NCBI GenBank assembly: GCA_903842345.1
Contig: CAIMLR010000020.1
Coordinates: 1-64,000 of the forward strand
Reading direction: 5' to 3'
Source of the DNA: an uncultured Myxococcales bacterium
Lineage (GTDB): Bacteria > Myxococcota_A > UBA9042
Length of the DNA stretch: 64,000 bases
The position numbers and the translations under genes were made by a program. Positions 1-64,000 of the stretch are shown here, piece after piece. Each line of letters begins with the position of its first letter. Position 1 is the stretch's first letter. Below the pieces are notes generated by a model. It saw only the letters and a list, made by a program, of their open reading frames with translations, was not told the origin of the DNA and ran no database searches.

Positions 1-136
1 ATGTCCTCCAGCTCCGGCCGGACGGTGTCAGGGATGAACAGTGGCAGCGGCGATGGACCTGTTTTGCGCATGCACTGAAGATCTCACGGGATCTATCAGG
101 CGGCAAGAATGCGGTGCGGACTTCGGGCTTGGCGTA

Positions 137-409
137 CTAGGCGTGTGAATTGTGCTTCGCAACTTTGGCGGAGTGCGCCAGAGAGCCGGTGAACGCGTCG
201 CTGCCCGCTTCAACTGCGCCCGCGAGCGCGTGTGGCAGGCTGGCCGCGCGATTGCGCGTCGCCTGGGCCATCGACAGCAGTTCCGCGCGCGTCTCCGCAC
301 CCGAACGCGGCGCCGTCAGCAGCGCGATCCCCGCGCCGACGGCCGCTCCGCCGAGCAGCGCCACAACCATCTGACCAGCGGTGAAGCCGGCGTTCTCATT
401 GCTGTTCAT
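137..409 (-). CDS. YtxH-like small membrane protein
   Basis: A 90-residue protein with one glycine/alanine-rich hydrophobic segment at about residues 10-30 (VALLGGAAVGAGIALLTAP), followed by RSGAETR and a polar helical tail. This is the layout of the YtxH/gas-vesicle-GvpP-like family, whose function is poorly known and is linked to the envelope or stress. I chose the ATG at 409. The frame stays open to 547, but that extension lies entirely inside the upstream DUF948 gene and is Arg-rich. The gene overlaps the 3' end of that neighbour by 14 bases, so the two are probably translationally coupled. The family call rests on the TM segment plus the TAPRSG motif. Confidence 0.7.
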   Translation of the reverse strand: MNSNENAGFTAGQMVVALLGGAAVGAGIALLTAPRSGAETRAELLSMAQATRNRAASLPHALAGAVEAGSDAFTGSLAHSAKVAKHNSHA

Positions 410-845
410 AGCTATCCTCTCGTGGCGGAGGTCCCGCCGGTGATTCGTCCCCGCCCTCTGGCGCGGAGCGAAGGTCTGTGGCTTCCTCGGCGCGAATTGC
501 CCGAAAAGCCTGAAACGCCGCGGCGATCGCCGGGCCAACCGCCGCACCGACCGCGGTCGCGGTCCGTACAGACGCCTGTAGCTGGGTCATCGTCTCAGTG
601 AGGCCTGCAGCGGCGTCCATGAGAGCGCGGCCCTGCGGAACGCCGTCACTGAGCGCGGCCACGACGATCTGCGCCTCGTGCGTGACAACCCCAAGCTCGT
701 CCAAGGTCCGATTGAGCCTGGGCGACGCGCTGTCCAACGCGACTTGCACGCTGCGCAACGTCGCCCGCAACTGGAACAGCAGCGGCAGCAACGCTCCGGT
801 CAGGACGGCCACAAGAACGGCAACGACAACGCTCCAGACTTCCAT
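396..845 (-). CDS. DUF948-like membrane-anchored protein
   Basis: A 149-residue protein. Residues 3-25 form a single N-terminal transmembrane helix. An amphipathic region with regular Leu/Val heptad-like spacing follows (about 26-110), then a second small Ala/Gly-rich stretch and an acidic, Pro-rich tail. This matches DUF948 proteins, which often sit next to YtxH genes, as here. A GGAGAG ribosome site lies 6 bases before the ATG. The likely topology is an inner-membrane anchor with a cytoplasmic coiled coil. The function is not known. Confidence 0.65.
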   Translation of the reverse strand: MEVWSVVVAVLVAVLTGALLPLLFQLRATLRSVQVALDSASPRLNRTLDELGVVTHEAQIVVAALSDGVPQGRALMDAAAGLTETMTQLQASVRTATAVGAAVGPAIAAAFQAFRAIRAEEATDLRSAPEGGDESPAGPPPREDSYEQQ

Positions 846-1421
846 CTTGGTCTCTCCAAACGGTTACGTCCCGACACCACATCCCCAAGCTAAGTGGTCC
901 AGTTGCCGCCGCAATGAGGAATTCCGTTTTGACGGTTAGGCAAAAGCAAATCGCTGTGGTGACAAGGTGTTCTGCGCGCCCACCGCAGTTGCCCGGCCGT
1001 CACGGGCGCGCTGCGCAGCGCGTCCCCTCATCGCGATTCCAGCGAATTCAAGCGGTGACAAGGACGCGGCGCCGAGATTCGCCAGGGCTTCGCCGCTCGC
1101 GCCTTGACAGCGGCCATTAGCGACCTAACTTGCCAAGGGTTGGACGTTTTCCAATACGAACATGAAGTGCGATGGGATGCGGGTGACCCGCAGCGACCTG
1201 CCGGAGGAGGCGGTCGCTCAATGGGTCGGCGCAATCCAATCGACGCGTTCGGCTATCCACAATCGGCGCAATTCTTGCGTCCGCTTCTATCCCAACGACG
1301 GAAGACTCGTTCTTTAATCGTTTCTCACCAGCTATCGGCGTGCTGTGACAATTTCACGGCGCGTCGGGCCGGCGGGTCTCGTCACGTCCAAAAAAGTCGC
1401 GAAAGCGACGGAGAATGAACT
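846..1421. other. intergenic region with 16-bp palindrome
   Basis: This 576-bp gap lies between divergent genes (DUF948 leftward, outer-membrane protein rightward). I see no convincing coding frame. It holds a perfect 16-bp palindrome at 1007-1022 (CGCGCTGCGCAGCGCG) and a TTGACA at 1104-1109 with a weak TAACTT 16 bases later. The latter is nearly 300 bases upstream of the next start, so I do not call it a promoter. Confidence 0.6.
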
Positions 1422-1958
1422 ATGCACAGCAAAACCATCCGGTTGTCTCTCGTGGCCCTGACATTCGCCTTGTTCTCGCAGACCGCCTTCGCCGGCGACA
1501 TTGGCGACGACAAGAAATTCGGCATCGGCCTCGAATTCGCCCATGGCCCCGGTCTGTCGCTCAAATTTGCGCCGTCGCCCAATCACGCGCTCCAGTTCGG
1601 TCTGTACGCGTTCGACTACGGCCAGTACCGCCAGTATTCGATGGACCACGGCAAGTACTACTACGATTACGCATACGGCTATGCCGGCTTTCTCATCCAC
1701 GGCGACTATCTGAACACGCGTGCGCCGCTCATCCGCGCGGGCATCTTCAACTTGCCGTGGTACTGGGGCGCGGGCTTGGACCTCGGCGTCGGTTCCGGCG
1801 CGGCGGCGTTTGCTGTGCACGGAAACTTGGGGCTCGCGATGGAATTTCGGCCGTTGCCCATCGACATCTTTCTTGAATGGACGCCGCGTGTTTGGATCGT
1901 CGACTTTGTCCAGGTCCATCCATTCGATTTCAACGCCGGCGTTCGCGTCTGGTTTTAA
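1422..1958 (+). CDS. small outer-membrane beta-barrel protein
   Basis: A 178-residue protein with a clear Sec signal peptide (about residues 1-24, cleavage near AFA-GD). The rest is rich in Tyr, Phe, Gly and Trp in alternating patterns and ends in VRVWF, a terminal aromatic typical of BAM-inserted barrels. It most likely forms a small beta-barrel in the outer membrane. I do not recognise a named family. The start is the ATG after GGAGAATGAACT. It is followed after 12 bases by an NhaR-type regulator on the same strand, so the two are probably one transcript. Substrate or role is unknown. Confidence 0.7.
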   Translation: MHSKTIRLSLVALTFALFSQTAFAGDIGDDKKFGIGLEFAHGPGLSLKFAPSPNHALQFGLYAFDYGQYRQYSMDHGKYYYDYAYGYAGFLIHGDYLNTRAPLIRAGIFNLPWYWGAGLDLGVGSGAAAFAVHGNLGLAMEFRPLPIDIFLEWTPRVWIVDFVQVHPFDFNAGVRVWF

Positions 1959-1970
1959 GAAGGAACGAAC

Positions 1971-2873
1971 GTGACTTGGCTCAACTATCACCACCTGCTG
2001 TATTTCTGGAAGGTTGCCAAGGAAGGCAGCATCGCCCGCGCCAGCGCGGAGTTGCGCCTCGCCCCTCCGACCATCTCCGTGCAAATCCACCAGCTGGAGG
2101 AAATGCTTGGGCAGAAGCTCTTCTCCCGCGAGGGACGCGGCTTGGCGCTCACGGAAGCCGGCCGCGTGGCGTTTCGGTACGCCGACAGCATCTTTGCCAC
2201 CGGCGACGCGCTTGTTCAGGCCCTCACGGCGGGCGGCGCGCAGCGGCCCATTCGGCTCGTCGTGGGGCTTTCAGGCGCGCTGCCCAAGTGCCTCATCCGG
2301 CAGTTCCTGGAGCCCGTCTTCTCCATCGAACCCGGGGTCTGCGTCACCTGCAGCAACGACCGCACGGCTGACGGGTTCCTCACCGATTTGGCGACGGGCA
2401 GCCTCGACGTGGTGCTGACGGATGAGGTCGCGCCCGCGACGTGCTCCTTGCGCGTCTTCAGCCATCCCCTCGGCGACTGCGGCACGGTCTTCCTCGCGGC
2501 GTCGCCTTTGGCGAACAAGCTCGCGCCAGGTTTCCCGGCGTCGCTCGACGGCGCGCCGTTCCTCTTTCCGCGCCCAAACTCGGTCGTTCGTCGCGGACTG
2601 GATGAGTGGTTCTACGCCCACGGCATCCTCCCCAGGATCCTCGCGGAAATGGATGACGCCGCGCTTGCAGTCGTGCTCGCGGAGACAGGGCTCGGCGTCA
2701 TCGCGGTGCCGGAAGTGATTGCCCTGGAAGTGGCGCGCGACCATCGGCTGCAGTCCGTCGGCCACGCTCCGCACGTGCGGCAGAATTTCTTTGCCTGGTC
2801 GCTGGAGCAAAAAATTCGCCACCCGGCGGTCGTCGGCCTCTGTGACGCCGCGCGCAATCGGCTCCGAAATTAG
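1971..2873 (+). CDS. nhaR: LysR-family transcriptional regulator, NhaR type
   Basis: A 300-residue LysR regulator of full family length. The N-terminal winged HTH (residues 1-60) opens with LNYHHLLYFWKVAKEGS and continues with PPTISVQIHQLEE. This is the pattern of NhaR, the activator of the Na+/H+ antiporter gene nhaA in enterobacteria. The remaining residues form the periplasmic-binding-protein-like effector domain. No nhaA or other antiporter is adjacent. Instead the gene follows a small outer-membrane protein by 12 bases. The regulated target here is therefore unknown, and the name reflects family, not a proven sodium response. Start: ATG-equivalent first codon is GTG at 1971, after AAGGAACGAAC. 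Confidence 0.85.
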   Translation: MTWLNYHHLLYFWKVAKEGSIARASAELRLAPPTISVQIHQLEEMLGQKLFSREGRGLALTEAGRVAFRYADSIFATGDALVQALTAGGAQRPIRLVVGLSGALPKCLIRQFLEPVFSIEPGVCVTCSNDRTADGFLTDLATGSLDVVLTDEVAPATCSLRVFSHPLGDCGTVFLAASPLANKLAPGFPASLDGAPFLFPRPNSVVRRGLDEWFYAHGILPRILAEMDDAALAVVLAETGLGVIAVPEVIALEVARDHRLQSVGHAPHVRQNFFAWSLEQKIRHPAVVGLCDAARNRLRN

Positions 2874-2991
2874 GCGTTCAGAGGAACCGTTCGAGTATTC
2901 CTAACAGAGCGGATCCAACTATCTTATGGTCGCTGAAATTCCCCGTCCTATCCTGAATGTGATGGCAAAACGCCTGATTACGGAGTCTCGA

Positions 2992-3330
2992 ATGAACAAG
3001 TTCACGCCCCTGGCGCTGATCCTGACCGCTGGTTGCGGCGGCGCGCAGATGTTGAAAACCGACGTTTCCGCCTCGGCGATTCGTGCGGCGGAAGAAAGCG
3101 GCGCAGCCAAGGTGCCGCGCGCGTCCCTGCACCTGCAGCTGGCAAAAGAGGAAATGGAACGGTCGCAAAAGCTCGCCAAGGACGGCGAGAAAGAAATGGC
3201 GACCTCCTATCTCCAGCGCGCGGAGGCTGACGCCGAGTTGGCCGTCGTGCTGGCCCATGAACAGAACGAAAAGACGGAAGCGGCTCAGGCCGTTGAGCGC
3301 GTTCGGCTGCTGCAACAGGAAAGCCGCTAA
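2992..3330 (+). CDS. DUF4398-type lipoprotein
   Basis: A 112-residue protein. A short lipoprotein signal ends in the lipobox LTAG-C (Cys about residue 14), so it is probably a lipid-anchored envelope protein. The remainder is alpha-helical and charged: a SASAIRAAEESGA segment, then LHLQLAKEEMERSQKLA and a repeated helix of the DUF4398 kind, a TPR-like two-helix unit. I chose the ATG at 2992 because GGAG lies 6 bases upstream and it gives a signal peptide directly; an upstream in-frame ATG at 2926 does not. It lies 20 bases before a second DUF4398 gene carrying an OmpA domain, so they likely form one operon. Confidence 0.75.
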   Translation: MNKFTPLALILTAGCGGAQMLKTDVSASAIRAAEESGAAKVPRASLHLQLAKEEMERSQKLAKDGEKEMATSYLQRAEADAELAVVLAHEQNEKTEAAQAVERVRLLQQESR

Positions 3331-3350
3331 CAAGCGCAAACGGAGGATCC

Positions 3351-4337
3351 ATGAAACTGCTCAAAGCTATCGTCCCAGCGTCGTTTTTCCTCGTGACTGC
3401 CTGCGCGGCCGTCGTTCCCGCGGAACTGCGGGACGCCCGTCAGGCCTATGAGAATGCCAGCCATGGCCCGGCCGCGACCATGACCCCGGCGGAATTGCAC
3501 AAGGCCCACCAGGCCTTGGAAGCTGCCGAAACAGCGTGGCGCGACGACCCGAAGGGATTTCACACACTCGATTTGGCATACGTCGCCCAGCGCAAAGCGG
3601 AAATCGCTGAAGGCAAGGCCGGCATCGCGCAGGAAGAGACCGCCAAGACGCGCGCGCAGGCGGAACTGGCGACGACGCAAGCGAAAATCGTCGTCGACAC
3701 CAAGGCTGAATTGTCGCGAACCCGGAGCGACCTCAACCGTTCGAACACGGATTTGCGGACGACGCAGGCCAACGCGGCAAGCGTCACGGGGCAGCTGACG
3801 ACGGAGCAACTGGCGCGCCAGGATGCCGAGCGCCGGGCGGCTGAGTCCAAAGCCGCAACGACGGCGCTTTCCACGCAATTGTCGACGGAGCAACAGGCGC
3901 GGAAGGACGCGGACAAGCGCGCCTCGGATGCGCAAAAGGCGCTCGCGCGTCTGGCCGCAGTCAAGGAAGAAGCGCGCGGTCTGGTGATTACGCTCTCGGG
4001 AAGCGTGCTGTTTCGCTCCGATCAGGCGACGCTGCTGCCCGAGGCGCGTTCGCGTCTCGATGAAGTCGCTGCGGCACTGCTGGAATCCAAGGAGCGCACG
4101 CTGATTGTGGAAGGCCACACAGACTCGCAGGGGTCGGTTGGCCACAACAATGACCTGAGTCAGCGCCGGGCACAGGCGGTGCGCGACTACCTGTCGAGCC
4201 GCGGCTACCCATCGGCGAATTCGTCGGCGGTCGGCTACGGCAGCCAGCGGCCGGTCGCGGACAACAAGTCGCCGGAAGGACGCGCCAACAACCGCCGCGT
4301 CGAGATCGTCGTGACGCCGCTGAGCGCGCAAAACTAG
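3351..4337 (+). CDS. OmpA-family lipoprotein with DUF4398 N-terminus
   Basis: A 328-residue protein. The signal ends in LVTAC (Cys 18), so it is a lipoprotein. Residues about 20-100 resemble DUF4398 (LRDARQAYENAS, then HKAHQALEAAETAW). Residues 100-205 form a long Ala/Gln/Arg/Lys coiled coil. Residues 210-325 form an OmpA C-terminal peptidoglycan-binding domain with VEGHTDSQG and NNRRVEIVV. This gives an outer-membrane lipid anchor, a helical spacer and a domain that grips peptidoglycan in the periplasm. The start has GGAGGATCC upstream. It pairs with the preceding small DUF4398 lipoprotein; two such genes in a row suggest interacting partners. Confidence 0.85.
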   Translation: MKLLKAIVPASFFLVTACAAVVPAELRDARQAYENASHGPAATMTPAELHKAHQALEAAETAWRDDPKGFHTLDLAYVAQRKAEIAEGKAGIAQEETAKTRAQAELATTQAKIVVDTKAELSRTRSDLNRSNTDLRTTQANAASVTGQLTTEQLARQDAERRAAESKAATTALSTQLSTEQQARKDADKRASDAQKALARLAAVKEEARGLVITLSGSVLFRSDQATLLPEARSRLDEVAAALLESKERTLIVEGHTDSQGSVGHNNDLSQRRAQAVRDYLSSRGYPSANSSAVGYGSQRPVADNKSPEGRANNRRVEIVVTPLSAQN

Positions 4338-4875
4338 CCGGCAATCGCAGGCGTGCGACTGAGGGGAGGCTGCGGAGACAGGTTCTTGCAGACTCTCATT
4401 CAGGTCCGCCTGCCCCCGCGGCGCGACAGCCGGCCTCTTCCTCCCATGACCCTCGCGGTTGGAGGAAGATCGCCGGGCGCGCGCCAGTCCTCAAGCCGGA
4501 AAGCACTCCCGCGACGCAGAGCCAGGACATCCAGCGGGTCGCCGGCGCCCGCCCACGGCTTCCAACTCAAACGCGGCGCGTCGTCTGCTTGTCGGCGACC
4601 TCTGACGCCAAAAAGAATCACTGCACGCGTCTCGATCTGTCGCATATCTCCACGACCTTGAAGAGCTTTTTCTCTCAGATGGTCTTGACGCCGGGATATT
4701 GCGGCCTACATTATAAATGGTTGGTTAGTTCCAATGCAGATGTGTCTGGCAAGTGGATTTCTCGCAGCAAGGCTGCTCGCCTGAGAAGGTGTGGCAGAAA
4801 GTGTGCGGGGCGTTCGGTTGTGCATTTCAGACGAGTTATCGATGCATCACGCGTCGAAAAGTGATTTAGTATCCC
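4338..4875. other. intergenic region
   Basis: These 538 bases separate the OmpA-family lipoprotein from a small lipoprotein gene. The frames that open here are Arg/Pro/Ser-rich without a recognisable protein, so I treat the stretch as non-coding. The second half is notably AT-richer than the surroundings (around 4700-4740) and carries the promoter candidate listed separately. Confidence 0.55.
4685..4712 (+). promoter_or_regulatory. sigma-70-like promoter candidate
   Basis: TTGACG (4685-4690), a 16-base spacer and TACATT (4707-4712), inside a locally AT-rich patch. It would give a leader of roughly 155 nt before the small lipoprotein gene at 4876. It has the same form as the better promoters elsewhere in this window (TTGacN, then TACnnT). 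Confidence 0.4.
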
Positions 4876-5271
4876 ATGAAGTCAATCCTCATCGTTGTCT
4901 CGATTCTTGCTGGCGCCCTCTCGGCATGCAACACGTCCACGACGGACAACACCCTCCTGGAGCCCACGCGCGACCAGCGCATCGACAGTCTCGCGAGTGC
5001 GACCTGCAGCCGCTATCAGGCCTGCAATGGCTATGGGACGGCCGCCGGACAGAAGTACGCGGACCAGCAGGCGTGTCGCACCGACTACACGACCAAGGCC
5101 GCGACCGCGTGGCCGATTGAGCAGTGCGGCAATGGTCGGATCAACAACGCCGCGTTCGTCAGCTGCGAGGAATCGACGAAGCAGGTCGCCTGCACCGGCG
5201 ATGCCTGGGACGGCGTCGTCGCCTATGGCGCGTGCACTGCCGCGAAGGTTTGCACCGACGCGCCGCACTAA
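4876..5271 (+). CDS. DUF6184-like small Cys-containing lipoprotein
   Basis: A 131-residue protein with a lipoprotein signal (residues 1-18, LSAC lipobox). The mature part has about eight cysteines arranged as CSRYQACNGYG, then KYADQQAC, IEQC, FVSCEE, VACTG, YGAC and KVC. This cysteine spacing with the KYAD-x-x-AC motif resembles the DUF6184 lipoproteins of myxobacteria, whose function is not established. The protein is probably disulfide-stabilised and exposed in the envelope. No good Shine-Dalgarno sequence precedes the ATG, but the signal peptide begins exactly there. It stands alone between two long intergenic gaps. Confidence 0.65.
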   Translation: MKSILIVVSILAGALSACNTSTTDNTLLEPTRDQRIDSLASATCSRYQACNGYGTAAGQKYADQQACRTDYTTKAATAWPIEQCGNGRINNAAFVSCEESTKQVACTGDAWDGVVAYGACTAAKVCTDAPH

Positions 5272-5350
5272 ATCGGCTGCGGGTTGCTGCGATCGGGACC
5301 TGGCCGACGCGCGGCAAGCCGGCAACCGGGGACAACTGAAAATGGCAAGT

Positions 5351-5380
5351 GGACACTGACGAGAATTGCGTCAGGTGTCC
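5351..5380. repeat. near-perfect stem-loop
   Basis: GGACACTGACG (5351-5361) faces CGTCAGGTGTCC (5369-5380) across a 7-base loop, pairing throughout except for one bulged G. It lies 80 bases after the small lipoprotein gene. It has no U-tract, so it may be a transcript-end or stability structure rather than a standard intrinsic terminator. Confidence 0.5.
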
Positions 5381-5566
5381 GGCGCGGGCACTGGGGGAGG
5401 TTTCTCCGCTCGGGTGGCGCGGTCGCCGGTTCTCTCGGAAAAGCTAAGGGATTGTCGTCTTGAGTGTCGCAGAGTGCGACGTTCGGCCTGCCGCCGCGTT
5501 GGCCAAACGTCGTCGGGGAGCCTCGCTCAGGGCGCACGGTTTCACCACAGCTCCGTCAAAGGGGCG

Positions 5567-5582
5567 CCAAACATTTGTTTGG
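5567..5582. promoter_or_regulatory. inverted repeat touching the ribosome-binding site
   Basis: CCAAACA (5567-5573), TT, TGTTTGG (5576-5582) is a perfect inverted repeat. Its right arm runs into the GGGGAGG Shine-Dalgarno (5581-5587) of the OmpA-family gene at 5596. It could be an operator, or an RNA hairpin (five pairs with a six-base loop) that partly covers the ribosome site. No regulator can be assigned. Confidence 0.4.
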
Positions 5583-5595
5583 GGAGGATACTGCA

Positions 5596-6744
5596 ATGAA
5601 AAAGCTATGGTTCACGGTGCTCTTCATGTTGGCCTGTCCAACATCCGTCTTCGCGCTCGATTTCAGCCTGAAGCTGGAGCCGTCGGTGGCGATTCCGCTC
5701 AGCAGCCCGCAGTCCGACGTTTACAAGGTCGGCGGTGGGGGCTCCTTCAAGGCACTGTTCGGCCTCAGCCGCTACCTCGATGTTGCGGCGGTTGCTGGCG
5801 GGATTGGCTTGCCAGGACAGGGGGCGTCCGACGCCGGCGCTGCCTGGTTTGGGGGCGGCGGCTTGCGCCTGAAGCGTCCGCATGACGCCGAGGGGGCCTA
5901 CGGCATCTCACCGTGGCTGGAAGCGGATGCGCTTTACGTGCGCACGGGTCCCCTCAACCGCTTGGGCTTCGACGTCGGCGCAGGCCTGTCGATCCCGGTG
6001 GGCGAGACGCGACCCTTCTGGTTTGGCCCGTTCATTCGCTACTTCCAGACCGTCCAGGGGGACCGCGTCGACTTTGACAATCGCGACGCCAAGATCCTGA
6101 TGGTCGGCCTCAGTTTCGAGGTGGACGGCATGCTGGGCCATCCGGCCCCGCCCGAGCCGGTGGTTGCGCCCGCGCCGGTCGAATGTCCTGCCGTCAAGGA
6201 ATGCCCCGCGTGTCCGCCCGCGCCCGCTTGCCCGCCGCCTCCCGCGCTGGTGTGCCCGCAGCAGGACCAGAAGGCCGCGGACCGCGATGGCGACGGCGTG
6301 CCCGATGCGCTCGATTGCTGCCCGGACGTGCCAGGTCCCGTCGCGATGCAGGGTTGTCCGGAGTACGACAAGGTCGTCATCAAGGAACACAAGATTGAGC
6401 TGAAGGAGAAGGTCTTCTTCGCGTGGGACAAGTCGAAGATTCGGCCGCGCTCGCACCACTTGCTGAACGACGTCGTGAAAGCGCTGGACCAGAACAAGGC
6501 CTTTCACGTGAAGGTGGAAGGACACACGGACTCCACCGGCGCAGAGAAGCACAACCAGACGCTGTCCGAGAGCCGGGCGAAAGCGGTCATCGCCTATCTG
6601 GTCGCCCACGGCGTCGCCGCGGAGCGTCTTGAGAGCCAAGGCTACGCCTCGGCCAATCCCATCGCCTCGAACGCCAACGTCTCCGGACGGGAACAGAATC
6701 GGCGCGTCGAGTTTCTGATTACCAATCGTGAAGGTGGCAAATGA
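5596..6744 (+). CDS. OmpA-family outer-membrane protein with barrel domain
   Basis: A 382-residue protein. A Sec signal covers residues 1-20. A predicted beta-barrel of about 160 residues follows, then a Pro/Cys-rich linker (repeated CPA/CPP units, about 198-235), a calcium-type thrombospondin-3 motif (DRDGDGVPD) and a C-terminal OmpA peptidoglycan-binding domain (VEGHTDSTG, then REQNRRVEFLI). It would tether the outer membrane to the cell wall. The start is the ATG at 5596 with a strong GGGGAGG. The stop overlaps the ATG of the next gene (ATGA at 6741-6744), so the two are translationally coupled. The cluster of cysteines in the linker is unusual for this family. Confidence 0.85.
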   Translation: MKKLWFTVLFMLACPTSVFALDFSLKLEPSVAIPLSSPQSDVYKVGGGGSFKALFGLSRYLDVAAVAGGIGLPGQGASDAGAAWFGGGGLRLKRPHDAEGAYGISPWLEADALYVRTGPLNRLGFDVGAGLSIPVGETRPFWFGPFIRYFQTVQGDRVDFDNRDAKILMVGLSFEVDGMLGHPAPPEPVVAPAPVECPAVKECPACPPAPACPPPPALVCPQQDQKAADRDGDGVPDALDCCPDVPGPVAMQGCPEYDKVVIKEHKIELKEKVFFAWDKSKIRPRSHHLLNDVVKALDQNKAFHVKVEGHTDSTGAEKHNQTLSESRAKAVIAYLVAHGVAAERLESQGYASANPIASNANVSGREQNRRVEFLITNREGGK

Positions 6745-8753
6745 AACGAATCCAACTGAGTTCCTTGATCCTCGTCTGCTTGTGGGTGTCGGCTTGCGGC
6801 AAACAAGTGGTTGAATTTCCCCTTTCCGGTGCGGAAGCTGATGTGACCGATAGCGACCTCGCCGTTGGCGATTCCGCCGACGCGAGCGACAGTGCCGCCG
6901 ATAGCGGCGACGCGGACGTGGGCGAAGATGCCCTGGACGGCGCGGACAGTGCCCCGGACGCGGCTGATGTGGCGGATGCCAATGACATCGGACCGGACTC
7001 GGCTGATGTGGCGGATACCCATGACACCGCGCCGGATGTGGCTGATGTGGCGGATGCCAATGACATCGGACCGGACTCGGCTGATGGGGCGGACGTCGCG
7101 CCAGACGCGCAGCCGGATAGCGCTGACACGGCAGACGTGACGCCGGATGTGCCGGATGCCACGCCGGACGTTGCCCAGGCGCCGACGGTCATGCTGACCA
7201 ACCCGGCGGATCTGGCCACGGACGTGACCCTCGGCGTGCAGCTGACGGCCAAGTTCAGTGAGTCGATGGCCCAGAACAGCGTGACGGAGCTGACGTTCAC
7301 GCTCATGCAGGATGCCACGCCGGTGACGGGCGTCGTGACCTACGACGACCTGACCCACATCGCGACGTTCGTCCCGGTTGAGCCGCTGCTGTTGAACCTG
7401 CCGTATCAGGCGACGATTACGACGGGCGCGAAGTCCGCGCTGGGTGTGGCGATGCTCGCGAACTTTGCGTGGAGCTTCAAAACCGGCGATGCAACGCTGT
7501 TGAAAGTGACGGCGACCAACCCGGCGGACCTCGCGAAGGACGTGACCGTGGCGGTGCAATTGACCGCGACGTTCAACAAGGCGATGCAGCCGGGCAGCAT
7601 CAACGACCTGACGTTCACGCTCATGCAGGACGCGACGCCGGTCACGGGCCTGGTGACCTACGACGACCTGACCCACACGGCGACCTTCCTGCCGCTGCAG
7701 CCGCTGAGCCTTGACCTGGCGTACCAGGCGACGATCACCACCGGCGCGACGGATTCCGGTGGCAAGCCCTTGCTGGCGAACTATGGCTGGACGTTCAAGA
7801 CGGGCGATGCGACGCCGGCGATGGTGCTCTCGACCACGCCGACCGACACCGCGCAGAATGTGGCGATTACCACCCACTTGACCGCGCTGTTCAACAAGGC
7901 GATGGACGGCACGACGATCAATGACCAGACGTTCATCCTGATGCAGGGGACGACGCAAATTTTTGGCCAGGTCAGCTACGACCTGCTGACGAAGACCGCG
8001 ACGTTCGTGCCCAACAATCCGCTCGCCCTCGATCTGGCGTTCCAGGCGACCATCACGACGGGCGCGCTGGATTCGGGCGGCAAACCGCTGAGCGCGGGCT
8101 ACGGCTGGACGTTCCAGACGTCGGCTTGTGGCCAGAATATCGTCGCGTTGTCGTCGGCGGGCAACTTCGCGGTGCTCGGTGGTTCCACGGTCACCAACAC
8201 GGGACCGACAAGCGTGACCGGTGACTTGGGCGTCTTCTCCGGCACGGCGGTCACGGGCTTCCCGCCGGGCGGCATTATCGGCGCGATTCACGCGGGCGAT
8301 ACCACCGCGCAATTGGCGATGGCCAACCTGACGGTCGCCTACAATGACGCGGCCGGCCGCTCGCTGTGCGCAGTGACCGTGGACGGCAATCTGGGTGGCC
8401 AAACGCTGTACCCAGGCCTGTACAAGTCCACCTCGTCGCTGGAAGTTTCCTCCGGCGACCTGACGCTTGACGCGCAGGGCGACAGTTCCGCGGTGTTCAT
8501 TTTCCAGATGGCGTCCACGCTGACCACGACGGACGGCCGGCAGGTCTTCCTCACCGGCGGCGCGAAGGCGACCAACGTGTTCTGGCAGGTGGGCAGTTCG
8601 GCGACGATCGGCACCACGTCGGCCTTCTTCGGCACCATCATGGCGGATCAGTCCATCACGATGAAGACCGGCGCAACGCTGACGGGTCGGCTCCTGGCGC
8701 GCATTGGCGCCGTGACCTTGGACAGCAACACGATCGTGCTGCCGCCGCTGTAG
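6741..8753 (+). CDS. lipoprotein with three Ig-like repeats and ice-binding-like (DUF3494) domain
   Basis: A 670-residue lipoprotein (lipobox VSAC, Cys about 15). Residues 30-145 are an extremely Asp/Ala-rich linker built of short repeats such as DVADAND. Three repeats of about 100 residues follow (about 147-250, 251-355, 357-458). Each starts with a TxPxDxAxxV motif and contains MQDATPVTG or a variant, and WxFKTGDA; they resemble SbsA/Big_5 bacterial Ig-like domains. Residues 460-670 match the DUF3494 ice-binding-like fold (NFAVLGGSTVTNTGPTSVTG, then VFIFQMASTL and ATLTGRLLA). Known members bind ice or act as surface adhesins; which applies here is not visible. It is coupled by ATGA overlap to the OmpA-family gene. 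Confidence 0.8.
   Translation: MKRIQLSSLILVCLWVSACGKQVVEFPLSGAEADVTDSDLAVGDSADASDSAADSGDADVGEDALDGADSAPDAADVADANDIGPDSADVADTHDTAPDVADVADANDIGPDSADGADVAPDAQPDSADTADVTPDVPDATPDVAQAPTVMLTNPADLATDVTLGVQLTAKFSESMAQNSVTELTFTLMQDATPVTGVVTYDDLTHIATFVPVEPLLLNLPYQATITTGAKSALGVAMLANFAWSFKTGDATLLKVTATNPADLAKDVTVAVQLTATFNKAMQPGSINDLTFTLMQDATPVTGLVTYDDLTHTATFLPLQPLSLDLAYQATITTGATDSGGKPLLANYGWTFKTGDATPAMVLSTTPTDTAQNVAITTHLTALFNKAMDGTTINDQTFILMQGTTQIFGQVSYDLLTKTATFVPNNPLALDLAFQATITTGALDSGGKPLSAGYGWTFQTSACGQNIVALSSAGNFAVLGGSTVTNTGPTSVTGDLGVFSGTAVTGFPPGGIIGAIHAGDTTAQLAMANLTVAYNDAAGRSLCAVTVDGNLGGQTLYPGLYKSTSSLEVSSGDLTLDAQGDSSAVFIFQMASTLTTTDGRQVFLTGGAKATNVFWQVGSSATIGTTSAFFGTIMADQSITMKTGATLTGRLLARIGAVTLDSNTIVLPPL
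6962..7086 (+). repeat. 47-bp direct repeat in Asp-rich linker
   Basis: A 47-base sequence starting GGCTGATGTGGCGGATGC occurs at 6962-7008 and again at 7040-7086. The two copies are nearly identical, with one T-to-G change near the end. The 78-base period preserves the frame (26 codons) and encodes the repeated DVADANDIGPDSAD unit. This looks like a recent in-frame duplication lengthening the linker. Confidence 0.85.
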
Positions 8754-8906
8754 TGCTTCGGCCAAAAGTGGCCATGCGTCGATGACGCGCTGCGCGCCAA
8801 TCAACTGCCCGACCCGGTGAGGGGGAAGGCGGTTGGTTGGCGCTGCAGTTTTTGGATCTCGCTTGCTAACTATGCAAAAATAAAAGTGATTATCTCGATT
8901 CTGCGG

Positions 8907-8934
8907 TTGACTGAGCGCGGCCGCGACTTACCTT
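8907..8934 (+). promoter_or_regulatory. sigma-70-like promoter candidate
   Basis: TTGACT (8907-8912), a 16-base spacer and TACCTT (8929-8934), directly after an AT-rich patch. If used, transcription would start near 8941, more than 700 bases before the kinase start. Confidence 0.4.
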
Positions 8935-9085
8935 GAATACGTGGTGGCAGAGGCTCCATTTCATCGGCTCACATTCTTGTGGGTGCAGCATCGGGTCTCA
9001 GGAGTCCGGGGAATGGCCCGGCGTTGAGCAGTGCCGCTGACAACCGCGGTGGCTGATTTTGGCGTTGACTGGTCTCGATGTCCTC

Positions 9086-9119
9086 CGGGCTGGGCAATTC
9101 ACACGAATTGCCCGGCCCG
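9086..9119. repeat. 15-bp stem-loop with ACAC tetraloop
   Basis: CGGGCTGGGCAATTC (9086-9100) and GAATTGCCCGGCCCG (9105-9119) pair over all 15 positions with one G-U wobble, around a four-base loop. There is no U-tract on either side, so it is not a standard intrinsic terminator. It is the most stable structure I see in the non-coding parts of the window. Confidence 0.75.
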
Positions 9120-9672
9120 CAGGCGATTGGCGGAAGGTGTGTGATGACCAGCGGCGCGCAAATGCGGAAAATGGAGCGCGTAACGGCGGCGCGCCCGCGG
9201 GCGGTCCGCGTCCAACAGTCGGTGACGACGCGCGCGGCGTCGGGGAGCAGTGAAATGCGGCCCACGATGCGGGCGATCTTGCGCGAGGACCTCGGACCGG
9301 CGCTCCGCGACGACGCCACCGCGGAGTACCTCCACGACTTGTGGCGGGACAACGACGCTGTTCGCCTCGCCGCGGGAAAGCCGGCGACCGCCCGCTTGGC
9401 GGAGGCGCCCCATGTTCGCTGAGTGGCAAATCGACCTTCCGAACCCAAGGCTTCCCCTGGACCGTCGCCTTCGCCGTCGGTGGCTCGGGACGCATCGTCG
9501 CAACGCGTCACCGTTCTTCCCGTTCCCGAGAAACAGCTTGACTGCCCATGGGATCGCGCGCCCACTTGTCGCCGTGGTCCCGGCAGGGCTGCGCCTCCGC
9601 CGTGTGCCGAAATCTCCCGCGCACCGGCCCCTCAGCTCTTGGCTCGCCTTGCCCGCTTGTCGCAACGCCGCT

Positions 9673-11490
9673 ATGCGGAGGTCTGCTATTCCGGGAAAAC
9701 CACTCACCCCTAAGGGGATCGGCGTCGATGCGGGCACTCTCGACGGGGCGACCGAGGTCGAGCGCAAAGAGAACCTGCTCAAGACGGGCGCGCTGCAGAA
9801 CGCGATTCTCCACAGCGCCAACTTCTCCAGCATCGCAACGGACGAAAAGGGCGTCATCCAGATCTTCAACGTCGGCGCAGAGCGGATGCTCGGCTATGCC
9901 GCCGCGGACGTCGTCGACAAGATCACGCCTGCGGACATCTCCGACTCCCAGGAGCTCATTACCCGCGCCGAAGCGCTGAGCCTGGAGCTTGGCACCACGA
10001 TCACGCCCGGCTTCCAGGCGCTCGTGTTCAAGGCGTCGCGCGGCATTGAGGACATCTACGAGCTGACCTACATCCGCAAGGACGGCAGCCGCTTTCCTGC
10101 GGTCGTGTCGGTGACGGCGCTGCGCGATGGCTTGGGCGCCATCATCGGCTACCTGCTCATCGGAACGGACAACACCGCGCGCAAACAAATCGAGGCGGAA
10201 CGCCGTAGCCTCGACGAACGGCTGCGCGATTCGCTCCTGGCGCTGCAGGAAAAGAACGTCGAGTTGGGGCGGGCCAAGGGTGCCGCTGACAAGGCCAACC
10301 TCGCGAAGTCGGATTTCCTCTCCAGCATGAGCCACGAGCTGCGCAGTCCGCTGAACGCGATTCTCGGCTTCGCGCAGCTCATGGACTCCGATTCGCCGCC
10401 GCCGTCGGCCGCTGCCCGCGCGAGCATCGACCAGATCCTGCACGCGGGCTGGTACCTCCTCAAGCTCATCAACGAGATTCTCGACCTCGCCGTCATCGAA
10501 TCCGGGCGCATTTCGCTCTCGCCCGAGCCGGTGTCGCTCGCTGCGGTCCTGCATGAATGCCAGACGATGATCGAGCCCCAGGCGATTCGGCGCGGCATCA
10601 CGATGACGTTTCCGGATTTCATCGCGCCCGTCTTCGTGCACGTGGACAGGACGCGGCTCAAACAGGTCATCATCAACCTGCTCTCCAACGCGATCAAGTA
10701 CAACGTGACCGATGGCGAGGTCGACGTGGCGTACGACATGACGGCCACAGGCGGCGTGCGGATTCGCGTCACGGACACCGGCGCGGGCTTGCCGGGCGAG
10801 AAAGTCGCCCAGCTCTTCCAGTCGTTCAACCGTCTGGGGCAGGAGCACGGCACGGAAGAGGGAACCGGCATCGGCCTCATGGTGTCCAAGCAGCTCGTCG
10901 AGTTGATGGGCGGCACGATCGGCGTGTCGAGCACCGTCGGCGTCGGCAGCGTCTTCTGGGTCGAGTTTGCAGAGTGCCTCGAGCCGCACCTGCTGATGCG
11001 CGAAGACTTGCCGGAAGCGGCCATGCCGTTGGAGTCCACGGAGAGCATGCGCGTGCACACGCTGCTCTACGTCGAGGACAATCCGGCCAACCTGAAGCTC
11101 GTCGAGCAGCTCATCGCGCGGCGATCCGACATGAAGCTGCTGACGGCAATTGAAGCGATGCGCGGGATTGAGCTGGCGCGCTCGGCGCGACCGGAAGTCA
11201 TCCTGATGGACATCAACCTGCCCGGCATCAGCGGGATGGAAGCGCTGCGGATTCTGCGCGACGACCCGGCGACCCGTCACATCCCCGTCGTGGCATTGAG
11301 CGCCAACGCGCTGCCGCGCGACGTGGAGCGCGGGCTCGAAGCGGGCTTCTTCCGCTACCTGACCAAGCCGATTCGTGTGCCTGAATTCATGAGCACGCTG
11401 ACCGACGCCCTTGAGTTCGCCGCGGAGATGGCCCGCCAGTCGCGCGCTGCGGGCGACAGCGGCACGCAAAAAATACCAGAGAGGACTTGA
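9673..11490 (+). CDS. hybrid sensor histidine kinase (PAS-HisKA-HATPase-REC)
   Basis: About 605 residues. A PAS domain covers about 35-165 (FSSIATDEKGVIQIFNVGAERMLGY segment), then a short coiled coil, HisKA with SHELRSPLNA (His 221), HATPase_c (NLLSNAIKYN, DTGAGLPGE, GTGIGLMVSKQL), and a C-terminal receiver (YVEDNPANLK, phospho-acceptor Asp 513 in LMDINLPG, then TKPI). No membrane segments are visible, so it is probably cytoplasmic. The start is uncertain: the ATG at 9673 has no good ribosome site, while an in-frame ATG at 9412 follows GGAGG but adds an Arg/Pro-rich stretch that looks non-coding. It overlaps the next response regulator by one base (TGATG), so the two proteins are likely one signalling pair. 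Confidence 0.85.
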   Translation: MRRSAIPGKPLTPKGIGVDAGTLDGATEVERKENLLKTGALQNAILHSANFSSIATDEKGVIQIFNVGAERMLGYAAADVVDKITPADISDSQELITRAEALSLELGTTITPGFQALVFKASRGIEDIYELTYIRKDGSRFPAVVSVTALRDGLGAIIGYLLIGTDNTARKQIEAERRSLDERLRDSLLALQEKNVELGRAKGAADKANLAKSDFLSSMSHELRSPLNAILGFAQLMDSDSPPPSAAARASIDQILHAGWYLLKLINEILDLAVIESGRISLSPEPVSLAAVLHECQTMIEPQAIRRGITMTFPDFIAPVFVHVDRTRLKQVIINLLSNAIKYNVTDGEVDVAYDMTATGGVRIRVTDTGAGLPGEKVAQLFQSFNRLGQEHGTEEGTGIGLMVSKQLVELMGGTIGVSSTVGVGSVFWVEFAECLEPHLLMREDLPEAAMPLESTESMRVHTLLYVEDNPANLKLVEQLIARRSDMKLLTAIEAMRGIELARSARPEVILMDINLPGISGMEALRILRDDPATRHIPVVALSANALPRDVERGLEAGFFRYLTKPIRVPEFMSTLTDALEFAAEMARQSRAAGDSGTQKIPERT

Positions 11491-12608
11491 TGATAACTGC
11501 AACTGAAATCCACGCCGCCCGTATCCTGATCGTCGACGACCGCGAGGCCAACATCGCGCTGCTGGAGGGAATCCTCTACCGGGACGGCTACACTGCCATC
11601 GACCGCACGCTCGATCCCCGCGAAGTCTGCGAGTTGCACGCGCAGAATCGCTACGACCTGATCCTGCTCGACCTGCACATGCCGGCGATGGACGGTTTTG
11701 AGGTGATGGCCGGCTTGAAGGCGCTTGGCACGGATCCGTGGCTGCCCGTGCTCGTGATTACGGCCCAGCCCGGGCACCTGCTGCGGGCGCTGCAGTCGGG
11801 CGCGCGCGACTTTATCAGCAAGCCGTTCGACTTGGCAGAAGTGCTGATGCGCGTGCACAACCTGTTGGAAATTGGCTTGTTGCACAAGGAGTTGCTCAGA
11901 TACACCAAGAAGCTGGAGCTCCGCAACGCATTCATCTGCGAGACCGTCGGTCGCCACCTCTCGGAGGAGGCCATGGAAGCGCTGATGGCCGTGCCGGATC
12001 TGCTGGAGCTCAGCGGGCAGACCAACCGCGTCACGATGATGACGGCCGACCTGCGCGGCTTCACGCTTGCAGCCAGCGGCGTGGCGCCGGAAAAAGTGAC
12101 TGCGGCGGTCAACGCGTACCAGGACAAGATGGTCGAGATTCTGCTGGACCATGGCGGGACGATCGACGGCTTCACAGCCGATGGCATTCTGGGGCTCTTT
12201 GGCGCGCTGGTGGCTCGGCCGGATGATGCCCACCGCGCGGTTGCGTGTTCCGTCGCCATGCAGCGCGCGATGGCTGCGGTCAATGTCCAAAATCACGAGC
12301 TGGGCGTGCCGCCGATGGCGATGGGCGTGGGGCTGCACAGCGGCGACGTCATCGTCAGCAATATCGGTTCGACGCAGCGCGCGAAGTACGGCGCGTTGGG
12401 AAGCGCGGTCAAGCTCACCGCGCGGGTTGGTTCCTGTAGCCTGGGCGGCCAAGTGTTGATTTCGCAATCGACGTTCGACGCCGTGCGCGACTACGTGGAC
12501 ATCGAGCCGTCATTCGCGCCCAGCGGGGAGAGGGTGCCGATGCCGTTCCCGATCTATTCGATCAGCGGCGTGACGGGACAGGCGGAGCAGGTCCTGCCGC
12601 GGATGTGA
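11490..12608 (+). CDS. response regulator with degenerate class III cyclase domain
   Basis: A 372-residue protein. The receiver domain (about 10-130) keeps VDDREAN, phospho-acceptor Asp 61 in LLDLHMP and SKPFD. A linker helix leads into a class III adenylate/guanylate cyclase-like domain (about 178-345). Both metal Asp positions survive (Asp 187 in MTADLRGFT, Asp 231 in FTADGI). The purine-selecting Lys of the usual GGTVDKF motif is Gly 227, the expected Asn of AVNLAAR is Lys 308 (AVKLTAR), and only Arg 312 of that motif remains. Cyclase activity is therefore doubtful; it may bind nucleotide or act as an output scaffold. The ATG shares a base with the kinase stop, with AGAGAGG upstream. Confidence 0.85.
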   Translation: MITATEIHAARILIVDDREANIALLEGILYRDGYTAIDRTLDPREVCELHAQNRYDLILLDLHMPAMDGFEVMAGLKALGTDPWLPVLVITAQPGHLLRALQSGARDFISKPFDLAEVLMRVHNLLEIGLLHKELLRYTKKLELRNAFICETVGRHLSEEAMEALMAVPDLLELSGQTNRVTMMTADLRGFTLAASGVAPEKVTAAVNAYQDKMVEILLDHGGTIDGFTADGILGLFGALVARPDDAHRAVACSVAMQRAMAAVNVQNHELGVPPMAMGVGLHSGDVIVSNIGSTQRAKYGALGSAVKLTARVGSCSLGGQVLISQSTFDAVRDYVDIEPSFAPSGERVPMPFPIYSISGVTGQAEQVLPRM

Positions 12609-12676
12609 GCGAGCTCCCGCCGCCCGCCGCCTGATTGGCGCCTGACGCGGTGGAAGCCCGCGGCCCGCGCATCCCG

Positions 12677-14332
12677 TCAGGGCGCGATCTTGCGCTTCAA
12701 TCCCGCGGCGATCGGCTGCGGCAGGCTGCCCATCGACTGCAGCACGTACGGCAGCGCCAGCAGCTTGAGGCCGCCCAGCGCGTTGGGAACAATCGCCTCG
12801 ATCAGATGCGGCCCCGGATTGGCGAACGCCTGCTCCAGCGCCGCCAGAAACTCGTCGCACGTCGTCGCGCGCGTCGCGGGCACGCCCATGCCCCGGCTCA
12901 TCGACACGAAGTCGAGGTTCGGGTTGCTGATGTCCAACTGGGACTTGGCTGCCGCACCGGCGCCGCCCGCGCCCACACGCTGCAACTCCACGTTCAGGAT
13001 CGCGTAGGAGCGGTTGCTGAACACCACGGTCACCACGTTCAGCCGCTCGCGCGCCATCGTCCACAGCGCCTGGATCGTGTACATCGCCGAGCCGTCGCCC
13101 ACCAGCGCCAGCACCGGACGGTCCGGACACGCGACCGCCGCGCCCACTGCGAGCGGTAGGCCCAAGCCAATCGCGCCGCCGGTCAGCGCCAGCAGATCGT
13201 GACGGGGCGCGCCCGCCGTACTCGTCGGCAGCATGACCCCGGACGTCTGCGCTTCGTCGACGATGATCGCGCGCTCCGGCAGCAAGTGGCCAATCGCCTT
13301 GCAGACTTTCTCCGCCGTCAGCTTGCCGCCCGGTCGACCCGGACGTTCCGCCGCTTGCAGCGCTGGCGTCGCATGCTCGGCACCGAGCCGCTGCACAAGG
13401 GCATCCAGCCCGCCTTGCACGTCCTGCGTGAAGCTCGCGAGCGTGTGCACCGTACAGCCATCCGGGACGAGGTAGCTCTTCTTGCCCGGGTACGCGAAAA
13501 ACGACACCGGCGCCTTGGCGTCCACGAGGATGAGGTGCTCGATGCCGGCCAACTGCACGGACGCCAGTTCAGCCAAATACGCGATGCGCTCGACATGCGG
13601 CAGGCCCGCGCCGCGCTCGATGCGGGTCGGAAAAACCTCCGCAAACAGCTGGGCGCCCGTCTGGGCGGCGATGCGCGCGGCCGCCAGCAACGCCGGTTCC
13701 CGCAGCGCCCGGCCACCCAGCAGGAACGCCGTCTTCCCCGGGCGTTTGAGCGCCTCGGCGATCGCGGCGATTGTCGCGTCGGTGGCGCGCTCCGGCTGCA
13801 GCGGCTGCGGCAACTGCCCGACGACGCCGCCCTCACTCCAGGAGACGTCCGCGGGCAGGATCAACGTCGCCACCTGTCCCGGCGGCCCCATCGACGTCGC
13901 GATGGCCTCGGCGGCATCCCGCCCCAAGTCCTCGGTCTTCTGCGTCGTTCGCACCCACGTCGACACGTTGCGCGCCGCCGTCTCAATGTCCGACTGCAGC
14001 TGGGCGTCGTATTGCACGTGGTAGGTCGCATGGTCGCCGACGATGTTCACCACCGGCACCTTGCCCTTGCGCGCGTTGTGAAGGTTGGCCAGGCCATTGC
14101 CCAGCCCGCAGCCGAGGTGCAGCAGCGTCGCCGCCGGCTTGCCCGCCATCCGCGCATAGCCGTCCGCGGCGCCCGTCGCGACGCCCTCAAACAGCGCCAG
14201 CACCGCCCGCATCTCCGGCACCGAGTCCAGCGCGGCGACGAAGTGCATCTCCGACGTGCCGGGATTTGTAAAGCAGACGTCGACGCCGGCATCAACCAGC
14301 GTGCGCAACAGGGTCTGAGCACCGTTCACCAT
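12677..14332 (-). CDS. thiamine pyrophosphate-dependent acetolactate synthase-like enzyme
   Basis: A 551-residue TPP enzyme with the usual three-domain order. The N-terminal pyrimidine-binding domain has NPGTSEMHF and the activating Glu in LFEGVATGAADGYARM. The central domain holds FLLGGRALREP. The C-terminal PP domain has the GDGSAMYTIQ motif (Asp 413) and NRSYAIL. It belongs to the acetolactate synthase/benzoylformate decarboxylase superfamily. No regulatory small subunit (ilvN/H) is nearby, so biosynthetic acetohydroxyacid synthase is unlikely, and a 2-oxoacid decarboxylase or carboligase role is more probable. The substrate is not predictable here. Convergent with the cyclase gene. Start ATG is preceded by GAGGTGAG. 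Confidence 0.85.
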   Translation of the reverse strand: MVNGAQTLLRTLVDAGVDVCFTNPGTSEMHFVAALDSVPEMRAVLALFEGVATGAADGYARMAGKPAATLLHLGCGLGNGLANLHNARKGKVPVVNIVGDHATYHVQYDAQLQSDIETAARNVSTWVRTTQKTEDLGRDAAEAIATSMGPPGQVATLILPADVSWSEGGVVGQLPQPLQPERATDATIAAIAEALKRPGKTAFLLGGRALREPALLAAARIAAQTGAQLFAEVFPTRIERGAGLPHVERIAYLAELASVQLAGIEHLILVDAKAPVSFFAYPGKKSYLVPDGCTVHTLASFTQDVQGGLDALVQRLGAEHATPALQAAERPGRPGGKLTAEKVCKAIGHLLPERAIIVDEAQTSGVMLPTSTAGAPRHDLLALTGGAIGLGLPLAVGAAVACPDRPVLALVGDGSAMYTIQALWTMARERLNVVTVVFSNRSYAILNVELQRVGAGGAGAAAKSQLDISNPNLDFVSMSRGMGVPATRATTCDEFLAALEQAFANPGPHLIEAIVPNALGGLKLLALPYVLQSMGSLPQPIAAGLKRKIAP

Positions 14333-14437
14333 GGCAATCTCACCTCACGCGTGCGCATCTGCCCCGCCGCGTGCGCGCCAGTGTGCCGCTTCCAGCGCCA
14401 TCGTCAAGCCCGGGAAATCGACGTCGTTTTGCCAAGT

Positions 14438-14872
14438 TCAGACCGGCGCGTCCGGGGCCTTGGCTTTCTTGGACCGCTTCGCCTTGCCTGCGCTGTTGAG
14501 CGCGACTGCTTGGAGAATGAGCGCTTTGAATGCGGACGCGTCGATGGTTTCGCCTGCGCGGATGTCGATCGCGCGGCGGACGTTGCCCTCGAGACTTGAG
14601 TTGAAGAGGTGGTCCGGATCCTGCAGCGCCGCGCCCTTGGCGAACGTGAGCTTCACCACCGCCTTGTAGGATTCGCCCGTGCACAGGATGCCATCGTGCG
14701 ACCAGACCGGCGTGCCCATCCACTTCCACTCCTCGACCGCGTCCGGGTCCGCCTCCAGAATCAGGTTGCGCATCCTGCTGAGCGTTTCCCCGCGCCAGTC
14801 GCCGAGTTCAGCGATGCGTTTCGCGATGAGCTCAGATGCCGACGGGCCCTGGCTCGCGTCCGTTGTCTTCAT
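14438..14872 (-). CDS. DUF1801 domain protein
   Basis: A 144-residue cytoplasmic protein. Its core (LRNLILEADPDAVEEWKWMG-like segment, then GILCTGESYKAVVKLTFAKGA and FNSSLEGNVRRAIDIRAGE) is characteristic of DUF1801 proteins, including the YdhG-like group. These adopt a small alpha/beta fold and have no firmly established role. The C-terminus is a Lys/Ala-rich tail (AKRSKKAKAP). The start is the ATG at 14872, preceded by GGAGG; an upstream in-frame ATG at 14959 is not supported. It follows the Cys-repeat lipoprotein gene by 31 bases and precedes the TPP enzyme by 105 bases on the same strand. Confidence 0.8.
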   Translation of the reverse strand: MKTTDASQGPSASELIAKRIAELGDWRGETLSRMRNLILEADPDAVEEWKWMGTPVWSHDGILCTGESYKAVVKLTFAKGAALQDPDHLFNSSLEGNVRRAIDIRAGETIDASAFKALILQAVALNSAGKAKRSKKAKAPDAPV

Positions 14873-14903
14873 GTTCGCCTCCTCACAATCCCGCCGATGG
14901 GGC

Positions 14904-16187
14904 CTACTTCGCCGTTTCCACGCAAACACCGCCTTCTGCCGTGCACCGGTCGTCCACAAGGCACGCGCGCGCCTTCTTGCAGTCCTTGTCTTTCATTGCG
15001 CCGCAGCTCAGGTCCATCCGCACGTCCGGGTCCAGCACGCTCTTGACCGCGTGGCCGAGCTTGTCCACGACCGTCTCCCGCACGCTGCACGCGCCTTCTT
15101 TCTCGCAGGGCTCGGACTTGCGGCAATCGGCGCTGCTGGCGACGACGCACCAGCCATTGCGCGGCGTGCAGCGGCCTTCCTTGGCGCACGAGTCGTTGTT
15201 CACGCAGTCGGCCTTGGCCTTGGCGAGGCACCGGTCGCCGATGACGCTGCAGAAGCCCCACGTCTTGCAGTGCGTCGATTTCTGGCAGTCGCTGTCGCGC
15301 CCGACCACGCACTTGCCGTCCCGCGACGCGCATCGGCCGTCGATTCGGCAGTCCACGGAGCGCTCGCAGTCGAGGTGATCGCCCACGACGCACTGGCCGC
15401 CGATCGCCGTGCACCGGCCGAACTGGTGGCACAGCGGCGTGCCCTGGCAGTCGCGTTCAGAGACGGCGCGACAGACGCCTTTGACCTCTGTGCACAGGCC
15501 TTCATTCAAGCATTGCGGCTGGTTGCTGCACCAGATGTCGCCGGTCTTGACGCACACGCCGTTCAACGCCCGGCACGCGCCGCCTTCCTTGCAGACCGCG
15601 GCGTTGGCGCAATCGCCGTCGTTGAGCGCGTGGCACGCGTGGTCTTTCTCGTCCAGGCTGCAGAGGCCTTCATGGCTGCAGGCGTAGGAAGGCGGGCAAT
15701 CGTCCTTGCCGGCGATGCAGTGGCCTTCGCCGTCGATGCTGCACCGGCCATAGACCAGGCACTGGTTGCCGCAGTGGACCATCCCGTTGGCTTCGGTCGC
15801 GTGGCCGCCGAACGCGCATGCCCCCATGTCCGCGCGGCATGAGCCGTTGTCCCGGCAGCCGAGCGATTTGCTGCAGTCGCCGTCGTCCTTGGCCTTGCAC
15901 GTGAGGCGCGCGGCGGTGCACAGGCCGTGTTCCGCGCAGGCCTTGGCGGATTCGCAGTCGCGGTCGGTCTCCGCCACGCAGTTCTTGCCCCACGCGGTGC
16001 ACAACCCGTCGACGACGCATTCGCGCCGCGTGCGGCAGCCTTCCGGATTGCTGCACTGGTTGCCCTGGCAGACGAGCTCGCCGCGGCAGTCCGTGCGCTT
16101 GGTGCACGGCGCGCCGACGTCCCCATAGCCAAAGCAGCCGGTGGCGAGGAAGAAGCAGGCGAAGGTGCTGAGGGTGCGCAAAAGCAT
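14904..16187 (-). CDS. lipoprotein with thirteen four-cysteine repeats
   Basis: A 427-residue lipoprotein (lipobox ATGC, Cys about 18). After a short Cys-containing head the whole protein is built of about 13 repeats with the spacing C-x5-C-x5-C-x6-C-x7, a period near 27 residues. Typical units contain CxxxGxC and end in DxDC. Two units carry insertions (near residues 125-140 and 375-400). More than 50 cysteines imply an oxidised, rod-like disulfide-bonded protein outside the cytoplasm. I recognise no named family; it recalls MopE-like and Dickkopf/EGF-like Cys-rich proteins of delta-proteobacteria only in style. It heads a leftward run with the DUF1801 gene. Confidence 0.8.
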   Translation of the reverse strand: MLLRTLSTFACFFLATGCFGYGDVGAPCTKRTDCRGELVCQGNQCSNPEGCRTRRECVVDGLCTAWGKNCVAETDRDCESAKACAEHGLCTAARLTCKAKDDGDCSKSLGCRDNGSCRADMGACAFGGHATEANGMVHCGNQCLVYGRCSIDGEGHCIAGKDDCPPSYACSHEGLCSLDEKDHACHALNDGDCANAAVCKEGGACRALNGVCVKTGDIWCSNQPQCLNEGLCTEVKGVCRAVSERDCQGTPLCHQFGRCTAIGGQCVVGDHLDCERSVDCRIDGRCASRDGKCVVGRDSDCQKSTHCKTWGFCSVIGDRCLAKAKADCVNNDSCAKEGRCTPRNGWCVVASSADCRKSEPCEKEGACSVRETVVDKLGHAVKSVLDPDVRMDLSCGAMKDKDCKKARACLVDDRCTAEGGVCVETAK

Positions 16188-16291
16188 CGGACTGGCGTTG
16201 TAGCGGGAGCGGCGAGTGGAGGCAAGCGCGCGGTTGGTTCAGATCCAGCCGCGCGCGCCGTTTGACGCGCACGCAACATCTCTGCGCGCGG

Positions 16292-16320
16292 TTGCCGTCC
16301 CCGTCGCCACGCCGTAGAGT
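16292..16320 (+). promoter_or_regulatory. sigma-70-like promoter candidate
   Basis: TTGCCG (16292-16297), a 17-base spacer and TAGAGT (16315-16320). It ends 38 bases before the ATG of the L,D-transpeptidase gene, in a 170-bp divergent intergenic region. Confidence 0.5.
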
Positions 16321-16357
16321 GTTCCCGCTGGCCGCCCGTCGCGGGCCGGGAAGTTTC

Positions 16358-17620
16358 ATGACGTCACTGCTGAGCTTCCTTTTCCTCCTGGCCGCGCCGC
16401 CTGCAGCGCCCACGCCGGCGCCCACTCCTGAGCCACCCTTTGCGGCTTGGGTGCTCCCCGGCTTGGTCTACGTCCGCCATCAGCCCAAGGTGCCGTCGGA
16501 ATTGGCGGGCGCGCTGCGCCGCGGGGACCTTGTGCAGGTGGAGAAGATTGTCCGCGACGCCGAGGGCAAGCACCCCTGGGCGCTCATCAATGGCGGAGGC
16601 GCGGTCCCGCTGGGGGCGCTGCGGCCGGGGACGGACCGGCCAGAAGATGCGCGGGTCAACGGGTCAGACGCGACGTTTGTCTACGCCCGTGTGTCGCGAC
16701 CCAAGTCGCCGGTCTTTGCCGCGCCGGACGCGCATGCGGCCGTCAAGAAGCACGAAAAAGCCGCGTATCTGCTGGCGTTCGTGCCGGATCCCGAGCTTCA
16801 GGCCAAGGGCTGGCTCCGGCGTTCAAGCGGTGGGTTCATGCGCGTGCGCGACCTGAGCCTGCTCACCGCGTCAACCTTCACTGGCGAGCCCAAGCCGATG
16901 CTGCCGTTGGCGTTTGTCCGCCGCACGACGCGCTTGCTGGGACCGGACAAGTCGGCGCCGGCGCAGCTTCTCCATCGCTACGACCGCCTGCCGGTGCTGG
17001 GCGAGCGCGCGGGCCGCGTGCTGGTGAAGGATGGCGCGTTGCAGCGGCAGTTTGTGCGGATCGCGTACCTGCACAAGCGCCCGGCTGGCATTCCGCGCAA
17101 CGCCAGGTGGGTGCGCGTTGACCTCGCCGAGCAGACGCTGGTGGCCTATGAGGGCGACACGCCGGTCTTTGCGACGCTCGTTTCCGCGGGCCGCGACCCG
17201 CATCCGACCAAGAAGGGCGTCTTTCGCATCTTTGCCAAGACGGTCCACAGCACGATGCGCGGCACGGGCTGGGCCGATTACGTCGCGGAAGAAGTGCCGT
17301 GGCCAATGCACTTCTATCAAGGTCAGGCGTTGCACGGCGCCTTCTGGCACGATCAGTTTGGCATCGTGAAGTCGCATGGCTGCGTGAACCTGTCCGTGGC
17401 GGACGCGAAGTGGCTGTTTGACTGGATGCCGCCGCCGTTGCCTGCGGGCTGGCACACGCTGCTGCCGGGCGTGACGGATCCGGCGGTGTACATCGACGTG
17501 GATCGCGGGGGTGACAAGCCGCATCCGCCGACGCAGCCGAATGCGCCCAAGGCGGGCTACCAATGGGCCATTGACCATAAGGGCGCCAAGAAAGTGTTGC
17601 TCAAGGGCGTGGGGGAGTAG
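16358..17620 (+). CDS. L,D-transpeptidase (YkuD family)
   Basis: A 420-residue secreted protein with an N-terminal signal (residues 1-15, LLSFLFLLAAP) and a Pro/Thr-rich spacer. A middle region of about 240 residues contains SH3-like beta stretches. The YkuD catalytic domain (about 245-395) carries HGAFWHDQFG and SHGCVNLSVADAKWLF with the active-site Cys 342. YkuD enzymes form L,D (3-3) peptidoglycan crosslinks or attach proteins to the wall, in the periplasm. I chose the ATG at 16358 because it opens the signal peptide; the frame is open back to 16262. The next gene starts 3 bases after its stop, indicating an operon with a GH36-like lipoprotein. Confidence 0.85.
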   Translation: MTSLLSFLFLLAAPPAAPTPAPTPEPPFAAWVLPGLVYVRHQPKVPSELAGALRRGDLVQVEKIVRDAEGKHPWALINGGGAVPLGALRPGTDRPEDARVNGSDATFVYARVSRPKSPVFAAPDAHAAVKKHEKAAYLLAFVPDPELQAKGWLRRSSGGFMRVRDLSLLTASTFTGEPKPMLPLAFVRRTTRLLGPDKSAPAQLLHRYDRLPVLGERAGRVLVKDGALQRQFVRIAYLHKRPAGIPRNARWVRVDLAEQTLVAYEGDTPVFATLVSAGRDPHPTKKGVFRIFAKTVHSTMRGTGWADYVAEEVPWPMHFYQGQALHGAFWHDQFGIVKSHGCVNLSVADAKWLFDWMPPPLPAGWHTLLPGVTDPAVYIDVDRGGDKPHPPTQPNAPKAGYQWAIDHKGAKKVLLKGVGE

Positions 17621-17623
17621 GGC

Positions 17624-20185
17624 ATGAAGATGTGGCAAATCAGTCTGGTCGCCTTGGCGGCATTCACGGCATGTGGCACGCCAGCGGCGCAGTCGACGGA
17701 TGACGCGGCGACGGCGGACGTGGCGGCGGACGAGAGTGCGGCGGTCGACGTTGCGCAGGACGTGAGCGCGGGGACGCCGTCGCCGGTCACGGTCGTCTTG
17801 CACAAGGAGACCGGGACGTTTGACGTCCTGCGGTCGGGCAAGCCGCTGTTCCTCGGCGCGACGGCTGACGTGAGCTACCGCGACGCCAAAGGCGCGCAGC
17901 TGCTCTCCATGCGCGGGCCGTGCGAGCACGCGATGCCGGCGGTCGATACGCTGACGTGCCGCGCCGATGGCCTGCTGTTGACGCTGAAGCTGACGACGCC
18001 GTCCGACGCCCAGCACCTCGTGGCGGCCATGACGGTGACAAACGAGCGGACTGACGCTGTGACAATCGACAAGCTGACGCCGCTGCTCATGCTGACGGTC
18101 GACGGTGCTTCCCTGCAATTGGCCAGCGATCCCAAGGATATCCGCGTGCTGGAGAATGGCCGGATGGTCGTGCTGGACACGTCCGTGATGCTGGCGCACG
18201 GCGATGACGAACGGCCGACGCTGGCTGACGTCCTCCCGCTGGACCTGCGCGGCGCTTCCTTGAGCAACTGGAATCACATCGTCGCGGATCCGGCGCACCT
18301 GGATCACAGCCTCGTGGCGGGCTGGCTGACGTTTGACCTGTGCATGCCAACGTTGGGCATTGGCATGGAGCCGGCGGTCAAGCCGGATGCGACGGGGCTG
18401 CGGCCGTTCACGACGTACGCGGCGGAGAACCGCTACCTGTTTGACGGCAAGCCGCTGCAGCCGGGTGCGACGCTGGCGTCGGAACTGCTGTGGCTGGAGC
18501 CGTTTCCGGCGGATCCCTTGGCTTCCGTTGAGCAGTACGCGCTGGATGTGGCGACGCAGAATCACGTGGTGCCGTGGACCAAGCGCGGTCCGGGGCATCC
18601 GGCGCCGGCGGGCTGGAATTCCTGGTCAGGCGGCGGCGGCACGGGCGGCCACGGCAGCGACATCACCGAGCCGCTGATCCTCGATTCGCTGGAGATCTAC
18701 CGCCGCGAGTTCGGCTCGTTTGGCACCAACTTCTTTCAGGTCGACGACGGCTGGCAGGTGGATCACGGCGGCTGGACGTTCCGCCCGGACACGTTTCCCC
18801 ATGGCGGCAAGTGGCTGGCCGAGCAGATCGTCGCCGCGGGCTTCCGTCCGGGCCTGTGGTTCTCGCCGTTCCTCGTCGATCTGGATTCGCAGGTCATGAA
18901 GGACCATCCCGATTGGCTGCAGCCCAAGGTGCCGGTCGTGCCGGATTTCCTCATCGGCGACAAGCACACGCTGGACACGTCCAACCCGGCCATGCACGCG
19001 TGGTCGCACCAGCTCGGCGCGGACCTGCGCACGCAAGGGTGGCAATGGCTGAAGGTCGATTTCAGCTACTGGGCGATCCTCGGCGAGCACACGTACGACC
19101 CGAGCAAGACGCACATTGAGGCGTGGCGCGAGGCGTGGAAGGCGCTGCGCGACGGCATGGACACGGGCGGCGAGACGTACGTCTGCGGCATCGGTGCGCT
19201 GGGCCTGAACACCGGGCGCGTGGAGGCGATGCGGCTGACGGCGGACAATGGCCCGGAGTGGGACGAGGGCATCCCGGACGACATGCTGGGCGTCCCGCGG
19301 GCGTTCCTGCCAACGATTCGCGCGGGCGCTCGCCGCTGGTTCTACCAAAATCGCATTTGGCAAAATCACGACGACCTCATCTTCTTTCGCTCCTGGCCGG
19401 ACGTCACCAAGAAGCCGGTCGCGTTCATTGAAAGCCGCGCTTTCGCCACGTGGATCGGCCTGATGTCGAGCATCGTCAAGATCGGCGACAAGCTCACCGA
19501 CATGGCCCAGCACCCGGCGTGGATTGACGTAGTGCGGCGGCTGACGCCGATTTGGCCCGACGGCGCGCGGCCCTTGGACGTGCTGATCAAGGACGAGCCG
19601 GAGATCTTTGAGCAGAAGATCGTGGCGCCCGCGGGCGTCTGGACCAACATCGGCCTGTGCAACTGGGGCAAGAATCGCGACCACAGCACGGCGATCCCCA
19701 CGGACTTGCCGGACAACACGACGCGGACGTACACCGTGCATTGCCCGGACGACAAACCGTGTGCGGCGTATGAATTCTGGTCGGAGACCTACCTGGGCGA
19801 GCAGACGAGCGCGTTTCAGGTGAAAGTGGCGTCGCACGATTGTCAGGTGCTGGCGTTGCGGCCGCTGGAAAACCATCCGCAGTTGATTGGCGACAGCCGG
19901 CACGTGACCCAAGGCGCGGCGGATTTGGGACCGATGGTGTGGGACGCGGCGCAGCATTCGCTGAGCACGACGCTGACCGTGGCGATTGGCTCGCCGACCG
20001 TGCCGTGGGCGTATCACTTGGCCTACCGCGTGCCCAAGGGCTTTGATTGCCCGTCGGCGGCGATTGACGGTCTGGACGTGCCGGTCGTCCTGCAGCACGA
20101 CGGCATCGCGGACATCGTCTTCGCCTTCCCGGCGGCGATGGCGGGCAAGCAGGCCAATGTGCGGCTGCTGTGCCAGACGAAATAG
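17624..20185 (+). CDS. alpha-galactosidase-like (GH36/clan GH-D) lipoprotein
   Basis: An 853-residue lipoprotein (lipobox FTAC, Cys 17) with an Asp/Ala-rich linker. An N-terminal beta-sandwich leads into a (beta/alpha)8 barrel. The barrel has FFQVDDGWQ, the likely nucleophile Asp 479 in WLKVDFSYW, and the likely acid/base Asp 541 in MRLTADNGPEW, all in GH36 positions. A C-terminal beta domain ends the protein. It is probably a surface- or periplasm-anchored alpha-glycosidase; the exact sugar (galactose, N-acetylgalactosamine or other) cannot be read from sequence. It follows the L,D-transpeptidase by 3 bases, with GGGGGAG serving as ribosome site, so cell-wall or extracellular glycan processing is a reasonable context. 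It converges on the next gene with a 3-base gap. Confidence 0.8.
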   Translation: MKMWQISLVALAAFTACGTPAAQSTDDAATADVAADESAAVDVAQDVSAGTPSPVTVVLHKETGTFDVLRSGKPLFLGATADVSYRDAKGAQLLSMRGPCEHAMPAVDTLTCRADGLLLTLKLTTPSDAQHLVAAMTVTNERTDAVTIDKLTPLLMLTVDGASLQLASDPKDIRVLENGRMVVLDTSVMLAHGDDERPTLADVLPLDLRGASLSNWNHIVADPAHLDHSLVAGWLTFDLCMPTLGIGMEPAVKPDATGLRPFTTYAAENRYLFDGKPLQPGATLASELLWLEPFPADPLASVEQYALDVATQNHVVPWTKRGPGHPAPAGWNSWSGGGGTGGHGSDITEPLILDSLEIYRREFGSFGTNFFQVDDGWQVDHGGWTFRPDTFPHGGKWLAEQIVAAGFRPGLWFSPFLVDLDSQVMKDHPDWLQPKVPVVPDFLIGDKHTLDTSNPAMHAWSHQLGADLRTQGWQWLKVDFSYWAILGEHTYDPSKTHIEAWREAWKALRDGMDTGGETYVCGIGALGLNTGRVEAMRLTADNGPEWDEGIPDDMLGVPRAFLPTIRAGARRWFYQNRIWQNHDDLIFFRSWPDVTKKPVAFIESRAFATWIGLMSSIVKIGDKLTDMAQHPAWIDVVRRLTPIWPDGARPLDVLIKDEPEIFEQKIVAPAGVWTNIGLCNWGKNRDHSTAIPTDLPDNTTRTYTVHCPDDKPCAAYEFWSETYLGEQTSAFQVKVASHDCQVLALRPLENHPQLIGDSRHVTQGAADLGPMVWDAAQHSLSTTLTVAIGSPTVPWAYHLAYRVPKGFDCPSAAIDGLDVPVVLQHDGIADIVFAFPAAMAGKQANVRLLCQTK

Positions 20186-20188
20186 CCG

Positions 20189-20980
20189 TTACCAGCCGCA
20201 GCCGATTTTGAAGTAGTCCGGCCCGGCTTTGGTGTTCTCGTCCAGCCACGCCGGCCAAAAGTCCTTGGCGCGCGCGACAAAATCCGCAATCTCCGGATCC
20301 GCGCTCGCCGCTTGCGCCATCGCCGCGCCTTCCGGGTCGATCAGGCCTGCCGGCGCGCCAAGCCCCGGGATCTTCGCCGACATCCGGTGGACGCTCGCGC
20401 CTTCGCCCCACAGGTCGGCCTTGTCGGCCATCGGCAGCGCGCCGGGCTGGTCCGACCACGCTTCGATGAACGTCATCTCGCCGGCGTCGTTGAAGGTGAA
20501 TTCCTCGTAGATGGGACAGCCCTTGCCGCCGCCCTGGTTGTCGTAGTCAAACGAGACGCGGCAGCGGCAAAACGGCTGGACGGCAAAGGCGCGGCAATCG
20601 CGGTGGGAGACGATGGCGGGCGCTTGGCTCTTGACCAACTTGTCCGTGCCTTCCATCTGCGTCCGCGTGTAACCGGTCAGCTTGAGCCATGGCGGCCATT
20701 CCCAGCGCGCCACGCGTTCCGCGTACGTCGGCTGGTTCTCCGCGGGCGCGCTGCGGTCCAGCGCGTCAAAGTATTTGTTGCCCTGCGCGACGTAGTACGC
20801 GGCCGATTGCGTTGGCGTGAGGCAGCTGGCCAGCGCGGCAGCGCCGTTGTTGTCCGTGCAAGGTGAGCCGACGTCAGCGGTCGTCGCGGCGTTCGCATCG
20901 GTCGCCGCGGTCGTCGCCGTGCCGCACGCTGCAGACAAGAGCAGGGCGGCTGCCCACAGTGGATTCCCGACACTCCGCAT
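20189..20980 (-). CDS. hypothetical lipoprotein with Cys-containing C-terminal domain
   Basis: A 263-residue lipoprotein (lipobox SAAC, Cys about 19) with a short Ala/Thr/Asp linker. The mature domain is not recognised. It is rich in Trp (WEWPPWLKLTGY), has clustered cysteines (HRDCRAF, FCRCRVSF, GKGCPIYEEF) and ends GCGW. The FxYDNxGGGKGCPIYEEFTF stretch looks like an NTF2-like or lipocalin-like beta region, but this is only an impression. Start: the ATG at 20980 with GGGGAGG upstream; GTG one codon earlier is possible. It is convergent with the GH36-like gene and divergent from the DUF3857 pair. Confidence 0.7.
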   Translation of the reverse strand: MRSVGNPLWAAALLLSAACGTATTAATDANAATTADVGSPCTDNNGAAALASCLTPTQSAAYYVAQGNKYFDALDRSAPAENQPTYAERVARWEWPPWLKLTGYTRTQMEGTDKLVKSQAPAIVSHRDCRAFAVQPFCRCRVSFDYDNQGGGKGCPIYEEFTFNDAGEMTFIEAWSDQPGALPMADKADLWGEGASVHRMSAKIPGLGAPAGLIDPEGAAMAQAASADPEIADFVARAKDFWPAWLDENTKAGPDYFKIGCGW

Positions 20981-21028
20981 CACGGTGACCTCCCCGTTGC
21001 GTCGGATTTCCCAAACGCGTCAGCAGCG

Positions 21029-21057
21029 TAGCCGCAACCTGCGCCGTGCGCTATCCT
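21029..21057 (+). promoter_or_regulatory. weak promoter candidate
   Basis: TAGCCG (21029-21034), a 17-base spacer and TATCCT (21052-21057), 38 bases before the start of the first DUF3857 gene. The -10 is fair and the -35 is poor. Confidence 0.3.
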
Positions 21058-21095
21058 CCGCGGCGCCCCAGCCTCCCGCGCACACACGGAGCCGC

Positions 21096-23072
21096 ATGTC
21101 CCGCCTTCGCCTTGATGCCGTGCTCCCCGCGCGCCCGCTGCGCCGCGTCGGGCTCGTGTTTGCGCTGCTCCTGACGGCGTGCACGAGTCGGTGGCTGCCG
21201 ATTCAGTTCTCCACGCTGCCGGGTGCGGAAGAGGCCAACGGCGCGCCGGGCTTTGTGCTGAGCGAGCGGACGGAGGTCCGGTTTCACCTCGGTGGTCCCG
21301 ATGGCGGGCCGATCGCCGACGAGGGCTACGACGAGAGCGTGCGGGTGTACACGACCGCCGGGCAGCAGCAGATCCGCCATGTTGAATCCTATAACGCCGG
21401 CTTTTCCGAAGTGCTGGCGATGGAGGCGCAGGTCGTCAAGCCCGATGGCGCCAAGACGCGCCTGCAGATGCACGATGCCGCGGATCTGCCGATGTCTGGC
21501 GCCAGCGTGCTGTTCAGCTCCAACCGCGCGCGGGTGCTTGATGCGGCCGCGGCGACGCCGGGCAGCGTGTGGCAGTACCACTCCGAGTCGCGGGAATTGC
21601 ATCCGCAGCTCTTTCCAATCCGGCACGCGTTCCAGGGGCTGTTGCCCAAGCAGCGCGACGTGTTCGTCGTGCGCTATCCGGCGGACTGGGAAGTCGATTG
21701 CACGGTCTGGCAAGGCGCGCAGCGGTTGTCGTGGCAGCCTGTGGCGACGCAGGACGGCGACGAGCGCATGCTCACGTGGACGCGCGAGGACGTGCCCGCG
21801 CAGGTGGACGAGCCGAACATGCCGCCGCTGTGGGCGCTGGTGCCGGTCATTCACGTGCGGCTGCTGAAGTGGCGCGAGAACGGCGTCGAGAAACGCAGTT
21901 TCGCGGACAACAAGGCGCTTTCGGCTTGGCTTCACGCGTCGATGGCGCCGTCGCGGCTGCTGAGCCCGGCGCTGGCGGCGCACGCGGATGCGTTGGTGAA
22001 AGGCGCGACCTCGCCGCAGCAGAAACTGGCGATCCTGGAAGCGTGGGTGCGGCGGGAGGTGAGCTACTGCGCGGTTGAGATCGGCATGGGCGGCTGGATT
22101 CCGCATCCCGCCACGCAGGTCTATGACGTGCGCAATGGCGACTGCAAAGACAAGGCCAATCTCCTGCAGGTGCTGCTGGCGCACGTTGGCGTCCCGAGTC
22201 GACCGGCGATCCTCTTTGCCCACGACGGTGTCCCGCGGCCGTTTGTCGCGCCGACGCTGGCCAACTGCAACCATGAGATTCTGGTTGTCGATCTGCCCGA
22301 TGGGCCGGTGGTCGTCGATCCGACGGCGCGGTATGTGCCGGTGGGCGAGCTGCCCGATGGTGACAGCGGCACGGTCCTCCTGCCGATTTCCGCGACGGGC
22401 AGCGACCTGATGGAAGTGCCGCCGCGGTTGGCGGCCATCAACCAGAGCGATTGGCGCGCGACCGTGCGTTGGACGCCTGAACCGCAGTTCGACGGCCGCC
22501 TGGAAGCGACGGGCTCGAACGCGTGGGGGCTGCGCGCGCTCTTTATCGCGCTGCCGCCCGACAAACGCGACAAGGAGCTGCCGGAGCGCCTGCTGCTGCC
22601 GCCGATGGTGCTGGAGCACGCCGATCTGCAGCCTTTGGATCCGGATGCGGCCGCGCCGGCGGTGATTGCGGTTCGCGGCAAGCTGCCAGCGCTGACGGAG
22701 GCGGCGGGCGCCCATCGCCTTCTGCTGCGCGCGGTCAAGGCGTTTGGCGGCTGGCTGCCGCTGATTGCGCCGACGCGGAAACAGCCATTCGTGCTGGGGC
22801 GGCGGCGCGCGCTGCGGGCGGAGGTGACTTTTGAGCTGCCGGAGACGTGGCAGGTTGTGCAGGTGCCGCCGCCGGTGACGCACACGGACGGCAACCTCGC
22901 GTTCAAGGTGACGTGGCGCACCGACGGCCACAAGCTGATCCTGCAGCGCGAGCTGGCCATTCACGCGCTGGTGATTCCGGTCGCCGAGCAGGCGGCGTGG
23001 CGCGCGGCGCAAGGCGAGTGGATCCAGGCGAACAGCGCGGCCGTCGTGCTGCAGACGACGGAGAAGCCATGA
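21096..23072 (+). CDS. DUF3857 / transglutaminase-like lipoprotein
   Basis: A 658-residue lipoprotein (lipobox LTAC, Cys about 28). The N-terminal half is a DUF3857 beta domain (VRVYTTAGQQQIRHVES, VVKPDGAKTRLQ). A transglutaminase-core domain follows with the catalytic Cys 350 in NGDCKDKANLLQVLL, a His in NCNHEILVVD and an Asp in VVVDPTA, then a C-terminal DUF3858-like beta domain. All three catalytic residues are present, so it may be an active periplasmic transamidase or protease. The start is the ATG at 21096 after CGGAG. Its stop overlaps the ATG of a second, related DUF3857 gene. Confidence 0.85.
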   Translation: MSRLRLDAVLPARPLRRVGLVFALLLTACTSRWLPIQFSTLPGAEEANGAPGFVLSERTEVRFHLGGPDGGPIADEGYDESVRVYTTAGQQQIRHVESYNAGFSEVLAMEAQVVKPDGAKTRLQMHDAADLPMSGASVLFSSNRARVLDAAAATPGSVWQYHSESRELHPQLFPIRHAFQGLLPKQRDVFVVRYPADWEVDCTVWQGAQRLSWQPVATQDGDERMLTWTREDVPAQVDEPNMPPLWALVPVIHVRLLKWRENGVEKRSFADNKALSAWLHASMAPSRLLSPALAAHADALVKGATSPQQKLAILEAWVRREVSYCAVEIGMGGWIPHPATQVYDVRNGDCKDKANLLQVLLAHVGVPSRPAILFAHDGVPRPFVAPTLANCNHEILVVDLPDGPVVVDPTARYVPVGELPDGDSGTVLLPISATGSDLMEVPPRLAAINQSDWRATVRWTPEPQFDGRLEATGSNAWGLRALFIALPPDKRDKELPERLLLPPMVLEHADLQPLDPDAAAPAVIAVRGKLPALTEAAGAHRLLLRAVKAFGGWLPLIAPTRKQPFVLGRRRALRAEVTFELPETWQVVQVPPPVTHTDGNLAFKVTWRTDGHKLILQRELAIHALVIPVAEQAAWRAAQGEWIQANSAAVVLQTTEKP

Positions 23073-25006
23073 ACGCGCGTGCCCTGGTCCTTGTCCTCGC
23101 GTGCGGTGCGTCGGCGTGCGCAGCGCACATCGATGAAGCGTGGTTTGACGCCGCGGGCCTACGCGCCGCTGCAGCTGCTGAGACGGACCGGGAAGCCGTT
23201 GCCGTGGCCCTGGAAAACCATGAGCGAGTGGCGACCTACGTGGAGGGACGCAACCGCGCGCAGCTGGAAATCGTCGGGCATCGGGCGGTGCTGATTCGCG
23301 CGGAAGCGGGCATGGACCTCGCCAACATGCGCGTCGGCTACGATCCCAAAGCGAACTTCTCGCTGCGGGCGCGGACGCTCCTGCCGGACGGGACGATCCG
23401 CGACGTGACGCCCGCCGAGACGCTGGAAACAGACGCGAACCTCGGCGGCGACAAGGCGTTCAAGGCGCGTATCTTCCGGTTTCCCAACGTCAGCGTCGGC
23501 AGCATCCTGGAAGTCATCACCGTGAAGCACTGGGAGAGCGCGCTGAGCGGTTGGCGGGAGGACATCTCCGAGGCGATTCCGGTGCGGCACTACCACGCGG
23601 ACGTGTGGCTGCCCGACGCCGTCGAGTCGGCGACGAAGGTGTATCGGCTGGCGACGGATTGGACCAAGACGCGGGAGGGCGACACCCAGCACCTGGCGCT
23701 GGACGCTCGCGACATTCGCGCCGATCCGGACGAAGAGTGGACGCCGCCCCCGTACCTGCGCGACCCGTTCTGGACCCTGCGCATCACGGCCTATCCGATT
23801 GACGGCTACGTCTACCCGTTTGAGCGCGACTGGAATGAGGTGCTGGGCAAGTTGGCGCAGCGACTGTACATCGACCAGCCCAAGCTCGCGCCCGATGCGC
23901 TGAGAGTGGACCTGACCGGCGAGCGCGACGCGGTGATTGACCGGCTGTTCGTGCGCATCCGCGACAACATGCGGCTGACCGGTTTTGACGGCTGGGACAC
24001 GCCGCGCGCGCCGGGGGCGATTCTGAGCACCAACGGGACGGCCGCGGAGAAGACCGTGTTGCTGTGGGCGGCGCTCGACGCCGCGGGCATCCATGCGCAT
24101 TTCGCCGCGGTCACGCGCACCGGGACGAACTTCTTTGACGCGGCGCAGCCGTCGACGAACTGGCTGAACCACCTGATCCTCTACATTCCGGCGGTGAAAG
24201 GTCCGGAGCGCTGGCTGGATCCGAGCTGCGAGGCCTGCGCACCGGGCGAATTGCCGTTCTGGCTGCGCGATGCGACGGCGGTGACGTTCACGGCCAAAGC
24301 GCGCTACGGCGGCGCGGAAGCCATCGCCAAGGTGCTGCCGGTGACCGGGACGCTGCGCACGGACGGGCTCACGTCGAGCCGCACGCGGCTGGTGATCGAC
24401 GCGGCTGGCCAGGCGAACGTCGAGATGAAGACGGCGCACACCGGCGCCGCGGCGATGGTGCGGCTGCGGCAGACGCGGACGTGGACGGACGTCGACCGCC
24501 GCAAGGATGCCGAGGACGCGATGCGGGCGCGCGATGCCCGCGGGGAGGCGGACAAGTTGGGGCTGCTGCAATGCGATGCCCAGGCCGTGAAGTGCACGCG
24601 CAAGCTGCAATTCCACGTGCCGCAGTCGGTGAACGTGGCGAGCGAGCAACTGTTGCTGTCCCTGTCGCTGGTCGGCGACCGGTTTGCCAAGCTGTTTGCG
24701 TCCGAGGCGCCGCGTCGCGGTCCGGCGCTCATCGACATGCCGGTGAACGAGCATGAAGTGTTGATTGTGGCGTTGCCGCCGGGCTTTGCCGTTCATGAAT
24801 CGCCGCCGGACGTCGCGGTGACGGCCGGTGGCTTCACCGCCAAGTGCTACGCGGGCCACGCGGACAAGGATTGGACGTGGACGCGCGAAATGACGCTGCC
24901 GTCCGGGCTGGTTCCGGTGGAGAAGTTCGGCGATCTGCGCCGGGTCGTGCGCGCGTACGCCGCATGTCGCGAGGCCAACCTCGTGGCGAAGCGCGAGAAA
25001 AACTAG
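23069..25006 (+). CDS. DUF3857 / transglutaminase-like lipoprotein, catalytically degenerate
   Basis: A 645-residue lipoprotein (lipobox ASAC, Cys about 17), paralogous in layout to the preceding gene: DUF3857 domain (GYDPKANFSLRARTLLPDG), transglutaminase-like core, C-terminal beta domain. In the core the partner's NGDCKDKA corresponds to NGTAAEKT here, so the catalytic Cys is Ala 325. The His (His 368 in LNHLILYIP) and the Asp (RWLDPS) are retained. It is therefore probably not an active cysteine enzyme but a structural or binding partner of its neighbour. It starts by ATGA overlap with the previous gene. Its TAG stop shares the CTAG tetranucleotide with the stop of the convergent LicD-like gene. 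Confidence 0.8.
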   Translation: MNARALVLVLACGASACAAHIDEAWFDAAGLRAAAAAETDREAVAVALENHERVATYVEGRNRAQLEIVGHRAVLIRAEAGMDLANMRVGYDPKANFSLRARTLLPDGTIRDVTPAETLETDANLGGDKAFKARIFRFPNVSVGSILEVITVKHWESALSGWREDISEAIPVRHYHADVWLPDAVESATKVYRLATDWTKTREGDTQHLALDARDIRADPDEEWTPPPYLRDPFWTLRITAYPIDGYVYPFERDWNEVLGKLAQRLYIDQPKLAPDALRVDLTGERDAVIDRLFVRIRDNMRLTGFDGWDTPRAPGAILSTNGTAAEKTVLLWAALDAAGIHAHFAAVTRTGTNFFDAAQPSTNWLNHLILYIPAVKGPERWLDPSCEACAPGELPFWLRDATAVTFTAKARYGGAEAIAKVLPVTGTLRTDGLTSSRTRLVIDAAGQANVEMKTAHTGAAAMVRLRQTRTWTDVDRRKDAEDAMRARDARGEADKLGLLQCDAQAVKCTRKLQFHVPQSVNVASEQLLLSLSLVGDRFAKLFASEAPRRGPALIDMPVNEHEVLIVALPPGFAVHESPPDVAVTAGGFTAKCYAGHADKDWTWTREMTLPSGLVPVEKFGDLRRVVRAYAACREANLVAKREKN

Positions 25007-25908
25007 CCGCCGTCCGCCGAGCCAAAACAGCCGCCTTCCACGCTGAGGCCGGCCACTTCGCTCATCAGCCGGTCGCCGGGAAACAGCGTCGCGATCCAGA
25101 CTTTGCCCCACAGCGCGCGGTCGTTGCGGAAGACGAGGTCCGTGAACGTCGTCTCCTGCAGATCCGCCACCGCCAGCCCGTGCGCGCTCGCGTCCGCCTG
25201 CGCCAGCCAGCGCACCATCCGCGTGCCCGCCACGTAGCCCGGATTCGCCCACGCGTTGCCCGTCAGCGGCCGACCGCTGCGGACGATCCACGGCCCCGTC
25301 GCCTTGTCGGCGCTGTCCGCGTCGGGGACCACCAAAAACGGCGGCTCCGTCAGCGCCGACGCCTGCTCGCCTGCCGGAAACGCCCGCCAGTCGCCGAACA
25401 GGGCTTCGAGACGCGCCAACGACTGCTGCGGCAACAGCACCGGCAGCCCCAGCAGGTGGCCCCAGCGCAAGGGCAGGACCTGCGCCACCGGAAAGTCGTA
25501 GTTGCCCGGATAATCCGCCTGCAGCTTGGCGCTCATGGCGTTCTTCAGCGTCGCGTCGACCTGGTTGTAGCAGACCAGATCGATGCCCAGCGAGCCATCG
25601 GGCACGTCGGCGAACAGGATCGCGCACGCACCCTCGGGATCTTCGTAGTAGTCTTTGTGCAGCACCAGCTCGCCGATCCGCCCGCCGGACGCCTCAAAGA
25701 TGCCAATCAGCTTCTGGTAGTCCGCCGCTGGCATGCACAGGTCGACGTCGTAGTCCCACGGGATCACGTTCTGGTGGCGTTCTGCGCCCAGCAGCGTGCC
25801 CCAATCGGGCCAATAGACCAGCTCCTTCTGGTGCAAGAGAAACAGGAGCTGTTCCAAGCGAACCATCAGCGTCCGCTGCGATTGCGCCATTTGTGCAAAG
25901 TCCGTCAT
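25003..25908 (-). CDS. LicD/fukutin-like nucleotidyltransferase-fold protein
   Basis: A 301-residue protein without a signal. Residues about 25-60 contain YWPDWGTLLGAERH and IPWDYDVDLCM, the GTLLG and D-x-D-like metal motif of the LicD/FKRP phosphotransferase family, which transfers phosphocholine or ribitol-phosphate-type groups onto glycans. The rest (ILFADVPDGSLGIDLVCYN, LLGLPVLLPQQSLARLE) fits the same family. The start is the ATG at 25908 with AAGGA 5 bases upstream. It lies 10 bases after a JmjC-type cupin gene on the same strand, so they form an operon. The acceptor and donor are unknown. Confidence 0.75.
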   Translation of the reverse strand: MTDFAQMAQSQRTLMVRLEQLLFLLHQKELVYWPDWGTLLGAERHQNVIPWDYDVDLCMPAADYQKLIGIFEASGGRIGELVLHKDYYEDPEGACAILFADVPDGSLGIDLVCYNQVDATLKNAMSAKLQADYPGNYDFPVAQVLPLRWGHLLGLPVLLPQQSLARLEALFGDWRAFPAGEQASALTEPPFLVVPDADSADKATGPWIVRSGRPLTGNAWANPGYVAGTRMVRWLAQADASAHGLAVADLQETTFTDLVFRNDRALWGKVWIATLFPGDRLMSEVAGLSVEGGCFGSADGG

Positions 25909-25918
25909 GTCGTCCTTA

Positions 25919-26845
25919 TCAGCCTGCGCCGCCGTAGCGACTCGCCGCGGGCAATGCCTGCCAGTCAGCAAAGAGTTGAATCGCCGCGGCCGTGCGGGAT
26001 GCGCAATCGGGTGTGCGCGGTCGCGTTGCGGCGCCTGCCGCGAGAAACTCGATAAAGTCAAAATCGCCGGGGCCGGACTGCGAATACTCCCACAGCCAGC
26101 TGCGCGTACTCTCAATCACTTGAAAATCGTTGACGACTGCCCCGCCGATGCCGAAGCTCTCCTCAAAGGTCACCACTTCATGCGCCCAGCCGGCGGGGAA
26201 GTAGAGCAAATCGCCAGCGGCAATCTCGCATTCCCAATAATCCGCCATCTCCAGCAGCGGGAACTTCGCCGGCGCGTCAAAACGGCGGTGGAAGAAGCGT
26301 CGCGACGTCATGTCATACAGCAGCGGAATCTGCTCCGGCGCGTAGAGCCGCCAGCGCTTGCGGCCAAACAGCAGACACATCCAGCCCTGCATGCCGTACG
26401 GGTCAACGTGGATCGGCGAGTAGCTATCGCGGACGGAGCAGTTGACGCTCGCCACGAAGCGGTCGGTGTCGTGCGGGCTGCCGGCAAACCAGTTGTGGCG
26501 CAGGAACGCCGGCGGGTGGAAGTGATCGGCCAGCGGCGTTTCCAGGATGGAGTGATCCACGACGTTGAAGCGCGCCTGCCCGGCCGTCATGTCGGCAAAC
26601 AGCACGTCCGCTTTGACGTATTCACCCCGGGTCAGCGTCGCTGAATCGTAGGCCCAGAGGTCAAAGCCGTGGAGCAGCTTCTCGATGGCGGGGCGATCGA
26701 GTTCGGCGATCCCTGGGCTGTCGGCCAGCGCGCCGCGGACAATCACCGGATGGTGCGCGTGCCGGGCGTAGAACCATTCAATGTTGTTGCTAAAGTCGCT
26801 CGCGTGCAGGATTGGCACCGCGTAAGCTTCGCCGGGATGTGGCAT
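25919..26845 (-). CDS. JmjC-type cupin (cupin_8) Fe(II)/2-oxoglutarate oxygenase-like protein
   Basis: A 308-residue cytoplasmic protein of the cupin_8/JmjC superfamily. The iron-binding facial triad is visible: His 146 and Asp 148 in SPIHVDPYG, and the distal His 222 in PAGWAHEVV. The flanking RKRWRLYAPEQ and GDLLYFPAGW are typical of these hydroxylases. The family hydroxylates protein side chains or small molecules using 2-oxoglutarate and oxygen; the substrate cannot be inferred. It is the first gene of a two-gene run with the LicD-like protein, and divergent from the acyl-CoA ligase gene across 172 bp. The ribosome site is weak. Confidence 0.8.
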   Translation of the reverse strand: MPHPGEAYAVPILHASDFSNNIEWFYARHAHHPVIVRGALADSPGIAELDRPAIEKLLHGFDLWAYDSATLTRGEYVKADVLFADMTAGQARFNVVDHSILETPLADHFHPPAFLRHNWFAGSPHDTDRFVASVNCSVRDSYSPIHVDPYGMQGWMCLLFGRKRWRLYAPEQIPLLYDMTSRRFFHRRFDAPAKFPLLEMADYWECEIAAGDLLYFPAGWAHEVVTFEESFGIGGAVVNDFQVIESTRSWLWEYSQSGPGDFDFIEFLAAGAATRPRTPDCASRTAAAIQLFADWQALPAASRYGGAG

Positions 26846-27017
26846 GGGGAAGGCCAGACGCCGCCACTCGATCGGCAGCGCCAGCAGGGTAGTGCCGCGG
26901 TGGCGATTGGGTCAAGGAAGCAGCGGAGTTGTGACGTTCACGCGACGGGCGCAGGGTTGCTCGCTGGCGGTCATCGTGTTAGACCAAGGCGGCCTATCGG
27001 GAGAAGAAGGGGAGACC

Positions 27018-28802
27018 ATGACCGCAGACAACGCCGCAAAGCTCAAAGTCAATGAAGTTCTGGACGCCACCGTTCGCGCCTACGCGGATCAACCCGCGAT
27101 CAAGGTGAAACGCGACGGGACGTGGCAAGCCTACACGTGGAAGGAGTACCGGGAGCACGCCCGTCTCGCCGCCCGCGGCTTCATGGCGCTCGGTCTGGAA
27201 CCCAAGCAGGGCGTGGCCATCATCGGCTACAACTGTCCGCAGTGGTTCTTCAGCGACGTCGGCGCGATTCTCGCTGGCGGCATCCCGGCGGGCATCTACA
27301 CGACCAACAGCCCGGAGCAGTGCGCGTACATCGTCGCCCATGCCGAGTCGCCGATCGCCGTTGTGGAAGACGCCAAGCAGCTCGCCAAGTTCAAGGAAGT
27401 GTGGGCGGAAATGCCCAGCCTCAAGCACATCGTGATGATGTACGGCAGCGACACCGATCCGCGCGTGATCTCTTGGGACAAGCTGCTGGAGCTCGGCGGC
27501 AACGTTGCGGAGGCGGATCTGGACGCGCGCATCGCCGCGCAGGGAGCGGACGACGTCTGCACGCTGATCTACACGTCTGGCACGACGGGCAACCCGAAGG
27601 CCGTGATGATCAGCCACGACAACCTGACGTGGACCGCGCGCACGACCCTGCGCGCGCTGGGCGTCAATGCGGGCGACGACGGCCTCAGCTACTTGCCGCT
27701 CTCCCACGTTGCCGAGCAAATCACCGCGATCCACGGGCCCATGGCCGCCGCGGCGTGCATCTGGTTTGCGGAGAGCCTGGACAAGCTCGGCGAGAACCTC
27801 AAGGAAGTCCGGCCGACGTACTTCCTCGGCGTGCCGCGCGTGTGGGAGAAGATTCAGGCCAAGATGGAAGCGGCGGGCGCGCAGAATTCGCCGATCAAGA
27901 AGGCGATCGCCAAGTGGGCGCGCGGCGTCGGCCTGCAGGCTGGCTACGCGAAACAGCGCGGTGAACCGACTCCCGCACTCTACGGCCTGGCTGGCAAGCT
28001 TGTGTTCTCCAAGGTTAAACAGGCGCTCGGTCTGGACCGCTGCCGCATCCAGGTGACGTCCGCGGCGCCGATCTCGCGCTCAACGCTGGAGTTCTTCCTC
28101 TCGCTCGATATCGTCATCTACGAAGTCTTTGGCATGTCCGAATGCACCGGTCCCGGCACGATCTCCTCGCCCGACAAGTGGGCGACGGGCAAGGCCGGCT
28201 ACGCGCTTCCGGGAACGGAAGTGAAGATTTTCCCCGACGGCGAGATTTGCCTGCGCGGTCGCAACGTCTTCAAGGGCTACCTCAAGAACCCGGAATCGAC
28301 CGCTGAGACGATCGATGGCGAAGGCTGGCTGCACTCGGGCGACATCGGCACGATTGACGACCGCGGACTGCTGCAAATCACCGACCGCAAGAAGGACCTG
28401 CTGATTACCGCCGGCGGCGAAAACATCGCGCCGCAGGTGCTGGAAGGCTTGCTCAAGGGCATTCCGGTCGTCGCGCAGGCGTGCGTTGTCGGCGATGCCC
28501 GCAAGTACCTGGGCGCGCTGCTCACGCTGGATCCGGAAAAGGTGCCGGCGATTTGCCAGCAGATCGGCTCAAGCGCGCGCGACGTGACGTCAGCGGCGCA
28601 GGACGAGACGTTCCGGCGTTTCCTGCAGGGCGAAATCGACCAGATCAACGGCAAGCTCGCGCAGGTGCAGTCGATCAAGCGTTGGGTGATTATCACCAAT
28701 GAATTCACGATTGACGGCGGCGAACTCACGCCGACGATGAAAATGAAGCGCAAAGTGATCCGCGAGAAGTACGGGACGCAGATCGAGTCGCTGTACCACT
28801 AG
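27018..28802 (+). CDS. long-chain acyl-CoA synthetase (AMP-forming)
   Basis: A 594-residue ANL-superfamily ligase. It carries the P-loop-like motif YTSGTTGNPKAVMISHDN, the acyl/adenylate pocket motif VFGMSECTGPG, the DRKKDLLITAGGENIAP hinge and a C-terminal domain with a late Lys-rich segment (TPTMKMKRK). It matches the FadD15/ACSBG-type long-chain fatty acyl-CoA synthetases, which activate fatty acids with ATP and CoA at the inner face of the membrane. The start is the ATG at 27018 preceded by GGGGAG; the frame is open further back but lacks any family sequence. It is followed after 42 bases by a membrane-anchored SRPBCC protein. Confidence 0.9.
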   Translation: MTADNAAKLKVNEVLDATVRAYADQPAIKVKRDGTWQAYTWKEYREHARLAARGFMALGLEPKQGVAIIGYNCPQWFFSDVGAILAGGIPAGIYTTNSPEQCAYIVAHAESPIAVVEDAKQLAKFKEVWAEMPSLKHIVMMYGSDTDPRVISWDKLLELGGNVAEADLDARIAAQGADDVCTLIYTSGTTGNPKAVMISHDNLTWTARTTLRALGVNAGDDGLSYLPLSHVAEQITAIHGPMAAAACIWFAESLDKLGENLKEVRPTYFLGVPRVWEKIQAKMEAAGAQNSPIKKAIAKWARGVGLQAGYAKQRGEPTPALYGLAGKLVFSKVKQALGLDRCRIQVTSAAPISRSTLEFFLSLDIVIYEVFGMSECTGPGTISSPDKWATGKAGYALPGTEVKIFPDGEICLRGRNVFKGYLKNPESTAETIDGEGWLHSGDIGTIDDRGLLQITDRKKDLLITAGGENIAPQVLEGLLKGIPVVAQACVVGDARKYLGALLTLDPEKVPAICQQIGSSARDVTSAAQDETFRRFLQGEIDQINGKLAQVQSIKRWVIITNEFTIDGGELTPTMKMKRKVIREKYGTQIESLYH

Positions 28803-28844
28803 GACCGCGGCAGCAATCGCCAGAAAATCAACCGGGAGCGCATC

Positions 28845-29378
28845 ATGAAGCTGTGGCAAAAGATTCTGCTGGTGCTGGGGGTGCTGATTCTCGGCCTGCT
28901 CATCTTCGTCGCGACGCGGCCGAGTCACTTCGCCGTTTCGCGCAGCGCGGAGATGAGCGTGCCGGCGGCGAAAATCTACCCGCTGGTGGCGGATTTCCGC
29001 CAATGGCCCAAGTGGTCGCCGTGGGAGAAAAAAGACCTCGCGATGAAGAAGACCTACTCCGGCGCGCCGACCGGCGTGGGGCAGATCTACGAATGGCAGG
29101 GCAACAAGGATATTGGCAAGGGGCGCATGACGATGTTGGCCGCCGAGCCGAACCGCGAGCTGCGCATCAAGCTGGAGTTCCTCGATCCGGGACCGTTTAC
29201 CAACGACGCGCGCTTCACTTTTGTGGAGAACGGCGGCAAGACGACCGTGTTCTGGCGCATGGAGGGCGAGTCGGACGGGCTGATGCAGAAGGCTTTTGGC
29301 CTGATGATGGATACGCTGGTCGGGCCGGATTTTGAAGCGGGCCTCGCGGCGATGAAGGCGGCGGCTGAAGCGAACTAG
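28845..29378 (+). CDS. membrane-anchored SRPBCC (START-like) protein
   Basis: A 177-residue protein. Residues 5-24 are one transmembrane helix (ILLVLGVLILGLLIFVATR). The rest is an SRPBCC/polyketide-cyclase-type domain with VPAAKIYPLVADFRQWPKWSPW and a C-terminal helix. These domains bind hydrophobic ligands in a deep cavity. A link to lipid handling is plausible because it follows the acyl-CoA synthetase by 42 bases, but this is inference. GGGAG precedes the ATG. It converges on pmbA with a 15-base gap. Confidence 0.8.
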   Translation: MKLWQKILLVLGVLILGLLIFVATRPSHFAVSRSAEMSVPAAKIYPLVADFRQWPKWSPWEKKDLAMKKTYSGAPTGVGQIYEWQGNKDIGKGRMTMLAAEPNRELRIKLEFLDPGPFTNDARFTFVENGGKTTVFWRMEGESDGLMQKAFGLMMDTLVGPDFEAGLAAMKAAAEAN

Positions 29379-29393
29379 CCGCGCGTGCCCCCG

Positions 29394-30707
29394 CTACTTG
29401 CCCGCGACGTTGACGTCGCCAAACACCAGGGTCGGCGTGCCGAGCGCGGAGTAGCGGTACGGGTCGTCGCCCACGGCAAGCAGGGATGGCCAGAGCGTCA
29501 GGTGGTTGCCGGAGATGTTGGCCTCGCCGATTGGCTCCGCGACCTGGCCGCCGCGGATGGCGAACCCCTGGATGCCCCATGAGAAGTCGCCAGTCGTGCC
29601 GTTGGCGTTGCCGCCGAGGAAGCCGGTGACGAGGATGCCGTCGCCGACGTCCCGCAGCAGCGCTGTGCGGTCCTTGTCGCCGAGCTGCCAGCGCAGGTTG
29701 GACATCCGGCCAGTGGTCGGCGCCATCTGCAGCTTCTTGCCATAGTACGTGTCGATGAAGCCGTTCTGCATCACGCCGCCGGCGAATAGCGGCATCGCGT
29801 GGGAGGCCATCCCTTCGCCGTCAAAGCGCCGCGAGCCCAGTCCACGCACCACCAGCGGATCATCGGTGATGTCCAGCAGGCTGTTGCCGATGGCCTGACC
29901 GAGCTTGCCCTCCAGGAACGACCGCTTCTGCTGCCAGCCCGACGCCGCGAGGCCGCCCAGCAGCGACGACACCATGCGCCCCGCCGCGCGCGCGTCCACA
30001 AGCAACGTCATCTGCCCCGACGCCGGCTTCTGCGATCCCAGCCGACTCAGCGTCCGCCGCGTCGCTTCTTCGCCGATGCCCTGCGGATCCGGCACGTCGC
30101 CGCGCCAACGCCCGCCGGCATAGCAGGCGTCTTCCGGGCGTCGGCCATCGGGATCCTGCACGCTCACTTCCGCGCCCAACCAGTAGCTTGTGCCCGCCTT
30201 CTCGCCGGCGAACCCGTCCGAATGCACGCGCCACGCCTGGCTCTGGCTGTCGGACACGCTCGTCGTCACGGACAAAATGCGCGCACCGTCCGTCGTGTTC
30301 CGCGCCGCCACTTCCAGCTGCTGTGCCAGATCGCGGCGCTGTACGGCCGTCAGATTGGCGTAGTGCGGGTCGGCCAACTGCAGGTCCACGCCCGCTTGAC
30401 CGGCGTACAGGTGCGGATCGGGCAGCGAGCGGAATGGGTCCTCCGCCAGCGCGCGCGTCATCGCCACGGCGTCGGCAAGAAACGTGTCCAGCGCTTCCGG
30501 CCGCAGGTCGCTCGTCGACACCGACGCGTATCGGCCATCGACGTACAACTCCACGCCAACGCCGCGCGTCGTCGCTTCAGTCAGCTTCTCAACCGCGCCA
30601 TCACGCCACTGCACGGACACTTCGCGCACCTGGTACGCGCTCGCCGCCGCCTGCTGCGCACCGTGAACCTGCGCGCGCTCCACCACTTTTCCCGCGATAT
30701 CCAGCAT
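29394..30707 (-). CDS. pmbA: TldE/PmbA metalloprotease subunit
   Basis: A 437-residue protein of the PmbA/TldE family, the non-catalytic half of the TldD/TldE protease that trims unfolded or ribosomally made peptides (microcin B17, CcdA) in the cytoplasm. Recognisable segments are VGVELYVDGRYASVSTSDL, GQMTLLVDARAAGRMVSSLL and TGFLGGNANGTTGDFSWG near the C-terminus. It lacks the HExxxH motif of TldD, as expected. The start is the ATG at 30707, 2 bases after the tldD stop, with GAGG upstream. Together they form a two-gene operon. Confidence 0.9.
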   Translation of the reverse strand: MLDIAGKVVERAQVHGAQQAAASAYQVREVSVQWRDGAVEKLTEATTRGVGVELYVDGRYASVSTSDLRPEALDTFLADAVAMTRALAEDPFRSLPDPHLYAGQAGVDLQLADPHYANLTAVQRRDLAQQLEVAARNTTDGARILSVTTSVSDSQSQAWRVHSDGFAGEKAGTSYWLGAEVSVQDPDGRRPEDACYAGGRWRGDVPDPQGIGEEATRRTLSRLGSQKPASGQMTLLVDARAAGRMVSSLLGGLAASGWQQKRSFLEGKLGQAIGNSLLDITDDPLVVRGLGSRRFDGEGMASHAMPLFAGGVMQNGFIDTYYGKKLQMAPTTGRMSNLRWQLGDKDRTALLRDVGDGILVTGFLGGNANGTTGDFSWGIQGFAIRGGQVAEPIGEANISGNHLTLWPSLLAVGDDPYRYSALGTPTLVFGDVNVAGK

Positions 30708-30709
30708 CT

Positions 30710-32146
30710 TCAACCTCGCCCGCCAACGGTCATGGCGCGCACGCGCGTGGTCGGCATTCCCTGGGACACCGGCACCGATTGGCCGTCCTTGCCGCAAGTC
30801 CAGCCGCCGTCGTCGATCTTCAAGTCGTTGCCGACCATGTCGATTTGCTCCAGCACCTTGGGGCCGTTGCCAATCAGGTTGACGTCCTTGATCGGCCGCG
30901 TGAGCTTGCCGTTTTCGATCAGCCAGCCGTTCTTGACGTAGAACGTGAAGTCGCCCGCGCCGATTTGCACCTGGCCATTGGCGAAGTTGCCGCAGTAGAT
31001 GCCGCGCTCCACTGACGCGATGATCTCCTCGGGCGTGTGCGGGCCGGGCAGCATGTACGTCGAGCGCATGCGCGGGAGCGGCGCGTGGCGGAAGCTTTCG
31101 CGGCGGCCGTTGCCCGTGGGCGCGACGCCGTAGTGGCGGGCGGAGATGCTGTCGTGCAAATAGGTTTGGAGGACGCCGTCGTGGATGAGCGTGGTGACGC
31201 CGGCGGCATTGCCTTCATCGTCGACGTTGATGGCCCCGCGCGCGCCTTCATTCGTGGCGTCATCCACCACGGTGACAAACGGCGCGGCGATCGACTTGCC
31301 CAGTTTGTCGGCGTAGATCGACACGCCCTTGCGGTTGAAGTCCGCCTCCAGGCCGTGGCCGATCGCCTCGTGCAGCAGAATGCCGGAACTGCCGGCGCCC
31401 AGCACCACCGGCATTTCACCCGCGGGCGGCTGGCCGGCTTCAAACAGGATTGTCGTGCGGTCCACGGCGTCCTTGACCAGCTTGTCCAGCTTGGCGTCCG
31501 TGTAGAACTCCAGCCCGGCGCGGCCAGCGATATTGCCGCCGTTGGACTCGCGCCGCCCGTTCTCCTCGGCCATGCAGGAGAGGTGAATGAGCGTCATCGG
31601 CTGTTCGTCAAACGCCACGCGGCCGTCGCTATCGACCATCAGCACGGCGCCTTCCTCGTCGGAGAAATGCACGGTGACCTTCTGGACCCGCGGATCGGCC
31701 GCGTGCGCACGCTCTTGCACGCGTTGCAGGAGCGGCAGACGCGTCGCGGCAGCCACCTTGTCCCACGGCGTCTTGGCCAAGTAGCGCTGCGGAATCGCCG
31801 TCGCCACCAGCTGCGGAATCGGCCGGTCGCGCGCTGGCCCATCGGCAATCGCCGCGGCGGTCAGCGCGGCCTGGCGCACAGACTCGGGCGACAGATCCTC
31901 CGTGTAGCCATATCCCGTTTGATCGCCGCGCAGCACGCGAATGCCCACGCCCAGCTCAATCCCGGACCACGCGCGATTGACCGCGCCATCTTCCAGGCCG
32001 AGCGAATGCGCGACGCGGTGCTGAAAATAGACGTCCGCGCGATCCCCGCCGCGCGCCAACGCCGCGGACAAGGCCGTGCGAATCAGCGATTCATCGACAC
32101 CAAACCTGCCAAAATACTGCAACGCGGCGGCAAGGGCTGTGGACAC
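30710..32146 (-). CDS. tldD: TldD metalloprotease subunit
   Basis: A 478-residue protein with the zinc-binding motif HEAIGH at residues 259-264, inside GILLHEAIGHGLEADF. An N-terminal VGIRVLRGDQTGYGYTEDL segment and the C-terminal GNGPKVLEQIDMVGNDL region are also characteristic. It is the catalytic partner of PmbA, encoded immediately downstream. The GTG start at 32146 has GGAGG 6 bases upstream. The complex is cytoplasmic. No peptide-natural-product precursor is visible nearby, so a housekeeping proteolytic role is most likely. Confidence 0.93.
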   Translation of the reverse strand: MSTALAAALQYFGRFGVDESLIRTALSAALARGGDRADVYFQHRVAHSLGLEDGAVNRAWSGIELGVGIRVLRGDQTGYGYTEDLSPESVRQAALTAAAIADGPARDRPIPQLVATAIPQRYLAKTPWDKVAAATRLPLLQRVQERAHAADPRVQKVTVHFSDEEGAVLMVDSDGRVAFDEQPMTLIHLSCMAEENGRRESNGGNIAGRAGLEFYTDAKLDKLVKDAVDRTTILFEAGQPPAGEMPVVLGAGSSGILLHEAIGHGLEADFNRKGVSIYADKLGKSIAAPFVTVVDDATNEGARGAINVDDEGNAAGVTTLIHDGVLQTYLHDSISARHYGVAPTGNGRRESFRHAPLPRMRSTYMLPGPHTPEEIIASVERGIYCGNFANGQVQIGAGDFTFYVKNGWLIENGKLTRPIKDVNLIGNGPKVLEQIDMVGNDLKIDDGGWTCGKDGQSVPVSQGMPTTRVRAMTVGGRG

Positions 32147-32303
32147 GCGACCTCCAGATGAACGGGTAGACGAGCGAACGCCCGACCGCCTCCAAGATAG
32201 CGCCTGCCGGCGAGGTCACAAGCTTTCGCGGCAAAATGCCAAGGAACGCCATGAGGCTGGCTGGCAATGCGCGAATCTGGCGGATTGGGTCAGGTGGCGA
32301 TTA

Positions 32304-32342
32304 CCGGTCCGCGCGCGCGAAATGCGGGCACGCGCGGACCGG
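32304..32342 (-). terminator. 12-bp stem-loop after the PPC-domain lipoprotein gene
   Basis: CCGGTCCGCGCG (32304-32315) pairs perfectly with CGCGCGGACCGG (32331-32342) around a 15-base loop. It sits 21 bases past the stop of the lipoprotein gene on the minus strand. No U-tract follows, so it may end transcription with Rho or protect the 3' end. Confidence 0.5.
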
Positions 32343-32363
32343 AACGCGCAACGAGCAGGGTGC

Positions 32364-33929
32364 TTACGGGGCCTGGAAGAGGACGCCGCAGCGGTAGTAG
32401 GTCGACGAGACGTCGGCCGCCTGGCTACCGGCGGTGAGCTTGATGTACAGCTTGGCGCCGTCGGCCGGGGTCGTCAGGTCCTTGATGTAGACGCCGTCGA
32501 CGGGCTCAACCTGGCTGCCGTTGGCGATGGCCGTGGTGCCGGCGTCGCTGAACAGCTCCGTCTTGAAGTTGCGCAGGCCAGAACCGGACGACTGCGCGCC
32601 GCAGAACACGTACATCTTGCCGCCGCCCACGCCGGTCGGGACCGTGCTGACCCACCAGTCGGTGTCCGCGCCGCTCTTGAGCAGGTCGCCTTCAAAGTAG
32701 CCGCGCTGGTTGCCGCTGTCGGCCTTGAACGTGACAACTTCCGCGCCCGCAGCCGCGTCGTTGCCGGCGTCGTTGGCTTCCACCGGGTTGCTGCCGCCGG
32801 CGATCGCGTCAAAGAAGTAGAACTCGGCGGCCGTCTCAGCGCCGGTCGCACGCGTCACAAACAGGTAGTAGCCCACGCCGAACGGCAGCGGCGGCGCGAT
32901 GCCCGTGCTCTTGCCGTCGCCCAGATCCGCCAGCGCAATCATCGCCGTCGGGGTCGCTTCCGACGCGATCCACGCCGCGCCCATCAGCGCCGTCGAACCG
33001 TTGCCGTCGACGCCGCCCTTGGTCAGGTCAAAGTAGACAACGGAGCGACCCGACGTGATCGTCATGTCAGCCGGAACGTTGAAGTGATAGACGTCAACGT
33101 CGACCGGGCCCTTGAACGTGCCGATGAGCGTCGGGGTGACGTACTTGCCCTGCGTGTTCTTCTCCCACATGATTTCAGTGGCTTCCTTGATCGTGTCGCC
33201 GACTTCTTTCTCAAGCGTGATGCCCGGGTCGGAATCCGTGAACGTCGCGACGCCGATGTTGTAGTCGACGTTGCCCTTGTCCTTCGGGTCCGCGCAGGAA
33301 ACGCCGGTCTTCTCCGGGTGCGCGCCCAGCCACGTCCAGCATTCTTCAACCCGGACGTAGTAGGTGCCGTCAGCCGGCAGGTACGTGAACAGTTCGCTGT
33401 CGTTGTTCAGGCGGCTCGCCGGGTCGTCGTCAAACGCGATCTGCTTCTTGTCCGGACCGTACAGCGTCAGGATCGTGTCCAGCGTGTCCGGGTCAAACGC
33501 CGTCGTCAGCGACTGCGCCTGCAGGTAGATGTAGATGAGGTCGCCCTTCTTGCCGGTGAAGCTGTAGTAGTCCACGTCGCCCGTCGGGTCGAGCGTGTCC
33601 GAAGCCGGATTCTGCGGCGCAGCGGTCGACGCCACGGTCAGCGCGGTCGCGGTCTCAATCGTGTTGTCCTTGTCCACGGCAACCTGGACGTCAACCTTCT
33701 TGATGTCCTTCGCGACATCGGCCGTTGCGTCCGTACCGCCGCTCGTCGCGTCGGTGCCACCGGCGGTATCCGCCAGCGTGTCCGTCGTCGTTGTATCGGT
33801 CGTCGTCGCGCCGCCGTCACCGGTGGTGCTGCTGCCGCAGGCGCTGATCGACGCCGCGAGGGCGAGACCAGCGGTGAGAAGGGTCAAGGCGCGTCGCACG
33901 CCGTAGAAACTGGGGTTCAAGCGATTCAT
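32364..33929 (-). CDS. PPC-domain lipoprotein
   Basis: A 521-residue lipoprotein (lipobox ISAC) with a Thr/Asp/Gly-rich linker of about 50 residues. It contains at least one pre-peptidase C-terminal (PPC) beta-sandwich: DVDYYSFTGKKGDLIYIYLQ, LTLYGPDKKQIAFDDD, TYYVRVEE. A later stretch (VDVYHFNVPADMTITSG, then GADTDWWVSTV) looks like further copies. PPC domains usually accompany secreted proteases or adhesins; no protease domain is present here. I prefer the second ATG (33929), which lies 7 bases after AGGA, over the ATG at 33935. A strong hairpin follows the stop. Confidence 0.75.
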   Translation of the reverse strand: MNRLNPSFYGVRRALTLLTAGLALAASISACGSSTTGDGGATTTDTTTTDTLADTAGGTDATSGGTDATADVAKDIKKVDVQVAVDKDNTIETATALTVASTAAPQNPASDTLDPTGDVDYYSFTGKKGDLIYIYLQAQSLTTAFDPDTLDTILTLYGPDKKQIAFDDDPASRLNNDSELFTYLPADGTYYVRVEECWTWLGAHPEKTGVSCADPKDKGNVDYNIGVATFTDSDPGITLEKEVGDTIKEATEIMWEKNTQGKYVTPTLIGTFKGPVDVDVYHFNVPADMTITSGRSVVYFDLTKGGVDGNGSTALMGAAWIASEATPTAMIALADLGDGKSTGIAPPLPFGVGYYLFVTRATGAETAAEFYFFDAIAGGSNPVEANDAGNDAAAGAEVVTFKADSGNQRGYFEGDLLKSGADTDWWVSTVPTGVGGGKMYVFCGAQSSGSGLRNFKTELFSDAGTTAIANGSQVEPVDGVYIKDLTTPADGAKLYIKLTAGSQAADVSSTYYRCGVLFQAP

Positions 33930-34013
33930 GGGCATGTCCTATGGCAAAAGGAATTCGGTTGACGGTCCACAGGGCGGACCGCGCGAAAGACTAACAGAAC
34001 TGTCAGGGGGTTG

Positions 34014-35585
34014 TCACGGAGAAGAAAGCGTGCCGTCGAGCGTTTTGAGCGCTGCCATCACGCAATTTTTGTGTTTCATCGTCGACTCGACGGCGTGGGC
34101 GTCCGCGAGCGCCTGCTTGCGCGCCGCGCCAATTGGCAGGCCTTCGTCAAACAGGCCAATGTCCTGCGCGGATTTGGCGTCGCGGCCGCAGCGATCGTCC
34201 AGCACTTGCGCGAGGCAGCGCTGGCCCAGCGGCTGGCCGATCAGAAACTCGACGACATTGTTCGACGTGAGCAGCTCCGGCTGCTTGGTCAGCACGCCGC
34301 AGTCAAAGTTGCTGGGACGGCTGAGCGCGTTGTTCAGCCAGCGCGCCAGAAACAGGTCCGTCGTCGCGATGTCGGCGAACTTGTAGGCGCCCTTGCCGTC
34401 AGCCGGCACAAAAAGCGCGGATTGGAACGTCTTTTCGCACACATGCTTGCGGCGCTCTTCCGGCGTGCCAGCCACGCCCGCGTCCACCGCCGTCGTGCCC
34501 CAGCGCGCGTCGATCGCCTTCGCGCAGCTTTCCAGATCAAAATGCGGCTCGCGGAAACCCTTGGTTTCCACCTGCACGCGCAGCATCCGGTCCACCATGT
34601 CCAGCGCTTCCGTTTGCGTCCAGCCGAGGTTCTCCAGTTCTTTTTTCAGCCGCACGCCGATCAGCGTTTCGTAGACGTTGCTGCGGCTGGCGATAATGCC
34701 CGACGCCGGATCCTGCGATTTCTGGTGGAAATCAGCCATTGTCAGCACGTCGCGGTAGGTCGAGAGGTACGGGAACGTGCACTGCACGCCGAACTTGGAC
34801 TGCTCGTCCAGGCCATAGCGCTTGAGGAAGAGCTTGAACTGCGCGCGGGTCACGTCGTCCTTGTAGCTCCGCGCGACAAACGCCTCCGTGGTCTTGCATT
34901 CCAGCGGCTGGATTTCCAGGCGGGCGTCAACCGGCGTGAACCCGTAATCGGCGTCCAGCACCGGCGGCCGTGCCAGCAGCACGATCTGCGCGGCGGGCAC
35001 CAGCGCGGACAGTTCCCGGAGCGCCGCAATCACTTTGCCGCGGCTGACGAGATCAACTTCCTCAATGCCGTCCGCCAGCACCAGCAGGCGGCCTTCCGCG
35101 AGCTGCGGTGTCAATTGCGCTGCGTCCACGCCCGCTTCCTTCGCGATAACGGCGATGACCGGATTGCCCGGCGCCGTCACAGCGGCGACTTCCTTGAGGT
35201 CGACCGAAAACACCGGCAGCACGGCGCACAAGTCCGCACGCACGGACTCCGCCAACCGCGTTTTGCCCAAGCCACCGCGCGCCAGCACGGACATCGTCTT
35301 GACTTCACCCGCTTCAAGCGCCGCGATAACACGCGATTCTGGAAGCAAATTTTGTGACTGCCCCTGCCAATCGTGGACGTACAGCACCGGCGGATTGTAC
35401 GCGCCGCTGGACAGGTCGGACGCCTGCCGCGCCGCGCGCTCTTCGCACACTTTCAAGTACGTGGAGTTTCCGCGGTCCGCCAGGCTCTTGGCGATTTGGC
35501 TCTGGCCTCCGCCACAGGCGGTCAGTGCCACCAGCGCGCAAGTGCTCGGAATAGTCTGCAAAAGAGTCGACAGGCGAAAATTCAC
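34014..35585 (-). CDS. predicted lipoprotein with NACHT-like P-loop NTPase domain
   Basis: A 523-residue protein. The N-terminus looks like a lipoprotein signal: hydrophobic CALVALTAC with lipobox LTA-C24 followed by GGGQ. Residues about 95-250 form a STAND/NACHT-like NTPase: Walker A RGGLGKTRL (Lys 108), an extended acidic Walker B LLVLADGIEEVD (Asp 172), then a sensor-like IVLLARPP. The remainder (about 260-520) is helical with several cysteines and no family I recognise. A GTG start at 35585 is chosen because AGGAG lies 6 bases upstream and it opens the signal; the frame continues upstream in antisense-like sequence. An ATP-dependent domain on an exported lipoprotein is contradictory, so either the anchor is uncleaved with the domain in the cytoplasm, or the domain no longer hydrolyses ATP. 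It lies downstream of pxpA on the same strand (74-base gap). Confidence 0.7.
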   Translation of the reverse strand: MNFRLSTLLQTIPSTCALVALTACGGGQSQIAKSLADRGNSTYLKVCEERAARQASDLSSGAYNPPVLYVHDWQGQSQNLLPESRVIAALEAGEVKTMSVLARGGLGKTRLAESVRADLCAVLPVFSVDLKEVAAVTAPGNPVIAVIAKEAGVDAAQLTPQLAEGRLLVLADGIEEVDLVSRGKVIAALRELSALVPAAQIVLLARPPVLDADYGFTPVDARLEIQPLECKTTEAFVARSYKDDVTRAQFKLFLKRYGLDEQSKFGVQCTFPYLSTYRDVLTMADFHQKSQDPASGIIASRSNVYETLIGVRLKKELENLGWTQTEALDMVDRMLRVQVETKGFREPHFDLESCAKAIDARWGTTAVDAGVAGTPEERRKHVCEKTFQSALFVPADGKGAYKFADIATTDLFLARWLNNALSRPSNFDCGVLTKQPELLTSNNVVEFLIGQPLGQRCLAQVLDDRCGRDAKSAQDIGLFDEGLPIGAARKQALADAHAVESTMKHKNCVMAALKTLDGTLSSP

Positions 35586-35659
35586 GGGAGTCTCCTGATG
35601 GCGCAAGAACGGCTGCGTTTGTAACCCATACAACTGGGGCGCGCAAACCTCGTGGCGGA

Positions 35660-36400
35660 CTACCAGTCGGGCGCGCGCACCTGCCAGCCGGCACCTTCCA
35701 GCCGCGTTCGCAGCCGTGTCGCCAGCGCCAGCGCCTCGGGCGTGTCGCCGTGCACGCACAGGGAATCGATGCGCGTCGGCAGCCACCCGCCACGCGCCAG
35801 CGGCAACGCCTGCCGCTGCAGCATCTCCAGCGCGCGATCCGCCACGTGCTCGGGATCGTGCAGCACCGCGCCGGGCTTGTCGCGCGGGGTCAGCAGGCCA
35901 TCTTCGCCATAGCTGCGATCCGCGAAGGCCTCCGTCCGGTGCGGGATCGCCATCGCCTCCGCCGCGGCGTGCATCGCCGTTTGTGCCATCACCAGCCAAC
36001 CCAAACCCGCCGCGCGCGTCGCCTCGCCGACCGTCCGGGCCATGTCCGCGTTTTCCGCCACTTGATTGGCCAGCGCGCCATGGAGTTTCACGTAGCGCAC
36101 GGGCCATTCCAGCAAGTGGGCGATGGCCGTCAGCGCCGCCACCTGGCTTTGGAGTTCCGCGCGCAAGTCTGCGAGCGGCATGGCGATTCGCCGTCGGCCA
36201 AAATGCTGCCGATCGGGCCAGCCCGGATGCGCGCCCACGACGACGTGCCGTTGCTTGGCCACCCGCAGTGTTTCGTGCATCGTCGCCGCGTCGCCCGCAT
36301 GCCCGCCGCACGCCACGTTGGCTGACGTCACAACCGCCAGCAGCGCCGCGTCAAACGGCATCCCTTCGCCCAGATCCGCATTCAGGTCGACTCGCGCCAT
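35660..36400 (-). CDS. pxpA: 5-oxoprolinase subunit A (LamB/YcsF family)
   Basis: A 246-residue protein of the LamB/YcsF family, beginning VDLNADLGEGMPFD and containing SANVACGGHAGD, VGAHPGWPDR and VKLHGALANQ. PxpA acts with PxpB and PxpC to cleave 5-oxoproline (pyroglutamate) to glutamate using ATP. The other two subunits lie close by but are transcribed in the opposite direction, with two cyclic-nucleotide-binding proteins between. The length and all family motifs are intact. Confidence 0.92.
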   Translation of the reverse strand: MARVDLNADLGEGMPFDAALLAVVTSANVACGGHAGDAATMHETLRVAKQRHVVVGAHPGWPDRQHFGRRRIAMPLADLRAELQSQVAALTAIAHLLEWPVRYVKLHGALANQVAENADMARTVGEATRAAGLGWLVMAQTAMHAAAEAMAIPHRTEAFADRSYGEDGLLTPRDKPGAVLHDPEHVADRALEMLQRQALPLARGGWLPTRIDSLCVHGDTPEALALATRLRTRLEGAGWQVRAPDW

Positions 36401-36438
36401 GTCGCGACGGTAGCGACCCCGCGGCGTTCCGGCAAGGC

Positions 36439-36466
36439 TTGACCGGCGGCACAGCGCGACTACGCT
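36439..36466 (+). promoter_or_regulatory. promoter for the cNMP-binding/pxpBC run
   Basis: TTGACC (36439-36444), a 16-base spacer and TACGCT (36461-36466). It ends 27 bases before the ATG of the first cNMP-binding gene, within the short divergent gap to pxpA. Confidence 0.6.
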
Positions 36467-36493
36467 TGGGAGCAGGCGGCGGGAGAATGAGCG

Positions 36494-37039
36494 ATGGCGG
36501 ATTTGCCCCTGACAATGGTGCTGCGGAAGATCCCGGCTTTTGGCCAGTTGACGGACCGCGACCTCCTGACGCTGGCCGGTTCACTGCGCCGTCGGCGTCT
36601 GGATCTCGGAGCCCAGCTGTTTGAACAGGGTGATCCGGGCGGGACGATGCACCTCGTGACCCAAGGTGAGCTGTCCGTGCGCTGGCAAGAAGGCGTGTCG
36701 CAGGATGAACTGGAAGTGGCGCGCGTTGGACCGGGCGAGTTTGTCGGTGAAATGGCGCTCCTGGACTTGGGGCCGCGCTCAGCGAGCGTCGTGGCGCGCC
36801 GCGATTGCGTACTCTACGAATTGGCGGTCGAGGACCTGATGCTGCTGGAGGAGACCGCGCCGGCGGCGGCATCGGCGGTGCTGGCGTCTGTGACCGCGCT
36901 GCTGACCGACCGGATTCGCCAGGTGAACGGCCAGATTGAGGCCCTGCTGGGCGGACACGCGCCGGTGGAGGAAACGACGGCGAGCGCGACGGATTCTGGC
37001 GTCTTTGGCCGACTGTGGTCGCGGCTCAGCAAAAGCTAG
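36494..37039 (+). CDS. cyclic nucleotide-binding domain protein
   Basis: A 181-residue protein. Residues about 5-125 form a Crp-type cNMP-binding beta-roll (FEQGDPGGTMHLVTQGELSV, then GEFVGEMALLDLGPRSASVVA, the phosphate-binding cassette). A helical region and a Ser/Thr-rich tail follow. It has no HTH, so it is not a Crp-type activator. The cassette keeps GEMALLDxxPRSAS with Glu and Arg in place, consistent with cyclic nucleotide binding. A second such protein follows after 9 bases, and the pair precedes pxpBC. Confidence 0.85.
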   Translation: MADLPLTMVLRKIPAFGQLTDRDLLTLAGSLRRRRLDLGAQLFEQGDPGGTMHLVTQGELSVRWQEGVSQDELEVARVGPGEFVGEMALLDLGPRSASVVARRDCVLYELAVEDLMLLEETAPAAASAVLASVTALLTDRIRQVNGQIEALLGGHAPVEETTASATDSGVFGRLWSRLSKS

Positions 37040-37048
37040 GAGCATGGA

Positions 37049-37597
37049 ATGAACGAACGCCTGGATCCGCAAACGATGGAGCGCCTGCGCGCGATCGCTG
37101 AGACACGGCGGTTTCCGGCCGAGACGTTCCTGTGCACGCAGGGCCAGCCCGGTGATTGCTGTTACCTCATTTTGTCGGGCGAAGTGGAAGTGCGGCGGGA
37201 CGTCGGCACGGAGATCCTGAGCGTGGCGCGCCTGGGGCCGGGCGCGATGGTCGGGCAGTTGGCGCTGGTGGACGGTTCACCGCGCGCGGCGTCGGTTGTC
37301 GTGACGGCGCCGGTCACGGCGTTGGTGCTGACGCGAGAGGTCTTTGAGACGCTGCGTTCCGCGCACAGCACGCTTGCGCTGCATTTCCAGCGGCAGGTGG
37401 CGTTGGCGGGCATCCGGCAGCTGCGGCACGCGACCGCGCACTTGGCGCGCCTGCAATTGCAGCGGGCCCACCAACCGGGCGGCACGCCGCTGCTGCGCCG
37501 CGATCGCCGCGTGGCGACAATCACGATTGCAGGGTTGTCTGAGCTCTCCGTGGATCTGCAGGCGCTGGCGCGCGAGCTGGAGACCGTCGACCCCTGA
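37049..37597 (+). CDS. cyclic nucleotide-binding domain protein
   Basis: A 182-residue cNMP-binding-domain protein related to the previous gene. The beta-roll is at about 8-120 (CTQGQPGDCCYLILSGEVEV, GAMVGQLALVDGSPRAASVV). In the phosphate cassette the usual Glu is Gln (GQLAL), which may weaken ligand binding, while the Arg is present. The C-terminal 60 residues are helical with no recognisable HTH. AGGAG lies 6 bases before the ATG. It may form a heterodimer with its neighbour. Confidence 0.85.
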   Translation: MNERLDPQTMERLRAIAETRRFPAETFLCTQGQPGDCCYLILSGEVEVRRDVGTEILSVARLGPGAMVGQLALVDGSPRAASVVVTAPVTALVLTREVFETLRSAHSTLALHFQRQVALAGIRQLRHATAHLARLQLQRAHQPGGTPLLRRDRRVATITIAGLSELSVDLQALARELETVDP

Positions 37598-37632
37598 GCG
37601 CAACTGCTCCTGCCCGAGAGGACCGCCCGTTG

Positions 37633-38352
37633 ATGACCCTCACGCCGATGGGTGATGCCGCGCTGCTCGTGACGTGCGCCGCGCAACCGGGCGCCGAGGC
37701 GTCAGCCGTCGTGCATGCGCTCGCTGCGGCGATGACTGCGGCGGCGCTGCCTGGCGTACTGGCGTTGGTGCCTGCGTACACGACCTTGCTTGTGCACTTC
37801 GATCCGCGCACGACCGATGTTGCGCTGCTGACGGGGGCTGTGCATGCGGTGAATTCCGGCCCGCCTGGCCATGGGCTGGCGCATCGCGCGGCAGCGCTGC
37901 GATCCAAGTCGGCGCCTGGTGCGGCGCGGCGGTGGCACATTGCGGCCGTGTACGACGGCGAGGACCTGCCGTGGGTCGCCGCGCAGCTGGGGTGTGCGGC
38001 AGCCGAGGTCGTCGCGCGCCACAGCGCCGTCGAGTATGCGGTCGCGTGTCTGGGCTTCGCGCCCGGATTCGCCTATCTGGCTGGCTTGCCGGCCAACCTC
38101 CACGTGCCGCGTCTCGCCAACCCGCGCGCGCAGATTCCCGCCGGTTCGCTGATTCTCGGAGGCCAACAAACCGCCATCATGCCGCTGCCCATGCCGTCAG
38201 GCTGGCACATGCTGGGGCGAACGGCCGTGCGGCTTTTTGACGTGAGCCGCGCCGCGCCGTCGCTCCTGATGCCCGGTGACCGCGTGCGTTTCCTGCCGAC
38301 AGCCGCGGCGGACTTGACCGGCGCGCCGCCGCGTTGCGAGGTGCTGCCGTGA
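37633..38352 (+). CDS. pxpB: 5-oxoprolinase subunit B (KipI family)
   Basis: A 239-residue protein of the KipI/carboxyltransferase-C family, with an N-terminal MGDAALLV segment, ARHSAVEYAVACLGFAPGFAYLAGLP and a C-terminal AGSLILGGQQTAIMPLPMPSGWHMLGRT block. It forms the PxpBC complex with the next gene, acting with PxpA on 5-oxoproline. The start is ATG 37633; a TTG one codon earlier is nearer to GAGG and also possible. It overlaps pxpC by 4 bases. Confidence 0.92.
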   Translation: MTLTPMGDAALLVTCAAQPGAEASAVVHALAAAMTAAALPGVLALVPAYTTLLVHFDPRTTDVALLTGAVHAVNSGPPGHGLAHRAAALRSKSAPGAARRWHIAAVYDGEDLPWVAAQLGCAAAEVVARHSAVEYAVACLGFAPGFAYLAGLPANLHVPRLANPRAQIPAGSLILGGQQTAIMPLPMPSGWHMLGRTAVRLFDVSRAAPSLLMPGDRVRFLPTAAADLTGAPPRCEVLP

Positions 38353-39329
38353 CGCACCTGCGGGTCGAGCATGCCGGCCCGGCGACGACCGTGCAGGATG
38401 CGGGGCGTCTGGCGTGGCAGCACGTTGGCGTCTCCCCCGCTGGTTTTGCCGATCCGCTGCTGGCGTCGCTGGCGAACGCGTTGGTCGGCAATCCGCCGGA
38501 AATGGCCGTACTGGAGTGGACGCTGCACGGCGACACGCTGCGCGTCGTTGGCGGTCCCGTGCGCGTTGCCGTCGCGGCTTGGGCGGAAGTTCAGGTGGAT
38601 GGCCAGCCCGCTCCGACTTTTCGCAGTCTGCGGCTGCACGATGGCCAGGTGCTGACCGTAGGGCCACTGACGCAGGGGCGGCACGGCGTGCTGGCGGTGG
38701 CAGGCGGCATCCTGACGCCGCTGGTGCTTGGCAGCCGCGCCGCGCATGTGCGCACTGGCGTGGGCGTGGGCGCGCTGTTGCCCGGGGATTGCCTGCCGGT
38801 CAGCGCCGATCCCGCGCACGACGAGCCCGACCGCCGTCTGCCACCCGAGCACCTGCCCACGCGCGTCGACACGCTGCGCGTCCTGCCCGCACCGCAGCTG
38901 CCGCTTTTCCAGCCCCAGGCGCTCCCGCTCCTGCTCGCCCAGCCGTGGCGCGTGCTCGCCGCCGATCGGATGGGGCTGCGTTTGGCGGGACCGCCGTTGC
39001 TGCTGCTCCCCGGGGTGGAGCCCGTCTCGGAAGGCGTGGTGACTGGCGCGCTTCAGGTGCCGCCATCGGGCCAGCCCATCGCGCTCGGTCCGGATCGCCA
39101 GACGATGGGCGGGTACGCCAAGCTGGCGGTTGTCGTCACGGCGGACCTGCGGCATCTGGCGCAGTTGCGGGACGGCGATGCCGTGCGTTTTGTCGCCGTT
39201 GACCCACCGACGGCCCACGCGGCGCGCTCGTACGCGGACGCGGCGTTGGCAGCAGCGCTGGCGGCAATTCATTGCGTCCACGACGTGCTGCCGTTTGAAT
39301 CGGGGCGGCTCCTGCGGCTGCTTTCGTAA
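38349..39329 (+). CDS. pxpC: 5-oxoprolinase subunit C (KipA family)
   Basis: A 326-residue protein of the KipA/biotin-dependent carboxyltransferase-like family: LRVEHAGPATTVQDAGRLAWQHVGVSPAGFAD at the N-terminus, GLRLAGPP and QVPPSGQPIALGPDRQTMGGYAKLA further on. I use the GTG at 38349, whose GTGA overlaps the pxpB stop; a frame-internal ATG 15 bases earlier lies inside pxpB and is less likely. The gene closes the rightward run starting at the two cNMP-binding genes. Confidence 0.9.
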   Translation: MTHLRVEHAGPATTVQDAGRLAWQHVGVSPAGFADPLLASLANALVGNPPEMAVLEWTLHGDTLRVVGGPVRVAVAAWAEVQVDGQPAPTFRSLRLHDGQVLTVGPLTQGRHGVLAVAGGILTPLVLGSRAAHVRTGVGVGALLPGDCLPVSADPAHDEPDRRLPPEHLPTRVDTLRVLPAPQLPLFQPQALPLLLAQPWRVLAADRMGLRLAGPPLLLLPGVEPVSEGVVTGALQVPPSGQPIALGPDRQTMGGYAKLAVVVTADLRHLAQLRDGDAVRFVAVDPPTAHAARSYADAALAAALAAIHCVHDVLPFESGRLLRLLS

Positions 39330-39336
39330 TCGCAAA

Positions 39337-39365
39337 TTGACCGCATCGTCCGCCAGCCCTACGCT
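39337..39365 (+). promoter_or_regulatory. promoter for the TerY-P triad
   Basis: TTGACC (39337-39342), a 17-base spacer and TACGCT (39360-39365), 48 bases before the vWA gene. It has the same form as the promoter at 36439 and starts only 7 bases after the pxpC stop. Confidence 0.6.
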
Positions 39366-39413
39366 TGGCTCTGCAACGCGCGCCCGCCTTGCCGGGTCTG
39401 CCAGGTTGAACGC

Positions 39414-40085
39414 ATGACGGAACAGATACCTTTTGCCGCGGTAGAATTCGCCGCCAATCCAGAGCCGCGGTGCGCGTGCGTCCTGCTGCTGGACACGTCC
39501 GCGTCCATGTCCGGCGCGCGCATCAGTGAACTGCAGGAAGGTCTGGCGGTGCTCAAGAATGAGCTGAGCCAGGATCTGCTGGCGCGCAAGCGGGTGGAAC
39601 TCGCCGTCGTGACGTTTGGCGGGTCCGTGCGCATGCTCAGCGAATTCATGACGGTCGATCAGTTTGAGCCGCCCATCCTGCACGCCGACGGCCTGACGCC
39701 GTTGGGCGCCGCAGTGACGACGGGCTTGGAGCTCGTGCGCAATCGCAAGCGCGTCTACCGGCAAAACGGCATCGCGTGCTACCGGCCGTGGGTGTTTTTG
39801 CTGACGGACGGCGAGCCTTCCGACCCGTGGCAGCCCGCAGCCGCAGCCGTGCGCCATGCCGAAACCGCGCGGGAATCGGCGTTTTTCGCGGTCGGCGTGG
39901 GCGAGGCCAACCTGGACATCCTCGGCAAGCTGAGCGTGCGCCAACCGCTGATGCTGCGCGGCCTGCAGTTCCGCCAGATGTTCCAGTGGTTGTCGACGTC
40001 GCTGAAATCCGTTTCTCATTCTGGCGTTTCAGATGAGTTGTCGCTGCAGAATCCGACGGCGCCGGACGGCTGGGCGAAACTGTAG
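39414..40085 (+). CDS. TerY-like von Willebrand factor A domain protein
   Basis: A 223-residue cytoplasmic vWA protein with a complete MIDAS: DTSASMSG, the Thr in GLTPLGAAV and Asp in LLTDGEPSD. Nearly the whole protein is the vWA fold. Size and motifs match TerY-type proteins, which act in TerY-P triads with a PP2C phosphatase and a protein kinase. The phosphatase gene starts directly at its stop and the kinase follows, so the triad is complete and in the usual order. Such systems are linked to tellurite, metal or phage-type stress responses; no other ter genes are in the window. Confidence 0.87.
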   Translation: MTEQIPFAAVEFAANPEPRCACVLLLDTSASMSGARISELQEGLAVLKNELSQDLLARKRVELAVVTFGGSVRMLSEFMTVDQFEPPILHADGLTPLGAAVTTGLELVRNRKRVYRQNGIACYRPWVFLLTDGEPSDPWQPAAAAVRHAETARESAFFAVGVGEANLDILGKLSVRQPLMLRGLQFRQMFQWLSTSLKSVSHSGVSDELSLQNPTAPDGWAKL

Positions 40086-40874
40086 GTGACGGCCATCGCC
40101 AGCGACTGGAAAACGGTCTCGGCCGCAGTAGCCGGACCCAAAAAAGGCGAGCGTGGCTGCCAGGATGCCGTCGCGGTGCGGCTCGTGCGCGGTGGCGGGC
40201 GGCAGGCGCTGATCCTTGCGCTGGCGGACGGTGCGGGCTCAGCGTCCCATGGCGGTGACGCGGCGCGGCTCATCGTGCGGACGTTTGCGTCCCTGGCGAC
40301 GGGTCGGCTGCGACACCGAATGGAGCGCGGCGATCGGCCCGTGCTTTGGGATCTGGACGACATGGCGGCGCTCTTCCAGCGCGCCCGCGAGCGCGTGACG
40401 GACGCGGCGCGGACGCACCACCACGCGCTGCGCGAGTGGGGCAGTACGGGGCTGTTGGCGGTCGTGACCGACGAGGCGACCGTGCTGGCTCAGATGGGCG
40501 ATGGCGCGATGTGCCTGCGCCACACCGGGCAATGGACCTGTCCAATTTGGCCTGACCTGGACGGCTACGTGAACGTCACGACCTTTGTGACCCACGGCCA
40601 CGCACCGTTGCGCACGCACGTGGGCGGGCCGACCGAGGCGATCCTGCTGTTCAGCGATGGCCTGCAGGCGCTGGCGCTCGACTATCCCGCGGGCCGGCCA
40701 CACGTGCCGTTTTGCCACGGAGTGGTCGCGGAACTGGCGAAATCGGCCGATCACCGCAAGCTGCAGCGGGATTTGACGGCGTGGCTGGCGTCGGATGCGA
40801 TTCGCGCGCGCTCAGACGATGACATCAGCCTGGCGATGGCGATCCGCGACCCGACGGCGAGGCTGCACGCGTGA
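40086..40874 (+). CDS. PP2C-family protein phosphatase of a TerY-P triad
   Basis: A 262-residue PP2C-type Ser/Thr phosphatase. Metal-binding and core motifs are visible: KGERGCQDAVAV, LALADGAGSASHGGDAAR, VLAQMGDGAM and SDDDISLAMAIRD near the end. The GTG start follows immediately on the vWA gene's stop codon, with no gap. It would dephosphorylate targets of the kinase encoded next. No membrane segments, so it is cytoplasmic. Confidence 0.88.
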   Translation: MTAIASDWKTVSAAVAGPKKGERGCQDAVAVRLVRGGGRQALILALADGAGSASHGGDAARLIVRTFASLATGRLRHRMERGDRPVLWDLDDMAALFQRARERVTDAARTHHHALREWGSTGLLAVVTDEATVLAQMGDGAMCLRHTGQWTCPIWPDLDGYVNVTTFVTHGHAPLRTHVGGPTEAILLFSDGLQALALDYPAGRPHVPFCHGVVAELAKSADHRKLQRDLTAWLASDAIRARSDDDISLAMAIRDPTARLHA

Positions 40875-42811
40875 AAGTCTACGGCGTGGACCGCAACCCA
40901 ATCGAACTCGGCGCCGTGCTTGGCCGCGGCGGTGAAGGCGTTGTGTACACGCGCCTCGGCCGCGAGGGCGACGCCTGCAAGATCTACACGCGCTCGCCGA
41001 CGGCAGCGCGCACGGCCAAGCTGACGTGGATGGTCAGCCGTCTGCAGCAGCACCCGGATCTGGCGCAATGGTGCACGTGGCCGCAGGAACTGCTGTTTGA
41101 CGCGCAGCAGGAGTGCATCGGCTTCGCCATGGCGCGGCTGGAGCAGCTGCGGCCGATTCACGAGGTCTACCAGCCCGACCAGCGCAAGTCCGTGCTGCCA
41201 TCCGCCGGCTGGGATTTTCTGGTGCGCGTGGCGACGAATTGCGCGCGCATGTTTGAGACGCTGCACAAGTACGACGTGATCGTCGGCGACGTGAACGAGC
41301 GCAACATCTTCGTCGATGCCGACGCGACCGTGCACCTCGTGGACTGCGATTCCTTCCAGATCACCGATGGCGACCAGTTCTTTGGCACCGGCGTCGGCGT
41401 TGTCGACTACACGCCGCCGGAAATGCAGGGCAAGGATTTTCGCGTGGTCCCGCGCACTGTGGAGCACGACCGTTTTGGCCTCGCCGTCATCGCTTTCAAG
41501 CTGCTGTTGATGGGCCGCCACCCGTTCAGCGGCGGTGCGTCGGGCGATCTGCATCAGGCGATCGCCAACAAGGACTGGGACTATCCGCAGTTGGCGCAGC
41601 GGCTGCGGCATCTGCTGCCGTGGTCGGTGATCGGAGCACCGGTGCGCGCGGCGTTTGTCAGCGCGTTCACGGAGGAACAGCGGCCGTCCGCGGCGGTGTG
41701 GGTCGAGCGGCTGACGGCGTTTGAAGCGACCCTCCAGCCGTGTCGGCGGGAGCCGCTGCACAAGGTCCCGAACGGCTTGGGCAATTGCCCGTGGTGCACG
41801 ATCGAGCAGGTCGCGGGCTATGCCTACTTCTCGCGCCCGCAGACGCAGTTCCACTCCAACTGGCAAGGTCCGGACGCGCTGCTGGCGCCGCTGCTCGCTG
41901 AGCTGCAGGAGCTGCCCGCCCCGCGCCAGCCCGAGGAATGGCAAGCGCCACAGGGCATGGAGGCGGCGATCGCGACGGCGCGGGCGATGCTCCAGGCTGA
42001 ACGTCCGCCGGATTTGGTGAGCTGGTACCTGGCGCTGGGCGGCGGTCTTGTGGCGTTTGGCGGTGTGGCGATGGCGCTGTTCCAGCCGACCCGCGGGGTT
42101 GTCGTCGGCGGCGCGGGCGTGCTGGCGCTCGTGGCGTCGCGCTGGCTGTCGGTGCGGCGGCAGCTGCCGTGGCATCGGGTGAATTTGGAAATCGAAAATA
42201 AAATCAAATTGATGCGCGAAATTGAAGCGGAGTGGAAAGGCGAGGCGCTGCGGTTTCGCGATCAGGATCGGCGGCTGCGGGCGTGGCTGGCGGACCTGCG
42301 CGGCCAGGTGATGGCGGTGGGCGCGCAACGCCAGCGGGAGATCGACAAGCTGGAGGGCGACGAAGTTTCCGCGGGTCTGCGCGCCGGGCTGATGCGGTAC
42401 CCGCTTGCGTCCGTGTCGATTCCCAACGTGCCGGTCGAGAAGAAACGCGCGCTGGCCATTCGCGGCGTGCTGACGGCGGCGGACCTTGATCGCGGCAAGC
42501 TGGCCGTCATTCCCGGCTTGGCCGATGCGCAGATCGACGCGCTGATCGCCTGGCGCCGCAGCGTTGAAGGGCAGCTGACCGGCACGCGCGCGCAGGAGCC
42601 GAATCCGGCGCAGTTGGGCGCCATCGACAGCAACTTCCAGCACTTGCGGGATAACCTGCTGGGGGAGATGCGCGGCGCATTGGGCACGCTGCGCGATGCC
42701 GGAAGTCTCGCCGATGGCCGGATGGCGGAGTTGCTGGCGCAGGGGCGGTCGGCCGGTCTGGCGCTGCAGGAGCGCGTGGATGCAGTGCGACGCGAGTTCA
42801 TCGAGCACTGA
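40871..42811 (+). CDS. TerY-P type protein kinase with membrane hairpin and HhH motif
   Basis: A 646-residue kinase. The glycine-rich loop LGRGGEGVVYT (17-27), Lys 37 in ACKIYT, a catalytic loop GDVNERNIF (Asp 140, Asn 145) and a metal motif VDCDSF (Asp 158/160) replace the canonical HRD/DFG forms, as is usual for TerY-P kinases. A CPWC half zinc-knuckle lies near 302-305. Two hydrophobic helices follow at about 382-425, then a coiled coil and a helix-hairpin-helix-like segment (LAVIPGLADAQIDALIAW, about 541-558). The protein is probably anchored in the inner membrane with the kinase in the cytoplasm. GTG start by GTGA overlap with the phosphatase. Confidence 0.85.
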   Translation: MKVYGVDRNPIELGAVLGRGGEGVVYTRLGREGDACKIYTRSPTAARTAKLTWMVSRLQQHPDLAQWCTWPQELLFDAQQECIGFAMARLEQLRPIHEVYQPDQRKSVLPSAGWDFLVRVATNCARMFETLHKYDVIVGDVNERNIFVDADATVHLVDCDSFQITDGDQFFGTGVGVVDYTPPEMQGKDFRVVPRTVEHDRFGLAVIAFKLLLMGRHPFSGGASGDLHQAIANKDWDYPQLAQRLRHLLPWSVIGAPVRAAFVSAFTEEQRPSAAVWVERLTAFEATLQPCRREPLHKVPNGLGNCPWCTIEQVAGYAYFSRPQTQFHSNWQGPDALLAPLLAELQELPAPRQPEEWQAPQGMEAAIATARAMLQAERPPDLVSWYLALGGGLVAFGGVAMALFQPTRGVVVGGAGVLALVASRWLSVRRQLPWHRVNLEIENKIKLMREIEAEWKGEALRFRDQDRRLRAWLADLRGQVMAVGAQRQREIDKLEGDEVSAGLRAGLMRYPLASVSIPNVPVEKKRALAIRGVLTAADLDRGKLAVIPGLADAQIDALIAWRRSVEGQLTGTRAQEPNPAQLGAIDSNFQHLRDNLLGEMRGALGTLRDAGSLADGRMAELLAQGRSAGLALQERVDAVRREFIEH

Positions 42812-42898
42812 CGCCGAGACGCCTTTTGATTGCCGCCCACGGCAAAGCCTGCGAGGATCGACCCGCCGTGCGCCACGCTGCGGGTGCTGGAAGATGCC

Positions 42899-43816
42899 AT
42901 GTTGCTGAACAAGAAACTGACGCTGCCGGCCAATGAGCCGCGGATTGACCTGCTGGTGCAGCGGTTGACGGAAGTCACGCGGTCGGAGTTGCGCGGCCTT
43001 TTTGACCACGCGTGCGTGCGGCTGGACGGCCACGTGTGCGCGCAGCCCAACGCGACCGGGCGCGCCGGCCAGACGCTGGAGGTGACCTGGGAGGCCGGGC
43101 GCCGCTACAAAGAGAAGCCCAAGGAACGGCAGAACCGCGATTTCATCATCGCTTTTGAGGACAAGCACCTCATCGTCGTGAACAAGCGCGCCGGCGTGTT
43201 GACGGTGCCGACCGATCGCAAGGAAGACGACACGCTTGTGCACGCCGTGGCGCGCCATTTCAGCCGGGGCGAACGGATCACGCACCGCGCCTGGATCGTG
43301 CACCGGCTGGATCGCGACACGTCAGGGCTGCTGGTCTTTGCCCGTACCGAGGCGGTCGCGTCGGCCATCAAGGACCAATTTGAGGCGCGCAAGCCGGAGC
43401 GCGAGTACGTCGTGGTTGTCGCCGGGCGGGTGCCGAACGACGCCGGGACGATCCGCAGTTATCTGATGACGAACGACGATCTGGACCAGTATTCCACGAA
43501 CGTGCCCGGCGAGGGCAAGCTGGCGATCACGCATTACAAGGTGCTGGAGCGCCTGCGCGGCGCGACGCTGCTGCAGGTGAACCTGGAAACGGGCCGGCGC
43601 AACCAGATCCGCGTGCATTTTGCCGAACGCGGCCATCCGGTGCTGGGCGACGTGCGGTACCGGCCGGAGCTGGCCAGGCATCCCGCGTGGCACGAGAGAC
43701 GCCTGGCGCTGCACGCGCGGACGTTGGGATTCAAGCATCCGGTGACGGGGCAGGCGATTCGGCTGATCGCGGAGACGCCGGTGTGCTTTGCCGCGTTTGT
43801 GCGGGCGGCGCGGTAG
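42899..43816 (+). CDS. RluA-family pseudouridine synthase
   Basis: A 305-residue protein. An N-terminal S4-like RNA-binding region (RIDLLVQRLTEVTRSELRGLF) precedes the RluA catalytic domain with HRLDRDTSGLLVFA (catalytic Asp 138) and LETGRRNQIRVHFAERGHPVLGD. It isomerises uridine to pseudouridine in rRNA or tRNA. The exact target (RluC/D-like or other) is not resolved. The start is the ATG at 42899 with GGAAG upstream. The last 86 bases overlap the 3' end of the convergent methyltransferase-flippase gene. Confidence 0.88.
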   Translation: MLLNKKLTLPANEPRIDLLVQRLTEVTRSELRGLFDHACVRLDGHVCAQPNATGRAGQTLEVTWEAGRRYKEKPKERQNRDFIIAFEDKHLIVVNKRAGVLTVPTDRKEDDTLVHAVARHFSRGERITHRAWIVHRLDRDTSGLLVFARTEAVASAIKDQFEARKPEREYVVVVAGRVPNDAGTIRSYLMTNDDLDQYSTNVPGEGKLAITHYKVLERLRGATLLQVNLETGRRNQIRVHFAERGHPVLGDVRYRPELARHPAWHERRLALHARTLGFKHPVTGQAIRLIAETPVCFAAFVRAAR

Positions 43817-46229
43817 GGTCGGTTGCGGGCGACCGCTGGAACCAACCGCGGACGACGTCGCGATCAGCCGCGCTGAGCAGATCCAGCCGCCAGAATGCCG
43901 TCAGCGCCAGCGTGGCATAGAGCGCTGTTCGCCAGACCAGATTGGCGATTTCGCCGCTTGGACCCGACAGCGGAAGCGCCGGCAGGAGCGCCACGGGCCC
44001 CATGGCGCCCGCTGCGACGCCCATGCGGATTGCCCACGCGCGCCACGGAAACGCCGCGGACCACGCGACGCCCGCGCCGCCCGCAATGCCGCGCAGGAGC
44101 AGGGCGATCGCCACGAATTGGCTGAGCACGAACGCCGCACAGCCGCCAATGAGCGCGCCGTGCGCGGTCAGGAACCCTTGGCCATGCGCCAGCCAGAGCA
44201 GACCGCAGCCCAGGAGCGTTGTTGCCAGCGCGGCCAACTGCGCTCTCAGCACCACGCGCGGCAACCCGAGGGCGAGCAGGACCGTCCCGTATGCCGTCAG
44301 GCGCAGCGGCAGCAGCAGGGCGGTGAGGCGGAACGGCACGGCGGCGCTCGCCCAGCGCGGCCCACCCATCGCGGTCAGCAGCGGCGCGGTCTCCACGCTG
44401 CACCAAACCCATACGGGCAGGACGACCAGCGCGACCCGCAGCATGCTCGCGTGCCACAGCGCCAGGCCCTCCCGGCGCTGGACAGGCTGGCGCATCAGGT
44501 GCGTCAGGTGCGGCAACATCGCGACGGCCACGGCGTTGGGCAGCATGGCCACGAGCGGCAGTTCCTGCGCACCAACAGCAAAATCGGCGAAAAGCGCGGC
44601 CGGGAGCAGAAAGCCCGCAGTCCATGTCGTGAGTTGCCGGTTCAACGTCGCGGTCAGGCCGGTCAGGGAAAGCGGAATCGCCATCTCCAGTTGTGCGCGC
44701 AGGCCGCCGGCAAACGGCTCAGGTGCCGCATCCGGAAAAGCGCGGAACACCGTTCCGACAGTGACCAACAGGCGCACGATCGACGCGAGGGCAAAACAAG
44801 CTGCGACTTGCCACAACGGCGCGCCCAGCAGAACCGGAACGAGCAGCGCGAGATTGGCGACGGCAGCGAGGCCCAACGCGCGGGTGGCGGCGCGACGGTG
44901 CTGGCGAATCCCGAGCAGGAAGGCCTGCAGCATCTGCGCCGGCAAGTCGGCGGCGATGGCGAGGGCGAGCCAGGGCAACAGCCTCGGGAGCGCCGGCAGA
45001 CCGGCTGGCAGGAGCGCAGGAATGTGGCCCGCAGCGAGTACGGCCAGCGCGGCGAGCACGCCGAGCGTACCCAGCAACTGGAGCGATTGCCGGGCCAGCG
45101 CCGCCTGTTGCCCCGTCGACGCGCGCGGCAGAAGCGCCAGAAGCGAGTCAGGCACCGCCAGCGTGCCAAGCGTCATCGCGCTGACGTGCAGCGCAAGGGC
45201 AAACGCGAGCGTTCCGTACGCCGACTTGTCCAGAAGCCGGACGAGCGCAAAGAACTTCACGGAGTCCAGCGCTGCAACGGCGACGCGGCCTGCCACGACC
45301 GCGCCGACGTCGGACGCGACCCGATTGGCCGTGGGCGGGTTGCCGATGCGGGGCTCGTCCGGATCGTCGCGCTCCAGCAGCAACGTCATCCAGTACGGCC
45401 GGACTGTCCTGCGCTGGGCCACGCGCCAGATGCCGTCGGCAACCGCGGCTGCGCCCGACAGCGCCCACTGCGCCGCCCCCACGTGCGGCAACGCGAAGCG
45501 CTGGCACGCACAGCCAGGGCACGTCACGTGCAGCCCTGGGTAGACGAACCAGCGACCGGCGCGCTGCTGGCGGAATTGTTCGATACGCGGATGCGTGAGG
45601 CGTTCAGGGCGGCCATGCTCCAACCGCGCGCGGACCGAGAAGCCTGGGAATTGCCCGGCGAGGTCCGCTGTCGAGAACGACTGCAGATGGCCATAGACGT
45701 GGAATTCCAGACCGCATGCCGGGCATCGCGCAAAGCGGCGCCGCAGCACCTCCTCGTTCGGGACCGAGACCAAGACCCAGCGCCGCGTGACGCGCGCCAT
45801 CTCGCGCACCGCGCGCTCCCGCGTCGCAGCCGGCAAGTGCTCCAACAGCTCGCTGGAGAAGACGAGATCGGCGCTCTGATCGGCCATCGGGAGCTGCTCG
45901 GCGCTCGCGCACACCCGGGCAACATGCGGCGCTCGCACGGCCAGACGCGCGAGGGCGGCCTCGCTGCGATCCACCGCTTGCACGTGATAGCGCTGCGCCA
46001 GCGCCGTCGTCAGCACGCCATCGCCGCAGCCGACGTCGACGATGGTGCGGACGCCGTCGGGCACCAAGCGCAGCAGCTCCTCGGCCTTGCGCACGACGTG
46101 CGGATCGACGTCGCTCCGCGCGGCCTGCCAGTACGCATCGTAGAAGGCTGGGCTATCGGGTTCCGCTCGCGGCTTGGCCAGCGCGGTCTTGTCGACGGGG
46201 CGCCGCAAGGCCGGCAAAAAAACGTGCAT
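43731..46229 (-). CDS. SAM-methyltransferase / MOP-superfamily flippase fusion
   Basis: An 832-residue two-part protein. Residues about 25-290 are a class I SAM methyltransferase with VDVGCGDG (64-71), a SELLEHLP motif and two possible zinc knuckles (RCPACG, CPGCAC). Residues about 310-800 contain roughly a dozen hydrophobic helices and resemble polysaccharide/lipid flippases of the MOP superfamily (Wzx/MATE-like). The two activities, modification and translocation of a lipid-linked glycan, would be physically joined. There is no frameshift between them. The start is the ATG at 46229 with CGGAG; an ATG at 46289 adds 20 residues. The C-terminal tail is a Pro/Ser-rich stretch that overlaps the RluA gene by 86 bases. 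Confidence 0.8.
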   Translation of the reverse strand: MHVFLPALRRPVDKTALAKPRAEPDSPAFYDAYWQAARSDVDPHVVRKAEELLRLVPDGVRTIVDVGCGDGVLTTALAQRYHVQAVDRSEAALARLAVRAPHVARVCASAEQLPMADQSADLVFSSELLEHLPAATRERAVREMARVTRRWVLVSVPNEEVLRRRFARCPACGLEFHVYGHLQSFSTADLAGQFPGFSVRARLEHGRPERLTHPRIEQFRQQRAGRWFVYPGLHVTCPGCACQRFALPHVGAAQWALSGAAAVADGIWRVAQRRTVRPYWMTLLLERDDPDEPRIGNPPTANRVASDVGAVVAGRVAVAALDSVKFFALVRLLDKSAYGTLAFALALHVSAMTLGTLAVPDSLLALLPRASTGQQAALARQSLQLLGTLGVLAALAVLAAGHIPALLPAGLPALPRLLPWLALAIAADLPAQMLQAFLLGIRQHRRAATRALGLAAVANLALLVPVLLGAPLWQVAACFALASIVRLLVTVGTVFRAFPDAAPEPFAGGLRAQLEMAIPLSLTGLTATLNRQLTTWTAGFLLPAALFADFAVGAQELPLVAMLPNAVAVAMLPHLTHLMRQPVQRREGLALWHASMLRVALVVLPVWVWCSVETAPLLTAMGGPRWASAAVPFRLTALLLPLRLTAYGTVLLALGLPRVVLRAQLAALATTLLGCGLLWLAHGQGFLTAHGALIGGCAAFVLSQFVAIALLLRGIAGGAGVAWSAAFPWRAWAIRMGVAAGAMGPVALLPALPLSGPSGEIANLVWRTALYATLALTAFWRLDLLSAADRDVVRGWFQRSPATDPTAPPAQTRQSTPASPRSAESPAPSPDA

Positions 46230-46369
46230 GAAAGGCTCCGCCCGCGCCTGTTGCGCAGTCGCGGAAATGAGCCTATCGCCGGGAATCACCGGTTCGTGTT
46301 TCGGGGCTGTGAAGAACTGCGATGGGCGCGCGGATCAGCTCGCTCGCGCGTCTGGATGGCGCGGGAGCG

Positions 46370-46906
46370 TCACTCCTGCGGGTCAATCGCGACGAATTCC
46401 GGTTGGTTGTTCAGCACGCAATTGTCCAGCCGCGCGCCCGAATCGCCGTGGTGCGTGAAGCGAAACGTGGAATAGTGCCCGTCGCAATCGGCGTCGCCAT
46501 ACGCGGAGACTTCCAGTGTCGCGTCGGCCAATGTCCCGCCCGCCTTGATTTCATAGACGAACCAGTGCGGCTCATCCATTTTGAATTTCAAGGTCTTCCA
46601 CAGCGAGCGGTTCCACTCGATCTTGGCCGGATCGCAGCGGCCGTGGCCGTCGTTCACGCTCGGATCGCAGCAACTCTTGGCCAGCGTGCTGCGGATTTCA
46701 CCCACCGGGAACTGGCACACCATCCGCTCGCCGTTCGCGCCGAGCTTCGGCTTCACGTAGTAGACGTCGGAAATCCGCGTCAGCCGCGCCAGGTTGAGAA
46801 TCGCCTCCTCAGCGTGGGCGCGGCGCATGAGGACCGGCACGCCCCAAAAGAGCGTCGTGAGAGTGGCCAGCGCCAAAAGCGCCGCGATGATCTGCCGCGG
46901 TTTCAT
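46370..46906 (-). CDS. pilin-like secreted protein
   Basis: A 178-residue protein with an N-terminal hydrophobic helix (residues 5-25, IIAALLALATLTTLFWGVP). A conserved-looking domain follows with SCCDPSVNDGHGRCDPAKIEW, WKTLKFKMDEPHWFVYE and SAYGDADCDGHYSTFR. The GDxDxDGxYSTF segment with preceding W-x-x-L pattern resembles the C-terminal part of some delta-proteobacterial type IV minor pilins, but the prepilin GFTLIE motif is absent. It is therefore pilin-like at most. It starts by ATGA overlap with the MopE-like lipoprotein gene, so the two are coupled. Confidence 0.6.
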   Translation of the reverse strand: MKPRQIIAALLALATLTTLFWGVPVLMRRAHAEEAILNLARLTRISDVYYVKPKLGANGERMVCQFPVGEIRSTLAKSCCDPSVNDGHGRCDPAKIEWNRSLWKTLKFKMDEPHWFVYEIKAGGTLADATLEVSAYGDADCDGHYSTFRFTHHGDSGARLDNCVLNNQPEFVAIDPQE

Positions 46907-47850
46907 GGACACCCACTTTGCGAATCTGCCTGGCATGCATACCAGTTGCAGGTTGTTTTGGAGCAGAATTGCCAGCTTCCCGGCGCACAGCACTGATGGT
47001 TGGTGCCGCTCTTCCATGCGCACGTCGCGCCGGTCTTGAGCGCGCAACCCTGCCACTGGCAGTCCTTGCCGCAGACGTTTTCCTCGCACGGCTCGGTGCA
47101 TGCGGCGATGGCGCCGGGTTGGCACACGCCAGCGGTTCCCGCGGTAACGCACTTGCCGCCGACGCAGGTGGCGATCCCGCACGCGCTGCTCTCGTTGCTG
47201 CAGTCTACAGCGGCGCCGTGGCATGTGCCGTCGGTGCAGACGTCGCCGGTCGTGCAGGCGTCGCCGTCGTCGCACGCGAGACCTTTTTGGCTGACGTAGT
47301 CGGTCTTGGACTGGAGCGGATTGCACACCCTGCACGAATTCTGCGGATCCTTGCTGCCGGCGCCGACGCACGCGCCGCCGATCGAGCAGCCGAGCGGTCC
47401 GGGCGTGTGGCTGCACTTCGCGGCGCTGCAACTGTCGGCGGTGCACGCGTCGCCGTCGTCGCACAGGTCTTTCTGCGCACATTGGCCGATCTTGCAGTAG
47501 CCGACGGTGCACGGATCGCCGTCCTCGCACAGGTTGTCGTCTGTCACGCCGTTGCAGTCATCGTCCACGCCGTTGCAGGACTCCGCGGTCGGTGTGGCTG
47601 CGCTGCAGCTCGGCGCGCCGTTCTTGCAGGCCGTGACGGTCCCCGTGCAGGTACCAAAGTCGCTGTTCTTTGCGCACGCCGCGCCGATCTGGCAAGTCGC
47701 GATGGTCGCCTCGTCTACGCCGCCCGCGCCGTCCTCGCCATCAATCGTCCACGTGTCGACTGCGATCGTCGCCGCGTCGCCGCTGCCACCAGCGGGTGGG
47801 CTGCTGGCGCAAGCGGTCAGAACGATGGAGAAGATCAGCCAGCCGCGCAT
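46903..47850 (-). CDS. MopE-like Cys-rich lipoprotein
   Basis: A 315-residue lipoprotein (lipobox LTAC, Cys about 14). It has the putative metal-binding motif SCNGVDDDCNGVTDD, followed by several DxxxC and CxDGDxCT units (CEDGDPCT, CDDGDACTADSC, CDDGDACTTGDVC) and a Cys-rich tail with CCAPG. These repeats occur in MopE-type and other surface proteins of Myxococcota and methanotrophs; MopE binds copper through such a region. Whether this one binds metal is not shown. It is coupled by ATGA to the pilin-like gene. AAGG precedes the ATG at 47850. Confidence 0.8.
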   Translation of the reverse strand: MRGWLIFSIVLTACASSPPAGGSGDAATIAVDTWTIDGEDGAGGVDEATIATCQIGAACAKNSDFGTCTGTVTACKNGAPSCSAATPTAESCNGVDDDCNGVTDDNLCEDGDPCTVGYCKIGQCAQKDLCDDGDACTADSCSAAKCSHTPGPLGCSIGGACVGAGSKDPQNSCRVCNPLQSKTDYVSQKGLACDDGDACTTGDVCTDGTCHGAAVDCSNESSACGIATCVGGKCVTAGTAGVCQPGAIAACTEPCEENVCGKDCQWQGCALKTGATCAWKSGTNHQCCAPGSWQFCSKTTCNWYACQADSQSGCP

Positions 47851-47916
47851 GGTGCCTTGGCGGCGCGCCTCGGCGCCGGAGGGTCCAAGCGTAGCCAGCC
47901 TGCGGCAAAGCGGCAA

Positions 47917-49140
47917 TCAGGCGTCCAGTCCGGTGGTCACGCGCTGCCATGCCGCGTAGTACGTCGCCATTTTCACGTCGTACGCGTTCTTGGCATACGC
48001 CGGGCCGTTGTACAGCCGCGCGAAATTCGGCCAATCTTTGCCCTGCGCCGCCTGATGCAACGCCTTGGACGTGCGGATGAATTCAAAGAAGCCGATGGCC
48101 TGGGCGTCCTCTGACGCCGACAAAGCGGCGAACATCGTCTTGCCATCCGCGTAGCCCAAGCGCCCGGCGTTGAAGCCCATGACCTGCGCGGTCCCCATGC
48201 TGATGCTGTCGTACGCGGCGCTCTCGTCGATGGCCTTGGCCGCGTCAAAAGCCAGCCATTCCGCCGCCTGATTGGCGTGCGTGTCGGCCACGGTCTGCCG
48301 CGTGTAGCGGTGGAAGACCGCAGGCTCAAAACGAATTGTCATCTGACCGCTCTTCTGCCGCCGCCCGCCCGTCTCCGTCATCATGCACGCCGCCGCCACG
48401 CCGGGTTCAATCGCGATGCGCGCGGCCTCGCTGGCGATCAACGGCCCTTTGTCGTTGTACAACCCCGCCGCCATCCGCTCCGCCGGCGTCTTGCCGACGG
48501 CCTTCTTGCGATCCTGTGGCATCGGCGGCGGCACGTTGGCGGGCTGACCCGGCGTCGCCGGCGGCGCGCGCGTCGGCGCAGGCTGGGGCGTCTCGCCCGC
48601 GGCGGGCTTGGCCGGCTGCGCGTGCGCCTCCGGCAGCACAAGGACCTGACCGCGGCGGACTTGATTCGGATTGGGCACCGCGGCGCGGTTCAGATCCCAG
48701 ATGTCGCTCCAGCGCGACCCTTGGCCGAGTTTGGCCTGGGCGATCGCGATCAGCGTCTCGCCTGCCTGCACGGTGTGCGTTCTTGCATGCGCGGGAGGGG
48801 CCGCTCGCGGCTCAGTCGGCGGCGGCACCTGCGTTTGCGGCGGTTTGTCGCGCAGCGGCGGCAGCACCAGCACCGTTCCCGGCCGCAGTTGATGGGCGTT
48901 GGGCACACGCGCGCGGTTGGCGTTCCACAGCTCAATCCAGTAATGGCCGTCGCCGTACACCGCTTCCGAGATATCCCACAGCGTCTCGCCGTCGTCGACA
49001 ACCCGCGTCGGCAGCGCTGGGTCCAGTCCGTCCGCTGGCCGCGCGTCCGCTTGCTGTTGGCCGTTGCCGCGCGCCTTTTGCGCCCCAGCTGGCTGGGTGT
49101 CGGGCCGTTGCTTGGGCTTGTCCTGCAGGTCCTGGGCCAT
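47917..49140 (-). CDS. LysM protein with N-acetylmuramidase (DUF3380) domain
   Basis: A 407-residue protein. A charged N-terminus without signal peptide is followed by LysM 1 (about 44-95, GETLWDISEAVYGDGHYWIELWNAN), LysM 2 (about 119-170, GETLIAIAQAKLG), a Pro-rich spacer and an N-acetylmuramidase/DUF3380-like domain (about 215-400) with TIRFEPAVFHRYT and SISMGTAQVMGFN. LysM binds peptidoglycan glycan chains and the muramidase cleaves them, so the substrate is outside the cytoplasm although no Sec signal is seen. A release route such as lysis, a contractile machine or a non-classical path is implied. GGGAGG precedes the ATG. Confidence 0.8.
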   Translation of the reverse strand: MAQDLQDKPKQRPDTQPAGAQKARGNGQQQADARPADGLDPALPTRVVDDGETLWDISEAVYGDGHYWIELWNANRARVPNAHQLRPGTVLVLPPLRDKPPQTQVPPPTEPRAAPPAHARTHTVQAGETLIAIAQAKLGQGSRWSDIWDLNRAAVPNPNQVRRGQVLVLPEAHAQPAKPAAGETPQPAPTRAPPATPGQPANVPPPMPQDRKKAVGKTPAERMAAGLYNDKGPLIASEAARIAIEPGVAAACMMTETGGRRQKSGQMTIRFEPAVFHRYTRQTVADTHANQAAEWLAFDAAKAIDESAAYDSISMGTAQVMGFNAGRLGYADGKTMFAALSASEDAQAIGFFEFIRTSKALHQAAQGKDWPNFARLYNGPAYAKNAYDVKMATYYAAWQRVTTGLDA

Positions 49141-49175
49141 CGTCGCCTCCCGTCACAGGACTACCGCCAAATCGC

Positions 49176-50495
49176 TCAGCCGACAAGCACTTCCCGCGTC
49201 AGGTTGCGCACGCCACTTTCCAGCACCTGCAGATCGTCCTCGATGCGCACCCCGCCAAACGGCGTCAGGGCGTCGATCAGCGACCAGTCCAGCAGCGCCG
49301 CTTGCGCGCCTCGCCGCAGCGGTTCCAGCAGCGCCTCAATGAAATAGACGCCCGGTTCGATCGTGAAGACCTGCTGTGCGGCGATCACGGACGTATTGCG
49401 CAACCACGGATTGTCCGCCTTGGGCGGCACAAGCGCGCAGCCGACGTCGTGGCACTGCAGACCCAGCGAATGGCCGAGGCCATGGGGCAAAAATGTGCGG
49501 CTGAATTTGTGGGCCACGGCTTCGTCGGGCGAACAGCGCAGCAGGCGCAGGTCGCAGAGCAGGGCGGTCACGTGCTGGTGCGCGCGCTCGTGCAGGTCCT
49601 CGTACGGCATGCCCACGCGCACGTCGGCGCAGAGCCGCAACTGCAGCGCCTCGACGCCGTCCACGAGCTGGCGAAACGCGTCAGAAGCCGCGCCCGTGCC
49701 CCGCACCCACGTGCGGGTGATGTCCGAGGCGTAGCCAAACGACGACGCACCCGCATCCACAAGCAGCGAGCCCGCGCCCGTGACCGTGCGACCGTACGCG
49801 ATGTGGTGCAGCGTCGCGGCGTTCTGCCCCAGCGCGATGATGTTCTTGTACGGCGTCTCCGGATCGTCCTGCGCCGTCGCGCGGAGATAGGCGAGGTGCA
49901 ACTCAAGCTCGCTGGCGTCGCTCGTGCGAAAGGCATCGCGGAGCGCAATGTGGCCCGTCGCAGCGCGGCGATTGGCGGCAGCGAGGCACGCGATCTCATA
50001 CGGCGACTTGTGCACCCGCAGCGCATCCAGTTGCCGCAGCAGTTCCGACGGGTTGAGCGCCGCCTCGGCCAGGTGCCACGACGCCGCGCGCGCGCGATCC
50101 TCGCCGATGAACGCAACCTTGCCGGTCGGCAGCGTATCCGCCACATCTTCCGCGCGGAGCAGGCCGCGCACGTCAAAGTGCGGCCACACGTGCGGCGCGT
50201 CGAGCGGCGTCGGCCCTTCCCAGAAGCTCGTCGCGGTCAACCGATGCAGCACGGGGCGCTGACCGGCGACGATGACGAGCGCGCAATCGGCCTCAGCCAG
50301 CGGCAGCCAATGCTGAAAATGCGGCACGGGGCGCAGCGGCCAGTACTGGTCGTCAAACTGTGAACGCTTGAGCGCGCTGCCGGAGTGAATGACCACCGCG
50401 TCCCAACCCGTCGCATGGAGCGCCGCGCCGTACGCGGCGGTCAGGTCGGCGATGTGATCGCGATAAAGATCCGGCAATTCGGTGGAAATGGGCAT
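49176..50495 (-). CDS. pepQ: Xaa-Pro dipeptidase
   Basis: A 439-residue protein, almost the length of E. coli PepQ, whose N-terminal style (LYRDHIADL, VVIHSGSALKRSQFDDQYWPLR) it shares. The C-terminal pita-bread domain carries the metal ligands: LLVDAGASSFGYASDITRTW (two Asp), PHGLGHSLGLQ (His), FTIEPGVYF (Glu) and VRIEDDLQV (Glu). It hydrolyses X-Pro dipeptides in the cytoplasm with a two-metal centre. The start is the ATG at 50495; the frame is open to 50735 but inside the neighbouring gene. It lies 22 bases after the M74/HEAT gene and 35 before the LysM gene. Confidence 0.9.
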   Translation of the reverse strand: MPISTELPDLYRDHIADLTAAYGAALHATGWDAVVIHSGSALKRSQFDDQYWPLRPVPHFQHWLPLAEADCALVIVAGQRPVLHRLTATSFWEGPTPLDAPHVWPHFDVRGLLRAEDVADTLPTGKVAFIGEDRARAASWHLAEAALNPSELLRQLDALRVHKSPYEIACLAAANRRAATGHIALRDAFRTSDASELELHLAYLRATAQDDPETPYKNIIALGQNAATLHHIAYGRTVTGAGSLLVDAGASSFGYASDITRTWVRGTGAASDAFRQLVDGVEALQLRLCADVRVGMPYEDLHERAHQHVTALLCDLRLLRCSPDEAVAHKFSRTFLPHGLGHSLGLQCHDVGCALVPPKADNPWLRNTSVIAAQQVFTIEPGVYFIEALLEPLRRGAQAALLDWSLIDALTPFGGVRIEDDLQVLESGVRNLTREVLVG

Positions 50496-50517
50496 GGCGG
50501 TCCGGGGTGACGAAGGA

Positions 50518-52479
50518 CTAGTCGTTGTCCGCGGAAATGCCCGAGCCACCCGCGGGCGCCACGCCAGCGACGGCGGTTGGCGACACGAGATGCTTGGCCA
50601 CGAGCCATGCGGGCCAGAACTGCGCAGGATTGGCGCGTGCACCGCGGCCGATGACCGGCTTCTGCTGGGCGATCCGCTCAATCCAGCGCGACGCATTGTC
50701 GCGATACGGCGCCGGCAAGAGCAGGGCGCGCACAAGGTCCGGCAGCGCGCCGCGATCCAAACTGCCCACGCGGATGCCGCGCCGCGCCAGACCCGTCAGC
50801 GCCACAGCGTCGCGGCTGGCGTCCTCGGGCAGCATCTCCAGGAAGTGCGCCCACACAACGCGCTCCAGATCGCGGCCGATGTTGTCGGCGCCCATGTCCG
50901 CCATCGACTCGATGCCCATGCCCGTCAGCAAGCCCGGCTCAGCCAGCAAATCCGCCGTCGTCCGGTTGGCGATCCGACCAAGCGTCTCGCGCGCCGTGTC
51001 CCGCACATCCATGCGATCGTCGGTCAGCAGCGGCAGCACGGCGCGGGCAACCGCAAATGAACCGCAATCTGCCAATAATTCCGAAGATGTCTTGCGCACG
51101 ACGACCGTTGGCGTGTCAAAGCGATCGGACTCCAGCACGCGAAAGTCCTGCAGTCGCGCAACCATCTCAGGAATCGCGTCCAGCGCCACAAGCGCGCGCA
51201 TCTCCGCCATCGCGACCGCCGCATCCACTTCGCCGTCCAGGCCGGCATTCAGCGCCGCCACCGCACCCGCCGGCTTCCATTGCGCCAGCGCATCCGCCGC
51301 GGCCTTTCGCACCGTCGCGTCCACGTCGCCGAGCGCCTTCTCGATGCCCGCGATCGAGGCATCGTCGCGGTACAGCGTCAGCAAGCGCACCGCACCCGCC
51401 CGCACTTCCGCCCGCGCCGAACGCAGCGCCTGACGAATCGCGCCCAAGCGCGCCTGCACACCGGGCGTGCGACCGACCGCGTCCACCGGCGCGCGCGAGG
51501 CGTCGATGCAGCCTTCCGTCATGTCATCGCCCGTGCAGCCGATGCGGATGTGCAGGTGATCGTCATGCGGCAACGCGCCGTGCGGTTGCGCGAGGATGTT
51601 GGCCGCCTGCGCGATCAACTCCTTGGGCTCCTTTTTGTCATGGGCATAGCGGAGGATCGCGTCGCGCAGCCACGACGCGACAAAAAGGTGCTGGATGTCC
51701 GGGCGATTTGGGCAGGTCAGCAGCGCCTTCACGAGGTACCAGTTCGCCTGCGTGTCGAAATGCATCGGGGACGGCGAATCGGCCGCCTGCAGGTCGCGGC
51801 CAAAGTGGTACAGGTGCTCCGGTACCGCGACCGCGCCCGTCGGCGTGCGGGCGAAGAACGCCAGGTCGCCATCGCGACCGTTGTGGTGCGAGACCGACCA
51901 CGGCAGCGGGCCACCGCCCTGACGGGACAAATTGCCGATGCCGAGCTTCTGCCCACGCACCTCGTGGTCGACGGATTTCGCTGCGCACATCAGCAGATCG
52001 CGCATCTCGTCGGTCGTGAACCGGGTCTGGCGATCGCTGACCTTGACGAGCACGCGGTGGTGCGCGCCCTCGATCGGAATCTCAGCGGCCTGCACGAGGA
52101 AGCCGCTCGTCACGGTGCCCACGGATATTGAGCCCTTGGCATGGCTCGCCAGCCGCGGATACGGCTGTTCGCCCAGCGGCATGATCAGCGGATGGAGACC
52201 CTCATCCAGGGCCTTGCGATCCTCGCGGTGACTCGACTCTGCCACGCGCAGATCGCCTTCCGTTTCATTGGCTTCCGTTGGCCACTCGCGCGACGCGCGG
52301 GCCGCCAGTTCGCCCAACGAGAGCCACTTGCCCGACGGCGCCGACGCGGTCTGCGAGGCGTCCTCCGGCAGCGATTCGGCCTGGACTTGCGGCAACGTCG
52401 AGGCGCACGTCGCCAGCGTCAAAGCGCTGCCGGCCACCGTCAAGTGCTTGAAAATCCGGATAAAACGCTGGTTAAGCAC
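50518..52479 (-). CDS. MepA-like (M74) murein endopeptidase with HEAT-like repeats
   Basis: A 653-residue exported protein (signal with LATC lipobox, Cys about 25). Residues about 75-330 resemble MepA, a penicillin-insensitive murein endopeptidase, with candidate zinc and active-site motifs SVSHHNGRDGDLAFF (His 198, His 199, Asp 203, Asp 205) and PHDDHLHIRIGC (His 305, His 308, His 310). MepA cuts D-Ala-mDAP crosslinks. Residues about 340-600 are helical repeats of HEAT type (VRAGAVRLLTLY, VRKAAADALAQW, VRDTARETLGRI), an addition not found in MepA. GTG start at 52479 with AGGA upstream. Confidence 0.8.
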   Translation of the reverse strand: MLNQRFIRIFKHLTVAGSALTLATCASTLPQVQAESLPEDASQTASAPSGKWLSLGELAARASREWPTEANETEGDLRVAESSHREDRKALDEGLHPLIMPLGEQPYPRLASHAKGSISVGTVTSGFLVQAAEIPIEGAHHRVLVKVSDRQTRFTTDEMRDLLMCAAKSVDHEVRGQKLGIGNLSRQGGGPLPWSVSHHNGRDGDLAFFARTPTGAVAVPEHLYHFGRDLQAADSPSPMHFDTQANWYLVKALLTCPNRPDIQHLFVASWLRDAILRYAHDKKEPKELIAQAANILAQPHGALPHDDHLHIRIGCTGDDMTEGCIDASRAPVDAVGRTPGVQARLGAIRQALRSARAEVRAGAVRLLTLYRDDASIAGIEKALGDVDATVRKAAADALAQWKPAGAVAALNAGLDGEVDAAVAMAEMRALVALDAIPEMVARLQDFRVLESDRFDTPTVVVRKTSSELLADCGSFAVARAVLPLLTDDRMDVRDTARETLGRIANRTTADLLAEPGLLTGMGIESMADMGADNIGRDLERVVWAHFLEMLPEDASRDAVALTGLARRGIRVGSLDRGALPDLVRALLLPAPYRDNASRWIERIAQQKPVIGRGARANPAQFWPAWLVAKHLVSPTAVAGVAPAGGSGISADND

Positions 52480-52586
52480 GCATTCGTCCTGGTGCGGCAG
52501 TCAACTCTCCCGCTAAGCACAAGATAGCGCCGGACGCTCGGCCGTCCACTGAAATCACGTGAAGAACCGCAAATGCTACACGCCTG

Positions 52587-53279
52587 TCAACTGGCGGAGC
52601 GGGCCTTGGCGGCGTGGACCTGGAACGTCGTGCGGATGAACGATGCCATGTAACCAATGGCGCTGATGAGGGAAAATACCATGCTGATGAGGAGGAGGAC
52701 CATGCCGACGCGGTGGTAGTCGACGACGCCGGCGAAGAAGACGAAGTCGGTGTAGGCGGGGAAGTGGACGAGCAGGCCGATCAGGCCGCACATCTGCAAC
52801 GCGGTCTTCCATTTGCCAAAGCGATCGGACGGCAGGACAAACCCTTCCTCGGCGGCGAGCGCGCGCAAACCGGTAATCGCCACCTCACGCGACAACAGCA
52901 GGACCACGAGCCAATCCGGCGTCCGATCGAGCGCCACGAGCTCAATCAGGCAGGCCATCACCAGCAGTTTGTCCGCCAGCGGGTCGAGAAAACGGCCGAA
53001 CGAGGACTGCATGTCGAGGTTGCGTGCGAGCCAGCCGTCGAGGAAATCCGTAACCGAAGCCGCCGAGAAGAGGGCCGTTGCCCAGAACGCCATCCGCCGC
53101 GCCGGACCGGGACCGGAGAGCAGATCGTCGCTGGCCGCCATGCACCAGATCACCAGCGGAATACAGAGCACGCGGCCGATCGTCAGCATGTTGGGCAGGT
53201 TGAGGATCTCGTCGCGCAGCGCGGATCGCGGTCCACGCCCTCGTTTCTTCTTGCGCCGCAACTTGCCGTCGTCTGCCAC
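52587..53279 (-). CDS. pgsA: CDP-diacylglycerol--glycerol-3-phosphate phosphatidyltransferase
   Basis: A 230-residue inner-membrane enzyme. The N-terminus is strongly basic (KLRRKKKRGRG). The CDP-alcohol phosphotransferase signature is complete: Asp 78, Asp 81, Gly 82, Ala 85, Arg 86, then Gly 95, Asp 99 and Asp 103. Four or more hydrophobic helices are visible. It makes phosphatidylglycerol phosphate, the committed step toward phosphatidylglycerol and cardiolipin. The GTG start has GGAGG 6 bases upstream. It is divergent from the DsbD-like gene. Confidence 0.92.
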   Translation of the reverse strand: MADDGKLRRKKKRGRGPRSALRDEILNLPNMLTIGRVLCIPLVIWCMAASDDLLSGPGPARRMAFWATALFSAASVTDFLDGWLARNLDMQSSFGRFLDPLADKLLVMACLIELVALDRTPDWLVVLLLSREVAITGLRALAAEEGFVLPSDRFGKWKTALQMCGLIGLLVHFPAYTDFVFFAGVVDYHRVGMVLLLISMVFSLISAIGYMASFIRTTFQVHAAKARSAS

Positions 53280-53365
53280 TTGCTACCTCCGAGGCCCGCG
53301 AGCATACACAAGACGCCGCAGCGCGGGAATGCGGCGGGCAGACGGCGCGTTGCGGCCCCAAGGTG

Positions 53366-53393
53366 TTGCTGCTGCGTGCGGTGTCGGTACACT
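53366..53393 (+). promoter_or_regulatory. promoter candidate for the DsbD-like gene
   Basis: TTGCTG (53366-53371), a 16-base spacer and TACACT (53388-53393), about 95 bases upstream of the start, in the divergent gap with pgsA. Confidence 0.5.
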
Positions 53394-53487
53394 GTCGTTC
53401 CTGCGCCGCGCGCGGACGGCGTGAACCCCAACCATCGCCCGGCGGCTCCCACTTCAGGCCACGGACAGGCACCGAGACAGTAGGGAA

Positions 53488-54774
53488 ATGGCTAGTCTTC
53501 TTGAATACATCGGCATCGGCCTTCTGGGCGGCCTCATTCTGAACGTGATGCCCTGCGTGTTGCCGGTGCTGACGATGAAGCTGTTCCACGTGCTGGAACA
53601 CGGCTCCAACGACGCGCGCGCGCGGAAAATGCACGGCGTGGCCTATGCCGCGGGCATCCTGACCGCGTTTCTGGTGCTGGCGATCGCGGTGATTGTGCTG
53701 CGCGCCTCCGGTGAGCGGGTCGGCTGGGGCATGCAGTTCCAGCACCCGCCGTTCGTGGCGACGATGATCGCGCTGATTTTCGCCTTTGGTCTCAACGCGC
53801 TTGGCGTGTTTGAGTTCAACATCTCCGTGCACGGCCATCATCACCAGGGCTACACGGCGTCCTACTTCAACGGCATCTTTGCGGCCGTCATGTCCACGCC
53901 GTGCTCGGCGCCATTCCTCGGCACAGCGGCGGCTTTTGCCCTCGGCGCGGGCGCGATCTGGTGGCAAACACTGGCGATGTTCCTGGCGATCGGCTTTGGC
54001 CTCGCCAGCCCGTTCCTCCTCGTCAGCTTCGTGCCGAGCCTTGCCAAGGCGCTGCCGCGTCCCGGCCAGTGGATGGAAACCTTCAAGTCGCTGATGGGCT
54101 TTACGCTGCTGGCCGCGGCGGTGTGGCTGTTTGGCACGCTGCAGGCGCAGGTTACGGCGGATTCCGCGCGCGACTTCCTGGCGTTTCTGCTCGTCCTGGC
54201 GATCGCGCTCTGGGGTACGCACCATTTTGGCGGCGTCATCTACGGCAACGCGCGGCGGGCATTCGTGCGCGTGGTTGCGCTTGGGCTTGTCGTGGCGGCC
54301 GGGACGCAGACGCTGTCGCTGGAGCAAGCCACGCGGGCGATCGCGCCGGCACATGGCGCGGGCAGCGGGCAGGCAGGGGCCAAAGCGGCGGACGGGCACA
54401 TTCCGTGGACCGCCTTTGATTTGGCGCAGATCGGCGTCGAGAACAAGCGCGGTCGACCGATCTTCGCCGATTTCACCGCCGAGTGGTGCGCCAACTGCAA
54501 GACGAACGACAAGCTCTTCGTCGATACGCAAATCGTGCGCGATCGGCTGCGGACGTCAGGGATCCTGCCGATGAAGGCCGACCTGACCAACAACGACGAC
54601 GCGCTGTGGGACGAGGCGAACGCCCTGGGCCGCACCGGCATTCCGATTTACGTCCTGTACTTGCCGGACGGTACCCGGGATTTGCTGCCGGAGGCGATCA
54701 CGACGGATATGCTCGTTGCGCACCTGGAAGCGGCCGCCAAAAAGTTCCCGCCAGAGCACGTTGCGAAGCAGTAG
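53488..54774 (+). CDS. dsbD: DsbD-type thiol:disulfide interchange protein without N-terminal domain
   Basis: A 428-residue membrane protein. The transmembrane DsbD-beta domain (about eight helices, residues 1-275) has the redox cysteines Cys 23 in NVMPCVLPVL and Cys 139 in STPCSAPFLG. A C-terminal thioredoxin domain (about 305-420) has EWCANCK (Cys 334 and Cys 337). It moves electrons from cytoplasmic thioredoxin to periplasmic thiol proteins. The N-terminal periplasmic DsbD-alpha domain and a cleavable signal are absent, so a separate partner protein would be needed. GGGAA sits only 3 bases before the ATG. Confidence 0.87.
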   Translation: MASLLEYIGIGLLGGLILNVMPCVLPVLTMKLFHVLEHGSNDARARKMHGVAYAAGILTAFLVLAIAVIVLRASGERVGWGMQFQHPPFVATMIALIFAFGLNALGVFEFNISVHGHHHQGYTASYFNGIFAAVMSTPCSAPFLGTAAAFALGAGAIWWQTLAMFLAIGFGLASPFLLVSFVPSLAKALPRPGQWMETFKSLMGFTLLAAAVWLFGTLQAQVTADSARDFLAFLLVLAIALWGTHHFGGVIYGNARRAFVRVVALGLVVAAGTQTLSLEQATRAIAPAHGAGSGQAGAKAADGHIPWTAFDLAQIGVENKRGRPIFADFTAEWCANCKTNDKLFVDTQIVRDRLRTSGILPMKADLTNNDDALWDEANALGRTGIPIYVLYLPDGTRDLLPEAITTDMLVAHLEAAAKKFPPEHVAKQ

Positions 54775-54776
54775 CC

Positions 54777-54791
54777 GCGCGACGGTCGCGC
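54777..54791 (+). terminator. small GC hairpin after the DsbD-like gene
   Basis: GCGCGA (54777-54782) and TCGCGC (54786-54791) around CGG, 2 bases after the stop codon. No U-tract follows, so termination is uncertain. Confidence 0.3.
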
Positions 54792-54831
54792 CGGTTGTTG
54801 CAATTCCGATCACTTGTCCGAGGAGAAGTCG

Positions 54832-54860
54832 TTGACAGCATGGAGCCGAAGCCCTACACT
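54832..54860 (+). promoter_or_regulatory. strong promoter of tRNA-Val
   Basis: A perfect TTGACA (54832-54837), a 17-base spacer and TACACT (54855-54860), followed by a GC-rich discriminator-like TCGCCTCCCC. The first transcribed base would be near 54867, about 30 bases before the mature tRNA. This is the closest match to the sigma-70 consensus in the window. Confidence 0.85.
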
Positions 54861-54875
54861 TCGCCTCCCCAACCG

Positions 54876-54889
54876 ACGGGTTAACCCGT
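54876..54889. repeat. 14-bp palindrome in the tRNA leader
   Basis: ACGGGTTAACCCGT is a perfect palindrome between the promoter and the tRNA 5' end. As RNA it could extend outward with the flanking CCG and CGG into a leader hairpin, possibly relevant to 5' processing. Confidence 0.6.
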
Positions 54890-54897
54890 TCGGCGAC

Positions 54898-54971
54898 AGG
54901 CGCGTAGCTCAGCTGGTTAGAGCACCACGTTGACATCGTGGGGGTCAGCGGTTCAAATCCGCTCGTGCCTA
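54898..54971 (+). tRNA. tRNA-Val (anticodon GAC)
   Basis: A full cloverleaf. The acceptor stem AGGCGCG (54898-54904) pairs with CGTGCCT (54964-54970) with one G-U pair. The D arm contains AGCTGGTTAGAGC. The anticodon stem CCACG/CGTGG (54925-54929 and 54937-54941) encloses loop TTGACAT with anticodon GAC at 54932-54934. A GTTCAAATC T-loop is present and the discriminator base is A (54971). Only CC then G follows, so the CCA tail must be added enzymatically. It lies 145 bases before infC. Confidence 0.97.
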
Positions 54972-55116
54972 CCGGGGAATGGTTGATTGGACCGCAAGTG
55001 CGGAAAAATCAATCGGTTTGGTTCATCAGTCAGTTCGTTCGAGCGAACTGCCTTCGTGTCACTGGCAGCCTGACCGGGCGGTCCGGATGAGTTGGCAGCA
55101 GCTTCCAAAGGCACAC

Positions 55117-55965
55117 ATGGCAGGTCCGTACAGCTCGGCACCAGATCCCTCGCGCGGCGCTCCTCCGGGAGCTCCTGCCGGCGATCCGTCGCGCGGTCCT
55201 GCTGGTCCTGGCGCCCCAAGTGGTCCCAGCGGCCCAGGTGGCCCCGGTGGTCGCGGCGGTGATCGCGACTCCCGGGATCGCGAGCCGCGCGTCAATCATC
55301 GCATTCGCGTGCCAGAAGTGCGCCTCGTCGGTGTGGAAGGCGAACAGCTGGGCGTTGTCGGCATCGATGAAGCGATGCGGATGGCGACCGAGTTGAACGT
55401 GGACCTGGTGGAAGTGGCTGCGGCCGCGCGTCCGCCAGTGTGCCGCCTGATGGACTACGGCAAGTTCAAGTACTTGCAGAAGAAGCGGACCGCCGATGCC
55501 AAGCGCTCGGCGACCCACGTGGAAGTGAAAGAGGTCAAGCTTCGGCCCAAGACCGACCATCACGACTACGAAACCAAGATGAACCAGGCGCGGCGCTTCC
55601 TCTCGGAAGGCAACCGCGTCAAGGTGACGGTCATGTTCCGCGGTCGTGAAATGGCGTACGCCAACACGCAGCGCGAGCGCCTGATGGAAGTTGCGGCGTT
55701 GCTTGCGGATTGCTCCGCGCTCGACGTCACGCCCAAAGTCGAGGGTCGCAACATGTCCATGATGCTGAACCCGAAGCGGACGGGCGGTGCGGCCAAGCCT
55801 GCGCAGGAAGCGACGGCTCCGTCGGCGACGCCGGTTGCGGCACAGCCCGTGGCCCCGGCGCCGCAAGCGCATCAGCCCCACCAACCGGCGGTTCAAACGC
55901 GCGGCTCGCAAACCCGCGTGCCAAGCCCCACAGACCGCGGTCCGTCGTCAGGCGGAAACGGTTAA
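55117..55965 (+). CDS. infC: translation initiation factor IF-3 with extended termini
   Basis: A 282-residue IF-3, about 100 residues longer than the usual 170-180. The IF3-N domain starts near residue 59 (RVNHRIRVPEVRLVG, then VDLVEVAAAARPPVCRLMDYGKFKY). The IF3-C domain follows (VKEVKLRPKTDHHDYETK, VKVTVMFRGREM). An N-terminal Pro/Gly/Arg/Asp-rich extension of about 58 residues and a C-terminal Ala/Pro/Gln-rich tail of about 60 are additions. I chose the ATG at 55117 (AAAGG 6 bases upstream); ATG 55087 is possible, and many infC genes use rare starts. IF-3 governs start-codon selection on the 30S subunit. Confidence 0.93.
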   Translation: MAGPYSSAPDPSRGAPPGAPAGDPSRGPAGPGAPSGPSGPGGPGGRGGDRDSRDREPRVNHRIRVPEVRLVGVEGEQLGVVGIDEAMRMATELNVDLVEVAAAARPPVCRLMDYGKFKYLQKKRTADAKRSATHVEVKEVKLRPKTDHHDYETKMNQARRFLSEGNRVKVTVMFRGREMAYANTQRERLMEVAALLADCSALDVTPKVEGRNMSMMLNPKRTGGAAKPAQEATAPSATPVAAQPVAPAPQAHQPHQPAVQTRGSQTRVPSPTDRGPSSGGNG

Positions 55966-56063
55966 GACGGGTCACAGACCTGAACGCGCGCCGGTTTGCG
56001 GACAACTGGCGCGTCTGGAATCACACGACCGGAGACGGTCGTCGCCCGCGAATGGAGACGGCA

Positions 56064-56261
56064 ATGCCCAAGATCAAGACCCGCCGCTGCGCAGCCAAGC
56101 GCTTTCGCATCGTCGGCAACGGCCGCATCAAGTGCGGCAAGGCCAACAAGCGGCACCTGCTGTCGAATCGCACGACCAAGCGCAAGCGTCAGCTGCGCGC
56201 CCCCGGCGTCGTTCCGGCTGGTCTGCAGCGCTCAATCCATCGCCAGATTCCGTACGCGTAG
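56064..56261 (+). CDS. rpmI: ribosomal protein bL35
   Basis: A 65-residue, very basic protein starting MPKIKTRRCAAKRF and containing GKANKRHLLSNRTTKRKRQL, matching bL35 in length and sequence. GGAGA lies 6 bases before the ATG at 56064; an in-frame ATG at 56052 overlaps this site and is unlikely. It follows infC by 98 bases, the standard order. A CTGCCCGCGGGCAG palindrome (56263-56276) sits directly after the stop. Confidence 0.95.
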   Translation: MPKIKTRRCAAKRFRIVGNGRIKCGKANKRHLLSNRTTKRKRQLRAPGVVPAGLQRSIHRQIPYA

Positions 56262-56347
56262 TCTGCCCGCGGGCAGTACTGACCGCGGCGACTGTGCAAA
56301 AACCTGCATGGGCGCTGTGAAATAACGCAACAGCCGAGAATATTTGG

Positions 56348-56376
56348 CTGACACGGTTGGTCGATTGGGCTACGAT
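56348..56376 (+). promoter_or_regulatory. internal promoter for rplT
   Basis: CTGACA (56348-56353), a 17-base spacer and TACGAT (56371-56376), between rpmI and rplT. It would give rplT its own transcript with a leader of about 150 nt. Confidence 0.6.
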
Positions 56377-56390
56377 GCGCAGACTTCGAG

Positions 56391-56515
56391 CCCGACCTAG
56401 CAGGTTGGGTAACCGAACGAATGGTGAGACAAGTCGAGCCAGGCAGCGAGAGCAGTCAGACAGCAGTGCAGCCAGATAGACAATCTAGTCAGATAGGCAG
56501 GAGCCGGTTCGGCTC
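56391..56515 (+). promoter_or_regulatory. structured rplT leader, possible L20 operator
   Basis: The leader has a hairpin CCCGACCT/AGGTTGGG (56391-56398 and 56402-56409, loop AGC). A low-complexity purine-rich stretch of CAG, AGCAGTCAG and AGATAG-like units follows (56435-56500). A second hairpin GAGCCG/CGGCTC (56501-56515, loop GTT) ends 7 bases before the AGGAG of rplT. In other bacteria bL20 represses its own mRNA by binding leader structures; similar control here is inference. Confidence 0.4.
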
Positions 56516-56535
56516 ATTAGTCAGGAGAATGTGAG

Positions 56536-56898
56536 ATGCCACGCGTCAAAAGAGGCTTTAAAGGCCGCCGTCGTCACAACAAAGTCTTGAAAATGGCCAA
56601 GGGCATGCGGGGCGCGCGTTCGCGTTTGTTCCGTACGGCTCGCGAACAGGTCTATCGCGGCCTGAAGCTGGCTTTCAAGGAGCGCAAGCGCAAGAAGCGT
56701 GAGTATCGCGCGCTGTGGATCGTTCGCATCAATGCGGCGGTTCGTCTGCTCGGTACGCGCTACTCGGTGTTTGCTGGCTGGCTGACCAAGTCCGGCGTCG
56801 GCATCGATCGCAAGGCGCTCGCTGAACTGGCACTGAACGACATGGACGCCTTCAAGGCGGTCTTCGAGCGTGTTCGGGCGCTCGGCGCGCCGGCTTGA
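56536..56898 (+). CDS. rplT: ribosomal protein bL20
   Basis: A 120-residue basic protein opening MPRVKRGFKGRRRHNKVLK, with RLFRTAREQVYRGLKLAFKE and INAAVRLLGTRYSVFAGWL, a full-length bL20. It is an early-assembly 23S rRNA-binding protein and, in many bacteria, a translational repressor of its own operon. An unusual 274-bp gap separates it from rpmI, carrying a promoter and hairpins. AGGAG lies 8 bases before the ATG. pheS and pheT, which usually follow rplT, are absent here. Confidence 0.96.
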   Translation: MPRVKRGFKGRRRHNKVLKMAKGMRGARSRLFRTAREQVYRGLKLAFKERKRKKREYRALWIVRINAAVRLLGTRYSVFAGWLTKSGVGIDRKALAELALNDMDAFKAVFERVRALGAPA

Positions 56899-57228
56899 TC
56901 GCGACTGCGTCTGGTGAACCAGGTGCAACGCCCGGTTCGCCGCGTGTGGGGCGCAGGGTTCGCTAACGGCGGGCAGCGCGCGAGTCAGAAAAGTGTGGGT
57001 ACAGAACGTGTTCTTCGGGTACGACTGTTTCCGGTTTCCTGATGGCGGCTTGGGCAAGTGCCCGGGCGCCGTCTGGTATCTTGATCGCCCCTAACCCTGC
57101 GATCGGCCCCCTGCTGCACCGACGACTACGACCGACGCGTCGTAGCGAAAGGCGGCACCGGGTCAAACTCGCTGGGCGGTAGTGGACCGCCTGACGGGAT
57201 CAACCTGTAGCTACTGAGGATTTTAGCC
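56899..57228. other. intergenic region between rplT and ihfA
   Basis: 330 bases without a gene. A GC-rich hairpin (GGCG...GGGC/GCCC...CGCC, 57045-57071) could mark the rplT transcript end, though no U-tract follows. A TATCTT at about 57077 could be a -10 element but lacks a good -35. A second hairpin, CTACGAC/GTCGTAG (57126-57145), lies in the probable ihfA leader. pheS and pheT would be expected here and there is no remnant of them. Confidence 0.5.
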
Positions 57229-57507
57229 ATGACCAAGGCAGACATCATCGAGACCGTGTACGACAAACTGGGCGGCTACTCCAAGCGCGAAGCGGCCGAA
57301 TTGGTCGAGATCGTGTTCGAGACCCTCAAGGACACGCTGGCGAAGTCCGAGAAAGTGAAGATCTCGGGTTTTGGCAACTTCGTCGTTCGCGAGAAGAAAG
57401 CCCGCATGGGCCGCAATCCGCAGACCAAGAAGCCGATTGAAATCTCGGCCCGCAAGGTGCTGACGTTCAAGCCGTCGCAGGTTCTGAAGACGACGCTGAA
57501 CAAGTAA
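57229..57507 (+). CDS. ihfA: HU/IHF-family DNA-bending protein (IHF alpha-like)
   Basis: A 92-residue protein of HU/IHF size: MTKADIIETVYDKLGGYSKREA, then VKISGFGNFVVREKKARMGRNPQTKKPIEI, the DNA-binding arm with the RNP motif that intercalates, and a C-terminal TFKPSQVLK helix. Features at the N-terminus and the position after rplT and before a MerR-like gene favour the IHF alpha subunit over HU. AGGA lies 8 bases before the ATG. A good intrinsic terminator follows. Confidence 0.92.
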   Translation: MTKADIIETVYDKLGGYSKREAAELVEIVFETLKDTLAKSEKVKISGFGNFVVREKKARMGRNPQTKKPIEISARKVLTFKPSQVLKTTLNK

Positions 57508-57525
57508 GTTCGGCTGCTCGATTGG

Positions 57526-57573
57526 CGTCAGGCCGGCCGTCTCCCCGTGAGACCGCTGGCCTGACGTCTTTTT
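57526..57573 (+). terminator. intrinsic terminator after ihfA
   Basis: CGTCAGGCC (57526-57534) pairs with GGCCTGACG (57558-57566), and the loop contains a second small hairpin (GTCTC/GAGAC). TCTTTTT (57567-57573) follows directly. It is 18 bases past the ihfA stop and separates it from the MerR-family gene. Confidence 0.85.
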
Positions 57574-57648
57574 GCCATTCAGCATCGGCAGCGCCGCGCG
57601 GTTGTGCGGCGGATGGGATTCGAGCTACCCTCAGGCTCGGAGGTTCTC

Positions 57649-58185
57649 ATGGCCCAGGAAATGCCGATCGTTCTGCCGGAAGGTCGCAAAGCCCCGGACA
57701 AGCACTTCTTCCGCATTGGCGAAGTGGCGGACATGCTCGGCGTGGAGCCGCACGTCGTGCGCTTCTGGCAACAGCAGTTTGCCCAGGTTCGGCCTGAACG
57801 GTCGAGCACGGGGCGGCTGTTGTTTGGGCGTCCGGCGCTGGCTCGGCTCGCGCGCATCCGCACGCTGCTGTACGACGAGGGCTTCACGATCGCCGGCGCC
57901 AAGAAGGCGCTGTCGCACGAAGCCGCGCCGCCCAAGCCGCCTGAAGTCGTCTACGTTGAGACCAAGGTAACGCAACCGCACGATGATACGGTGGAAATCG
58001 CGTTGCGCGCGGAGTTGGACCACCTGGGGCGCGGGTTGCGATCGCTGGAAGCGCGGCTCGCGGCGGCGGAAGCGAGCGAAGCCGCAGTGCGGCAGCAATT
58101 GGCCGGCGCAGAAGCCATGCTGGACGCGGAGTTGCGGGCAGCCTTGGGCGAGGTCGAAGCGATGCTCACGGTCTGGCCAAGCTGA
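57649..58185 (+). CDS. MerR-family transcriptional regulator
   Basis: A 178-residue regulator. The N-terminal winged HTH (about 22-90) carries FFRIGEVADMLGVEPHVVRFWQQQF, then LARLARIRTLLYDEGFTIAGAKKAL. A Pro-rich hinge leads to a C-terminal dimerising coiled coil (LDHLGRGLRSLEARLAAAEAS). No conserved cysteines suggest a metal sensor. The MerR gene next to ihfA is a conserved neighbourhood in delta-proteobacteria, with no established target. The start is the ATG at 57649 with GGAGG 6 bases upstream; the ihfA terminator lies between. Confidence 0.88.
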   Translation: MAQEMPIVLPEGRKAPDKHFFRIGEVADMLGVEPHVVRFWQQQFAQVRPERSSTGRLLFGRPALARLARIRTLLYDEGFTIAGAKKALSHEAAPPKPPEVVYVETKVTQPHDDTVEIALRAELDHLGRGLRSLEARLAAAEASEAAVRQQLAGAEAMLDAELRAALGEVEAMLTVWPS

Positions 58186-58285
58186 CGTGCCTGAAATGAC
58201 GGATCTCCCGGCGGCTGGCCTGTGATCTGGCCGTTCGTTGTGCTATTCACCGCGCCCGCATCAGCGGCAGCGACCCGGAACAACG

Positions 58286-58996
58286 ATGGAACTCGACACT
58301 TTGCCGGTTGGCCCGGCAGACAAACACGATGCAGAACGCGAGAATCGGGCACGGGAGATCTGCGGGCAACTGCTGATCGACCGCTGGGTGGCGAAGCGCG
58401 CCTGCCGTGACCTGCTCATCGACGACGAACTGCGCGCGATCGTCAGTCGGCGCCTGGACGGCGTGGGGCTGGAGCTCGTGGAGTCGTTCACCTCGGACTA
58501 CTTTGCCGTGCGCCTGCGCCGCGACATCGAAGCGGACATCCGGCTGGACTGGGCGACCAACGCGCGCGTGCCACGCGGCGCGGTGGCGCTGCTTGTGATC
58601 CTGTGGGCCAAGCTCGTGCTGCCCAAGCGGATTGCGTCGACGGAAGCCGCGCTCAAGCGCCAGAATCCGGACATGCCGGTGGATCCCGACGCGCCGACGG
58701 AAAATGGCCCGCTGTCCCTGCCGCGCGACGCGCTCTACGCGGAGTTCGGCCGCAAGTTCGGCAAGACGGCGTTTTCCCGCTACGTGGGCCAACTCAAGAC
58801 GTCGGGTTTTATCCGCGAGGATCGCCGCGGCAACATCACGGAAGGTCCGGTGCTGGACCTGCTGATCGACGGCGTGCAGATGGCGCAGAAGCTGCGCGAT
58901 TCCGTGCTGTGGGACGTGCTGGAGCGCGGCGGCGCGGACATGCCGGAAGCGGCCGATTCAGACGACGGCGACGAATTGGGCGAAGACGAGGATTGA
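58286..58996 (+). CDS. putative accessory protein of the SMC-like ATPase
   Basis: A 236-residue acidic protein with no named family that I can assign. A helical N-terminus (REICGQLLIDRWVAKRACRD) is followed by DYFAVRLRRDIEADIRLDW and a segment ALYAEFGRKFGKTAFSRYVGQLKTSGFI that looks like a winged-helix recognition unit with a wing (EDRRGN). The C-terminus is strongly acidic (DSDDGDELGEDED). Size and position, 6 bases before the SMC-like gene, recall MksE- or JetB-type condensin accessory subunits, but sequence identity is not shown. The start is the ATG at 58286; the ribosome site is weak. Confidence 0.65.
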   Translation: MELDTLPVGPADKHDAERENRAREICGQLLIDRWVAKRACRDLLIDDELRAIVSRRLDGVGLELVESFTSDYFAVRLRRDIEADIRLDWATNARVPRGAVALLVILWAKLVLPKRIASTEAALKRQNPDMPVDPDAPTENGPLSLPRDALYAEFGRKFGKTAFSRYVGQLKTSGFIREDRRGNITEGPVLDLLIDGVQMAQKLRDSVLWDVLERGGADMPEAADSDDGDELGEDED

Positions 58997-59002
58997 GCCA
59001 GC

Positions 59003-61795
59003 ATGTTCACGTTCAAATGGCTCGAATTGATGAACTGGGACTTCTGGGGGCACATCCGCCTCCCGGTTGACGAACAGGTCGTGCTCATCGCCGGGCCCAA
59101 TGGCTCTGGCAAGACGACGCTGCTCGACGCCCTGCGCGTGTTGCTGAACGCCCGCAAGCTCTCGACGGCGCGCAAGATGCCGCAGTACCTGCGCGATGAT
59201 ACCGGCGTGGCGATCGTGAAAGCGGTGGTCAGCAATCCGCTGAAGCGCGGAACGGGACGTCGGCCGTTTTCCAGCCGTGGCTTGTACGATGAAGACGTGA
59301 CGCTGGCGTGCATCCTGGAGCGCAAGCAGGGGCAGTGGCAGCGCCGCTATCACATCCTGTCGGGCGACGCGTCGATTGAGCAGCTGCGCGCCGCGCCGCA
59401 CGGCATGGGCCCGGAAGAGTATTCGCGCGCGCTGGAAGAGGCGGGAACGCCGCGGACGCTGCTGAAGATCCTCGCGCTGGAGCAGGGTGAAACGCACAAG
59501 CTGGCGCAGCGCACGCCCGAGCAGCTGCTGGAGTACGTGCTGGAGCTGCAGGGCGACAAGCAGGTGCTGGACCGCTATTCGGACGCGCGCGGGACGTATC
59601 TGGCGGGCGAACGCGAGCTGGAGCAGTTTGACAATCGGCTGAAGACGATGGCGCTTCACGTTGACGTGCTGCGGCGCGATGCCGAGCAGTTCCGCGAATA
59701 CCAGTCGTTGGTGGAGCAGGAAAAGGAGCTGCGGGATGTCCGCCTGCCGGCCGCGCGCCTGAAGGCGGTGCTGCGCGAGCAGGCTGATCTGACCCGCGAG
59801 CTGGAGCGCGCCGAGGCGTTGCTCAAGGCCGCGGAAGCGACGCTGCACGGGTTTACCGGCGAAGCGGAGACGCTGCAGCAGGACTCCGAGACGATCAAGA
59901 AGCGCATTGAGCAGACGCGCGCAGACTACCAGACGCTGATGAAAGAGAAGGAGCGGCTGGACGGCGAGCACCGCGACCTGAAGCGCTACGAGGCGGAGCT
60001 GGCGGAGCTGGGTCCGAGCCAGTCCGCGGATTTGGCGGCGATCGAGGTGCTCAAGCAGGAGCGCGAGAAGCACGTGGCGTCGGAAGCGAGTACGCGGCGG
60101 CAACTGGGCGAGGTGATCGAGCAGATCAGCCGCCTGCGCGCGGAGCTGTCGACCCTGGATACGGGGCAGTCGCGCCGCAATCCGCCGGAGAATTCCCAGC
60201 AGGTGTTGCGCGAGCTGAGCCGTGAAGGCATCACCGGCACGCTCGTGGCGGATTGCCTGGAGATTCAGGAGCCGCATTGGCAGGTCGCGGTCGAGTCGAT
60301 TCTCGGCTCCGCGCGTTTCACCGTGCTCGTTGATGGCCAGCATGAGCTCGCCGGCCGCAAGGTGGGCCAGAAGCTCAAGTACCGCAACTACATCGCGGCG
60401 TGGGAGCCGGCCAAGCGCCATCCCGTCCGCGCGGGTTCGGCGCTGTCGGTTGTCACGCTGACGGACGCGCGGCTGCCGGAGTACATCGTGCAGATGCTGG
60501 CCAGCGTCCAGCTCGTCAACTCGGTGGAGGAGGGCCACAAGCTCGGCCGCCAGACAAGCATCACGCCCGACGGCTATCGGCAGGACACACGCGGCGGCAT
60601 TTTCGTCGGCACGAGCGATCTGTACTGCGGCACGTCCGCGGGCGGCCATCGCAAGGCGCAGGTTGAGTCCGAGCTCGGCAAGCTGCGGCAGTTGCGGGAG
60701 AGCCTGGAAGCCTCGATTGCGCCCACGTCCCGGCGGATCGCGGCGATCGACGAGCAGCTTGTGCAGGCGCGCGTTGCCGATCGGCTGATCCTGAAGATCG
60801 GCGATCCGGCGCTGCTGCACGCGCGCATCGAGACGCTGACGGCGGAGCGCCGCGCGAGTTCGGAGCGGCTTGTGGCGATGCTCGGCGCGGTGGACGCTGA
60901 CAACGCGCTGGTGCTGGACAAGCAGCAACGCGTCGCGCTGCTGGAATACCGCAATCGGGAGGCGCTGTTGGAGCGCGACCGCGCGCGGACGACCGTCGGC
61001 TCGGTGACAGCGAAACACGCGCGGCTGCAGCTGGAGTTCGAGGAACTGCGCCTGCAAGTTCGCCCGGAAATGCAGACGGAAGCGGCGCTGGAGCTGCTGG
61101 AGTCGGAGATTTCTCTCATCGAGCGGCTCAACCTGCTGCGCGAGCGTGTCCAGCGCTTTGAGGGCAACCGCGATGCGCGCGCCCTGCAAGTGTGGGAGCG
61201 CGCGGCGTCTGAGTTGCAGGAGCACGAGCGGTCCCTGACTTCGCAGCGGCGCGAGCTGGCGGCGGGCGCAGACGAACTGAAGCTGGCGCGGCAGGCGTAC
61301 AAGCGCGTGGTGCAGGAGACGATTCGCCGCTACCGCCAGAACGTGACGCGTTTGGGCGAGCTTTGCCGCGTGGAAGTGCAGGTGAAGATCCCCGGCGCGG
61401 AGTTCCTGAAGGACGACAACGACGACATGATCGGCAAAGCCGGGCTGGAAGTACGCATCGGCTTTGACGGCAAGAAGCCGGTGGCGGTGGACGATCCCAA
61501 GCTCTCCGGCGGCCAGTCCGTCGTCGCGTCGCTGATCCTGCTGATGGCGCTGACGATGCAGGAAGGCGAATCGGCGGCGGGCTTCTTCATCCTCGATGAG
61601 CCTTTTGCCCACTTGTCCGTCGAGCGCATCGACGAGGTCGCGCGCTTCCTGACGGTGACCCGCGCGCAGTTCCTGATTACCACGCCGACGACGCACAACC
61701 TGCTCGTCTACAATCCGGCTGGCCTGACGCTGAACCTGCGCAAGAAAGGCGCCACGGAGCGCCACGCGCCGGTACCGACGTTCCTGCGGCGGTAG
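59003..61795 (+). CDS. SMC-like coiled-coil ATPase with hinge
   Basis: A 930-residue protein. The N-terminal head has Walker A GPNGSGKT (31-38). A long coiled coil covers about 185-395, a compact globular hinge-like region about 405-555 (GTLVADCLEIQEPHWQVAVE, then FTVLVDGQHELAGRK), and a second coiled coil about 560-790. The C-terminal head has signature LSGGQ (834-838) and Walker B FFILDEPFAHLS (Asp 865, Glu 866). This is the full SMC/Rad50 layout with shorter arms than condensin SMC (about 1150 residues). A role in DNA organisation or defence is possible; no kleisin or nuclease subunit is adjacent. It follows its small partner by 6 bases. Acidic and Gln-rich arms suggest a soluble dimer. 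Confidence 0.85.
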   Translation: MFTFKWLELMNWDFWGHIRLPVDEQVVLIAGPNGSGKTTLLDALRVLLNARKLSTARKMPQYLRDDTGVAIVKAVVSNPLKRGTGRRPFSSRGLYDEDVTLACILERKQGQWQRRYHILSGDASIEQLRAAPHGMGPEEYSRALEEAGTPRTLLKILALEQGETHKLAQRTPEQLLEYVLELQGDKQVLDRYSDARGTYLAGERELEQFDNRLKTMALHVDVLRRDAEQFREYQSLVEQEKELRDVRLPAARLKAVLREQADLTRELERAEALLKAAEATLHGFTGEAETLQQDSETIKKRIEQTRADYQTLMKEKERLDGEHRDLKRYEAELAELGPSQSADLAAIEVLKQEREKHVASEASTRRQLGEVIEQISRLRAELSTLDTGQSRRNPPENSQQVLRELSREGITGTLVADCLEIQEPHWQVAVESILGSARFTVLVDGQHELAGRKVGQKLKYRNYIAAWEPAKRHPVRAGSALSVVTLTDARLPEYIVQMLASVQLVNSVEEGHKLGRQTSITPDGYRQDTRGGIFVGTSDLYCGTSAGGHRKAQVESELGKLRQLRESLEASIAPTSRRIAAIDEQLVQARVADRLILKIGDPALLHARIETLTAERRASSERLVAMLGAVDADNALVLDKQQRVALLEYRNREALLERDRARTTVGSVTAKHARLQLEFEELRLQVRPEMQTEAALELLESEISLIERLNLLRERVQRFEGNRDARALQVWERAASELQEHERSLTSQRRELAAGADELKLARQAYKRVVQETIRRYRQNVTRLGELCRVEVQVKIPGAEFLKDDNDDMIGKAGLEVRIGFDGKKPVAVDDPKLSGGQSVVASLILLMALTMQEGESAAGFFILDEPFAHLSVERIDEVARFLTVTRAQFLITTPTTHNLLVYNPAGLTLNLRKKGATERHAPVPTFLRR

Positions 61796-63145
61796 GTGTT
61801 GGCCATCTCAGCACGACGACAAGAAATGACCAGCCTGCTGACGCTGGCGGCGCCGCTCGTCGTGGCCCAGCTCGCGCAGATGGCGATGGGCGTGGTCGGC
61901 ACGATGGTGGCCGGCCAGCTTGGCGTGCGGCAATTGGCGGCGCAGGGCTTGGGCGCGACGGCGTTTTCGCTGGTGCTCATCATGGCGTTTGGCCTGATGG
62001 CGGGGCTGGATCCGCACGTCGCGCGCGCCGTCGGCGAGGATGACCCGCAGCGCGCCGGGCGGCTCTTCTATCAGGGCCTCTGGACCGCGACGCTTGGCGC
62101 GCTTCCTCTCATGGCGCTCATCGGGCTTTCCGGCCATGGGCTGCGCTGGATGGGCCAGGATCCGCGGCTGATGGATGACGTTGAGGTGCTCCTCGACTGG
62201 TCCGCCATCGGCATCCTGCCGGCCATGTGGTTCGCCGCGTCGCGCTCGTTCCTGTCGGCGATCGGCCAGCCCGCCATCGTGATGCGCGCCGCCGTGCTCT
62301 CCAACGTCGTTCACGCCGCGCTCTGCCTGTGGCTCGGGCTGGGCGGCTTGGGGCTGCCGCCCATGGGGATCCGCGGCATCGCGCTGGCGTCGGTGCTCGG
62401 CCGCGTGCTCATGGTGGCGCTCCTGTGGCTCGGCGTGCGCTACAGCAAGTCGCTCGCGCCGTTCCGTTCGCCGTTCGCCTGGCCGGAGTGGCCGCTGCTG
62501 CACACGGTCCTCCGTTCCGGGCTGCCGTTGGCGCTGCAGTATGGTCTCGAGGCGTCCGGCTTCGCGCTCGTCACGTTCTGGATGGGCCTGCTGGGGCCGG
62601 AAACGCTGGCGGCGCATGAGGTGGCGCTGAACATCGCCTCGCTGGCGTTCCAGGTGCCGTTCGCCGTCTCGACCGCGGCGGCCATGCGCGTCGGGTACGC
62701 GGTCGGTCGCCGCGATGGCCCGGGCATCGGTCTCGCCGGCTGGACGGCGCTGCGCGTCGGCGTCGCGTATTCCGCGCTGTCGGGCTGCGTCATGCTGCTC
62801 CTGCGCACGCCGATGGCGCAGCTGTACTTGCCGCACGGCGATCCGCTCGTGCTCGCTGTCACCTGCCATTTCCTCGGCATCGCGGCGGCGTTCCAGTTGG
62901 CAGATGGCGCACAGGCCATCGGTTTTGGCGTCCTGCGCGGGCTGGACGACACGCGCGTGCCGGTGCTTTTCAACCTGCTCGGCTTCAGCCTTCTTGGGCT
63001 GCCGCTGGGTTATTGGCAAGTGTTTGTCCGGCACGGCGATCCGGCGTGGCTGTGGTGGGGCCTGTCGCTGGCGCTGGGTGTGGTGGCGGTGTCCCTGGCG
63101 CTGCGCTTTGCCTGGCTGCTGCGGATGCGCCGCCTGCTCCCGTAG
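61796..63145 (+). CDS. MATE-family efflux transporter
   Basis: A 449-residue membrane protein with 12 hydrophobic helices in two halves. It shows MATE-family features: an N-terminal ARRQEMTSLLTLAAPLVVAQLAQ segment, DP-rich loops and AAHEVALNIASLAFQVPFAVSTA in the second half. It would export cationic compounds or drugs with Na+ or H+. A GTG directly after the stop of the SMC-like gene is my preferred start because the RRQEM helix is expected in this family; ATG 61826 is an alternative. No functional link to the SMC pair is evident. Confidence 0.87.
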   Translation: MLAISARRQEMTSLLTLAAPLVVAQLAQMAMGVVGTMVAGQLGVRQLAAQGLGATAFSLVLIMAFGLMAGLDPHVARAVGEDDPQRAGRLFYQGLWTATLGALPLMALIGLSGHGLRWMGQDPRLMDDVEVLLDWSAIGILPAMWFAASRSFLSAIGQPAIVMRAAVLSNVVHAALCLWLGLGGLGLPPMGIRGIALASVLGRVLMVALLWLGVRYSKSLAPFRSPFAWPEWPLLHTVLRSGLPLALQYGLEASGFALVTFWMGLLGPETLAAHEVALNIASLAFQVPFAVSTAAAMRVGYAVGRRDGPGIGLAGWTALRVGVAYSALSGCVMLLLRTPMAQLYLPHGDPLVLAVTCHFLGIAAAFQLADGAQAIGFGVLRGLDDTRVPVLFNLLGFSLLGLPLGYWQVFVRHGDPAWLWWGLSLALGVVAVSLALRFAWLLRMRRLLP

Positions 63146-63148
63146 GCG

Positions 63149-64000
63149 CTATTTTCCCGGCCACAAAAGCGGCGCTGCGGCCTTTGCGAGGTGCTCCGCC
63201 ATCCGCTGGTGCCCGGCCGCGTTTGGGTGCGTCACGTCAAGCTCTTCACCGGGCTTCTGGTACTTGTGGAAGTCCTCGCCGCGGAAGGAGTCGACAACGC
63301 GCGTCGTCGTGAACCCCTGGTCCTTGGCCGCGGCAATCGCGCGATCGTACAGCCCCATGCAGACCGGGTTGTCAAAACGCTCCACGATGGGCAGCGTCGC
63401 AAACAGCACGCGGAGGTGATCGCGCTCGGCGATGAGCCGCATCCGCTCCAGGCTGTTGCGCACCACGAGGTCAAAAGCGTAGTCCGTGTGCAGGTACGCG
63501 AAGCCGTCGCAGAACGTCCCGCCGGTCGCCAGCAGCAGCAGCGGCGCAAACTGAAACAGGAAGAAGCTGTTGCCCATGCGGCGAAAGCCGCCATTTTGCA
63601 GGAACGGATCGTTGAGCACGTACGTCCACAGGACCAGGTCGGGCTCGTAGCGCAGGCCCACCTTCTCCAGCAGCCGCTCTTCCTGGATCGAGTTGTAGCC
63701 CTCGCAGGACACGTTCACGACCTCCGGCTTGATGCCCGGCGGCGCGGCGGCCCGCAGGAGCTGTTCCAGCAGATGTGGAAAACGTTGGGCAAACGGCAGC
63801 GAACCTTCATTGGGCACGGAATCGCCCAGCAGCACGATGCGCACCACGCCAGGCGGTTTGGGCACGGCGTGCGGCACGTCAAAGAGCCCGTCGTCGGTAA
63901 TGCGCATGCTCCAGGCGTTGCCACGCGCCCGCACTTCCGCGCCCGGACGGTAGGTGAAGCGCAGCAGCCCGTCCTTGGAGAGCGCGATGCGCGAATTGGC
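63149..64000 (-). CDS. SGNH/GDSL-family hydrolase (5' end outside the window)
   Basis: At least 284 residues, reading from the right edge. It has the SGNH blocks: block I LLGDSVPNEGS, block II NVSCEGYNS, block III LNDPF-like and the catalytic C-terminal DVTHPNAAGHQ. These are esterase- or acetyltransferase-associated hydrolases acting on lipids or carbohydrates. The frame is open through base 64000 with sensible sequence (SKDGLLRFTYRPGAE), so the true start lies beyond; an internal GTG at 63934 is not the real one. It is convergent with the MATE gene with a 3-base gap. Confidence 0.8.
   Translation of the reverse strand, partial: ANSRIALSKDGLLRFTYRPGAEVRARGNAWSMRITDDGLFDVPHAVPKPPGVVRIVLLGDSVPNEGSLPFAQRFPHLLEQLLRAAAPPGIKPEVVNVSCEGYNSIQEERLLEKVGLRYEPDLVLWTYVLNDPFLQNGGFRRMGNSFFLFQFAPLLLLATGGTFCDGFAYLHTDYAFDLVVRNSLERMRLIAERDHLRVLFATLPIVERFDNPVCMGLYDRAIAAAKDQGFTTTRVVDSFRGEDFHKYQKPGEELDVTHPNAAGHQRMAEHLAKAAAPLLWPGK

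Follow-up and report, generated by a model that had tools for sequence, protein, structure and literature searches.

A multi-copy family of predicted lipoproteins with a NACHT-like NTPase module in an uncultured Myxococcales bacterium and its relatives

In textbook accounts, NACHT/STAND switches are cytoplasmic machines and the bacterial envelope is free of ATP. Torsins, which are AAA+ ATPases of the ER lumen, have conserved disulfides and reach that oxidising compartment by means of a signal peptide. As exported P-loop ATPases of such a compartment they resemble the family that we propose here, by analogy and not by membership, given that torsins are AAA+ and the family is STAND, and that the eukaryotic ER imports ATP. 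The bNACHT proteins are described as acting in phage defence from inside the cell (PMC12169576). A periplasmic NACHT has been predicted, by topology only, in a DGR-diversified target protein of Thiohalocapsa PB-PSB1; this domain would face the periplasm like the family described below, but it lies beside C-type-lectin domains, and the accessible part of the source describes no lipobox family, cysteine set or NTT link for it (PMC10907252). In the open-access literature we found no paper that joins NACHT with a lipobox and the periplasm, and no periplasmic P-loop lipoprotein. In E. coli, steady-state periplasmic ATP is measurable, and the route of ATP across the inner membrane is unknown (reviewed in PMC7432876). 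An earlier reading of the present gene from its sequence only (the sequence-only reading) had held that the periplasm has no ATP, which is too absolute in view of the E. coli measurements and of an operon in relatives that encodes a protein with the ATP/ADP-translocase fold. Proteins of this latter kind, NTT-HEAT-cNBD proteins with an adjoining gene for a further cyclic-nucleotide-binding domain (cNBD), have already been described (Major, Embley, Williams 2017, PMC5381601), and the characterised NTTs of parasites import nucleotides (PMC5381601).

The window, by which we mean the whole 64,000-nucleotide stretch of DNA that was analysed, carries the following features.

34014-35585, minus strand: NACHT-like lipoprotein gene, 523 aa, GTG start, stop codon at 34014-34016
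35514-35585, minus strand: predicted lipoprotein signal peptide, residues 1-24, with lipobox LTAC at 35514-35525 ending in Cys24; lipobox Cys in 82/83 homologues
35259-35276, minus strand: Walker A, GGLGKT, residues 104-109; K108 in 82/82 complete homologues (82/83 overall)
35058-35084, minus strand: Walker B, LVLADGIEE, residues 168-176; D172 in 82/82 (83/83 overall), E176 in 81/82
34965-34970, minus strand: NACHT-type sensor, R206-P207; R206 in 82/82, P207 in 80/82
35660-36400, minus strand: upstream LamB/YcsF gene (5-oxoprolinase subunit A-like; pxpA), after a gap of 74 bases; synteny in G001, G002 and G006
32364-33935, minus strand: downstream lipoprotein with a PPC domain; synteny kept in G001 and G002
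36494-37039, plus strand: single-domain cNBD protein, divergent neighbour
37049-37597, plus strand: second cNBD protein

The gene had been proposed at 34014-35585 with no strand given; it is borne out, on the minus strand, and an AGGAGA lies 5 bases 5' of its GTG start. A longer in-frame ORF, 34014-36311, was rejected as the gene because it overlaps pxpA on the same strand and the homologues start at the signal sequence. Chance occurrence is excluded because the same genome encodes four further paralogues and the motifs are kept across 83 aligned homologues, and misassembly or MAG chimerism was rejected as the source of the signal, which is present in 22 genomes of the family-level clade to which this bacterium belongs (its own family). 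Plasmid and phage collections gave no match, and there is therefore no sign of a mobile-element gene. With the window protein alone as query, the closest public contigs belonged only to close lake Myxococcales MAGs, with proteins 80-83% identical.

All 22 sampled own-family genomes, the present one included, hold copies of the NACHT lipoprotein gene, with 2-6 per genome. The present genome (G000) has five including the window copy, the other four being 44-26% identical to the window protein. Outside the own family, in the sampled class and phylum, full-length members were found only in G026 (two), G051 (one) and G272, the last a distant homologue that is split over two contigs. The homologue set comprised 83 near-full aligned sequences, of which the 82 complete ones were used for residue conservation and structure modelling; mean column identity of the alignment is 31%. 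The tree divides the family into four or five old paralogue groups at least, every one with a conserved neighbourhood of its own, so the copies appear to have been retained rather than recently multiplied. One copy (L091, G012:C67:45100-47400) aligns only to about residue 387, is without Lys108 and is probably a decaying or frame-broken paralogue. Separately, the second paralogue is preceded on its strand, at a distance of 21 bases, by the gene of a SurA-like periplasmic PPIase (L002:403-1449).

We next turn to the NTPase site, where the sequence-only reading had described a Walker A with Lys108 and a Walker B with trailing acidic residues and Asp172; both are present exactly in that form and are nearly or fully invariant in the homologues. 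An AlphaFold2 model built from the 82-sequence alignment (pLDDT 91.8, pTM 0.87) contains the NBD, helical domain and winged helix of a NACHT module, and its fold matches in the PDB are headed by NOD2 (E 3e-10), NLRC4, NLRP3 and NAIP5, ahead of all else; among the 50 matches listed, 49 are NLR proteins or NLRP-containing complexes with a probability of 1.00. Global TM values of these matches are moderate, at about 0.3-0.53 (best TMq 0.53, to NAIP5-NLRC4), as expected of rearranged domains. When the model is compared structurally with NLR NACHT modules, its C-terminal half, previously noted as a cysteine-containing helical region, coincides with their helical and winged-helix part; the cysteines of this half proved to be near-invariant. 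By sequence alone the NACHT link is weaker than by fold: a Pfam scan of the window protein gave no PF05729 (NACHT) match and an NB-ARC score of 12 bits against a cut-off of 23.5, PF05729 was reached at E<=1 by 29/82 members (best E 2.1e-7), and every member scanned singly against it stayed below 26.7 bits. The family profile does match cytosolic Myxococcota NACHT proteins. An NCBIfam scan gave nothing useful for the family, a profile search of PDB sequences returned only P-loop scraps (ArsA, plant NLR), PADLOC gave only weak P-loop matches, and in a viral structure library the model matched one NLR-like phage protein followed by generic AAA+ proteins. Together, the fold matches to NLRs and the profile matches to cytosolic NACHT proteins uphold the description of the protein as NACHT-like, albeit with the window protein alone below Pfam cut-offs, and we regard the NACHT-module fold as well supported by the predicted structure.

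The family has in common with NLR NACHT modules (NOD2, NLRC4, NLRP3, NAIP5) and with the bNACHT STAND NTPases the Walker A, the acidic-tailed Walker B, the RP sensor and the module fold. It differs from them in being exported and lipidated, as predicted, and in having ten near-invariant cysteines and core-genome synteny; beyond the NACHT module, neither an effector domain nor a sensor, of the repeat kind or any other, was recognised. The cytoplasmic location, effector and sensor domains and defence association that define the immune proteins were not found for the family.

The evidence for export begins with the lipobox LTAC followed by GGG that had been pointed out at the N-terminus, which indeed occupies residues 21-24 of the window protein. 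The signal segment in 82/83 homologues is a hydrophobic stretch that ends in the lipobox Cys, with G or S next in most and a median length of 24; a positive n-region, a hydrophobic core and a lipobox Cys near residue 20-35, as in SPase II lipoproteins, are likewise found in 82/83. Mean charge is +1.5 in the n-region and -0.25 after the Cys (83 homologues), with the n-region the more positive in 62/83, equal in 18 and less positive in 3. The sole homologue without the lipobox Cys, in G051, has an ordinary type I-like signal peptide instead, and the distant homologue from G272 combines a basic N-terminus with a single membrane helix in an N-in/C-out arrangement. These are three types of N-terminus with one predicted side of the membrane, an agreement that a cytoplasmic NTPase would hardly account for. 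Homologues that lack a signal had been named as the observation that would speak against export; among the 83 aligned homologues and the distant G272 relative none without any export sequence was found, and the exported reading withstood this check. We conclude that export of the NACHT-like NTPase is well supported by these predicted signals, and that all homologues would export it. Tat export was considered less likely, and Sec correspondingly more likely, because RR occurs in the n-region of only 6/83 homologues.

The mature protein has ten conserved cysteines, as follows.

34062-35447, minus strand: span of the ten conserved mature Cys, each in 81-83 of 83 homologues
35445-35447, minus strand: C47, conserved mature Cys
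35226-35228, minus strand: C120, conserved mature Cys
34896-34898, minus strand: C230, conserved mature Cys; absent together with C269 in L088 and L090
34779-34781, minus strand: C269, conserved mature Cys; absent together with C230 in L088 and L090
34524-34526, minus strand: C354, conserved mature Cys
34437-34439, minus strand: C383, conserved mature Cys
34299-34301, minus strand: C429, conserved mature Cys
34215-34217, minus strand: C457, conserved mature Cys
34188-34190, minus strand: C466, conserved mature Cys
34062-34064, minus strand: C508, conserved mature Cys

Across 82 homologues, conserved columns account for 815/823 mature Cys (99.0%); for Trp, the runner-up among the residue types, the figure is 15.5%. 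There are 10 mature Cys in 73/83 homologues, 11 in 7, 8 in 2 and 6 in one truncated copy, and in the five paralogues of the present genome every mature Cys is common to all, with none extra. The two members with eight are without exactly C230 and C269, a joint absence as expected of a disulfide pair; it may reflect a single event, the two (L088, L090) being close neighbours in a region of the tree with poor support. The cytosolic NACHT proteins that the family profile matches within this phylum have the Walker motifs in common with the family and are without the ten-Cys set. The present genome encodes DsbA-family proteins and a VKOR. On these grounds the mature NACHT protein would be disulfide-bonded and extracytoplasmic. 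As a separate observation, the genome has 25 PF01323 (DsbA) matches, an unusually large number, several of them in tandem within single long ORFs. In the G272 homologue (L118/L220, L221) the equivalents of C47 and C120 are kept, C269 is absent and the C-terminal half has two extra Cys.

In two relatives outside the own family the NACHT gene lies in an operon. The order in G051 is NTT-HEAT-cNBD, a 7-base gap, NACHT, an ATGA overlap and cNBD, and in G026 it is NTT-HEAT-cNBD, an ATGA overlap, NACHT, a second ATGA overlap and cNBD. NTT, HEAT and cNBD with a further cNBD gene beside them is the layout already described (PMC5381601); what sets G026 and G051 apart is the exported NACHT gene inserted precisely between these two genes. 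The NTT gene is also found in other Myxococcota (G082, G106, G201), where no NACHT gene accompanies it and a cNBD gene mostly comes directly after it, and the NACHT gene is therefore placed inside a known operon. The NTT domain scores 27.0 bits against PF03219 (cut-off 21) in G051 and is above the cut-off in 10/22 own-family genomes, the copy of the present genome being below it. The NTT family profile matches the Chlamydia pneumoniae ATP/ADP translocator NTT1 (CpNTT1) at E 7.4e-8, and a model of the own-genome NTT domain (pLDDT 79.8) has AtNTT1 and CpNTT1 as its top PDB fold matches (E 2e-10, TM 0.72).

An NTT orthologue is present in 20/22 own-family genomes, the two without it being incomplete. 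Among 31 other relatives it is found in both carriers of the NACHT family and in two genomes without the NACHT lipoprotein (G039, G043), which gives a Fisher p of 0.013 for co-occurrence outside the own family, from few events. In the own family, G009, G010, G011, G013, G014, G015, G017 and G020 have the NTT gene either within an envelope cluster or as the convergent neighbour of a NACHT copy; within the own genus it adjoins no NACHT copy, and the single NTT-HEAT-cNBD gene of the present genome is at G000:C28. In G026 the operon is preceded by envelope-gene homologues; they lie on another contig end, where the N-terminal half of this NTT gene is also located. These three homologues, a barrel-like protein with a weak match to NCBIfam ImpL63, a lipoprotein and a VolA/Pla-1-like lipoprotein that resembles hydrolases, also flank own-family NACHT members. 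In two families this conserved three-gene envelope set (L126:7988-13404; L203:1617-6000) occurs in linkage with NACHT and NTT genes. The own-genome NTT-HEAT-cNBD gene is followed by that of a Methyltransf_32 protein, with overlapping ends (L204:5397-9559), a pair conserved in many own-family genomes.

Our working hypothesis, to which we give a probability of roughly 0.6, is that the lipid-anchored, Sec-exported and disulfide-bonded NACHT protein is a conformational switch under nucleotide control, at work in the periplasm or on the cell surface. The chain would be exported unfolded by Sec, acylated on Cys24 as the lipobox predicts, and oxidised by the DsbA/VKOR system of the genome to about five disulfides. 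Its P-loop would bind ATP or ADP present outside the cytoplasm, and nucleotide binding and hydrolysis would toggle the module on its encounter with a ligand from the envelope or from outside, with the signal passing to partner envelope proteins encoded in the cluster. Where the operon layout exists, the NTT-HEAT-cNBD operon mate would supply or exchange the nucleotide, and the cNBD domains would sense cyclic nucleotide inside the cell. The use of ATP, the direction of the NTT and the role of the NACHT lipoprotein are what we infer; nucleotide for the exported NACHT would probably be supplied or recycled by the NTT. More tentatively, at somewhat under even odds, we propose an extracytoplasmic ATP-powered NLR-like switch to which a dedicated, cyclic-nucleotide-regulated ATP/ADP translocase delivers ATP across the inner membrane. 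NACHT is known from the cytoplasm, and the family, as predicted lipoproteins, would be NACHT in a new compartment. A family-wide, multi-copy NACHT that is predicted to be exported and disulfide-bonded, with an intact NTPase site, strains one of the two textbook statements, and the operon of NTT-HEAT-cNBD, NACHT and cNBD is a small gene set for testing extracytoplasmic ATP use and supply that gives the uncharacterised NTT-HEAT-cNBD family its first candidate physiological partner. An ATP-fuelled envelope switch with its own translocase, if true, would be a categorically new envelope machine and define an ATP route into the bacterial periplasm.

We also considered that the exported NACHT could be a receptor for ATP or other nucleotides that lysed neighbours or prey release, instead of running on ATP of the cell's own supply, with the NTT scavenging these nucleotides by import. 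The export and motif evidence fits this as it fits a switch, importing NTTs are characterised in parasites (PMC5381601), and the envelope cluster with its outer-membrane-barrel-like protein and VolA/Pla-1-like lipoprotein hydrolase is in keeping with it; we nevertheless judge it unlikely, because in STAND/NACHT modules the nucleotide usually serves as power or timer and the signal is a different ligand, and because the 2-6 paralogues, diverged and set in separate neighbourhoods, suggest ligands that differ between them and a nucleotide cycle that they share. The exported fold could also be nucleotide-free in vivo, its P-loop holding phosphate, another anion or a partner and its residues serving structure, which would suit the low ATP expected outside the cytoplasm and a slightly unusual P-loop, RGGxGK[ST]. 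The Walker A Lys, Walker B Asp/Glu and sensor Arg are, however, kept in 81-82/82 against the 31% column mean, and this together with the operon linkage to the NTT makes such degenerate use improbable.

The sequence-only reading had left a choice between an uncleaved anchor with the NTPase inside the cell and a domain repurposed outside, and the data favour the latter. A membrane-tethered cytosolic sensor would agree with the cytosolic location of the characterised NLR and bNACHT proteins and with the presence of ATP in the cytoplasm, but it is opposed by the charge distribution around the signal (62/83 against 3), the lipobox in 82/83 with G or S after it in most of 82, the other export signals in G051 and G272, and the near-invariant Cys set, so that we see hardly any chance for it. 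Just as remote is a transferable effector that is delivered to other cells, like the SitA toxins of Myxococcus outer-membrane exchange, and draws on the ATP of the recipient: myxobacteria exchange lipoproteins (PMC5562445) and this protein is predicted to be one, yet it has a single conserved domain throughout with no toxin domain, polymorphic C-terminus or small adjacent immunity gene, is encoded in every own-family genome with fixed synteny, and would have its disulfides reduced in a recipient cytoplasm.

In the window itself, the cNBD pair at 36494-37597 clusters by BLAST with a fused double-cNBD protein of G026:C16 (L092:8445-9704), whose gene is directly upstream of a NACHT family member. 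Further along, at 39414-42811 on the plus strand, three consecutive genes look, on inspection by eye, like a TerY-P-like triad: a protein of von Willebrand A type, a phosphatase of PP2C type and a protein kinase that has an extra C-terminal region. In G008 (L135), too, a family member is flanked by a similar VWA/kinase set.
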